The notes under the pieces were generated by a model. It was not told the origin of the DNA, ran no database searches, and was given only the letters and a program-made list of their open reading frames with translations. A stretch of DNA of 40,903 nt, from assembly GCA_947629045.1 (NCBI GenBank), contig CANRCF010000013.1:1-40903 (forward strand), read 5' to 3'. Below are positions 1 through 40,903 of the stretch, piece by piece. Numbering within the stretch: the stretch's first letter is position 1; the number at the start of each line of letters is the position of its first letter. The DNA comes from an uncultured Clostridia bacterium. Its GTDB lineage: Bacteria > Bacillota > Clostridia > TANB77 > CAG-508. The position numbers and the translations under genes are program-made.

Positions 1-69
1 AGTTCAGTTGGTTAGAACGCTAGCCTGTCACGCTAGAGGTCGACGGTTCGAGCCCGTTCCAGGTCGCCA
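1..69 (+). tRNA. tRNA-Asp (GTC), 5' end cut by the window
   Basis: The window opens inside the D arm, so the 5' acceptor strand and position 8 are missing. The anticodon stem CTAGC/GCTAG closes a loop CTGTCAC with anticodon GTC. The T arm carries TTCGAGC, followed by the 3' acceptor strand, a G discriminator (normal for tRNA-Asp) and an encoded CCA ending at 69. A tRNA-Phe follows after 21 bases, so this is the end of a tRNA cluster. Confidence 0.95.
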
Positions 70-90
70 TTTTTTATTTATATATTACAT

Positions 91-166
<76 letters not shown>

Positions 167-167
167 C

Positions 168-202
168 AAAAAAAGATGTAAGTTTTTCTTACATCTTTTT
201 TC
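168..202 (+). terminator. Intrinsic terminator after the tRNA cluster
   Basis: Hairpin AGATGTAAG / CTTACATCT with a T5 loop, flanked by an A run on the left and a T run on the right. The flanks make it work in both directions, so it probably also ends the S41 protease transcript arriving from the other strand (stop at 226). Confidence 0.9.
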
Positions 203-225
203 ATTTTCTAATTATAGTAAAATAA

Positions 226-1404
226 CTATTTTTTATTCAATACATCTATGGCTTTTTGTAATTGTGTATCTTCTGATTCTTTTAAATCTACTTCTACATC
301 TGGCGTAATACCTATTTCATGTATTTCATTATGATTAGGTGTATAATATTTTTCAGTCGTAATTTTTAGTCCACTTCCATCTGATAGTCTCTCTAATGTT
401 TGAATAATTCCTTTTCCATAGGTTGTTTTTCCCACAAGTGTTGCAATATTATTGTCCTTTAATGCACCTGCTAAAATTTCAGATGCACTTGCTGAATATT
501 CATTCATTAACACTACTATTGGCATATTAATAATTGGTTTTTGTGTTGATTTACTAATCTCTTCCTCCCCGTTTTTATTTGCTGTAATTAATAATGTAGA
601 ATCCTTTTCAGTCATAAAATCTGCTATTTTTATTGCTTCATTTACAAGTCCTCCACCATTATTTCTTATATCTATAATTAATTTTGTAATTCCTTGTTTT
701 TTAAGGTTCTCATATTTTTCTTTGAATTCTTTTGAGCACTCACCTTCGAAATCAGAAATTGCAATATAACCAATATTACCATCTAATTTTTTTGTTGCAA
801 CATGGCTAATTATTATTTTTCTTCTTGTTAATTCTAATTCGATTATTTCTGTTCCACGTAGAATTTCTATATTTACTTTTGTACCTTCTTCTCCTTTTAT
901 TTTGTTAGATGCTTCCTCCATTTGACTTCCTGTATATGAAACTCCATCTATTTTTGTAATTATATCTCCTGGTTTTATTCCTGCTTCTTCTGCTGGTGAG
1001 CCTTCTATTGGGCTTATTACGGAAATAACATCATTTTCTTTATCAAGTAGCATATAAATTCCAATTCCTACATAATTTCCATTAGTTTCCTCCATAATTT
1101 CGTCCATTTCTTCTTTTGTATAATATACAGTATATGGGTCTCCTAATGCAGATATATATCCCTTCATTGCTCCTTCTATTAAAGCTTCATCATCAATTTC
1201 ACCAATATATCTTTCTTCCAATTCACTTCTAAACATTGATAATGTAGCTTCTAATCCTGTTACTGTTTCATTCTTTTTTGCAAAGCTTATGTTATTTGAT
1301 AAATAATGATATGTAGCAAATGCTGTTATTAAGGATGTAACAATAATTGTAATTATTATTAACATAATTATTTTATAAACTTTTTGCATATTATACTTTT
1401 CCAT
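226..1404 (-). CDS. S41 family C-terminal processing peptidase (CtpA/CtpB type)
   Basis: A membrane-anchored serine protease of 392 residues. One transmembrane segment lies at about 10-32, a PDZ domain at about 110-190 (GIKPGDIITKIDG) and the S41 catalytic domain after that. The nucleophile is in the SASASE cluster (304-309) and the catalytic lysine is K331 in YGKGIIQ, giving the Ser/Lys dyad of Ctp proteases. Length is normal for the family. It is the last gene of a minus-strand run that begins with ftsE, behind two M23 hydrolases, so a role in trimming envelope proteins or hydrolases is likely; B. subtilis CtpB instead acts in sporulation signalling. The 132-base gap upstream could hold a separate promoter. 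The exact paralogue is not settled. Confidence 0.92.
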   Translation of the reverse strand: MEKYNMQKVYKIIMLIIITIIVTSLITAFATYHYLSNNISFAKKNETVTGLEATLSMFRSELEERYIGEIDDEALIEGAMKGYISALGDPYTVYYTKEEMDEIMEETNGNYVGIGIYMLLDKENDVISVISPIEGSPAEEAGIKPGDIITKIDGVSYTGSQMEEASNKIKGEEGTKVNIEILRGTEIIELELTRRKIIISHVATKKLDGNIGYIAISDFEGECSKEFKEKYENLKKQGITKLIIDIRNNGGGLVNEAIKIADFMTEKDSTLLITANKNGEEEISKSTQKPIINMPIVVLMNEYSASASEILAGALKDNNIATLVGKTTYGKGIIQTLERLSDGSGLKITTEKYYTPNHNEIHEIGITPDVEVDLKESEDTQLQKAIDVLNKK

Positions 1405-1536
1405 TTTTAATTTCCTCGCTTTATCGTAAATATTTTTTTCATTATTAAAGAGAATGTTCTAAAATAATACTATTTATATTTTTGTTTTAGTTCATCCTCT
1501 TTATATAATTATATTTCATTTATATTTTTTAATTCA

Positions 1537-2808
1537 TTATAATATTACGTTCCGTAATTTAAAATAATTTAATGGGTTTTGTGTTACGCCATTTATTCTT
1601 ACCTCAAAATGTAAATGAGGTCCAGTAGAATTTCCTGTACTACCTGTTTGCATTATTAATTCCCCTTGCTTAACTTCTTTACCACCTTTTGTTAATATAG
1701 TCTGTCCATGTCCATATACAGTGGTTATGCCATTACCATGATATATCATTACGCAATTTCCATATGATCCCAGTTCACCAGCATAAGTAACAAATCCGTC
1801 CATTGCAGCTACTACTGGTGCTCCATATCCAGTATTTCCGATATCTATTCCTTGATGTAATTTTACTATACCTTCTATTGGATGTTCTCTTGTGCCATAA
1901 TATGATGTTATTGCTGTTCCCTGCATTGCAACTGGCCAAATCATATCTCCACCCATATATTGTATATCTATATTACCATTTTGAATATTTATCTCTTGCA
2001 TTTTTGCTTCTATAATAATAAGATCATTTTTATATTTTAATATTTCATCATTTAATTTTTTCTCTTCTTCTGATAATTGTGTTATATTTTTTTGTTGAGT
2101 TGCTTTTGTATTAAGTAGTACTGTTTCTGATTGTTCTGCTTTTATCTTTAATTCTTTAATTTCTTTCGTTTCTTCTTCTAATTTTGCTTTGGTGTAATTA
2201 ATTTCTTGTATTCTATTTTCTACTGTCTCCATCAATTCATTATCATATTCTGCCATTTCAACCATAGCATAATACAATGATAGGAATTCTGATAAACTTT
2301 TAGCTGATAACAATACATCTAAGTATGATATTTCTCCGGCTTCATATATTTCTACTAATCTTTTTCTTAATAATTTTTCTTTTTGATTATAGTCTGCCGT
2401 TGCTATTTGTAATTTTTTAGTTTCTTCTTCCATAGATGTTTGTAAATTTTGTAGCCTTGATTTTAGATTTTCATTTTCTTGCTCTTGCTGTAAAATTTTG
2501 TCATTCAATTCTTGTATATTTAATAGAGCAGTCGATATTTCTCCTTGTACATATTCAAGTTGTGAATTTACTTTATCTAAACTTTCTTGCAAATCATTTT
2601 TCTGTTGTCCTAAATCATTTAGTTTATCAATAGTTTCTTGGTCTAATTGCTTATTCTCTTCATTAGTGATATTTTGACTATTAGTATTTTGATTATTACT
2701 TATCGTCTTATTTTCTTTTAATCCATTATCACTAGCAAATGAAGATACTGAAAAAACAGATGATAAGACAATAGCAAGGAGAATACATATAATTTTCTGT
2801 TTTTTCAT
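1537..2808 (-). CDS. Secreted coiled-coil M23 peptidoglycan endopeptidase (EnvC/PcsB-like)
   Basis: A 423-residue exported protein. A signal peptide ends near residue 25 (SVSSFA). Long heptad-rich coiled coils fill about 50-275, interrupted by the short segment with GEISYLDVLLSAKSLSEFL that is typical of PcsB/EnvC-type hydrolases. A C-terminal LytM/M23 domain has zinc ligands H318 and D322 (HQGID) and the HLH motif with H398 and H400. Such coiled coils dock on the extracellular loop of FtsX, which activates the hydrolase; ftsEX lies just upstream in the same run. The start is supported by a GGAGG-type site (aggagggtgcaATG). It is a paralogue of the next gene (2829-4007). Confidence 0.92.
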   Translation of the reverse strand: MKKQKIICILLAIVLSSVFSVSSFASDNGLKENKTISNNQNTNSQNITNEENKQLDQETIDKLNDLGQQKNDLQESLDKVNSQLEYVQGEISTALLNIQELNDKILQQEQENENLKSRLQNLQTSMEEETKKLQIATADYNQKEKLLRKRLVEIYEAGEISYLDVLLSAKSLSEFLSLYYAMVEMAEYDNELMETVENRIQEINYTKAKLEEETKEIKELKIKAEQSETVLLNTKATQQKNITQLSEEEKKLNDEILKYKNDLIIIEAKMQEINIQNGNIDIQYMGGDMIWPVAMQGTAITSYYGTREHPIEGIVKLHQGIDIGNTGYGAPVVAAMDGFVTYAGELGSYGNCVMIYHGNGITTVYGHGQTILTKGGKEVKQGELIMQTGSTGNSTGPHLHFEVRINGVTQNPLNYFKLRNVIL

Positions 2809-2828
2809 TGCACCCTCCTCCTTTTTAT

Positions 2829-4007
2829 CTAATACTTCAAACCTGCTGGAATATCAAGTAAACCGCAAGTTAATGGATTAATTTCAGTCATATAATAAGG
2901 TGTTCTTAATACTTCAAAATGTAAGTGAGGACCAGAACCTACACCTGTGTTACCACTAAGTGCTATTCTCATTCCTCTTGTTACATATTGACCTTCTGAT
3001 ACAAGTGCCTTGCTCAAATGTTGATATCTAGTATATAAGTCATTTGCGTGTTTTATTAATACAAATATTCCTCTTGCATTAGTCTTCTGAACGCTTAACA
3101 CATAACCATCGGCAGAAGCAAATACTGATGTTCCGATACTTACTGGTATATCTATACCTCTATGATTACTGCTTGCTCCAGCAACTGGTGCATTTCTTGA
3201 TCCGAAACCAGAACTTATAACATTATATCTAGGTGCAGTATTAGAGATAGGCCAACCTAATCTTCCTGAAAATGTACCACTATATATATCAGAAGCGCTA
3301 GCTGCTTGTCTTCTAATTTTTTCTTCGATTTCATCTAATTCTTTTTGATATACTTCTAATTCCTTTTGTATTTTCTTCTCTTCTTCTGTTAATTTTGCAA
3401 CTTTTTCTTGTTTTTCCTGCTTTACAACTTCCATTTGCTTTTCTTTTACTTCAGCTGTTTTTTTAGCAGTATCTAATTCTGTTTTTTGTTCTTTTAGTTC
3501 ATTTCTAGCCTTCTCTAGAGATTGCATTTCTTGTTCTACTTCATCCATTTGTTTATTGTCAGCTTCTGCTAATTCTTGTACTCTGGTATTAAGTGAAATA
3601 TAGTCCCAAATATTTTCTGCTGATAGCATAACATCTAAAAATGTAATTTGTCCCTCTTCATAAATTGCAACTAATCTATCTTCTAGTAATTTCTTTTTAT
3701 TCTCTAAATCTTTTTCTGCTGCATCTATTTCTTTATTTTTAGTTTCTATATTTGCTTCTATTTTTGTAATTTGTGTTTTTAGCTGGCTAACTTCAGTTTG
3801 ATATTTAGAAATTTCATCATCCAAATCTGATATGTCATCTAATGCTGTTTTCTTTTCATCCTTAATATCTTTTTGATCTTCCTTAGCACTATCAATTTTG
3901 TTCTGTAGTTCATTTCTTTGTTGTGTATAACTTGTAGCAAGTACCCTTGTAAACATAGTAATTAGTATTAACAATGCTAATAATACAGATACTATTTTTC
4001 TTTTCAT
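2829..4007 (-). CDS. Secreted coiled-coil M23 peptidoglycan endopeptidase (EnvC/PcsB-like), second paralogue
   Basis: A 392-residue exported protein with the same build as its downstream neighbour: signal peptide to about residue 25, charged coiled coils over about 28-235 interrupted by GQITFLDVMLSAENIWDYI, and a C-terminal M23 domain with H282/D286 (HRGID) and H361/H363 (HLHFEV). The stop is 20 bases before the next gene and the start is 43 bases after ftsX, so all are one operon. FtsEX activates hydrolases of this architecture in other Gram-positives, so this is the likely partner. Having two adjacent paralogues suggests divided or stage-specific roles. Confidence 0.93.
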   Translation of the reverse strand: MKRKIVSVLLALLILITMFTRVLATSYTQQRNELQNKIDSAKEDQKDIKDEKKTALDDISDLDDEISKYQTEVSQLKTQITKIEANIETKNKEIDAAEKDLENKKKLLEDRLVAIYEEGQITFLDVMLSAENIWDYISLNTRVQELAEADNKQMDEVEQEMQSLEKARNELKEQKTELDTAKKTAEVKEKQMEVVKQEKQEKVAKLTEEEKKIQKELEVYQKELDEIEEKIRRQAASASDIYSGTFSGRLGWPISNTAPRYNVISSGFGSRNAPVAGASSNHRGIDIPVSIGTSVFASADGYVLSVQKTNARGIFVLIKHANDLYTRYQHLSKALVSEGQYVTRGMRIALSGNTGVGSGPHLHFEVLRTPYYMTEINPLTCGLLDIPAGLKY

Positions 4008-4050
4008 AAGCGTTTCTCCTCATATTTCTAGATTTCGTATTTTAATTATT

Positions 4051-4953
4051 CTATACTTCTAAGTACTTTCTCATTGAAATAGCACTACCTATAGCACCAA
4101 TTCCAATTCCTAATGCTAAATATACTGTTATTAAAATTCCTAGCATATCTTGCATTGATAATAATTGTACACTCATATTAGCTAGTAATAATGATTCTTC
4201 TATTTTCATAATTACTGAATTATAGCAAACACCTAAAATTAAAATAGAAATTAAAACTGAAATTACACCAATTAGCATACCTTCTACCATAAATGGCCAT
4301 CTAATAAAGCTATTAGTTGCACCAACATATTTCATAATTGAAATTTCCTTTCGCCTTGCGTGCACTGTTAATTTTATAGTATTTGTTATTATAAATATTG
4401 AGATGAGTACTAAAATTACTAATATAATAATTGTAATAATTTTTAGTCCATCAGCAATTTTAATTAATGCATTTATTGTGTCTGCTTTACTTTCAATTTT
4501 TGCTACTATATCTGATGTTAATATTTTACTCTGTACTTCTTCTAATTTAGTTAAATCTGTTAATGTTACTATGTAAGCTGCTTTAAAAGGATTACCTTCT
4601 CCTTCATAACTAGATAATAGTGATTTTCTATTTTTAAACATCCTTTTCATTTCTTCTAGAGCTTCTTCTTTTGATTGATATACACATGTATTTACATATT
4701 CTAATTGTTTTATTTTATTTCCTAATTCTGTTGTTTGCTCTTGTGTTGCTTCATCATAAATAAACACCTTCATTCCTTGTTGCTCTTCTACTGTTTTTGT
4801 AATATGGTTTACATTTTCTCCTACTACAAAGAAAATTCCAAATATAAACATAGTTGCACACATGATAATTAAAGATGCCATTGTAGATTTTTTGTTTTTA
4901 AATACATTTCTAAATCCTTCACCTATTAAATATCCAAAAATACTATATCTCAC
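4051..4953 (-). CDS. ftsX: Cell division protein FtsX
   Basis: Integral membrane subunit of FtsEX. The first transmembrane helix (about 25-50) is followed by an extracytoplasmic domain of about 110 residues, then three further helices near the C terminus (about 170-195, 225-250, 275-295); this four-helix layout is that of FtsX. It transmits FtsE ATP hydrolysis to extracellular peptidoglycan hydrolases. I chose GTG at 4953 because AAAGGTGG sits 8 bases upstream; a longer GTG start at 4965 lies inside that binding site. The start overlaps the 3' end of ftsE, indicating translational coupling. Confidence 0.92.
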   Translation of the reverse strand: MRYSIFGYLIGEGFRNVFKNKKSTMASLIIMCATMFIFGIFFVVGENVNHITKTVEEQQGMKVFIYDEATQEQTTELGNKIKQLEYVNTCVYQSKEEALEEMKRMFKNRKSLLSSYEGEGNPFKAAYIVTLTDLTKLEEVQSKILTSDIVAKIESKADTINALIKIADGLKIITIIILVILVLISIFIITNTIKLTVHARRKEISIMKYVGATNSFIRWPFMVEGMLIGVISVLISILILGVCYNSVIMKIEESLLLANMSVQLLSMQDMLGILITVYLALGIGIGAIGSAISMRKYLEV

Positions 4954-5629
4954 GGTTATATCCACCTTTTTTATCGTCTCTTACGATATTACCTTCTTCA
5001 ATTTGAATTACTCTTTTTTTCATTCTGTCTACTATATCTTTTGCGTGTGTTGCTACAACTACAGTTGTGCCTCTATTATTGATATCGTTTAAAAGTGTCA
5101 TAATATCCCATGCAGTTTCTGGGTCTAAGTTTCCAGTAGGCTCATCAGCTATTAGCATTGATGGGTTATTCACTAATGCTCTTGCTAACGCTACTCTTTG
5201 TTGCTCTCCACCTGATAACTCATTTGGATACATTTTAGCTTTATTACTTAAACCGACCAAAGATAATACCATTGGCACTTGTCTTCTAATATGTCTAGGG
5301 GTTGCCCTTACTATGTACATGGCATAAGCTACATTATCATATACTGTTCTATCTGGTAAAAGCCTAAAATCTTGGAAAACTACCCCCATACTTCTTCTTA
5401 AATATGGAACACGTTTAGGCTTTAAAAAAGTAGTATCTTTTCCATTTATAATAATGTTTCCAGAAGTTGGCTCTTCCTCTTTTAAAATTAACTTTATAAG
5501 GGTTGATTTACCTGAGCCTGAGCTTCCTACTAAAAATGCAAATTCACCTTTATCAATAATAAAATTAGCATTATGTACGGCTTCTGTACCAGTATCATAA
5601 GTTTTGCTAACATTTCTAAATTCAATCAT
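4943..5629 (-). CDS. ftsE: Cell division ATP-binding protein FtsE
   Basis: A 228-residue ABC ATPase that pairs with FtsX at the membrane. Walker A GSSGSGKST is at 35-43, the Q loop includes VFQDFRLL, the signature is LSGGEQQR and Walker B is MLIADEPTGNLDPE, followed by the switch histidine in VVATHAKD. Length is standard. It is the first gene of the envelope operon, preceded by AGAGGAGTC and a good promoter at 5691-5719. Confidence 0.96.
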   Translation of the reverse strand: MIEFRNVSKTYDTGTEAVHNANFIIDKGEFAFLVGSSGSGKSTLIKLILKEEEPTSGNIIINGKDTTFLKPKRVPYLRRSMGVVFQDFRLLPDRTVYDNVAYAMYIVRATPRHIRRQVPMVLSLVGLSNKAKMYPNELSGGEQQRVALARALVNNPSMLIADEPTGNLDPETAWDIMTLLNDINNRGTTVVVATHAKDIVDRMKKRVIQIEEGNIVRDDKKGGYNREI

Positions 5630-5690
5630 AAGTTGACTCCTCTAAATCGTCTTATAATAAGACACTATATTACATTTTTTATATACCCTT

Positions 5691-5719
5691 ATCATAACAA
5701 TAAACTAATTTATTTGCAA
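5691..5719 (-). promoter_or_regulatory. Sigma-A type promoter of the ftsEX operon
   Basis: Read on the minus strand: TTGCAA (5714-5719), a 17-base spacer, then TATGAT (5691-5696), about 60 bases before the ftsE start. Confidence 0.65.
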
Positions 5720-5743
5720 GTCCTTTTTTTGGTATTTTGAAGA

Positions 5744-5793
5744 AAAAAGGCAGAATAAATCGATAATTTAATTAACGATTTTCTGCCTTTTGC
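5744..5793 (-). terminator. Intrinsic terminator of the transketolase transcript
   Basis: On the minus strand AAAAGGCAGAA pairs with TTCTGCCTTTT across an inner AATCG/CGATT stem, followed by a T run. It sits between structured repeat copy 1 and ftsE, so that repeat lies in the 3' untranslated part of the transketolase message. Confidence 0.85.
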
Positions 5794-5858
5794 TTTATAA
5801 TACTATGTTTTGGGCTTGCTACAAAATTCACAAAAAATTTACAATTAATTTTTATATT

Positions 5859-6030
5859 AAACTTAAAATATTATGTTTTTTAGTACCTTGTTGTCGCAAC
5901 CATATTATGTAATAAATTGTTAATACTTAACAATTTATTACATACTTATATGTTGGTTGCTCCAAGCGCACTTCGCTTACGCTTCGTTTGAACGCTACGC
6001 GGTACTTACAAAACATAATATTTTAAGTTT
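5859..6030 (+). repeat. Structured repeat, copy 1 (172 bp)
   Basis: Nested inverted repeats close a conserved core. A perfect 21-bp outer stem pairs 5859-5879 with 6010-6030. Then GTACC/GGTAC (5883-5887 / 6001-6005), GCAACC/GGTTGC (5896-5901 / 5955-5960) and a perfect 18-bp hairpin (5906-5923 / 5927-5944, loop tac). A conserved single-stranded tail runs from TCCAAGCGCACTTCG (5961) to GCTACGC (6000). Copy 2 at 10327-10488 has the same core in inverse orientation with compensatory stem changes. The copies face opposite ways relative to flanking genes, which suits a small non-autonomous mobile element or an independent RNA better than a cis-regulator. No coding potential seen. Confidence 0.85.
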
Positions 6031-6056
6031 TACAATAATTAAAAAAATTATAAAAA

Positions 6057-6983
6057 TTATAAAAATTTTTCAATGATAGCAATGCTGTCAATTTTGAAGT
6101 ATTTTAATAATTCTTCTGCTTTGCCAGATTTACCAAAAGTATCTTTTACACCCATTCTTTCTACTTTTGCTGGATATTCTTCCGCTAATACTTCACAAAC
6201 TGCACTTCCTAGTCCACCAATAATACTATGGTCTTCAACTGTAATTAATCTTTTAGTTTCTTTTGCACATTTTATAATTAATTTCTTATCTATTGGCTTT
6301 ATTGTATACATATCTACAACACGTACATTTATATTTTTCTTTTTTAGTTCTTCTTGTGCAATTAAAGCTTCTGAAACAGTTACACCTGTTACAAAAATTG
6401 TAGCATCTGTACCTTCTCCATGCTGAATACCCTTACCTATTTCAAATTTTTGCTTTTCATCATAAATTACTGGTGTAGCTAATCTACTTAATCTAACATA
6501 AACAGGGCCATGAAATTTAGATATTTCCTCTATTACCCATTTTGTTTGTGTATCATCTGATGGTGAAATTACTGTCATATTAGGAAGTGTTCTCATTAAG
6601 CTTAAATCCTCTAACATTTGATGTGTTGCACCATCTTCACCAACTGTAACGCCCGCATGGGTTGCACAAATTTTAACATTTAAATTTGGATAGCAAATAC
6701 TATTACGAATTTGGTCATAAGCTCTACCTGCTGCAAATACTGCGAATGTACTTGCATACGGAATTTTATTGCAGGTTGAAAGTCCAGCAGATATTCCCAT
6801 TAAGTTTTGCTCTGCAATTCCAACGTCTATAAATCTTTCAGGAAATTTCTTTGCAAATATATTAGTTTTTGTAGCTGATGATAAATCTGCATCTAGTACA
6901 ACAACATTTTCATTTTTTTCTCCAAGTTCAGCTAATGCTTCGCCATAGCTTTGCCTTGTAGCAATTTTCTTTTCCATATTCAT
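6057..6983 (-). CDS. Transketolase, C-terminal subunit
   Basis: Carries the pyrimidine-binding and C-terminal domains of a transketolase split into two genes. Landmarks include DADLSSATKTNIF, GIAEQNLMGISAGLS with the catalytic Glu that activates thiamine diphosphate, and HAGVTVGEDGATHQ. It works with the N-terminal subunit encoded just upstream (7101-7940) in the non-oxidative pentose phosphate pathway. I start at 6983, where AAAGGAAGAAAG precedes two in-frame ATGs; a longer reading to 7010 would place that site inside the gene. A 117-base AT-rich spacer separates the two subunits. Confidence 0.93.
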   Translation of the reverse strand: MNMEKKIATRQSYGEALAELGEKNENVVVLDADLSSATKTNIFAKKFPERFIDVGIAEQNLMGISAGLSTCNKIPYASTFAVFAAGRAYDQIRNSICYPNLNVKICATHAGVTVGEDGATHQMLEDLSLMRTLPNMTVISPSDDTQTKWVIEEISKFHGPVYVRLSRLATPVIYDEKQKFEIGKGIQHGEGTDATIFVTGVTVSEALIAQEELKKKNINVRVVDMYTIKPIDKKLIIKCAKETKRLITVEDHSIIGGLGSAVCEVLAEEYPAKVERMGVKDTFGKSGKAEELLKYFKIDSIAIIEKFL

Positions 6984-7100
6984 ATTCTTTCTTCCTTTCT
7001 TTGTTTGCATTATTTCTATTGATTTATTTTAACTGATTTAACTTATTAAAATTATTTAAATTATTAATATTATTTAATTTAACTGCGACTTGCATTTTGT

Positions 7101-7940
7101 TTAGTTTATGTATTTTAATTTTAGCTCACTTATAGCCTGTTTATATTGTTCTTCATTTGGAGCCTTTCCATGCCATGAAGCATCATTTTCCATAAATGAT
7201 ACACCTTTTCCTTTTACAGTTTCTGCAATTATAACGCTTGGCATTCCTTTTTTTTGTTTTACTGTATCAAATGCATGAATTAGACTTTCAATATTATGAC
7301 CGTCAACAGTTACTGCATAAAATCCAAAGCTTTCAAATTTTTCTTTAATATCCATTAGTCCTGCTACATTTTCTACATTTCCGTCTATTTGTAAATGATT
7401 GTGGTCAACTATTAAGCAAAGATTATCAAGTTTATTTTTGCTAGCAGACATTGCAGCTTCCCATACTTGACCTTCTTCTATTTCTCCATCTCCTACTAAA
7501 CAATAAACTCTATAACCTGCACTATTCATTTTAGAGGCTAAAGCCATTCCAACTGATGCAGATAAACCTTGTCCTAGTGAGCCTGTTGTCATATCAACAC
7601 CCGGTATTTTGTTCATATCTGGGTGACCTTGCATATTGCTTCCGATTTTACGGAAATCCTTTAATAAGTCTCTACTAAAATAACCTTTTCTTGCAAGTAC
7701 TGCATATAATGCCGTAGAGCAATGCCCTTTTGAAAGTACAAACCTATCTCTTTCTTGCGAATCAGGCTTTTTAGGGTCTATGTTCATTTGGTTAAAGTAT
7801 AGCACTGCCAAAATATCAGCGCAAGAAAGCGCACCACCAGGATGACCTGACTGCGCGCTATATACCTGCTCAATTACATCTATTCTAATATCATTTGCAA
7901 TACTTTCTAATGCTTCTATTTTTGTAATTTTCATATTCAA
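7101..7940 (-). CDS. Transketolase, N-terminal (thiamine diphosphate-binding) subunit
   Basis: 279 residues. SGHPGGALSCADILAVLYF near the N terminus and SKGHCSTALYAVL hold substrate- and cofactor-binding histidines. The thiamine diphosphate/magnesium motif GDGEIEEGQ... runs to a conserved NHLQIDG. This is the usual half-size split transketolase of anaerobic Firmicutes, which forms the enzyme with the 6057-6983 product. It lies 61 bases after upp on the same strand. Confidence 0.94.
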   Translation of the reverse strand: MNMKITKIEALESIANDIRIDVIEQVYSAQSGHPGGALSCADILAVLYFNQMNIDPKKPDSQERDRFVLSKGHCSTALYAVLARKGYFSRDLLKDFRKIGSNMQGHPDMNKIPGVDMTTGSLGQGLSASVGMALASKMNSAGYRVYCLVGDGEIEEGQVWEAAMSASKNKLDNLCLIVDHNHLQIDGNVENVAGLMDIKEKFESFGFYAVTVDGHNIESLIHAFDTVKQKKGMPSVIIAETVKGKGVSFMENDASWHGKAPNEEQYKQAISELKLKYIN

Positions 7941-8001
7941 TTCTCTCCTTTTTTATTTTTTTCTTCTTTTATTTACTTCGTATATTCTATATCATTTCTT
8001 A

Positions 8002-8628
8002 TTATTTCGTTCCAAAAATTCTATCGCCTGCATCTCCTAAACCTGGAACAATGTATTTATTTTCATTTAAGTGATCATCTATGTGTGCACAATAAATTTG
8101 AACATCTGGATGCTTTTCTTCTACCTTTTTAATTCCTTCTGGTGCTGCAATAATAGATAAAAATTTAATATTTTTTACACCCTTACTTTTTAAAAGCTCT
8201 ATCGCATCTAATGCCGAACCTCCTGTTGCAAGCATTGGGTCTAATATGATTACTTCTCTATGTTCAATGTCTTTTGGTACTTTGAAATAGTAATTAACTG
8301 GTTCAAATGTTTTTTCATTTCTGTACATTCCAATATGTCCTATTTTTGCATTTGGAATTACTCTAATTACACCATCTAGCATACCAGTACCCGCTCTTAA
8401 AATTGGCACAAATGCATACTTATCTTCATCTAGTTTTCCTATTTTCATTTTTTCAAGTGGTGTTTCAATTTCTGTCGTTTCTAGCTTAGCATCTCTCATT
8501 GCCTCATAGCATAAAAACATTGCTATTTCAGATATTAGTTCTCTAAATTCCTTAGTCCCTGTTTTTTTATCCCTTAATATTGCAAGTTTGTGCTCTATTA
8601 AAGGATGATTTAGTTCAATAGTTTTCAT
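8002..8628 (-). CDS. upp: Uracil phosphoribosyltransferase
   Basis: 208 residues, the full family length. Converts uracil and PRPP to UMP in pyrimidine salvage. The PRPP loop [19 protein letters not shown] is intact, the N terminus shows [13 protein letters not shown], and the C-terminal uracil site is [13 protein letters not shown]. Transcribed with the genes on both sides; AAAGGAGG lies just before the start. Confidence 0.97.
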
Positions 8629-8680
8629 ATTTATTTTCCTCCTTTTTGAAAACTTTTTGTTTTCTAAATAAATAGTTTTA

Positions 8681-9394
8681 CTATTTTATTGCCCTAATAG
8701 CTTCATCTGTTACTTTATCTTTATCAAACTTTTTCATTATAAAAATTGCTATTGCTACTATTAAAAACGTTACGCCATAAATTATTAAGCTAATATACCA
8801 ATCTCCATTAAGGAGACTTGCACCTGCTAAGGTAGATGACACAACTGATGGAAATCTAGCTATTGTTGAAATGATAATAAAGTCTATTGGCTTTATTGGA
8901 AGTAGTGCTGCAATGTATGTAAGTAAGTCTTTTGGTGTTCCAGGAATGAAAAATAGAATAAAAATTATAAAGCGAATTGTTCTTGGATTTTGAAATACTC
9001 TACTATTTTCTATTTTTTCTATCTTTTTGCTATCTACAAAATCATATATAAATTTTCTTCCTAATTTATGTACTAGCAGATAAATGAAGGCTGAAATTAT
9101 TGCAGCTGCAACCATTATAAATACTGTTCCCCATAAACCACCATAGCAAATTCCTGCTAGTATTTCTATTGGTTCTCCTGGAATTATAAATAAAAATATT
9201 TGTGCAAATTGCAAGCCAAATAGCATTAAAAAGCCTATGAACCCAGAATTTGTTACTTTCTCCTTAAACGCTTCTTGTCCTTCGGAAGTTGATAAATTCT
9301 TTACAATTGGTATCAAGTAAATTGTAATTCCTACTACAATTGCTATTACTACGCATAGCGAAATTATTTTTAAAATTTTACTTTTTTTACTCAT
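8681..9394 (-). CDS. TVP38/TMEM64 (DedA-like) membrane protein
   Basis: 237 residues with an N-terminal helix at about 8-30 and four or five later hydrophobic segments. The family motif is visible as [20 protein letters not shown] and, in the second half, as [20 protein letters not shown]. Members of this superfamily are proposed lipid scramblases or undecaprenyl-phosphate/phospholipid flippases; the substrate here cannot be read from sequence. It sits between sortase B and upp on the same strand. Confidence 0.88.
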
Positions 9395-9494
9395 ATTTTT
9401 TCTCTTTTCTTTACTTTTATAAGTGTTATAAATAATACATTTTTAGTGAATGGGTTATCTTTTGTTATTTGTTTCACTATTTAATTATTTTTGC

Positions 9495-10295
9495 TTATTC
9501 TTTGATTGCTTGTACTACTACTCTTTTCGTATTTATTGTATCACATGTAATTAGAGTTATTATACTTTTAGAAAAGTCTCTATTACAGTTAAATTCGATT
9601 TTACTTTTCTCTATCGCATTATTTATATAATTTTCTTTTTCCTCGTCTGTAAAGTTTTTCTGAATAAGTGGTAAAGTCGGCTTTTCAATATAAGATGCCA
9701 TTACTTTGTATTTGTTCATTCCTTCTTTTGTGTAAATTTCAACATATATATCCTTCCCATATTTTCCATTATAAATGTCTAATAAATTAGAAAACATCCT
9801 TCCATTTTTCATATTGTGTCCATATATTACTGTATTATCATCTGAAAAATCTGATTTTGTACTTGCATCTACAAATATACTACCAGCTATATTATATTTT
9901 TTGTTAATATCTTTTCTTAAATAATACTCATCTGTCTCGCCTTGCATAATTGGATAATTAATGTATGTGCCTTCTATTTTTATCCATGCTATTACATCTT
10001 TATTTACTTCTTCTAATTTTTCAAAATCTATTGTAATAGTCTCTTCATTATCTTCATTATTTTCTTCTTTCACAACATTTGAAAATAATCCCTGTTCTAG
10101 TTCTTTAGTCTGCCTATCACTTATAAGCCACATAATTACTTGATATGTGGAATAAATAAAAACAACTATTAATATTACTAATACAATGTTCATTATTCTA
10201 TTTTTTCTTTTCTTAGCTCTGTTCTTTCTACTTCTACTACCTACATATTTATTTTCTTTATCTTGCATCCTTGAATTTACATTATTTTCATTCAT
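9495..10295 (-). CDS. Class B sortase
   Basis: 266 residues with a very basic cytoplasmic N terminus (about 20-35), one transmembrane anchor (about 35-58) and an extracellular transpeptidase domain. The catalytic triad is visible: H160 in VIYGHNM, C251 in TLITCDT and R258 in NTKRVVV. The extra N-terminal part of the domain (about 88-110) is typical of class B. No CWSS-bearing substrate gene is recognisable in the window, so this may be a housekeeping or orphan class B enzyme. Structured repeat copy 2 lies directly upstream. Confidence 0.92.
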   Translation of the reverse strand: MNENNVNSRMQDKENKYVGSRSRKNRAKKRKNRIMNIVLVILIVVFIYSTYQVIMWLISDRQTKELEQGLFSNVVKEENNEDNEETITIDFEKLEEVNKDVIAWIKIEGTYINYPIMQGETDEYYLRKDINKKYNIAGSIFVDASTKSDFSDDNTVIYGHNMKNGRMFSNLLDIYNGKYGKDIYVEIYTKEGMNKYKVMASYIEKPTLPLIQKNFTDEEKENYINNAIEKSKIEFNCNRDFSKSIITLITCDTINTKRVVVQAIKE

Positions 10296-10326
10296 TATAT
10301 TATAAGTCCTTTACTAAATTTAGTTT

Positions 10327-10488
10327 TACTAAAATATATAATAGTTTGAAGTGCTGCGTAGCGTTCAAACGAAACGAAGTGAAGTGCGCTTGGAGCAGTC
10401 AACCTATATTGTGTAATAAATTGTTAGATTTATTACACAATTAGAAGACTGCGACAACAAAGCACAAAAACTATTATATATTTTAGTA
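10327..10488 (-). repeat. Structured repeat, copy 2 (162 bp)
   Basis: Same core as copy 1 (5859-6030), here on the minus strand. Its own perfect 21-bp outer stem (10327-10347 / 10468-10488) has a sequence unrelated to the stem of copy 1. Inside are GTGCT/AGCAC (10351-10355 / 10461-10465) in place of GTACC/GGTAC, and GCAGTC/GACTGC in place of GCAACC/GGTTGC, each fully compensated. The central AT-rich hairpin containing GTGTAATAAA and TTTATTACAC is retained, as is the single-stranded block with CTCCAAGCGCACTTC. It lies between the ABC exporter stop and the sortase start. Confidence 0.85.
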
Positions 10489-10514
10489 TTATTAGTATTT
10501 AATTAAAGAATAAT

Positions 10515-12383
10515 TTACTCTTCCTCATTTTCAAACTGCGAATTATATAAATTAGCATAAAATCCGTTCTTAGCTAAAAGCTCTTCATGTGTTCCCTGCT
10601 CTACAACATCACCATTATTCATAACTAAAATAACATCTGCATTTCTAATTGTAGATAAACGGTGAGCTATAATAAAGCTTGTTCTTCCTTTCATTAAATT
10701 ATCCATAGCTGCTTGTATTTGAGTTTCTGTTCTAGTATCTATTGAGCTTGTTGCTTCATCTAAAATTAATATTTCAGGGTTTGTTAAAATTACTCTTGCT
10801 ATTGTTAATAATTGCTTTTGTCCTTGTGAAATGTTGCTTGATTCCTCGTCTATTACCATGTCATAGCCTTTTGGTAAGGTTTGTATAAAGTGATGCACGT
10901 GTGCTGCTTTTGCTGCTGCAATTACTTCTTCGTCTGTTGCATCTGGCTTGCCATATTTAATATTTTCTTTAATAGTACCTCCAAATAGCCATGTATCTTG
11001 TAAAACCATTCCAAAGGTTTTTCTTAAATCCCCTCTATTGAAGTTTTTTATATTATGTCCATCTATTAAAATTGCACCTTTATTTACATCATAAAACCTC
11101 ATTAAAAGTTTTACCATTGTTGTTTTTCCTGCACCAGTAGGTCCTACAATGGCTACTTTCTGGCCGTCTTTTACAGTTTGATTAAAGTCATTTATTATAA
11201 TTTTGTCCTCGTTATAACCAAATTGTACATGGTCGAAGGTTACATTACCTTTTAAGCCTTTTGTAGAAACTGGATTTTCAATTTCTTGTACTTCCTCTGT
11301 TTCTTCTAGAAATTCAAAAATTCTTTCTGATGCTGCAACCATTGATTGTAACATACTAGAAATTTGGGCTATTTGGTTTATTGGCTGATTAAATTGCTTG
11401 TTGTATTGTATAAAAGATTGAATATTTCCAACTGTAATTTTTCCCTGTACTGCTAAATATCCACCTAAAATTGCAATTCCAACATACCCAACATTTCCAA
11501 CAAAATTCATTATTGGGTGCATTAAACCTGACATAAATTGAGATTTCCAACCTGAATGATAAAGCTCTTCATTCATTTTTGAAAATTCTTTTATTGCCTT
11601 TTCTTCTCCGTTAAATACTTTTACAATGTTATGACCACCATAACTTTCCTCTACTTGACCATTTACATGTCCTAAATAATCTTGTTGTGCTTTGAAGTAT
11701 TTTTGTGATTTTTTAACAACTATTCGAACAAAGAAAATTGTAAATGGCAAAATAGTTATAGATACTAAAGTTAAGGTTATACTTATTGATAGCATCATAA
11801 TTAAAATACCAATAATTGTACAAATTGAAGTTATAATTTGTGTGATACTTTGGTTCATATTTTGTGAAAAGGTATCAATATCGTTTGTAATAATAGAAAG
11901 TACTTCACCATTTGTCCTTTTATCAAAATACTTCATTGGTAAATTATTAATTTTTCTAGCAATATCGTTTCTCATACGATATGTTAATTTTTGAGATACA
12001 TTTGTCATTGTAAAGCTTTGAATTGCTGAAAAGATTACACTAATTATATAAAGTGCAAGTAATGTTAAAAGTATTCCTGCTATTTTTCCAAAGTCAATTC
12101 CAGCTCCACCAGTTATTTTTCCAATTAGCCCATTAAAAATTTCAGTAGTTGCATTACCTAGAATTTTTGGTCCTACAATAGTAAAAATCGTACTTCCTAT
12201 TGCAAAAATGAATACAATAATTAGTTTCCATTTATAATCTACTAAATAATTTTTAATTAGTTTTTTGGTTGTTCCTTTAAAATCCTTTGGTTTTTCTACT
12301 GGTACTACGCCTCTTCCTCTAGGACCTCTTCCCATCATTGGACCTCTCATCATAGGAGGTTTATTTTGTTCATTTTCTGCCAT
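10515..12383 (-). CDS. ABC exporter half-transporter, second subunit (canonical Walker B)
   Basis: 622 residues: a Gly/Met/Arg/Pro-rich cytoplasmic N-terminal tail (PPMMRGPMMGRGPRGRG), six transmembrane helices (about 50-340) and a nucleotide-binding domain with Walker A GPTGAGKTT and Walker B ILILDEATSSID with the catalytic Glu. The signature reads ISQGQ rather than LSGGQ. Its start overlaps the stop of the first subunit by one base (TAATG), so the two form a heterodimer of the multidrug/lipid exporter type. The substrate is unknown. Confidence 0.93.
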   Translation of the reverse strand: MAENEQNKPPMMRGPMMGRGPRGRGVVPVEKPKDFKGTTKKLIKNYLVDYKWKLIIVFIFAIGSTIFTIVGPKILGNATTEIFNGLIGKITGGAGIDFGKIAGILLTLLALYIISVIFSAIQSFTMTNVSQKLTYRMRNDIARKINNLPMKYFDKRTNGEVLSIITNDIDTFSQNMNQSITQIITSICTIIGILIMMLSISITLTLVSITILPFTIFFVRIVVKKSQKYFKAQQDYLGHVNGQVEESYGGHNIVKVFNGEEKAIKEFSKMNEELYHSGWKSQFMSGLMHPIMNFVGNVGYVGIAILGGYLAVQGKITVGNIQSFIQYNKQFNQPINQIAQISSMLQSMVAASERIFEFLEETEEVQEIENPVSTKGLKGNVTFDHVQFGYNEDKIIINDFNQTVKDGQKVAIVGPTGAGKTTMVKLLMRFYDVNKGAILIDGHNIKNFNRGDLRKTFGMVLQDTWLFGGTIKENIKYGKPDATDEEVIAAAKAAHVHHFIQTLPKGYDMVIDEESSNISQGQKQLLTIARVILTNPEILILDEATSSIDTRTETQIQAAMDNLMKGRTSFIIAHRLSTIRNADVILVMNNGDVVEQGTHEELLAKNGFYANLYNSQFENEEE

Positions 12384-14629
12384 TATTCTAATTCCTCCTT
12401 TGAAAGTTGTGACAAGGCTATTTGTTTATATACTTCGCAAGTTTCCATTAGTTCTTTATGTGTTCCTTTTCCAACTATTTTTCCATCATCTAGTACAATA
12501 ATTTGGTCTGCATTTAAAATTGTATTTATTCTTTGTGCTACTATGATTACTGTTTTATTTTCTGTTTTTTCTGCCAAGGCTTTTCTTAAATTTGCATCTG
12601 TTTTATAGTCAAGCGCTGAAAAGCTATCATCAAACACAAAAATTTCTGGGTCTTTTGCAACTGCTCTTGCTATTGATAAACGTTGCTTTTGCCCACCTGA
12701 TACATTGCTTCCACCTTGTGCAATTTCTGATTTATAAGTATTTTCTTTTTGCTCTATAAATTCTGTAGCTTGTGCAATTTCAGCAGCTAACTTCATTTGC
12801 TCATCAGACATTTCTTCATTACTGTATTTAATGTTAGATTCTATTGTTCCTGAGAATAAAACTCCCTTTTGTGGAACAAATCCAATTACATTTCTTAATT
12901 CTTTTTGAGTTACATCTTTTACATTTACGCCATCTACTTTTAGTTCACCTGAAGTTACATCATATAAACGAGGAATCAAATTTACTATTGTAGATTTTCC
13001 ACTTCCTGTACTTCCTATAATTGCAGTAGTTTTTCCTGGCTCTGCTGTAAAGTTTATGTTTGTTAGCAAATCTTCATCTGCATCTGGATAGCGAAATGAC
13101 ACATTTTCAAACTCTACTAATCCCTTCTTGTTAGGGTCTAAATGTTTTGGATTTTTGGGGTCACGAATGCTATTTTTCTTTTCTAATACTTCATTTATAC
13201 GCTTTGCAGAAACACCTGCTCTTGGTAGCATAATTGAAATCATTGATATTACTAAGAATGACATTACAATTTGCATTGTGTATTGTAAGAAGGCCATAAT
13301 ATCACCTACTTGCATTATGCCAGAATCTACATTTTTAGCTCCAACCCAAATTGTTAAAAGTGAAATGCAGTTCATTATTAACATTAAAATAGGCATCATT
13401 AAGTTCATTGCTTTATTTACAAAAAGATATGTTTTCATTAAGTCCTTATTAGCTTTGTCAAAACGCTCTTCTTCTCTTCTTTCTGTATGGAATGCTCTTA
13501 TAACTGAAATTCCTGTTAACATTTCACGAGATACTAAATTTAGTTTATCAATTAAAACTTGTAGCTTTTTGAATCTTGGCATTGCTACTGCAAATAATAC
13601 ACTTATTATAAATAAAATTGAGCCAACTGCTACACCTATAATCCATGCCATTGAATTATCACTACTTGCTAATACTTTAAGAAATCCACCTATTCCCATG
13701 ATTGGTGCATATACAACTACTCTAAATAGCATATTTATTAACATTTGTATTTGTTGAATGTCGTTTGTGCTACGAGTAATTAGCGAGGCTGTTGAAAACT
13801 CTTTAAATTCACTTGTAGAAAAGCCTAATACTTTCCTAAATATTTTATCTCTTAAAGTTCTACCTAATTTTGCACCAACGCGTGAAGAAAGTAACATAAT
13901 GCTAATTCCTGCTACCATGCTAAAGAAGGCTACACCTAACATTTGCAAGCCTGAAAGTACAATATATGTATTTTGATATTGTTCTATATTTATTCCTATT
14001 TCTTTATATTCTTCTTTTATGCTTTCTATTGCAGATTGCTCCATTATGCTAATTGGCATTTGGTCCAACTGCTCATTGAATTTTTCTAGCATACTTTGTG
14101 CTTGCATCGGATTTGCTTGTATCATGCTTTGTATGTCAGATGAACCACTTGGTAATATGCTTTGTTGTGTTTGTTCTTGATTATTTGGCAACATATTTTG
14201 TATATCTGTTTGGTTACTTTGCAATTGTTTTATATATTCTTCAGCACTAGTATTAATCATCCATAGTTTTGCCATTTTAACACTTAAGTTTTCAGTTTCT
14301 TCTTCAGTTAATTTATTTCTTACATATATTTCTTCATTTTCTAAAACCGGATATTTTTTTATATAGTTTTCATCTTGCTTAGATATAAGAGTATAATTTT
14401 CTAAAATGGTATTTGCTTCATTTGAAAACATTAAAAGCTTTTCCATAGTTTGCTTTCTAATTACTTCTGGTGCTGCACTTTCTATACCACCTTGCTGAAT
14501 ACCAACATTTACAATTTTAGATGTATAATCTGGTAAGCTTAAATCTGCCATTGCTTGTGCTATAAGTAGTAATACTATAATTATTACTGAAGGCCATGAT
14601 TTTGTAAGATTTCTTAATATTTTAAACAT
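12383..14629 (-). CDS. ABC exporter half-transporter, first subunit with large extracytoplasmic insert
   Basis: 748 residues, about 150 longer than a usual half-transporter. The extra length is a hydrophilic Gln/Asn/Ser-rich segment at about 40-220 between the first two membrane helices, so it faces outside. The nucleotide-binding domain has Walker A GSTGSGKST, signature VSGGQKQR and Walker B EIFVFDDSFSALD, where Asp replaces the catalytic Glu. One degenerate and one canonical ATP site is the known arrangement of heterodimeric exporters, matching its partner at 10515-12383. Confidence 0.92.
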   Translation of the reverse strand: MFKILRNLTKSWPSVIIIVLLLIAQAMADLSLPDYTSKIVNVGIQQGGIESAAPEVIRKQTMEKLLMFSNEANTILENYTLISKQDENYIKKYPVLENEEIYVRNKLTEEETENLSVKMAKLWMINTSAEEYIKQLQSNQTDIQNMLPNNQEQTQQSILPSGSSDIQSMIQANPMQAQSMLEKFNEQLDQMPISIMEQSAIESIKEEYKEIGINIEQYQNTYIVLSGLQMLGVAFFSMVAGISIMLLSSRVGAKLGRTLRDKIFRKVLGFSTSEFKEFSTASLITRSTNDIQQIQMLINMLFRVVVYAPIMGIGGFLKVLASSDNSMAWIIGVAVGSILFIISVLFAVAMPRFKKLQVLIDKLNLVSREMLTGISVIRAFHTERREEERFDKANKDLMKTYLFVNKAMNLMMPILMLIMNCISLLTIWVGAKNVDSGIMQVGDIMAFLQYTMQIVMSFLVISMISIMLPRAGVSAKRINEVLEKKNSIRDPKNPKHLDPNKKGLVEFENVSFRYPDADEDLLTNINFTAEPGKTTAIIGSTGSGKSTIVNLIPRLYDVTSGELKVDGVNVKDVTQKELRNVIGFVPQKGVLFSGTIESNIKYSNEEMSDEQMKLAAEIAQATEFIEQKENTYKSEIAQGGSNVSGGQKQRLSIARAVAKDPEIFVFDDSFSALDYKTDANLRKALAEKTENKTVIIVAQRINTILNADQIIVLDDGKIVGKGTHKELMETCEVYKQIALSQLSKEELE

Positions 14630-14760
14630 TTTGTTTGTCTCTCCTTATGTTTCTAACTCTGTATTTTTATTTTAGAGCCTTATTCTCATAATTTATATTT
14701 TTATTATATTTTTCATCTATAATTATTTTTGCTTAATGCTTATTATAAATATCTTTTAAT

Positions 14761-15651
14761 TTATATTTTCTCTATTTCTTCTTTTACTTTTGCAATACTG
14801 TCATTAGGGGTTGATGCACCTGCCATTATTCCAACTTTATTACAATTTTTTAAGGTTTCTAAAATATCGTTTGTTAATTCTTCTGGTGCTTCAATTCTAA
14901 TTGTTTTATTGCAATTTCTTGATGCAATGTCATATAACTTATTTGTGTTTGAGCTTTTTCTTCCACCGATTACTATCATTGCATCTACTGTTTTTGATAA
15001 ATTTTCAGTTTCTTCTTGTCTTATTCTTGTAGCTTGACAAATTGTGTTTTTAATATCTATTTGTATATTTGGAATATTAGTTTCAAGTTCATTTTTAATT
15101 ATATCTACATACTTTTCAAATTTTCCTAAATTAAATGTAGTTTGAGATATAACAAGTAATTTTTTAATATTCATCTTTTTATATTTTTCAATTGCTTTTT
15201 GTAAATCTTCTTCTGTTTCGATAACTTCATATTGTTTTCCACAGAAGCTAGCTGTTCCTATAACTTCTGGATGGATTTCTTCTCCAATTAAAAAAATTGG
15301 TAGTCCTTCTTCTGCATACTCTTTTATTATTTCATGAATTGCAAGTACTTTTACACAAGTAGCGTCTATAATATCTAGTCCTAATTTTTCTGCTTCTTCA
15401 TAAACTTCTTTTGTTACACCATGTGCACGAAAAATAACTCTTTTTCCTTTTGGATTTGGTATTTCAGACAAGTTTTCAATAACTTTTAAACCATTTTCAC
15501 TTAAATTTTCCATTACTTGCGGATTATGTGTTAGTTCTCCTAAACAATATGTAACTTCTTTTTGATTTTTTGATAATTCTTCATTTGTAATATTTATTGC
15601 TCTCGTAATACCCATGCAAAAACCTGCAGTTTTTCCGACTATTATTTCCAT
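14761..15651 (-). CDS. ispH: 4-hydroxy-3-methylbut-2-enyl diphosphate reductase
   Basis: 296 residues. Last step of the MEP isoprenoid pathway, making IPP and DMAPP with a [4Fe-4S] cluster. The three cluster cysteines are C12 (GFCMG), C99 (DATCVKV) and C205 (NTICQAT). Substrate histidines H42 (THNP), H77 (RAHGV) and H127 (EEIHPE) are present, as is GGRKSSNTNKLYDIA. It stands alone in front of the ABC exporter genes on the same strand, with a promoter at 15805-15833. No S1-domain fusion is seen. Confidence 0.96.
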   Translation of the reverse strand: MEIIVGKTAGFCMGITRAINITNEELSKNQKEVTYCLGELTHNPQVMENLSENGLKVIENLSEIPNPKGKRVIFRAHGVTKEVYEEAEKLGLDIIDATCVKVLAIHEIIKEYAEEGLPIFLIGEEIHPEVIGTASFCGKQYEVIETEEDLQKAIEKYKKMNIKKLLVISQTTFNLGKFEKYVDIIKNELETNIPNIQIDIKNTICQATRIRQEETENLSKTVDAMIVIGGRKSSNTNKLYDIASRNCNKTIRIEAPEELTNDILETLKNCNKVGIMAGASTPNDSIAKVKEEIEKI

Positions 15652-15804
15652 TTTTATACCTTTCTTTTTTAATAGTTTTCTTGTTCAAATTTATCTCATT
15701 TTTTAACTAAATTTTTTATTAAGTTATTAAATAAGCTTTATTTTAATATTAAACTTTCTTATCATATTCACTAAGTATTTATTATGCCACATAAAATCTA
15801 GTAT

Positions 15805-15833
15805 ATTTTATCATAACTATTTATTAAATACAA
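15805..15833 (-). promoter_or_regulatory. Promoter of ispH
   Basis: Minus strand: TTGTAT (15828-15833), 17-base spacer, TAAAAT (15805-15810), about 150 bases before the ispH start. The 327-base divergent gap holds this and the plus-strand promoter below; nothing else was recognised in it. Confidence 0.5.
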
Positions 15834-15914
15834 CTTGCATTTTTCATATTTTACAGAAAAGTTACAATTCACATTTCCTTAAAAATATTTTGTCAAATTA
15901 AGTGGTTTTTTGTA

Positions 15915-15943
15915 TTGACAATATTTTTTAAAATTTGTAAAAT
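15915..15943 (+). promoter_or_regulatory. Promoter of the YcxB-like gene
   Basis: TTGACA (15915-15920), a 17-base spacer, TAAAAT (15938-15943), about 36 bases before the chosen start at 15979. Confidence 0.7.
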
Positions 15944-15978
15944 TGTTTTGTAATACTAAAAATAAAGGAGATTTTTTA

Positions 15979-16509
15979 GTGGAAATATTATTTAAAAATA
16001 AAACAACTCTTTCTAAAAAGAATTATATGAATTTAGTAAAGTTTCATCAAATGAAAAATGGATGGAAGTATTGGCTATATACAGCTATTTTTTCACTTCT
16101 ATTTATTTTTTGTATTTCTTTTCAAATTTCTGCTAAAAATTATTTAATTGCAGTTATAGTTTTTATGGCTTTTGTTGCATTTTTAGGTTATAGATTTATT
16201 TACCCTTATTATAAAACAAATAAGGAGCTAAAAAGCGATAAAATACAAAAGCAATTAATAAATTATTATATCTTTTATGATAAGTATTTTAAGGTAAAAA
16301 ATGAGATTGCAAGTTCTAAACATAGATATAATAAATTATATAAAGTTTATGAAAATGAAAATTATTTTTATTTATACTTAAATGAAGATAATGCTTTTAT
16401 AGTGGAAAAAACAGGTTTTATCGTTGGAGATTTAAAATCTTTTGAAAAATTTATTAAAAATAAAGTTGGATTTAAATTTAAAAAGGAAAATATTCGAGAA
16501 CAGAAGTAG
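15979..16509 (+). CDS. YcxB-like membrane protein
   Basis: A 176-residue protein of unknown function. Two closely spaced membrane helices lie at about 32-80 (LYTAIFSLLFIFCIS and LIAVIVFMAFVAFLGY), followed by a soluble C-terminal domain with KLYKVYENENYFYLYL and a GDLKSFEKFI end that fits the YcxB-like domain family. I chose GTG at 15979 because AAAGGAG lies 8 bases upstream and the promoter fits; an ATG at 15943 has no binding site. Its 3' end runs into the decayed toxin gene on the other strand. Confidence 0.72.
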   Translation: MEILFKNKTTLSKKNYMNLVKFHQMKNGWKYWLYTAIFSLLFIFCISFQISAKNYLIAVIVFMAFVAFLGYRFIYPYYKTNKELKSDKIQKQLINYYIFYDKYFKVKNEIASSKHRYNKLYKVYENENYFYLYLNEDNAFIVEKTGFIVGDLKSFEKFIKNKVGFKFKKENIREQK

Positions 16510-16629
16510 TTTGTAAGATTTTTATTTTAAAATTATAAGAAGCAATTGGATTTTGCAGTTTTTCTAAGATATAATCACATATTTGATATACTTGTTTTTT
16601 GAATTTGTTAGAATAATGTAAATTATATA
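16478..16629 (-). pseudogene. RelE/ParE-type toxin remnant
   Basis: The reading frame following the antitoxin encodes YNLHYSNKFKKQVYQICDYI then LEKLQNPIA, the N-terminal pattern of RelE/ParE toxins, for about 50 residues before a stop. No ATG remains at the expected position (the codon before YNL is CTA) and the C-terminal half, which carries the catalytic residues, is gone. The end overlaps the tail of the convergent YcxB-like gene, so a deletion removed the rest. Confidence 0.6.
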
Positions 16630-16772
16630 GTTTTTTCAATTGGCTTTTCCTCAAACAACATTTTAATGAATTCTTCCTGTGAATAAAATACAATCTTACC
16701 TTCTTTTTTTTCTCTTTCAATATCTTCAATTTCTTTTTGAATTCTTTCTTCTAGTTCTTTTGTTAATTTCAT
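16623..16772 (-). CDS. Small antitoxin-like protein
   Basis: A 49-residue acidic/basic protein starting MKLTKELEERIQKEIEDIE, with AGAGGTGAG five bases before the ATG. Its stop overlaps the start region of a RelE/ParE-like remnant, the usual layout of a type II antitoxin-toxin operon. The fold is not certain from sequence; it resembles short antitoxins with a helical N terminus. With the toxin decayed, it may be an orphan antitoxin. Confidence 0.55.
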   Translation of the reverse strand: MKLTKELEERIQKEIEDIEREKKEGKIVFYSQEEFIKMLFEEKPIEKTI

Positions 16773-16910
16773 AAAACTCACCTCTTTTTTATTATAAACA
16801 CAAATTTATATAAAATGCAAGCTTTTTCGTTCGACATTTTTCAACAGTAATGCAAAAATTCAATATATTAAATCACAATTTATTATATTTTTTATAATAT
16901 AAATTTTTTA

Positions 16911-16948
16911 AAAAAGTGTTACAGAAATACTGTAACACTTTTCATGAA
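16911..16948 (-). terminator. Intrinsic terminator of the WG-repeat gene
   Basis: A perfect 13-bp stem (16912-16924 / 16930-16942, AGTGTTACAG / CTGTAACACT) with a 5-base loop. On the minus strand it is followed by a T run, 60 bases after the WG gene stop. Confidence 0.9.
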
Positions 16949-17002
16949 GTTTTTAAAAGTGATAAAATGAATTTCAGGTTCACTTTCGTCTATAACGAAA
17001 AC

Positions 17003-18073
17003 TCACCATCCATAACCATCATCACCATCAATTTCAATGGACCAACCCCACCTGACAGAAATTACATGTCCTTCGACTATGGCAACTTCCTTATCCCTAT
17101 CATCTCCATCGGGCTCAAGATTGTAAGTTCGTCCTGCTCTGTCCATAAGTTGCCAATTTCCTACTTCCACAAGTTGCCAATTTCCTACTAACATAGGAAC
17201 TTTTTTAAAGTCTTGAACTTTTGTAAAGCCTTGACGTTCGAAATCATTAACAATCCTGTATTTAATTTCACAGATTTCCTTACCATTTTCGTCAATGAAG
17301 CCCCATTTATCGCCAATGCAAACTGCTCCATAGCCCCAGCTGAATTTTCTTGTTGCATCATATTTGATTTCACAGATTTCTTTACCATTTCCATCAATGA
17401 AACCCCATTTATCGCCAATGCAAACTTCACAAAAGCCATGCCAACCAATCTCAGGTTTTACATCATCATACTTAATTTCACAAATTTCTTTGCCATTTAA
17501 GTCAATGAGACCTTTTTTATTCCCGACTTGAACTACTGCGAACCAAGGAGGAACCATACGGCCAAAAAATTCTCCTACTTTGTCATACTTAATCTCACAG
17601 ATTTCTTTCCCAGTGTCGTAATCGACTGCGCCCCATTTGTTTCCAATCCGGACTGATGCTAGATGACCTTTACCAGTAAGATTATCCACCTCATCATACT
17701 TGATTTCAGAAACTTCTTTGGCAGTATAGCGATCAACAAACCCCCATTTGTCTCCAATTCGAACTACAACTGGATTGCCAGATCTAAAGCAATAACAATC
17801 ATCGTACTTAACTTCACAGATTTCGCCGCCATTGAAGTAACCAATAATACCCCATTTGTCTCCAATACGAACCCGAAGTGGATAGGCATATTTTTTAAGT
17901 TGCACTTCGTCGTACTTAAACTCAGAAACTTCTTTTTCTGTGAGATAGTTAATAGTACCCCATTTGTCTTTAATCCGAGCTCGAGCAACTACGGGAATTG
18001 CCGAATCCCACCAAACATCCTCAAGTGCTTTCCGTCCGTCTTCAAATAGTATTTCGTCGTAATGATTTGACAT
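17003..18073 (-). CDS. WG-repeat protein
   Basis: 356 residues made of about seven WG (KWG) beta repeats, e.g. GDKWGFIDGNGKEICEIKYD, DKWGIIGY, NKWGAVDY, and one KKG variant. No signal peptide or membrane segment is seen, so it is probably cytoplasmic. WG repeats are thought to form beta-propeller-like or solenoid binding surfaces; no function can be assigned. The C-terminal 80 residues lack repeats and hold an 8-residue tandem duplication, VGNWQLVE then VGNWQLMD (17147-17165 and 17171-17189 in DNA). Two sampled 60-base lines are 48% and 40% GC, well above neighbouring genes, so recent acquisition or unusual selection is possible. AAGGAGG supports the start; it is monocistronic. Confidence 0.88.
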   Translation of the reverse strand: MSNHYDEILFEDGRKALEDVWWDSAIPVVARARIKDKWGTINYLTEKEVSEFKYDEVQLKKYAYPLRVRIGDKWGIIGYFNGGEICEVKYDDCYCFRSGNPVVVRIGDKWGFVDRYTAKEVSEIKYDEVDNLTGKGHLASVRIGNKWGAVDYDTGKEICEIKYDKVGEFFGRMVPPWFAVVQVGNKKGLIDLNGKEICEIKYDDVKPEIGWHGFCEVCIGDKWGFIDGNGKEICEIKYDATRKFSWGYGAVCIGDKWGFIDENGKEICEIKYRIVNDFERQGFTKVQDFKKVPMLVGNWQLVEVGNWQLMDRAGRTYNLEPDGDDRDKEVAIVEGHVISVRWGWSIEIDGDDGYGW

Positions 18074-18163
18074 ACTAAAACCTCCTTAAAACTATTTAGT
18101 TTTACTTTGTTGTTCTTTTCATAATCAAAAAAAGGATTGATATAAAAAGTATCTAACTTTATA

Positions 18164-18192
18164 ATTATATCATGCATTATTTTAAATGTCAA
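18164..18192 (-). promoter_or_regulatory. Consensus promoter of the WG-repeat gene
   Basis: Minus strand: TTGACA (18187-18192), 17-base spacer, TATAAT (18164-18169). A perfect sigma-A consensus, so this gene is probably strongly expressed. Confidence 0.85.
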
Positions 18193-18266
18193 ATACTTGA
18201 AAAGATTTGCTTGGAAAGATTGCTTGGATTTAATGGTCCACCTAATGCATTAAATGGTTTTCTAAT

Positions 18267-19529
18267 TTAGCTGTTCCTATCATCCTTATTCTTATACATA
18301 TTTATCATATCTTTAAAGCTTATTTTACTTCCATAATTCAAAATAGCATTTGAATAAATCTTAATAGATACATTAGCAATTACCAAAATGGTTGCAACTA
18401 GTACAGCAATTGATATTGCAATTTGTGATGTAGTTGCTATTCCCATCATAATTCTAAATGGCATACAGAATGGTGATGAAAATGGAAATATTGAAGCAAA
18501 TACATTTAAGTTACTAGTTGGATTCATCATAGTAAAGTATGATAAATAGAATCCTATAACAGCTACAATAGCTACTGGGCCATTAGCTGTTTGTACATCT
18601 TCTGGCTTGCCTACTGTTGAGCCTGTAAGTGCGTATAATAAAGCATAAGTAGCATAACCTAGAATAAAGTAAATTACTGTAAATATTGCAAGTGTTGGTG
18701 TAATTTGAGATAAATCTAATACACTCTCAAGTGCTCCTTCTGGTAAGCAGAAATATGCACAAGTAGCTGCAACTGTAATAATAACTGCAACCTGCACTAA
18801 TCCTACTATTCCTATACCTAAAGTTTTTCCTAATACAATAGTTCTTGGCTTCGTTGAGGTAACTAATGTTTCTATAATTTTTGAAGTTTTTTCTGTTGTA
18901 ATTGATGTAGATACTTGGTATGCACAAAAATAAATTGCATAGAATAATACTAATGATAATAGCATTATAACAAAAACATTGCCTTTAACTTCTTGTTCTC
19001 CTGTTTGTTTTAATTCATATTCAAACATCGGTTTAAAATCTTGTAATTGTGCTTCTGTATAACCTAACTTAGATAACTGTGCATCCGTATATAAATTACT
19101 TAAAGCAATAGTATATTCTTCTGGAATACTATTCATCATTGTAATATCTTCTAAAATATATTCTACCTTTACAGTGTTATTTTGCTTAGTAATAACTAGT
19201 GCTTCTTCTATCTCTCCTGCTTCTATTTTATTTTTTATTTCTTCGTATTGAATTTCAGAATTCGCAATTTCAAATTTATAGCCCAATTGCATATCATTTA
19301 ATTTTTCTAACATTCCATTATAGATATTTTCACTATCTACTACTAATACTTTGCTAAAATTTTCTTCTGTTGCTTCTTCTGTATCACTTGATTCAAAAGC
19401 TTTTATGATGTTTGGTATGTTAAATCCTACAACTATCATTATCAAAATTATTAAAGTTGATATTAAAAATGACTTTTTGCTTAGCATATCTTTAATTGTA
19501 TATGATGCTACTACCCATACATCCTTCAT
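18267..19529 (-). CDS. ABC-2 type permease (NatB-like)
   Basis: 420 residues. One N-terminal helix (about 20-38), an extracytoplasmic domain (about 45-175), then about five helices from 180 to 400, the layout of NatB-type Na+ or drug efflux permeases. SYTIKDMLSKKSFLIST at the N terminus and TSTKPRTIVLGKTLGIG in the loop are typical of this family. It starts two bases after the ATPase stop, so the two are one operon. Confidence 0.88.
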   Translation of the reverse strand: MKDVWVVASYTIKDMLSKKSFLISTLIILIMIVVGFNIPNIIKAFESSDTEEATEENFSKVLVVDSENIYNGMLEKLNDMQLGYKFEIANSEIQYEEIKNKIEAGEIEEALVITKQNNTVKVEYILEDITMMNSIPEEYTIALSNLYTDAQLSKLGYTEAQLQDFKPMFEYELKQTGEQEVKGNVFVIMLLSLVLFYAIYFCAYQVSTSITTEKTSKIIETLVTSTKPRTIVLGKTLGIGIVGLVQVAVIITVAATCAYFCLPEGALESVLDLSQITPTLAIFTVIYFILGYATYALLYALTGSTVGKPEDVQTANGPVAIVAVIGFYLSYFTMMNPTSNLNVFASIFPFSSPFCMPFRIMMGIATTSQIAISIAVLVATILVIANVSIKIYSNAILNYGSKISFKDMINMYKNKDDRNS

Positions 19530-19531
19530 TA

Positions 19532-20422
19532 CTACTCACCTACCTTTTCAATGAAAATATCATGTAAGCTTGGTTTCATTATTTCAAATTTCTCAACTCT
19601 AATATTATTTTGAGCAAGTAAGTTAAATAATTTATAGCCTTCATCTTCATTTTTTATGTTTATAATATAGTCATTGTCTTTGCTACTGTATATTTTTAAG
19701 TTTGCATCAGCTATTATAGAATCAGCATTTTCCACAGTACTTAGCATTATTTTATTTGCAGGATAAGTTTCCTTAATTTCCTTTAAGTTTCCTTGCAAAA
19801 CTGTTTTTCCTTTATCTAAAATCAAAATATCTGAAGCAAATTCTTCAATAGAATGCATTTGATGACTTGACATTATAATATATGTACCTTTACGAACAAG
19901 CTCCAAAATTACATTTTTTAAAAGCTCTGTATTAACTGGGTCTAAACCACTAAATGGTTCGTCTAATACTAATAACTCAGGTTCATGTATAATTGCAGTA
20001 ATAAATTGTATTTTTTGTTGATTTCCTTTTGACAATTTTTCAGGAGTTACTTGTAAGTATTCTTCTACTTCTAATTTTTTTGCCCAGTAAAGTAGGTTTT
20101 CTTCTGCCTTTTTCTTATCCATTCCCTTTAATCTTGCAAAATACATAATTTGCTCATATATTTTTGTTTTTGGATACACACCTCTTTCTTCTGGCAAATA
20201 TCCAAAGTTTACATGTTTTCTTTCTACATGCTTTCCATTCCATGTAATTTCTCCACTACCCATTTTGATTATGCCTAAAATCATTCTAATTGTGGTAGTT
20301 TTTCCTGCACCATTTGTTCCTAAAAGTCCATAAATACTAGGACTTTTCATTTCAAAGCTAATATTGTCTACTACCTTCTTTGTTCCAAAACTTTTATTTA
20401 CATTTTTTACAACTAATCCCAT
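19532..20422 (-). CDS. ABC transporter ATP-binding protein (NatA-like)
   Basis: 296 residues. Walker A is GTNGAGKTT, the signature is LSKGNQQK and Walker B is LLVLDEPFSGLDPVN, followed by the C-terminal extension (DUF4162-like, ending KPSLHDIFIEKVGE) seen in NatA-type ATPases. Powers the permease encoded directly downstream; the substrate may be sodium, a drug or a peptide. No regulator gene is adjacent. Confidence 0.92.
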   Translation of the reverse strand: MGLVVKNVNKSFGTKKVVDNISFEMKSPSIYGLLGTNGAGKTTTIRMILGIIKMGSGEITWNGKHVERKHVNFGYLPEERGVYPKTKIYEQIMYFARLKGMDKKKAEENLLYWAKKLEVEEYLQVTPEKLSKGNQQKIQFITAIIHEPELLVLDEPFSGLDPVNTELLKNVILELVRKGTYIIMSSHQMHSIEEFASDILILDKGKTVLQGNLKEIKETYPANKIMLSTVENADSIIADANLKIYSSKDNDYIINIKNEDEGYKLFNLLAQNNIRVEKFEIMKPSLHDIFIEKVGE

Positions 20423-20535
20423 AAAAGCTTTTCCTCTCTTTCTTTATTTAATTAGAGCATTTTTGAAAGTTATTTGTAAAAATTCTTCTCTAACTTTTTG
20501 CTTCTAAAAATAATTAGATTAATCAACCGATGGAA

Positions 20536-20570
20536 TTAGTATAGCATAAATAATCTTAAATGTATACTAA
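20536..20570 (-). promoter_or_regulatory. Possible operator/promoter of the NatAB-like operon
   Basis: A perfect 8-bp inverted repeat TTAGTATA / TATACTAA separated by 19 bases overlaps a possible minus-strand -10 box (TATACT). The spacing resembles GntR/YtrA-type operators that control ABC transporters, but no such regulator is encoded here. Confidence 0.3.
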
Positions 20571-20596
20571 ATGTTACTAAAAAAAATTGATTTATC

Positions 20597-20688
20597 TTCA
20601 AAAATTTGTTCTGTTCGCTTGTGTTTTATCAAATAATGTTATATAGTTATAAATAGAAAATGAGAATAAGCAGAGTGCGTTGCCACCT
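20597..20688 (+). repeat. Promoter block, copy A
   Basis: Shares TTTGTTCTGTTCGCTTGT and a promoter TTGTGT (20619-20624), 17-base spacer, TATAGT (20642-20647) with copies B (23517-23568) and C (23910-24012). Like copy C it continues into GAAAATGAGAATAAGCAG and a GTTGCCACC block, the 5' leader of the toxin message there, and then diverges. No toxin peptide follows here. Confidence 0.6.
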
Positions 20689-20701
20689 TTTAGCTCTTTG
20701 A

Positions 20702-20839
20702 TGTATACATATTACTCCACGACCAGATATACCACTTTTAAAAAGTAATGTGTTAGCTAATTTCTATGATTGCAGTTTAGATTATTTATTTGGATTAAGT
20801 AATAAAAATATAAAAACAGATAAAAAAGAAATATATTAG
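20702..20839 (+). pseudogene. Remnant of an XRE-family repressor (C-terminal part)
   Basis: One frame reads TPRPDIPLLKSNVLANFYDC followed by SLDYLFGLSNKN up to a stop at 20837. This is the end of an XRE helix-turn-helix domain (normally PSLPLLIKLANFYNVSLDYL). The DNA-binding part and any start codon are missing, so it is a decayed fragment. Confidence 0.65.
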
Positions 20840-20952
20840 TGGAAATTTATGTCAACTGTACACAAAATAAAAAGTAGTAGAATTAGCCAATTAATGCTAA
20901 AAAATTAGGTTTTGGCTTTTTTATGTGGATGTTCCTTAAGATAAAAATCCTT

Positions 20953-20981
20953 TACATTTTGTCTAAATTGCGATATAATAT
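20953..20981 (+). promoter_or_regulatory. Promoter of the coiled-coil surface protein gene
   Basis: TTTACA, a 17-base spacer and TATAAT, about 65 bases before the ATG at 21047, which is itself preceded by AAGGAGG. Between the repressor remnant and this promoter I see only a weak AGCCAA/TTGGCT hairpin. Confidence 0.65.
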
Positions 20982-21046
20982 ATTAAAGGCGATTAAAGTA
21001 GGAAATTTCTTGCTTTTATCAAATATACTATATAAGGAGGGATAAA

Positions 21047-22300
21047 ATGAAAAAAAGTATAGTCAAAGTTATTTTACTTGTTGTTGTAACTACTGGTACT
21101 GTTACGGGAGCTGTTATTACTTCAAAGGTTATGAACAATAATAGTTTCTCTAAAGAAATAAGCAACCCAAAAATATTAAATTATACTAAAAAAGAAAATT
21201 CTGAAGAAGTAATTACGGAAACTAAAACGGCTGTTACGGAAGCAGAAAAAGAAGTAATCGAAGCAAATGAAAAAGTAGAAGCCGCTAAAGAAGAAGAGAA
21301 AAAGGTTGCAACAGTTAAAGAAGAAGCAGAAAAAGAAATTACAGAGGCTGAAGAAACCATTAAAAATGCTGAAGCAACTGTAGCAGAAGCGAAAAAAACA
21401 TTGGAAAGTGCTGAAACAGAAGAAGAAAAAACTTCTTTAAATGCCAAAATTAAAGAGGCTGAAGCAAAAGCAAAAAAAGCTGCTAAAGTAAAAGAAGAAG
21501 CTGAAGCAAAAGCAAAAAAAGCTGAAGAAGATGCTAAAATCGCAGAACAAAAAAGAAAAGATGCTGAAGCTGAACAAGCTAGAAAGGTTGCTGAAGCTGA
21601 ACAAGCTAGAAAAGCTGCTGAAGCAGAACAAGTTAAAAAGGTTGCTGAAGCAGAAAGATTAAAAAAAGAAGCAGAGGAATCCGAAAATGCTAGAAAAGAA
21701 GCTGAAGAGGTTGCTAATAATGTTGTCGAAACAAAAGTAGAAAGTGAACCACTTCATTCGACTCAAAAATCAACAAATAATACAACTTCTGCAAACAATG
21801 CTATTGAAACCAAAAAAGAAGAAACACCAAGTGGTAGAACACTTACTGATGAACAACTTCAAAAAATGTTAGATGCTGCAAAAAAAGGTGAAGAAGCCGA
21901 TAGACAGGCTTATGAAAAAGCATACGAAGAAAAGTATGGTAAAAAACCGCCTGAAGAAGGAAAAACGAATGTTGAATTCCATTATTATAGTACAAATAAA
22001 AAACTAACAATTCGTTGTAGAGAAGATTTTTGTGGTGATAGTAGTCATATCTGGTTTGTAGAATTACAGGGTGATCTAGACAAGTGTGAAGGATTTACTG
22101 ATTCTAATGGTAAACAAGTATCTACAATGTTATTAGGAAGACGTGCTGATATAACTGAAATTACAGTTACTGCACCTGCTGCAAAACCTGGATATAAATT
22201 TGTTGGATGGGAATTAATTTCTTCAAAAAGAATCACAGAAAGTGAATATGGTGAAGGTGTCCTTACGGGTAAATATATAGCAACTTACGAAAAAATTTAA
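21047..22300 (+). CDS. Secreted or membrane-anchored Ala/Glu/Lys coiled-coil protein
   Basis: 417 residues. An N-terminal hydrophobic segment (about 6-30) acts as signal or anchor. Residues about 55-230 are a TolA-like coiled coil rich in Ala, Glu and Lys, with near-identical 10-residue units such as AEAEQARKVA and AEAEQARKAA. A linker rich in Thr, Ser and Asn follows, and the C-terminal 110 residues form a compact domain with two cysteines (C334, C339 region) ending in PGYKFVGWELISS, like an InlB B-repeat/Flg_new fold. There is no LPXTG motif. The stalk-and-head layout suggests a surface protein; the function is unknown. It stands alone with its own promoter and terminator. Confidence 0.75.
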   Translation: MKKSIVKVILLVVVTTGTVTGAVITSKVMNNNSFSKEISNPKILNYTKKENSEEVITETKTAVTEAEKEVIEANEKVEAAKEEEKKVATVKEEAEKEITEAEETIKNAEATVAEAKKTLESAETEEEKTSLNAKIKEAEAKAKKAAKVKEEAEAKAKKAEEDAKIAEQKRKDAEAEQARKVAEAEQARKAAEAEQVKKVAEAERLKKEAEESENARKEAEEVANNVVETKVESEPLHSTQKSTNNTTSANNAIETKKEETPSGRTLTDEQLQKMLDAAKKGEEADRQAYEKAYEEKYGKKPPEEGKTNVEFHYYSTNKKLTIRCREDFCGDSSHIWFVELQGDLDKCEGFTDSNGKQVSTMLLGRRADITEITVTAPAAKPGYKFVGWELISSKRITESEYGEGVLTGKYIATYEKI

Positions 22301-22340
22301 TTTTGTGAACAAGAGGGAAACTTCTTATCTAGGTTGTAGT

Positions 22341-22378
22341 AAAGGAAGATAGCAATTAGAAGTTATCTTCCTTTTTTT
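22341..22378 (+). terminator. Intrinsic terminator of the coiled-coil protein gene
   Basis: AAAGGAAGATA pairs with TATCTTCCTTT across a 12-base loop, followed by a T run; about 40 bases after the stop. Confidence 0.9.
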
Positions 22379-22393
22379 GTGAAAAAAATCGAT

Positions 22394-22432
22394 TGACAAA
22401 ACTTCGGGGGACTATACTAATAATAGTATAGA

Positions 22433-22434
<2 letters not shown>
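22394..22434 (+). promoter_or_regulatory. Orphan promoter with palindromic operator
   Basis: TTGACA is followed by ACTTCGGGGG and the palindrome CTATACTA-ataa-TAGTATAG, which covers the -10 region. This is the look of a repressor-controlled promoter of a small regulator gene, but the reading frame after it is only a surface-protein remnant. Confidence 0.45.
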
Positions 22435-23313
<879 letters not shown>

Positions 23314-23516
23314 TCAAAATAAAAGGCATCAAAAAAATCAACCTTTTACAGTTGATTTAATCATTTTCGTCTGGTGCGACGATTTTACTTATTGGAGCGG
23401 ATGGCGTAGTTATCTACAACTTTTTTCTCTCACTTAACAATTGATACAAATATCAATCAATTTATTAAAGTATATCATAATTGGTATAGATTGCAATAGT
23501 AAAATAAAAAAAATTT

Positions 23517-23568
23517 TTCAAAAAATTTGTTCTGTTCGCTTGTATTTTATCTAATAATGTTGTATATT
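23517..23568 (+). repeat. Promoter block, copy B
   Basis: AATTTTTCAAAAAATTTG, TTCTGTTCGC, then TTGTAT (23540-23545), 17-base spacer, TATATT (23563-23568). Nearly identical to copy C at 23910-23970 and similar to copy A. It drives the small-RNA-like hairpin at 23569-23636. Confidence 0.65.
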
Positions 23569-23636
23569 CTCAACTTAAACACTTTTAAAAAAGTAAAAAG
23601 CCCCTATGTGTTGATATACAACAAATTGGAGCTTTA
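23569..23636 (+). ncRNA. Candidate small RNA, copy 1
   Basis: Directly after promoter block B comes CTCAACTTAAACACTTTT, then AAAAAG and a hairpin with outer stem AAAGC/GCTTT and CC/GG plus an inner TGTTG/CAACA stem. The 40829-40896 copy has the same leader and hairpin position with compensated stems. No open frame fits; about 68 bases long if it ends at the hairpin. Confidence 0.45.
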
Positions 23637-23901
23637 AAGTATAAATTTTTTTATCGTAAGTTTTTTTACTGGATTTCATAAAATCTGTTAAAGCGATTGA
23701 TATAGAAGCCTTTACAATTTTTTTAAAATTTTATTTTAATACAGAATAAAAGTCAATAGATGTTTATGAATTGTAAAATAAATGATAAATAGTTGAAATA
23801 TTTACTGAAAACTTACGCAAATTTCTCTATAAAAACTTGACATTAAAAGTATTGATATAACTAGATTATACGACTTTAGGCAGTTGAAAAGTGTTTAAGT
23901 T
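23572..23901. repeat. Segment bounded by a 15-bp inverted repeat
   Basis: AACTTAAACACTTTT (23572-23586) is the exact reverse complement of AAAAGTGTTTAAGTT (23887-23901), and outside each end lies a copy of the promoter block in direct orientation (B and C). Inside, past the small-RNA-like hairpin, bases 23640-23886 are AT-rich and hold no gene that I recognise. The layout looks like a duplication or an old insertion. Confidence 0.5.
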
Positions 23902-23909
23902 CCGAATTA

Positions 23910-23970
23910 AAAAAATTTTTCAAAAAATTTGTTCTGTTTGCTTGTATTTTATCTAATAATGTTGTATATT
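23910..23970 (+). repeat. Promoter block, copy C (toxin promoter)
   Basis: Same block as copy B, with TTGTAT (23942-23947), a 17-base spacer and TATATT (23965-23970). It would start an RNA near 23977 that covers the small hydrophobic peptide. Confidence 0.65.
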
Positions 23971-24056
23971 GGTAAACATAGGAAATGAGAATAAGCAGTG
24001 TGAGTGCTACCACTTTACATACACAGTTTTTACTGTGAGAATGGAGGTGGTGCTAT

Positions 24057-24170
24057 ATGGTAGAACAAGCTATGTTATTAATAATATACTTCCTTTTCTA
24101 CAGTTTAGTAGGAATGACTATTATAGCATTTGCCTTGATTATTGCAATAGTAGTAATTTTGAGCAAATAA
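24057..24170 (+). CDS. 37-residue hydrophobic peptide, candidate type I toxin
   Basis: MVEQAMLLIIYFLFYSLVGM then a second hydrophobic stretch IIAFALIIAIVVILSK; almost the whole peptide is one or two membrane-spanning helices with a terminal Lys. A strong GGAGGTGG lies 7 bases before the ATG. It has its own promoter (block C), a bidirectional terminator and a perfect-consensus antisense promoter, the usual genetic layout of type I toxins such as TxpA or Fst. It is similar in style to holin-like toxins but I cannot assign a family. A 98-residue frame overlapping it has no binding site and was rejected. Confidence 0.6.
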   Translation: MVEQAMLLIIYFLFYSLVGMTIIAFALIIAIVVILSK

Positions 24171-24171
24171 T

Positions 24172-24212
24172 AAAAGCACCACATATGCTCATGCCAAGCT
24201 TTGTGGTGTTTT
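24172..24212. terminator. Bidirectional terminator shared by peptide mRNA and antisense RNA
   Basis: AAAAGCACCACA pairs with TGTGGTGTTTT (one bulged G) with a T run outward on both strands. It lies two bases after the peptide stop. Confidence 0.85.
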
Positions 24213-24258
24213 ACCTAATTTTTATGGTAGCACACATTTCTGTGGCTCTCATTTTCTA
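24172..24258 (-). ncRNA. Candidate antisense (antitoxin) RNA
   Basis: A perfect promoter on the minus strand, TTGACA (24288-24293), 17-base spacer, TATAAT (24265-24270), points at the peptide gene. The RNA would start near 24258 and end in the shared terminator, about 85-90 bases, overlapping the 3' end of the peptide mRNA. No open frame fits this strand. The role as antitoxin is inference. Confidence 0.55.
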
Positions 24259-24370
24259 TGTTTAATTATACAGTTATTTTTTATATTTGTCAAATTTTTT
24301 AGAAATTAAATGGTACACTTTTTGTCCTATGTAATAAAATTTCATACCTATCTTTTACGAGTTAATTAGT

Positions 24371-25666
24371 TTAATTGTTAGCTTCATCATAAGCCAATCT
24401 TGTATCATAATTTAGCTTAATTTCTTCGGTACTAAGTGGTCTTGTATAGAAACGGAGATTTTTTAAAGACATTTTACCGTATTGATAACCAGGACCTAGC
24501 TCAGGCCAGTAGTTACGATACCTACCTAAATCAAAGGTATCCGTTTTACCCATATATTTTTTTTTAAATTCAGTCCACTGTTCTATATTTAAATATGAAA
24601 CTTTTTCTTCTTTTCCATTTATATAAAGTGAAAGTTTGTAACCAGTATAGTTTACTTTTTTTACATCAATTGCATTTCCAGTTTCTGATAAATTTAGAAC
24701 CAAACTAAAGGTAATAGGCTCGCCTTGTTTAATTCCATATGGTATATTAGTATTCATACCATAAGTACTATTCGACCATTCAGAATAAATGTTATTTTTC
24801 CCTTCTATTTTGGCAAGAATGTTGGAGCCTTCACCGCGAAATTACCAAAGGTGAGTGTTCGCCTTCCTCCAATGCTTCAATCGAAAATAGAGCACATTTT
24901 CCTGAGTCGCTTACATCATTATTATCATAATCAAAATCTAAAAAAGACCCATTGCATATACCTGAAAACTCAAAGGTGAATCCATTATTGTATAAATCAT
25001 TCAACGCTGTATTACTTTTTATAGATATATAGTCATTTTCACCATCAAATAAAAATCCTTCATTATTGAATCCACTTGTAGTTCCTAAATCTTGTTCTTC
25101 GAAATTATTTAGTTTCACATTATCTCCTAGTGCTTTTTCTATTTCACTTTGAGTCCATTTTTCTCCTTCTTCTTTTTTATCCATCATTGCTGTATCTATG
25201 TTTAATATTAACCCATCTTTTATTGCAACCGAATCTCCTAATGACATTGATGCATATTTTTCCTTTAATTGCTTTATTTCTCCTGTTTCATAGTTTATTA
25301 CCCAATTATTTTGTGATTTACTTCCATTTGGTAACTCATCTCCTTGTTTTACAAAATACCATCCGTCTGCATATGTATTTTCTTCATCTTGTATCATATG
25401 CCAATCTGGGTTTGATACATCTTTTTTTGATAATTTTTCTCCTAGCTTATCTGTTTCTTTTTTACTGATATTATAATTCATAATAGATAGATTTAATGTC
25501 TCTTGTTCTGATGCAGTACCATAACTTTTTACTGCTTTTTTAGTCTGCCCAATCAATCCGTTTTCTCCCAAAGTTAAATTTAGTGTTACCCTGCTAAAAT
25601 TAGCATAATTACTATGGTTATTACTAATGCGATTAAAGTTATACCTTTTTGATTTCTTTTCATCAT
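24371..25666 (-). pseudogene. Type IV pilin-like protein with LamG-like domain, frameshifted
   Basis: The N terminus reads MMKRNQKGITLIALVITIVI, a prepilin-type leader and helix, then stops because one G is missing from a G run (plus-strand CCC at 25589-25591; expected LAGVTLNLT with GGGG). The next frame carries VTLNLTLGENGLIGQTKKAV and a long extracellular region, then a concanavalin A/LamG-like domain (FNNEGFLFDGENDYISI, near TFEFSG) until a second shift at about 24834, after which the frame 24371-24757 completes it (LRFYTRPLSTEEIKLNYDTR). Repairing both gives about 430 residues. It has a consensus promoter overlapping an operator shared with the divergent XRE gene. It is either a real pseudogene or a gene broken by read errors. 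Confidence 0.75.
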
Positions 25667-25703
25667 TTGTTTTCTCCAATCCATAAACAATTTATTTAAT
25701 AAT

Positions 25704-25737
25704 ATTTTATTCTATTTGTTGGCGTTTGTCAACAAAT
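25704..25737 (-). promoter_or_regulatory. Pilin-like gene promoter with overlapping palindrome
   Basis: Minus strand TTGACA (25727-25732), 17-base spacer, TAAAAT (25704-25709). A perfect inverted repeat ATTTGTTG-N8-CAACAAAT (25714-25737) covers the -35 box and spacer, placed to block RNA polymerase. The divergent XRE gene starts 57 bases away and is the likely repressor. Confidence 0.6.
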
Positions 25738-25793
25738 GATAACAAATTTTTTTATAAAATAAATTTAGAATAAATAAATGGATAGGAGAATTT

Positions 25794-26030
25794 ATGAAAC
25801 TTTCAAACGCTATTAAACAAAGAATCCTTAATTTAATAAGTGAAAGGGACATTACTGTATCAAAGTTAAGTACTTTAGCTGGAATATCTCGTTCAACATT
25901 GTCTAAATTTTTATCTGGGAAGAGAAAATATCTTCATATTGAAATTATTGAATGCATTTGTGAAGCTTTAAATATTACTCTAAAAGATTTTTTTGATGAT
26001 CCACTTTTTAATGATGTAATGTCAGAATAA
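25794..26030 (+). CDS. XRE-family helix-turn-helix regulator
   Basis: 78 residues, essentially only the DNA-binding domain: KLSTLAGISRSTLSKFLSGK is the recognition-helix region, then EIIECICEALNITLKDFFDD. AGGAGAA precedes the ATG. Divergent from the pilin-like gene with a palindrome between them, so autoregulation and repression of that gene are likely. It ends in a terminator facing the mobilizable element and may or may not belong to it. Confidence 0.88.
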   Translation: MKLSNAIKQRILNLISERDITVSKLSTLAGISRSTLSKFLSGKRKYLHIEIIECICEALNITLKDFFDDPLFNDVMSE

Positions 26031-26074
26031 AAAAGATAATAGAGTACTGTCAATACTACTCTATTATATCTTTT
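26031..26074. terminator. Bidirectional terminator between the XRE gene and the mobilizable element
   Basis: AATAGAGTA (26038-26046) pairs with TACTCTATT (26057-26065), extended by AAAAGAT/ATCTTTT with a 2-base bulge; T runs at both sides serve the convergent genes. Confidence 0.85.
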
Positions 26075-26077
26075 AAG

Positions 26078-26383
26078 TTAATCATAAATATTTATATTAT
26101 TAAATAAATATAGCGCAATCTGATTTTGTTCTTCTTTTGTCATCTCCATAATTTTAGCCATTGCAAACATTATAAGATGATATTTAGCAAAATTTATTAA
26201 AGTCGTTTTATATTCATCATCAATTTCTTTTAACATACTATCAAATTTTTCAAACATTTTAGGCTTATCATATTTTAGATTAGTATAGCTACTATTACTC
26301 ATACATATTGCTAATCTTAATTTATTTTTTATATTCATATCATTTATCATATCTATTAAATATTTTACTTTATCTGTTTCCAT
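26078..26383 (-). CDS. Small protein of the mobilizable element, function unknown
   Basis: About 101 residues, helical and rich in Met and Lys, without signal peptide or membrane segment. It begins 18 bases after the MobV relaxase stop on the same strand. I use ATG at 26383; TTG at 26389 sits at a better distance from AAGGAGG and would add two residues. Its position suggests an accessory factor for mobilisation or copy control; no family recognised. Confidence 0.65.
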   Translation of the reverse strand: METDKVKYLIDMINDMNIKNKLRLAICMSNSSYTNLKYDKPKMFEKFDSMLKEIDDEYKTTLINFAKYHLIMFAMAKIMEMTKEEQNQIALYLFNNINIYD

Positions 26384-26401
26384 AATCAAATTACCTCCTT
26401 A

Positions 26402-27793
26402 CTAAAATCTTGTATCATTATTTTTCTTTCTATTTTTTTCAATTTTATTGTTTTCTGGTATAGTTACTTTTCTATAAATATTATTAGCAATTTCATTATC
26501 ATTGCTATCAAAAATACCATTTTTATATAAATCATCACTCACAATTTTATAATTCTTATCTTTATCATAGCAAATTCTTTTATGAAAGTGTTCCATAAGA
26601 CTATGCCAAAATCCCTTGAATTTCTGTAATTCTTGTTTTATTTTTTCTTTTTCAGTTTGTAATTTATCTATAACTTTATCTTTAAGTGATAAATCTTTTT
26701 TTAGATTATTAATTTCATTGTCTTTTTGTTCTAATTGATATTTTAATAAACGATTTTCTTTTTCAATTTCAAATGCAGAGTGTTCAAAATCTTCAATCGC
26801 CATATTTAAGTCATTTACACCTCTTACTGTTTGAGTTATATCTTTTACTTCTTCATTATAATTTTTTAATTTTTCGACATTCTCGTTAGAAATAAGCATA
26901 TTATTTTTATTTAATTTAGTTGGCTTTAAATTCTCTAATATCTCATTTATAGTTTTACTTTTATCCTCAATTTTTTTAGTTTGATTATTTGCTTCTTTTA
27001 GTCTTTCTTCTTTTTTCTTTAATTGTTTTTTTATTTCTCTATAATCTCCCATATCCTTAATGTTTATATCTCGATTTCTACCTTTTTGCTTTTTCTTTAG
27101 TAGTGAATTTTCGCAATAGACTTTATTATAAGATTTTATACAACAATTTCTCATTTCATCTTGTATTCTTTGTAAAGACTCTTTTGTAAAAACTTTTGAT
27201 TTTGCTGGCTGTTTTCTCATACCCTTTTTATAGTTATCTTTTATTGGAACGCCTACTAAATGCAAATGAGGAGATATTTCGTCAAAATGTATTACTGCAT
27301 TTGCAATTTTGAACTCTGGCACGATTTTCATTAAATCTTGTATTTGTTCTTTAAAGACATTAATCATTCTCCTTCTATAAGTCATATCCTTATCGTTCCA
27401 AAAGTCCATATCTCCAAGTTCTATTATAAATTCACAAGCTAAATCCTTTTGTTTATCTTTTGATATATGCTTAAAATAGTCATTTATTTTTCTATCTTCA
27501 CGAGTTTGCTTTTCATTATATTCAATTCTTGCTTGTTCAAATTCTTGTAAATATAAGTTTTGAACATCTTTATATAAATTATCTGTTCCATAAATAATAC
27601 AAATATTTTCTCTATCATTATCATAATCTCTTAAATTGTGTTTATTTACTTTTGAAAGTTGAGTTGAATTTTGTATTCCATTGTTTGAAAATGATGTCGT
27701 TTCTGATGGATTATTTTTTGCAATTTCTTTTGCTTTTGTGGTTTTATTTTTATCACTGCCTAAGTGAATAGAATATGCCAATTCTTCGCTCAT
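26402..27793 (-). CDS. MobV-family relaxase (Mob/Pre)
   Basis: 463 residues. The N-terminal catalytic domain has the MobV metal-binding motif H169-F-D171-E172-I-S-P175-H176-L-H178 and the conserved KHNLRDYDNDRENI segment near 51-64. Residues about 245-400 are a long charged coiled coil, usual for the family. It would nick oriT and lead transfer of the strand using a helper conjugation system, since no type IV secretion genes are present. AAAGGAGG precedes the start. A structured candidate oriT is directly upstream. Confidence 0.93.
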   Translation of the reverse strand: MSEELAYSIHLGSDKNKTTKAKEIAKNNPSETTSFSNNGIQNSTQLSKVNKHNLRDYDNDRENICIIYGTDNLYKDVQNLYLQEFEQARIEYNEKQTREDRKINDYFKHISKDKQKDLACEFIIELGDMDFWNDKDMTYRRRMINVFKEQIQDLMKIVPEFKIANAVIHFDEISPHLHLVGVPIKDNYKKGMRKQPAKSKVFTKESLQRIQDEMRNCCIKSYNKVYCENSLLKKKQKGRNRDINIKDMGDYREIKKQLKKKEERLKEANNQTKKIEDKSKTINEILENLKPTKLNKNNMLISNENVEKLKNYNEEVKDITQTVRGVNDLNMAIEDFEHSAFEIEKENRLLKYQLEQKDNEINNLKKDLSLKDKVIDKLQTEKEKIKQELQKFKGFWHSLMEHFHKRICYDKDKNYKIVSDDLYKNGIFDSNDNEIANNIYRKVTIPENNKIEKNRKKNNDTRF

Positions 27794-27812
27794 CTTTTTA
27801 CCTCCTTTAGAG

Positions 27813-27937
27813 ATTGCTTCGTAGCACAGGAAGTCGGCTTTGCCGAACTTCCTAACCCCCTATGAGTTTTGACATCCTATCAAAACTCGGGGCTCTGCGA
27901 GGCAATAAATTTTATCAAAAATTGGATAAAATTTATT
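27813..27937. other. Candidate origin of transfer (oriT), cloverleaf of four hairpins
   Basis: An outer stem ATTGCTTCGTAG / CTGCGAGGCAAT (27813-27824 / 27895-27906, two G.T) encloses hairpin 27828-27853 (AGGAAGT.CGGC / GCCG.AACTTCCT) and hairpin 27864-27888 (GAGTTTTGA / TCAAAACTC), the second extended by CCCC/GGGG. A further perfect 13-bp hairpin lies at 27904-27937 and shares three bases with the outer stem. Such hairpin clusters just upstream of a MobV gene are typical of oriT. The 76 bases after it, up to the recombinase stop, hold no gene. An RNA role in the relaxase leader is the alternative. Confidence 0.6.
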
Positions 27938-28013
27938 CAAATTAACTATCGCCACTTTCATTTTTACTTCGTAAAAACAAAACGTGCCACGTTAATTTTA
28001 TTGTTGCAACAAA

Positions 28014-29933
<1,920 letters not shown>

Positions 29934-29948
29934 TTATAAAACCTCCTA

Positions 29949-29996
29949 TTTCAAAAAGAGGCATCAATATACACACTGGTATTATTGACACCTCTT
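29949..29996 (-). terminator. Hairpin in the recombinase leader
   Basis: Minus strand AAGAGGTGTCA pairs with TGATGCCTCTT followed by TTT, a few bases before the recombinase binding site. It may be an attenuator or the terminator of the gene upstream; 29997-30114 is AT-rich with nothing else seen. Confidence 0.5.
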
Positions 29997-30114
29997 AAAT
30001 CTATTTTTTATAAGATATAATTTTATCAAAAACATATAATCAACCCCTATTAAACATAAGCAGTTTACAATAAATATTATATCACGATTTTTAGGAATGT
30101 CAAATTTTGACTTT

Positions 30115-30387
30115 TTATATATTTTTTAGATATTCTTCTAGTTCTGATAGTTTTATCTTTTTAGTCAAGTTAGATATGTAAACATCATTTGAATAATTAA
30201 ATACTAAAAAAGTTATGTTTTTAATTATTACTCTATGAGGTTCTATATATGCAATATTTGTCTTTTCAATTTTTCTAATACTACCATTAATAAATTTTGG
30301 AGTAACTTTAGAAAACTCGCATATAAATTTTAGTCTTTGTTTTAGGCTTTCTTCAAATTGTAATTCCTCTTTAATTATCTTAACCAT
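30115..30387 (-). CDS. Small protein at the end of the mobilizable element, function unknown
   Basis: 90 residues, MVKIIKEELQFEESLKQRLK onwards; mixed alpha/beta character, no membrane segment, ending LSELEEYLKNI. I start at 30387 because AGGAGG lies 9 bases upstream; a longer frame to 30432 would run through that site and the tRNA-Gly terminator. It is first in the same-strand series ahead of the recombinase, so it may regulate the element. No family recognised. Confidence 0.65.
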   Translation of the reverse strand: MVKIIKEELQFEESLKQRLKFICEFSKVTPKFINGSIRKIEKTNIAYIEPHRVIIKNITFLVFNYSNDVYISNLTKKIKLSELEEYLKNI

Positions 30388-30432
30388 AAAAATAATCCTC
30401 CTTTCATTTTGGAAGATTTTTTCGCTAAGCAC

Positions 30433-30466
30433 AAAAAAATCAACCAGTTTAATTCTGATTGATTTT
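30433..30466 (-). terminator. Intrinsic terminator of tRNA-Gly
   Basis: Minus strand AAATCAATCAG / CTGGTTGATTT with a 7-base loop and T7 tail, about 40 bases after the tRNA. A similar hairpin (AATCAAC / GTTGATT) lies upstream of the truncated recombinase near 23331-23357. Confidence 0.85.
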
Positions 30467-30504
30467 GTATCTACTGTTCTCTAAAGTTCGAACAGATACG
30501 TCGT

Positions 30505-30578
30505 TGGAGCGGGTAACGGGAATCGAACCCGTACTATCAGGTCGGAAGCATGACATTCTACCATTAAATTATACCCGC
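30505..30578 (-). tRNA. tRNA-Gly (TCC)
   Basis: Acceptor GCGGGTA / TACCCGC, anticodon loop CTTCCGA with anticodon TCC, T arm ACGGG-TTCGATT-CCCGT, U73-less Gly form with encoded TCCA. The anticodon stem TCATG / CCTGA has a T.C mismatch at pair 30-40 where CATGA would pair fully. It marks the edge of the accessory region. Confidence 0.95.
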
Positions 30579-30623
30579 ACATTTTTTATTATTATAAAAC
30601 AAAATAAAAATAAAATCAACTTT

Positions 30624-31610
30624 ATGAATATTTTTACAAAATTTGCCAATAATACAGGTATGAAAAAAATATCTTTAATAAAAAATCAAGAGCTATTTCA
30701 GGGTGAAAAATACATTAATTCAAGTAAAAATTATTTTGAAGGTTGGTATTTTAAAAATACCAAGCCTAACCATGCAATTTCTTTTATTCCCGGAATAAAC
30801 ATAGATGAACATGAAAAAAAGGCATTTATACAAATTATTACAGACACTACATCATACTTTGTAAATTTTAGTATTGATGATTTTAAATTTTGCACTGATC
30901 CATTTTATATAAAAATTGGTGATAATTTTTTCTCTAAAAATAATATTCATATTAACATTAATGATAATTCTCAAAATCTTGCAGTATATGGAGATATAAA
31001 ATATTCTAATGGCAAAAATATAAATACAAATTTTTTAAATCCAAATATAATGGGACCTTTTTCGTATATTCCTTTTATGGAATGTAATCATGCTATACTT
31101 AATATGAATGTAACTGCTAACGGTTTAATTACAATTAATGATAAAAGAATAATATTTGATAATGATACTGGATACATGGAAAAAGATTGGGGCTGTTCTT
31201 TTCCAAAGGCATACATTTGGTGTCAAGGAAATGATTTTGAAAATTCAAATGCATCTTTTATGCTTTCCATTGCAGATATACCTTTCAAACTTTTTAATTT
31301 TAAGGGAATTATTTGTGATTTATTAGTAGATGATAGTGAATACAAATTTACAACTTATAATAACGCTAAATTGATAAAATATGATATAAATGATAATTTT
31401 TTAAATATAATTTTGAAAAAGGGACTTTATTCCTTAACTGTTACTTCAAAATTTAGTAATAGTTCTAGGCTTTTTGCCCCTGTTAAAGGTAAAATGTCAA
31501 AAGATATTTTTGAAAGTATATCTTCTTTGGTTACTGTGACTTTGCAAAAAAGTAATCGTATTATCTTTTCAGATACCAGTAAAAACTGTGGACTAGAAAT
31601 TGTTAATTAA
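30624..31610 (+). CDS. Tocopherol cyclase-like protein
   Basis: About 328 residues. Two signature segments of the tocopherol cyclase-like family are visible: NYFEGWYFKN near the N terminus and GYMEKDWGCSFPKAYIWCQG in the middle, over a beta-rich body. Bacterial members are not known to make tocopherol; a lipocalin-like role with a hydrophobic ligand is a guess. The start is uncertain: ATG at 30624 or 30660, both with poor ribosome binding sites; a frame reaching 30459 would run through the tRNA and is rejected. No signal peptide. Confidence 0.78.
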   Translation: MNIFTKFANNTGMKKISLIKNQELFQGEKYINSSKNYFEGWYFKNTKPNHAISFIPGINIDEHEKKAFIQIITDTTSYFVNFSIDDFKFCTDPFYIKIGDNFFSKNNIHININDNSQNLAVYGDIKYSNGKNINTNFLNPNIMGPFSYIPFMECNHAILNMNVTANGLITINDKRIIFDNDTGYMEKDWGCSFPKAYIWCQGNDFENSNASFMLSIADIPFKLFNFKGIICDLLVDDSEYKFTTYNNAKLIKYDINDNFLNIILKKGLYSLTVTSKFSNSSRLFAPVKGKMSKDIFESISSLVTVTLQKSNRIIFSDTSKNCGLEIVN

Positions 31611-31677
31611 TGTAATTACTATACTATATCATTTATATTCTGCTACTATCATTCAGTACATTTAAAAAATATAAATC

Positions 31678-31706
31678 TTGTAAAAATTATGTAAATGTTG
31701 TATAAT
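31678..31706 (+). promoter_or_regulatory. Promoter of the small Cys-rich protein gene
   Basis: TTGTAA (31678-31683), 17-base spacer, TATAAT (31701-31706), about 70 bases before the ATG. Confidence 0.7.
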
Positions 31707-31776
31707 ATAAATATGCATAATATTTATTTATGCACTTTTTTCACCACACATTTTAATAACTATTAAGGAGGTGCAC

Positions 31777-31956
31777 ATGGTGAAAGAAAATGAGAAACGG
31801 TATAAGTGCGATGTTACCGGTGAACCTATTAATCCCGCAGTGGATTGTGCAGACTGTCATACTCGCAGTTGCATGGTAAACGTTGGTTCCCTCGCAGAGC
31901 CGGAGCTCCTTGATGAGTACAAAGAAAAAGATTCTGATGAAGAGTCTAAAAAGTAA
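31777..31956 (+). CDS. Small Cys-rich protein, possible zinc knuckle
   Basis: 59 residues. Four cysteines, C-x15-C-x2-C-x4-C by my count, in KCDVTGEPINPAVDCADCHT and RSCMV, plus one His, suggest a metal site; the tail is acidic and Lys-rich. AAGGAGG precedes ATG 31777 and GTG 31780. It has its own consensus promoter and a strong terminator, so it is a monocistronic, probably well-expressed gene. Base composition is striking: 60 of 120 bases at 31801-31920 are G or C, against about a quarter around it, so the protein or codon use is under a different regime or was acquired. I do not recognise the family. Confidence 0.75.
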   Translation: MVKENEKRYKCDVTGEPINPAVDCADCHTRSCMVNVGSLAEPELLDEYKEKDSDEESKK

Positions 31957-31974
31957 TCTTCAAGGTAAAACTTA

Positions 31975-32009
31975 AATGTGTGTAATCTATTTGGTTACAC
32001 ACATTTTTA
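31975..32009 (+). terminator. Intrinsic terminator of the small Cys-rich protein gene
   Basis: AATGTGTGTAA pairs with TTACACACATT over a 9-base loop, followed by a T run. Confidence 0.9.
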
Positions 32010-32058
32010 TTGTGATAGAATATTGAATAGTATATCTTTATATGTAAATAATTAAATC

Positions 32059-32087
32059 TTGAGAACTAAAAATCTATATGATATAAT
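32059..32087 (+). promoter_or_regulatory. Promoter of the TraX-like gene
   Basis: TTGAGA (32059-32064), 17-base spacer, TATAAT (32082-32087), about 60 bases before the ATG at 32150. Confidence 0.65.
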
Positions 32088-32149
32088 GTACTCGTATTAT
32101 AATTAAATGCTATACTGTAAAAATAAATAATATTAGGGAAATAAAAAAT

Positions 32150-32866
32150 ATGAGTAGTTTTGTATTAAAAATAATTGCCATGACAACTATGTTAACTGAC
32201 CATTTAGGAGATTCTATATTTAATTATGCTAATTTTATGAATGTAATTGGAAGAATTGCATTTCCTATATTTGCTTTTCAAATTTCTGAGGGATATATAC
32301 ATACAAAGAATCTTAAAAAATACTTTTTAAGGCTTTTTGTATTTGCACTTATTTCACAAGCGCCCTTTATGCTTTTTCTTTCAATGTTTTCTAGTGGATT
32401 TACACTTAATATATTCTTTACTCTATTTTTAGGACTACTTTCTATTCATTGCTATAACTCTGTTTGCAGTTCTAATTTTACATTTTTTAAAAATAGTAAA
32501 TTAGATAATATTATAAAAAAATCATTTGGCATTTTTATCGCTATTTTTATTGGTATTTTAGCAGAAGTTACTCATTGTGACTATGGCTTTTTTGGCATAG
32601 CTATTATTTTCATATTTTATGTTCTTAAAAATCATAAAGCATGGTGCACTCTTGTTTATATTATTTGTTGTATTTTAAAATATGCTAAACAGCTTATTTT
32701 TTCATATCATATTTACTATTTGCTTTTCTGCTTATTTACTATTCTTCCTATCATCTTTATAAATTTATACAATAAAAAACAAGGTAGAAAAATAAAGTAT
32801 TTACTTTATATCTTTTACCCTGCTCATTTACTAATTTTATATATTTTATTTGGTGTTTTATTTTAG
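32150..32866 (+). CDS. TraX family membrane protein
   Basis: 238 residues with about seven hydrophobic segments. The N-terminal LKIIAMTTMLTDHLGD is the hallmark of the TraX family, followed by RIAFPIFAFQISEGY and the late TSDYGFFG-like HCDYGFFGIA motif. TraX acetylates F pilin in enterobacteria; chromosomal Firmicute members are of unknown role, possibly acyl transfer on the envelope. It converges on gpr with four bases between the stops. Confidence 0.88.
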   Translation: MSSFVLKIIAMTTMLTDHLGDSIFNYANFMNVIGRIAFPIFAFQISEGYIHTKNLKKYFLRLFVFALISQAPFMLFLSMFSSGFTLNIFFTLFLGLLSIHCYNSVCSSNFTFFKNSKLDNIIKKSFGIFIAIFIGILAEVTHCDYGFFGIAIIFIFYVLKNHKAWCTLVYIICCILKYAKQLIFSYHIYYLLFCLFTILPIIFINLYNKKQGRKIKYLLYIFYPAHLLILYILFGVLF

Positions 32867-32869
32867 TTC

Positions 32870-33811
32870 CTATTTTTGAGTTGCAAAATTTATTCCTCTT
32901 GCTACAACACTTGACATATTTTCAATTAATTCATCAATTTCTTTTGGTGTTACAATAAAATTATATTCTTCTGGCGCTAACACTTCTTTTATCATCTCAT
33001 ATTTATTTTCTTCTTGTAATTGATTTAAAAATTCATTTGATTTTGCTTCTTCTTGAACTTTTTTTATGAATAAATCTAAGCTATCTGCTGCTATTGTAGC
33101 TGCTTCTACAACTGTCGGAACACCTATTGCAATTACTGGTATTCCTAAAGTATTTTGTGTAAGCTCTTTTCTTTCATTTCCAACACCTGCACCTGGCACA
33201 ATTCCTGTATCTGCAATTTGTATGCTACTACTTATTCTTTCTATGCTTCTAGATGCTAAGGCATCAATTACTATTAGTAACTTAGGGTGAATATTTTGCA
33301 CAATTCCTTTTAAAATCTCTAATGTTTCAATTCCAGTTGTTCCAAGTACACCAGGTGATACTGCACTTACTTCTCTAGTGCCTTCTGGTAATACCTCTGG
33401 CATATATGTTAGTAAATGTCTTGTTATATCTATGTCTTGTATTACTTTTGGGCCTAATGCGTCTGGTGTAACATATAAATTTCCAAGTCCTACTACTAAA
33501 AGTGGGTCTTTTTCTGTTATTAAATTGGCTATTAAGTTTTTTAGCTCTTTTGTCACAACTTCCGATGCTTTTTGAATATCGTCCTCCCCTGCTATTTTCA
33601 TGTTTTTAATGTCTATTGTAATATAGTTTCCCTTCTTTTTTCCTATTGCCTGCTCTCCATTTTCATTTAATACTTTTACCTTTGTAATTTTAATATTTTC
33701 GTTATAATCCTCTTCTTCGGTTTCTATTCCATCTACTTCATTTTCAATATTATTTGCTTTACGGTATAAATCTCTTCTTTCTAAGGCTAAATCTGTTCTA
33801 AAATTCATCAT
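32870..33811 (-). CDS. gpr: Germination protease Gpr
   Basis: 313 residues. Degrades small acid-soluble spore proteins when spores germinate. The N-terminal FRTDLALE is the propeptide-type start; VVGLGNLYVTPDALGPKVI and the PGVLGTTGIETLEI and DALASRSIERI segments are characteristic of the A25 family. Autoprocessing would remove the N terminus. Its presence argues that the organism forms spores. Confidence 0.96.
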   Translation of the reverse strand: MMNFRTDLALERRDLYRKANNIENEVDGIETEEEDYNENIKITKVKVLNENGEQAIGKKKGNYITIDIKNMKIAGEDDIQKASEVVTKELKNLIANLITEKDPLLVVGLGNLYVTPDALGPKVIQDIDITRHLLTYMPEVLPEGTREVSAVSPGVLGTTGIETLEILKGIVQNIHPKLLIVIDALASRSIERISSSIQIADTGIVPGAGVGNERKELTQNTLGIPVIAIGVPTVVEAATIAADSLDLFIKKVQEEAKSNEFLNQLQEENKYEMIKEVLAPEEYNFIVTPKEIDELIENMSSVVARGINFATQK

Positions 33812-33880
33812 AAAAAAATACCATCCTTCCCTTTTTTATTATTGGAAAATTTGGTATTTTTTATTCATATTTTGTTATTA

Positions 33881-34967
33881 TCATTTTGAACAATACCTGC
33901 AAAGTATAGCTTCTAATCCCACATCCAAATCAATCAATCCTACTTTATAATTTGCATCTAAATCTATAAGTTCTCCTAATATTTTTCTTAGCTCATCTTC
34001 TGAAAAATATTTAGATTGCATTTTATATTTGCTTACTAAAAACATTTGATTAGGCTTTAAATTCATAGCTACTGCTAAATCCTGATAATTCTTTTCTGCT
34101 ATCTTTATAATATATAACTTTTTAAAATGATTATATAATGTAATTAAAATCTTCTGAACTGGTTCTTTATTTATAACTAAGCCGTGTAATACTTCTAGTG
34201 CTTTTGCTGTTTCCTTTTTTCCTAAATTGTCTGTTAAGTCAAAAATAACTGCTTGTATTTGCTTTATACAAAGCTTATCTATGTCTTGCTTTGTAATATT
34301 ATTCCCTGCACCTTTATATTCTATAAGCTTTCTAATTTCATTTATTAAATCTTGCATACTCGTTCCGTGAACATTCTACTAAATATTTGCAGGTTGCATC
34401 ATCTATTGTTACTTGGTATGCAGAACAAATCTTTTTTAAGTTAGCAATTAAATCCGGTAATTTTAGAAGTGCAAATTCCTTTACTTCTCCTATTTTTTCA
34501 ATAGTTTGATATAATGTATTTTTTTCTACTTCTTGTTCTATAAAAATTAAATCTACTGCATCTTTTAATTCATCTTGATTATTTTCAATATAGTTTGCTA
34601 CTTTTTCTTGCAATGTCATTTTTTCACTTATTATATTTGACTTTTTACTTTTTTTACTTAATGCACTACTTTCAGTTTGTTCACTGATATTATTTTTATT
34701 TTCTATATTATTATCATTTTTATTAGCTTTTGATTTTGAAGATGTCTTTTTTTCTTTTTTAAATAATCCTGTATTTTTAGCTATGATTAATTTCTTAGGA
34801 AATCCAAATGCAGGTGTTTCTAAATCTGAAATAAGATTTTCTGCATTTTCTTCATCAATTTGTATATAGTTAATTCCTGCAATTAATTCTCCAAAATCTT
34901 TTTTTAGCTTTTTTACTTTTGCTTCTAAAAGATATGTTTCTTCACCATACATTAAGTATATAGACAT
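33881..34967 (-). CDS. holA: DNA polymerase III delta subunit, frameshifted
   Basis: Loads the sliding clamp as part of the clamp-loader complex. The N-terminal part is 34338-34967 (SIYLMYGEETYLLEAKVKKL) and the C-terminal part 33881-34357 (MQDLINEIRKLIEYKG ... LEAILCRYC). The frames join if one G of the minus-strand CGG at 34365-34367 is removed, giving VECSRTSMQDLINEI. Repaired length is about 360 residues, normal. An Asn/Lys/Ser-rich insert is seen at about 75-125. Because holA is essential, a read error is the simplest explanation; a recent mutation or recoding is possible but no slippery run is visible. Confidence 0.85.
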
Positions 34968-35135
34968 TATAGATTACCTTTCATTATTTATTATTTTACT
35001 AAATTATTAATTATTTTAAATTGACATTTTTAGTATGTTTTATCAATATTCTATCCATTTTGCTCCATTTTGTTTTATTTAAGTCAAGTTCATTTTTCCT
35101 TTTATACGTACTTTTTGACTTATCTATTTTGCGTT

Positions 35136-35621
35136 TTACAATTTCTCTGCAAATTTTGCTGAATGTGCATGGCAAATAGCTGCTGCCATGCTGTCGGTTG
35201 TATCGTCTAGCTTTGGCAAGTTTTCTACATTTAAAATGGTTTTTACCATTTTCTGTACCTGTATTTTATCTGCCCTGCCATAGCCTACCACTGCTTGTTT
35301 TATTTGAAGTGGTGTATATTCATAAGTAGGTATTCCTTTTCTACAACCTACTACTAAAATAACACCTCTTGCTTGTGCTACATTTATTGCAGTTTTTGCA
35401 TTATTATTAAAGAATAATTCTTCTACTGATATTGCATCAGGCTTGTATGTATCTATTATATCTTCTAAATCATTGTTTAATTTTAGTAATCTTTGTGGGA
35501 ATGATTCTCCTGCTTTTGTAAGTACAGCACCTGATGTTATAAGTTTAAATCTATTTCCTATATAATCAATAATACTATAACCTGTTATTGCAAATCCTGG
35601 GTCTATACCTAGTATTCTCAT
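35136..35621 (-). CDS. ruvC: Holliday junction resolvase RuvC
   Basis: 161 residues. Dimeric nuclease that cuts Holliday junctions in recombination repair. Acidic site: D7 in ILGIDPG, E67/E68 in SVEELFFNNN, and the C-terminal KLDDTTDSMAAAICHA. QARGVILV and VVGYGRADKIQVQKMV are standard. ruvA and ruvB are not next to it in this window. The 168 bases upstream of its stop, before holA, are AT-rich and empty. Confidence 0.96.
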   Translation of the reverse strand: MRILGIDPGFAITGYSIIDYIGNRFKLITSGAVLTKAGESFPQRLLKLNNDLEDIIDTYKPDAISVEELFFNNNAKTAINVAQARGVILVVGCRKGIPTYEYTPLQIKQAVVGYGRADKIQVQKMVKTILNVENLPKLDDTTDSMAAAICHAHSAKFAEKL

Positions 35622-35753
35622 TTGCTATTTTCCTCTTTTTAATTTATTAATTCTCAATTTTCCTTTAACTAAATGTATTTTATATTTTTGCTTGAATTTT
35701 GTTTTTAATTTGTATTTTTAATTTAATTTATATTTTGTACTTTTACTTTTTAT

Positions 35754-37796
35754 CTAATCATTTGCCTTATGGTATTTTATTATAATTCTAAATACTTCTG
35801 CTACTGACCAGGCTTGAGCAAATGCTCCCTTTGCTTCATATGGCTTTGTCGAGTCATAAATTTCACTTATGCTTCCAACTGTAGAGCGATTATACATTTC
35901 TTCATAAAAAGTATTTTCTAAATTTTGTACAAATTTTGCATATTTTTCTTGTAGTTCTTTCTTCTTAGTTTTACTTTTTTCTGCATTTATAATATTTTGA
36001 AAACCATCTGCATATATTCCTAAAAGCCATGGCCAAGTAATTCCTTGGTGATAACTCATATCTCTTTTTATTTGGTCTCCTTCATATATTTCACGATAGC
36101 CTGGCTCTCCTTTTGCTAATGTTTTTAGTCCGTAAGGTGTTATTAGTTTTTTAGTAACTGTTTCAAATATTTCTTTTGCCTCTTCTAATTTAGGCTCTAT
36201 AATTGGATGTGACAAACCTATTGCAAATAATTGGTTTGGTCTTATTTTGCTATCTCCTACTACATCATCTAAGCTTTTTCTCTTTTTATTGTAAAATTTC
36301 TTTATAAAGCTTTCTTTACATTTTTTTGCTAATTCTGTATACTCTTCTTCAAGCTCTTTATCTTTATACAATTTAGCATAGTCTATCATAATACATAATG
36401 CATTATACCATAAAGCATTTATTTCAACTGCTTTACCATTTCTTGGCGTTACTACTTTATTTCCAATTTTTGCATCCATCCATGTATTTTGTGTATATGG
36501 TGTTCCTGACGAAAGTAGTCCATCTTCTTTGTCTAAAAAGATATTATTTCCATCTAAGTCTATTCCATTTTTATAACTTTCTATTATTTTTTTAAGCACT
36601 TCATATAATTGTTCTTTTAATAATTCATAATCATGAGTATATTCTAAATATTTTCGCACTTGTTCAAATAGTAGAAGTGATGCATCTACACTATTATATA
36701 AAGGTCTATTGTCATAGCCTGAATAGCCATTTGGCACTAAACCATATTTAATGTCTCGAATACAAGTCAATAATACTTCTCTTGCTATTTTGAATCTTCT
36801 CGTAATTAAAAGTAAACCTTCAAATGAAATTAAAGTATCTCTTCCCCAATCTAAAAACCATGGATAACCTGCTAAAATAGTATAAAGTGCAAAAGATGGT
36901 CTATAAACAATAAAATTGTCTGAAGCTATCATGAAATCTCTCATTAAAATTTTATATTTATCTGTATAAGTCTTTTTGCTTTCTAACAAATCAGCATCAT
37001 ATAGCATTCCAGTAATTCTAGCTATTTCTTGGTTTATTATATTTCTTCCATCAATTTCTTCTATATTTTCTTCAAGTGAAAAAGTGAATGTTATAAATTT
37101 TTCTTCATTTGCTCTTAGCTTTATTTCATAAACGCCTGGTACAGCTAAATCCTCTTCTGCCCCTTGTCCTCTTTTTTCTTCTTCTATATAGTACATACCT
37201 TTAAAAATATCATTTTCATGCTTTACATATTTTCCTTCTGATATATACATATATAATGGAACTTGTCTATTCTCATTTACAATTATTTCTACTTTTTGTC
37301 CTTTTATGTCTTGATACAAATTAAATGTAGCATTTGGTGTAGTTGTATGGAAATCTCTAAAATTTATAATAGGTGCTATTGTGAACTTAGTTCTTTTATC
37401 ATTATTTCTAATGTTATATAATATGCAAACTGTATTTTTTCCATAATCCATGCATATAAACTTCTTTATAACTGCACCATCTACTTCATAAGTATAAATA
37501 GGAACATAGTCTTTTTCAAATGAAGTTAAATATTGATACCCTTTTGAAATATAATTTTTACCAATATTAGAATACAATGGATATTGGTTTTCACCACTTT
37601 CAAAACACTCATCTACTTTTGATAAAATTATATGTCTATTTCCTGGTGGATTTAATGGTGCTACTAATAGTCCATGATATTTTCTAGTGTTTATACCTAG
37701 AATAGTGGAGCTACTGTAACCTCCTATTCCATTTGTAATTATCCAGTCTTTTTTGCTTCCTATTTCTAAAGATAATTGTTTTCCTTCATACTTCAT
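35754..37796 (-). CDS. Glycogen debranching enzyme (amylo-alpha-1,6-glucosidase, GH133-type)
   Basis: 680 residues. The N-terminal domain opens with WIITNGIGGYSSSTILGI and RKYHGLLVAP, and the (alpha/alpha)6 catalytic domain includes GYPWFLDWGRDTLISFEGLL, NALWYNALCIM and the late GITWPWLLGIYADGF. It removes alpha-1,6 branches of glycogen or related glucans. No other glycogen genes are in the window. It is in the same direction as yvcK upstream and ruvC downstream. Confidence 0.92.
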   Translation of the reverse strand: MKYEGKQLSLEIGSKKDWIITNGIGGYSSSTILGINTRKYHGLLVAPLNPPGNRHIILSKVDECFESGENQYPLYSNIGKNYISKGYQYLTSFEKDYVPIYTYEVDGAVIKKFICMDYGKNTVCILYNIRNNDKRTKFTIAPIINFRDFHTTTPNATFNLYQDIKGQKVEIIVNENRQVPLYMYISEGKYVKHENDIFKGMYYIEEEKRGQGAEEDLAVPGVYEIKLRANEEKFITFTFSLEENIEEIDGRNIINQEIARITGMLYDADLLESKKTYTDKYKILMRDFMIASDNFIVYRPSFALYTILAGYPWFLDWGRDTLISFEGLLLITRRFKIAREVLLTCIRDIKYGLVPNGYSGYDNRPLYNSVDASLLLFEQVRKYLEYTHDYELLKEQLYEVLKKIIESYKNGIDLDGNNIFLDKEDGLLSSGTPYTQNTWMDAKIGNKVVTPRNGKAVEINALWYNALCIMIDYAKLYKDKELEEEYTELAKKCKESFIKKFYNKKRKSLDDVVGDSKIRPNQLFAIGLSHPIIEPKLEEAKEIFETVTKKLITPYGLKTLAKGEPGYREIYEGDQIKRDMSYHQGITWPWLLGIYADGFQNIINAEKSKTKKKELQEKYAKFVQNLENTFYEEMYNRSTVGSISEIYDSTKPYEAKGAFAQAWSVAEVFRIIIKYHKAND

Positions 37797-37850
37797 TTGT
37801 AGTTTTCCTTTCTTTTTCTTATGTTTTTATATTTTTTATTTTCAACTTTT

Positions 37851-39569
37851 CTATTTTTTATTGCTAACTGTTTTAGAAGCTACTTCCTTTTTTTTCGTAT
37901 CTAAATTTGATGTTTTTGTACTATTGCTTTTACTGTGCTTTCCTACACTTTCTTTATTTTTACTATTAGAATTTTTATTTTTTTCTTCTACACTTTTGCC
38001 TATTTTTGAAGTACTAGATTTCTTACTGTTATTTTTTAAATTTTTTCCATATTTTTCACTATTTACCTTATTTGCTTTGTCTATTGGCATACCTGCTTTT
38101 ACTTTCATTTTTAATTCTGCTTCTTGTATTGATTCAATTCTATCTTTATATTTCTTGAAAAATTTACTTTCCTCTTTATTTTCTTTCTGCTTTTTGGTTT
38201 GTCTCATATTGTTATTTTTCTTGTCTGATTTTAGAGATTTCTTAGCATCCTTTAATCTGTCATTTAAAAGAACATATTTAGTGTCATTTTGCATATCTTT
38301 AAATTTTAAATCATCGCAAATTAATTGAATAATTGAAGCTGCAATAGCATCTGGATTATGTCTAACATATTCTCCCTCTAAATGAGATATTTCTCTTTGC
38401 ATTAAGTTAACCCCTTCTGCTTTCGCCTTGGCTGCATCTATTGTAACTAACTCTTGCCCCTCCATATTATACTTTCTAATTACTTCTGGCATTATTTCTC
38501 CTGTATCATATATACAATATTCAATTACACCTTTTCCAGCATGATCATTAATTGCTTTAATATGATCTGATAAAGTATAATTATCAGTTTGTCCTTGTTC
38601 AGTCATAAGATTGCTAACATAAATTTTAAAAGCTTTACTTTCTTTTATTGTCTTTGCTACACCTTTTACTAAAAGATTTGGTATTACATTTGTATATAAA
38701 CTTCCTGGGCCAATAACTATTGCATCAGCTTCTCTTATTGCTTCTAATACCCCTGGTGCGACTTTACAATTTGTTGGATTTATAAAAATTCTGCTAATTT
38801 TGCTTGTTTTTTCGTTTACTATTTGAGGAATTTTGTCCCTACTTTCAATAACTGTTCCATCTTCTAATTCCGCACAAATTTGTATTGCCTCTAATGTAAC
38901 AGGTAATACTTTTCCCGTTATGTTAAGAACTGCATTTGTTTGTTCAATTGATTGTGTAAATTCTCCGCTTAATTGTTTCATTCCTAATAAATAAATATCA
39001 CTAAACGATAAGTCTTTTAACCTACCCTGTGAAAATTTTAAATTCATTAAATTATTCATCACATTTTCATCTTCTGAAAGTGCAATTAAGCTTTCCTTAA
39101 TATCATCTAATGGCATTGTGCCTAATAGTCTTCTTGATTCTGGAATAATCTCCCCATAATCTGATACTGTAACAATTGCAGTTAAATTATCTGTATATTT
39201 TTTAAGACCTTTTAATACTGCATTAAGACCTTTTCCACCACCAATAGCTACGATTTTAGGTCCTTGGTCAAATACCTTTTTATTATAAATTAAACTTTTA
39301 ACTTTTGTTTCATCATCATCTACTCTGTTATCAGTTTCTTGAACTAATAATTCTAGTGTTCTTTTTTGCATATGAATCATGCCTAAAATAACAAATATAA
39401 AACCTATTACAAAGCATAGTATTATTTTTAATAATGGAATAAAGTCTAATACTTCTTCCGTTAAAATTTCTGCTACACCATAACAACATAATAGAATTCC
39501 TATTAAAATTAATAACATCCATCTTTTCATCTTTGCACTAGAACGAAACCATTTAAAAAAACCTTTCAT
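37851..39569 (-). CDS. YvcK/CofD-like protein with membrane anchor and Lys/Ser tail
   Basis: 572 residues. Two hydrophobic segments at the N terminus (about 15-65), then a CofD-like Rossmann domain: IVAIGGGKGLNAVLKGLKKY, TDNLTAIVTV, IGPGSLYTNVIPNL and DAAKAKAEG. YvcK binds UDP-sugars and affects cell shape and carbon metabolism. Two conserved motifs are altered: GGGTG reads GGGKG, and the usual DDGGSSGRLR reads SDYGEIIPESRR. The last 120 or so residues are a low-complexity Lys/Ser/Asn tail. I start at 39569, where GGGAGG lies 5 bases upstream; an ATG at 39581 overlaps that site. rapZ and whiA, frequent neighbours, are absent here, but murB is adjacent as often seen. Confidence 0.85.
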   Translation of the reverse strand: MKGFFKWFRSSAKMKRWMLLILIGILLCCYGVAEILTEEVLDFIPLLKIILCFVIGFIFVILGMIHMQKRTLELLVQETDNRVDDDETKVKSLIYNKKVFDQGPKIVAIGGGKGLNAVLKGLKKYTDNLTAIVTVSDYGEIIPESRRLLGTMPLDDIKESLIALSEDENVMNNLMNLKFSQGRLKDLSFSDIYLLGMKQLSGEFTQSIEQTNAVLNITGKVLPVTLEAIQICAELEDGTVIESRDKIPQIVNEKTSKISRIFINPTNCKVAPGVLEAIREADAIVIGPGSLYTNVIPNLLVKGVAKTIKESKAFKIYVSNLMTEQGQTDNYTLSDHIKAINDHAGKGVIEYCIYDTGEIMPEVIRKYNMEGQELVTIDAAKAKAEGVNLMQREISHLEGEYVRHNPDAIAASIIQLICDDLKFKDMQNDTKYVLLNDRLKDAKKSLKSDKKNNNMRQTKKQKENKEESKFFKKYKDRIESIQEAELKMKVKAGMPIDKANKVNSEKYGKNLKNNSKKSSTSKIGKSVEEKNKNSNSKNKESVGKHSKSNSTKTSNLDTKKKEVASKTVSNKK

Positions 39570-39690
39570 ATTTCCTCCCATTTTTCTTTTCTAAATTCTG
39601 TCTTGTACATTTATTTTTAAATTTATTATTACATTTATCTTTTAGTTTTTATATTTTACATTTAAACTTATATATTTAAACTTATATTCT

Positions 39691-40609
39691 TTATTCGCCA
39701 ATTACCTTTACTTCTAGTTCTATCTCTTTACCGCATTTTTCAAGTACAGTTTTCTGTACATGTTCTATTAAGTCTAACATATCTTTTGCAGTTGCTCCAC
39801 CTGCATTTACTAAAAATCCTGCATGCATCGTAGATACTTGTGCTCCACCTATTTTATAACCTTTAAGCCCACATTCGTCAATAAGCATTGCAGTTACAAA
39901 ATCTTTTCCTCTTTTAAAAGTGCTACCAGCACTGGGCATTTGAATCGGTTGTTTTTCACTTCTACTTTTTGCATTAGAATCCATCTTTTCTTTTATTTCT
40001 ATTTTGTTTCCATATTGTAGTTCCATTTTTACTTTCGTAATAACTACATTCATTTTAGAAAAAACACTATATCGATAATCGAATTTGCATTCCTCGTTAG
40101 TAATAGTATGAATATTTGTATTTTCATCCATATATGTTACTTCTGTAACAATATCTTTCATTTCTCCGCCATAGGCACCTGCATTCATATAAACAGCTCC
40201 GCCAATAGTACCGGGGATTCCAGCTGCAAATTCAAAGCCTGTAAGTTCTTCTTTTAAAAGTCTTTGTGCTAATATTGCATTTTTCACACCTGCACCTAAT
40301 GTCAAAACTGCCTTATTTTCACATTTTTTTATCTCTATGCTATCTAATTCTATTTTAGCTACAATACCTCTAATTCCATTATCTTTTACTAAAATATTTG
40401 TGCCATTTCCTAATATCGTTAATGGAATTTTATTATCCTTTGTAAATTTTAGTATATATTTAAGAGCTTCTTCATCTTTTATTATAACAAAAATATCTGC
40501 TATACCACCAATTTTAAAAGATGTATGTCCGCGACATAGGTTCTTCTTTTTTCACAAATTCTATGTCTAATTCCTTTGTAAGTAACTGATAAATTTCAGT
40601 TTTATTCAA
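39691..40609 (-). CDS. murB: UDP-N-acetylenolpyruvoylglucosamine reductase, frameshifted
   Basis: Second committed step of peptidoglycan precursor synthesis, an FAD enzyme. From TTG at 40609 (AAGGAGAG upstream) the frame reads LNKTEIYQLLTKELDIEF to EEPMSR, then shifts; the main part reads TSFKIGGIADIFVIIKDEE, ILGNGTNILVKDNGIRG, GFEFAAGIPGTIGGAVYMNA, SAGSTFKR with the catalytic Ser, and ends ELEVKVIGE. Removing one G from the minus-strand CGCGG at 40529-40533 joins them as SRHTSFKIGG. An open frame alone would start only at TTG near 40305. The gene is essential, so a read error is likely. Confidence 0.88.
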
Positions 40610-40828
40610 AAGACTTCTCTCCTTTTATTTTCATTTTATAAATTTCATTATATTCTATGCTTTTAAATTTTATCATTTTTTAGTATTGATTACAAGTTTT
40701 TAATTACATTTTTTATTTTGATTTTTAAATTTTATGTTAATAATTTGTATATAGTTTTGAATTTATTACGTTTTATTTTTAAAAAATTTTTTAAAAAATA
40801 TTGCAAAAAATGTAGAATAATGTATAAT

Positions 40829-40896
40829 CTCAAGTTTGACACTTTTTAAAAGGCAAAAAGTCCATAATGCAGTCATAGACTAGATTATGGACTTTT
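40829..40896 (+). ncRNA. Candidate small RNA, copy 2 (or a promoter-linked bidirectional terminator)
   Basis: TTGCAA (40801-40806), 16-base spacer and TATAAT (40823-40828) precede CTCAAGTTTGACACTTTT, AAAAAG and a hairpin: GTCCATAAT (40860-40868) with ATTATGGAC (40884-40892), a symmetric gc/ag internal loop, and AGTC-ata-GACT. Leader and hairpin match 23569-23636 at the same distances. T runs lie on both strands. The gap from murB (40610) to the promoter is AT-rich and empty. Confidence 0.45.
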
Positions 40897-40903
40897 ATGA
40901 TAT

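Follow-up and report, generated by a model that had tools for sequence, protein, structure and literature searches.

A family of folded, probably MITE-like repeats found inverted in place between closely related Clostridia

Introduction

What kind of repeat occurs twice on one contig of an uncultured Clostridia bacterium, folds into nested stems and faces opposite ways relative to the genes around it? The window analysed here (the whole stretch of 40 903 nucleotides, contig CANRCF010000013.1 of assembly GCA_947629045.1, lineage CAG-508) carries one copy on each strand. A preliminary description of this DNA had reported the two copies and their shared fold, and BLAST, the covariance model and the predicted fold agree on both. 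The copies and the adjacent genes are as follows.

4943..5629, minus strand: FtsE (TIGR02673, over the cut-off)
5859..6030, plus strand: copy 1, full-length match to covariance model R1 (BLAST and covariance-model matches, E 9.5e-36)
5859..5879, plus strand: copy 1, left arm of P1, the outer inverted repeat and flip boundary (fold; arm comparison)
5883..5894, plus strand: copy 1, 5' side of P2/P2b, GTACC-T-TGT-T-GT (covariation in alignments A1 and A2)
5896..5960, plus strand: copy 1, P3, GCAACC ... GGTTGC with a length-variable hairpin extension (covariation; extension absent from the shortest copies)
5961..5991, plus strand: copy 1, P4, CCAA-(GCGC bulge)-AC ... GT-TTG (columns 119-142 covary; pair counts)
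5994..6005, plus strand: copy 1, 3' side of P2/P2b, GC-T-ACG-C-GGTAC (covariation in A1 and A2)
6010..6030, plus strand: copy 1, right arm of P1 (fold; arm comparison)
6057..7010, minus strand: transketolase, C-terminal half (NCBIfam matches under curated cut-offs, best PRK05899)
9495..10295, minus strand: class B sortase (TIGR03064, over the cut-off)
10327..10488, minus strand: copy 2, full-length match to R1 (BLAST and covariance-model matches; fold)
10515..12383, minus strand: ABC transporter of the permease/ATPase type (best matches under equivalog cut-offs)

Copy 1 lies 26 nt past the stop of the gene for the C-terminal half of transketolase, and copy 2 lies 26 nt past the stop of the ABC transporter gene, in the sense direction. 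The opposite facing noted in the preliminary description is borne out, with all four neighbouring genes and copy 2 on the minus strand and copy 1 on the plus strand. Folded alone, the copies reach -61.5 kcal/mol (z -12.56 against dinucleotide shuffles) and -60.4 kcal/mol (z -11.95), respectively.

A dispersed family with a three-way junction

The window copies belong to a family with about 37 dispersed members in their own genome (G000), according to the covariance-model search. BLAST gives 47 matches there, partial and self-inverted ones counted; the model R1, built from 28 own-genome copies, gives 46, from which 37 distinct copies were kept after dropping 6 reverse-strand shadows and 3 weak or partial matches. 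The copies are 108-172 nt long, a range that stems mostly from variation in the P3 hairpin extension, and different sites are 75-89% identical (BLAST matches of at least 70 bases). The copies have no coding capacity; among the 97 collected from three species (see below), 9 share more than 30 nt with a predicted ORF.

The outer stem, P1, is AT-rich and about 20 bp long, differs widely in sequence from copy to copy, and is present in 28 of the 28 copies examined (detected as an inverted 12-mer, one mismatch allowed, and its outward extension). It encloses three stems: P2/P2b, in which GCACC-U-UGC-U-GU pairs with GC-U-GCG-C-GGUGC; P3, which consists of GCAACC/GGUUGC and a variable hairpin, the extension of which is missing in the shortest copies; and P4, in which CCAA-(nCGC)-AC pairs with GU-UUGG around a 4-base bulge. 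The compensated differences between the window copies that had been reported at the outset are real, GTACC/GGTAC against GTGCT/AGCAC falling in P2 and GCAACC/GGTTGC against GCAGTC/GACTGC in P3. The blocks first described as constant and unpaired are indeed constant; TCCAAGCGCACTTC, though, is paired, CCAA and the AC further on making up the 5' side of P4 with the bulge NCGC between them. An initial P4 model that paired column 115 with 142 was replaced by 119 with 142 after column counts: these two columns hold A-U in 34, G-C in 6, C-G in 4, G-U in 1 and A-C in 3 of 48 distinct segments (145 rows given, 31 not matching the search pattern left out).

Covariation is strong in both alignments. In A1, the 28 own-genome copies, 92.2% of 1186 cells are paired with the first form of P4 and 93.6% of 1105 with the corrected one; with the first form, double changes occur in 27 of 44 pairs, and the 154 double-change cells compare with a shuffled mean of 44.8, none of 500 shuffles reaching as high. 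In A2, whose 20 copies come from other genomes, partly within the same genus, and which leans towards the model by which it was aligned, 93.4% of 880 cells are paired and 182 double changes stand against 51.3 in shuffles (0 of 500 as high), the count of further pair types being equalled by 5 of 500 shuffles. The preliminary description had made its case for a structured repeat family hang on further copies in the genome and on covariation over many copies; about 37 copies and the covariation in A1 and A2 bear it out, and the family has no match in Rfam 15.

The fold is also strand-specific. U35-G158 is U-G in 28 of 28 copies of A1 and 20 of 20 of A2, U40-G153 in 25 of 28 and 20 of 20, and U-U and U-C mismatches stand at fixed places; on the opposite strand, the conserved U-G pairs would become A-C mismatches. 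The fold thus makes sense on one strand only, which implies that the element acts as RNA or as single-stranded DNA. Selection for folding as a single strand seems to have acted on the inner stems.

Two side observations concern the variation of the family. The central block of P1 (A1 columns 9 and 11-14) is nearly invariant (25-28 of 28), with the outer pairs varying freely, and is weaker in A2 than in A1; it is possibly a protein or crossover site. Two divergent relatives in the own genome (L179, G000:C1:71133-71289, and L180, G000:C7:16117-16270) carry CTTGCTGTCGTYGC on the 5' side and TCMAACTGYGCG on the 3' side and, seemingly devoid of the P4 hairpin, perhaps represent a second, related subfamily.

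Inversion in place

The element could be followed site by site in three close species: the own genome, G098 (the genome of L031) and G099 (that of L032), the flanks in the latter two being mostly 85-98% identical to those in the first. The copies used number 37, 34 and 26, respectively, five shadow or weak matches having been left out in each of the two relatives. A site shared with a relative holds 77 of these 97 copies, in 32 groups and 57 pairs with both flanks matched. In 23 of the 57 ortholog pairs, at 15 of the 32 sites, the element is inverted relative to both flanks, and the inverted segment is the stretch between the P1 arms. One group (G000_C34_31212), where two species have a tandem pair, is doubtful; without it, inversion is seen in 20 of 51 pairs at 14 of 31 sites, and these 20 pairs are 88-99% identical once turned. 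In the cleanest case (G000_C33_9417 against G099_C19_26828), the core alone is turned, with flanks and P1 arms unchanged. At one site, both relatives carry two adjoining elements (G098:C14:10380-10611 and G099:C2:18718-18949) and the own genome has one.

The window copies show the same behaviour. Copy 1 is found in G098 as the same element turned (165 of 171 positions identical) and is absent from its site in G099; copy 2 has kept its orientation in G099 (155 of 162 identical), and the P1 arms alone remain at its site in G098 (L216). The window copies face opposite ways because elements of this family invert in place.

Other hairpins in the flanks do not convincingly invert, the control being weak (shorter arms, few independent loci, repeated rows). 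It covered 40 inverted repeats outside the elements with exact arms of at least 12 bases (12-14 bp in those with orthologs) and gave 39 same-orientation and 8 inverted matches, all 8 of low identity (70-77%) and between L131 and L168, i.e. from one array. That array (L131 2693-2937 and L168) is AT-rich, contains many short inverted repeats and adjoins one copy of the element.

The arms themselves change in concert. Across 48 ortholog pairs with 18 arm positions each (8 of the 57 pairs were skipped for register and one was unvisited), there are 14 compensated double changes, 2 other double changes and 41 one-arm changes, some of them counted twice since pairs within one three-species site share changes; at about 4% change per arm, an estimated 1-2 double changes would coincide by chance. 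The excess is accounted for by copying from one arm to the other as the element flips, or by selection that keeps the arms paired. The original proposal that either selection or a copying mechanism preserves a folded nucleic acid can accordingly be widened, as both seem to act, the former on the inner stems and the latter on the concerted outer arms.

Flips of this kind could in principle be made by a dedicated site-specific recombinase that acts at the P1 arms, so that the family would be an inverton-like switch, turning a 3'-end RNA module of many genes on and off in phase variation. Frequent flips with boundaries within short inverted repeats fit this reading, as do the higher conservation of the P1 central block relative to the outer pairs (25-28 of 28, A1) and the tyrosine recombinase domains of the own genome (4 matches at 3 loci, one of them seemingly split). 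However, the P1 arm sequences vary widely among copies, and a flip-flop of plastid hairpins is already described (excerpts of PMC6824564), so that we regard a dedicated switch as unlikely.

Distribution, loss and altered sites

The element is confined and patchy. In the family sample, it is present in 33 of 98 genomes and 18 of 39 genera, with 1 to at least 30 copies per genome, and within the own genus some genomes have at least 10 copies and others none. In the order sample, 91 of 287 genomes have a match, every one in the own family (the share of genomes from other families is not stated), and in the phylum sample the own genome is the only one of 398 with a match; the filters in the large samples were stricter, and weak copies may be missed. 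At gathering thresholds, Rfam 15 matches the window in three tRNAs and nothing else, and seven element loci searched at E up to 1 have no match there; plasmid and phage records contain no match to the element. Short-pattern scans of viral contigs gave at least 120 stretches for a first pattern and 30 for a second, and the covariance model finds no element in the 100 of these loci searched (all 30 of the second pattern and 70 of the first), indicating that those pattern matches were due to chance. No description of the element was found in Rfam or among the open-licence papers searched.

For 37 of the copies, 52 stretches at orthologous positions that gave no strong match to the model were fetched and compared. 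Among the stretches listed, many keep P1 arms or fragments of the core (e.g. L214, L216, L217, L218, L225, L232 and L253), and a few look clean (G098_C9_15421 in both of its relatives, L256 and L257). An idea prompted by the first site without copy 1 (L032), namely that the outer stem is a copy of the target site, was dropped because many element-less sites are deletion remnants that retain pieces of P1.

These patterns bear on a reading in which the copies are functional multi-copy genes for small RNAs, with their own promoter and acting in trans, mobility being a thing of the past. Such genes would account for the strong single-strand fold with its conserved non-canonical pairs and for the 77 of 97 copies at sites common to relatives, but their presence would hardly be expected to be patchy even within a genus, nor their core to be lost from many orthologous sites, as it is among the stretches listed; we consider this reading rather improbable.

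Other changes have occurred at some sites. At four of them (G000_C1_32537, G000_C15_8255, G000_C34_59593 and G000_C10_8012), some same-orientation copies are only 64-79% identical and of unequal length, which implies that exchange or replacement, or repeated insertion, also happens. Three element sites hold another hairpin-forming insertion in a relative (L220, G099:C5:91200-92600; L230, G000:C12:27900-29260; L263, G098:C1:35700-36920), which points to insertion hot spots or exchange.

Such insertions, together with the divergent cores and the draft state of the compared genomes (two or more of which are metagenome assemblies), could suggest that the inverted pairs reflect faulty assembly or independent insertion at a hot spot. 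This is very unlikely, considering that the 20 inverted pairs are 88-99% identical once turned, compared with 75-89% between own-genome sites, that arms and flanks are unchanged in the clean case, and that arms of about 20 bp are judged too short to mislead the assembly of a unit of about 170 bp.

Terminal repeats and target duplications in a related genus

The traces of spread are clearest in G024, a genome from another genus, in which the cores of 18 copies (of 20 fetched, two cut by contig ends being left out) show a median identity of 0.94, the highest value being 1.0. Similarity among them extends beyond P1, up to the end GTAACAGTTCAG, so that the long outer stem is, judging from sequence, the inner part of a terminal inverted repeat (TIR). 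The G024 TIR, GTAACAGTTCAGTGAATTTT, occurs 26 times at up to 3 mismatches and not at all in the reversed-pattern control. Among the 25 sequences given, ten distinct copies have both ends at up to 3 mismatches; six of these ten are flanked by target duplications and four are not. Three of the duplications are exact 8-mers, AATTTACT (L439), GATTTTTA (L443) and TAGTCAAG (L449), the rough chance of a single exact one being 5e-5; the others, two 8-mers and one 7-mer, have one mismatch each. The unit measures 198-206 bp, with longer ones of 236 bp (L450) and 247 bp (L439) that seem to be composites with a neighbouring repeat; the exact duplication at L439 surrounds the longer composite unit. This insertion is of the MITE type.

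These ends and duplications were observed only in G024. In the own genome, only the P1 arms of the terminal repeats are recognised, and among the stretches listed no clear target duplication is seen in the own genome or the two close relatives. In G090, three copies (L463, L466 and L473) terminate in a related sequence, which is GTTACAATTC or, on one side, GTTATGATTC, and the inverted repeat seems to extend further outwards; the G090 TIR has 5 matches in that genome and none in G070, G039 and G053. Some G024 copies (L439, L440 and L450) are adjoined or overlapped by another short repeat, with ends like GTTACAATTCAC and the core ACTAGCTAAGC(G), which may use the same transposase as the element.

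No autonomous partner or transposase was seen beside the listed G024 TIR matches in these draft genomes. The Y1 or RAYT type of transposase was rejected as a general partner: the PF01797 (Y1_Tnp) domain has no match in the own genome and shows no association with the element across the family, where it occurs in 16 of the 33 element-bearing genomes and 37 of the 65 others (p 0.52). The reading that the copies are REP/RAYT-type repeats moved as single-stranded DNA by a Y1 (HUH) transposase is therefore highly improbable despite the strand-specific hairpin, extragenic position and palindromic structure, all the more so given the TIRs and 8-bp duplications in G024 and the lack of a GTAG tag on inspection of the aligned copies.

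Orientation relative to genes

The copies lie close behind genes, and mostly in the sense orientation. With ORFs of at least 70 codons predicted by a simple rule, 94 of the 97 copies from the three species were classed: between tandem genes, 55 are sense and 12 antisense; 18 are in convergent and 9 in divergent settings, with median distances of 31 and 46.5 nt to the neighbours. Of the own-genome copies, 36 of 37 were classed, and those between tandem genes comprise 22 in sense and 6 in antisense orientation. Counted by site, 27 tandem sites are unanimously sense (14 groups and 13 single copies), one is unanimously antisense (no group, one single copy) and 9 are mixed (8 groups through flipping and the doubtful one). 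The contrast of 27 to 1 (p 2e-7, mixed sites left out) is to be read with the provisos that a few 'single' copies are orthologs missed by the grouping, e.g. G000_C2_37004 and its counterparts, and that sites within one lineage are not fully independent. Inverted pairs make up 12 of 36 in tandem, 7 of 12 in convergent and 1 of 5 in divergent settings (tandem against convergent, p 0.18).

The preliminary description had held that the opposite facing of the window copies argues against a 3'-UTR motif. This objection falls, given that the elements sit just behind genes, mostly sense, and that copy 1, antisense here, is sense in a close relative, having been turned in place.

The bias is absent from the young burst in G024, where tandem copies are 7 sense and 9 antisense (26 given, 4 at contig edges unclassed and 6 divergent); this differs from the three-species sites (p 1.3e-4) and from the own genome (p 0.026). 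G090, with a median core identity of 0.84, has 9 sense and 4 antisense tandem copies (20 given, 1 unclassed; p 0.27 alone). This age series consists of three lineages that differ in other ways too, lineage and replication direction being confounders. The larger sense bias of older copies points to selection on which copies or orientations stay, rather than to a polarity of insertion, which is disfavoured as the source given that the youngest burst has no bias. As far as can be judged from sequence comparison, the bias of old copies suggests selection on the transcribed fold.

A model of spread, flipping and survival

Together, these observations are probably best explained if the window copies are old members of a non-autonomous MITE-like family that combines spread through TIRs, a fold on one strand, flipping in place and the survival of sense copies. 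A transposase, which we infer, would act in trans, recognise the long TIRs and leave 8-bp target duplications, a route that is seen in the TIRs and duplications of G024 and would extend to the own genome. Between the TIRs lies the core, predicted to form a three-way junction of P2 with its conserved non-canonical pairs, the variable hairpin P3 and the bulged P4. The stretch bounded by the P1 arms turns round where it stands, as the outcome shows; the likeliest route is strand switching or recombination that takes place at the hairpin while it is replicated, and this would also maintain the complementarity of the arms. Insertions would begin unbiased, and those surviving behind genes would mostly be the ones whose folding strand is the sense of the mRNA; the fold most likely works, or is tolerated, within read-through 3'-UTR RNA.

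A bolder possibility, to which we would give only a small chance, is that the transposon family has become dozens of flip-flopping 3'-UTR RNA modules. A sense copy would provide the upstream messenger with a conserved three-way-junction end and inversion would remove it, so that the set of orientations in a cell would amount to an expression state that is both heritable and reversible; either a dedicated recombinase or the hairpin alone would do the flipping.

The sites of the element are natural replicates, in which young copies lack the sense-strand bias and old copies have it, so that selection on a repeat-borne RNA can be traced through time. Frequent flipping and arms that change in concert further make the family a chromosomal system in which to test how bacteria deal with interrupted palindromes.

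Comparison with known systems

The folds of bcr1, RUP, BOX and SPRITE differ from the three-way junction with a bulged P4 found here, and the element further differs from these repeats in having no Rfam match. Like them and other bacterial MITE-type repeats, as portrayed in excerpts of PMC3049150 and PMC3733652, the element is short, extragenic and stably folded, spreads in bursts and often lies by the 3' ends of genes; RUP and BOX share with it TIRs and target duplications (same sources). In-place inversion, seen in the element, goes unmentioned for these repeats in the excerpts of PMC3049150 and PMC3733652. The claim of the preliminary description that no such layout was known goes too far, as MITE-type repeats, bcr1, RUP and BOX among them, share the layout; the unusual features are the fold, inversion in place and an orientation bias that goes with age.

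REP/BIME sequences with RAYT are, like the element, palindromic, extragenic and mainly 3' of genes; REPs measure 20-40 bp and carry a GTAG or CGTC tag (excerpts of PMC3733652), whereas the unit of the element is at least 108 nt and shows neither terminal tag on inspection of the aligned copies. Invertons, about half of which are intergenic, are likewise invertible segments bounded by short inverted repeats (excerpts of PMC11892184); in the element, by contrast, the arms vary by copy and dozens of copies share one structured core. The small hairpin inversions of chloroplasts resemble the element in that the loop between the arms flips at the same site between close species, often downstream of genes, but they involve loops of a few bases in unrelated hairpins (excerpts of PMC6824564), whereas the loops of the element measure about 70-140 bases and belong to a single repeat family whose fold is conserved. 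The element unites three features that are usually seen apart, namely a mobile repeat with TIRs at its ends, a conserved fold that is specific to one strand, and inversion in place that recurs at many sites of one genome.
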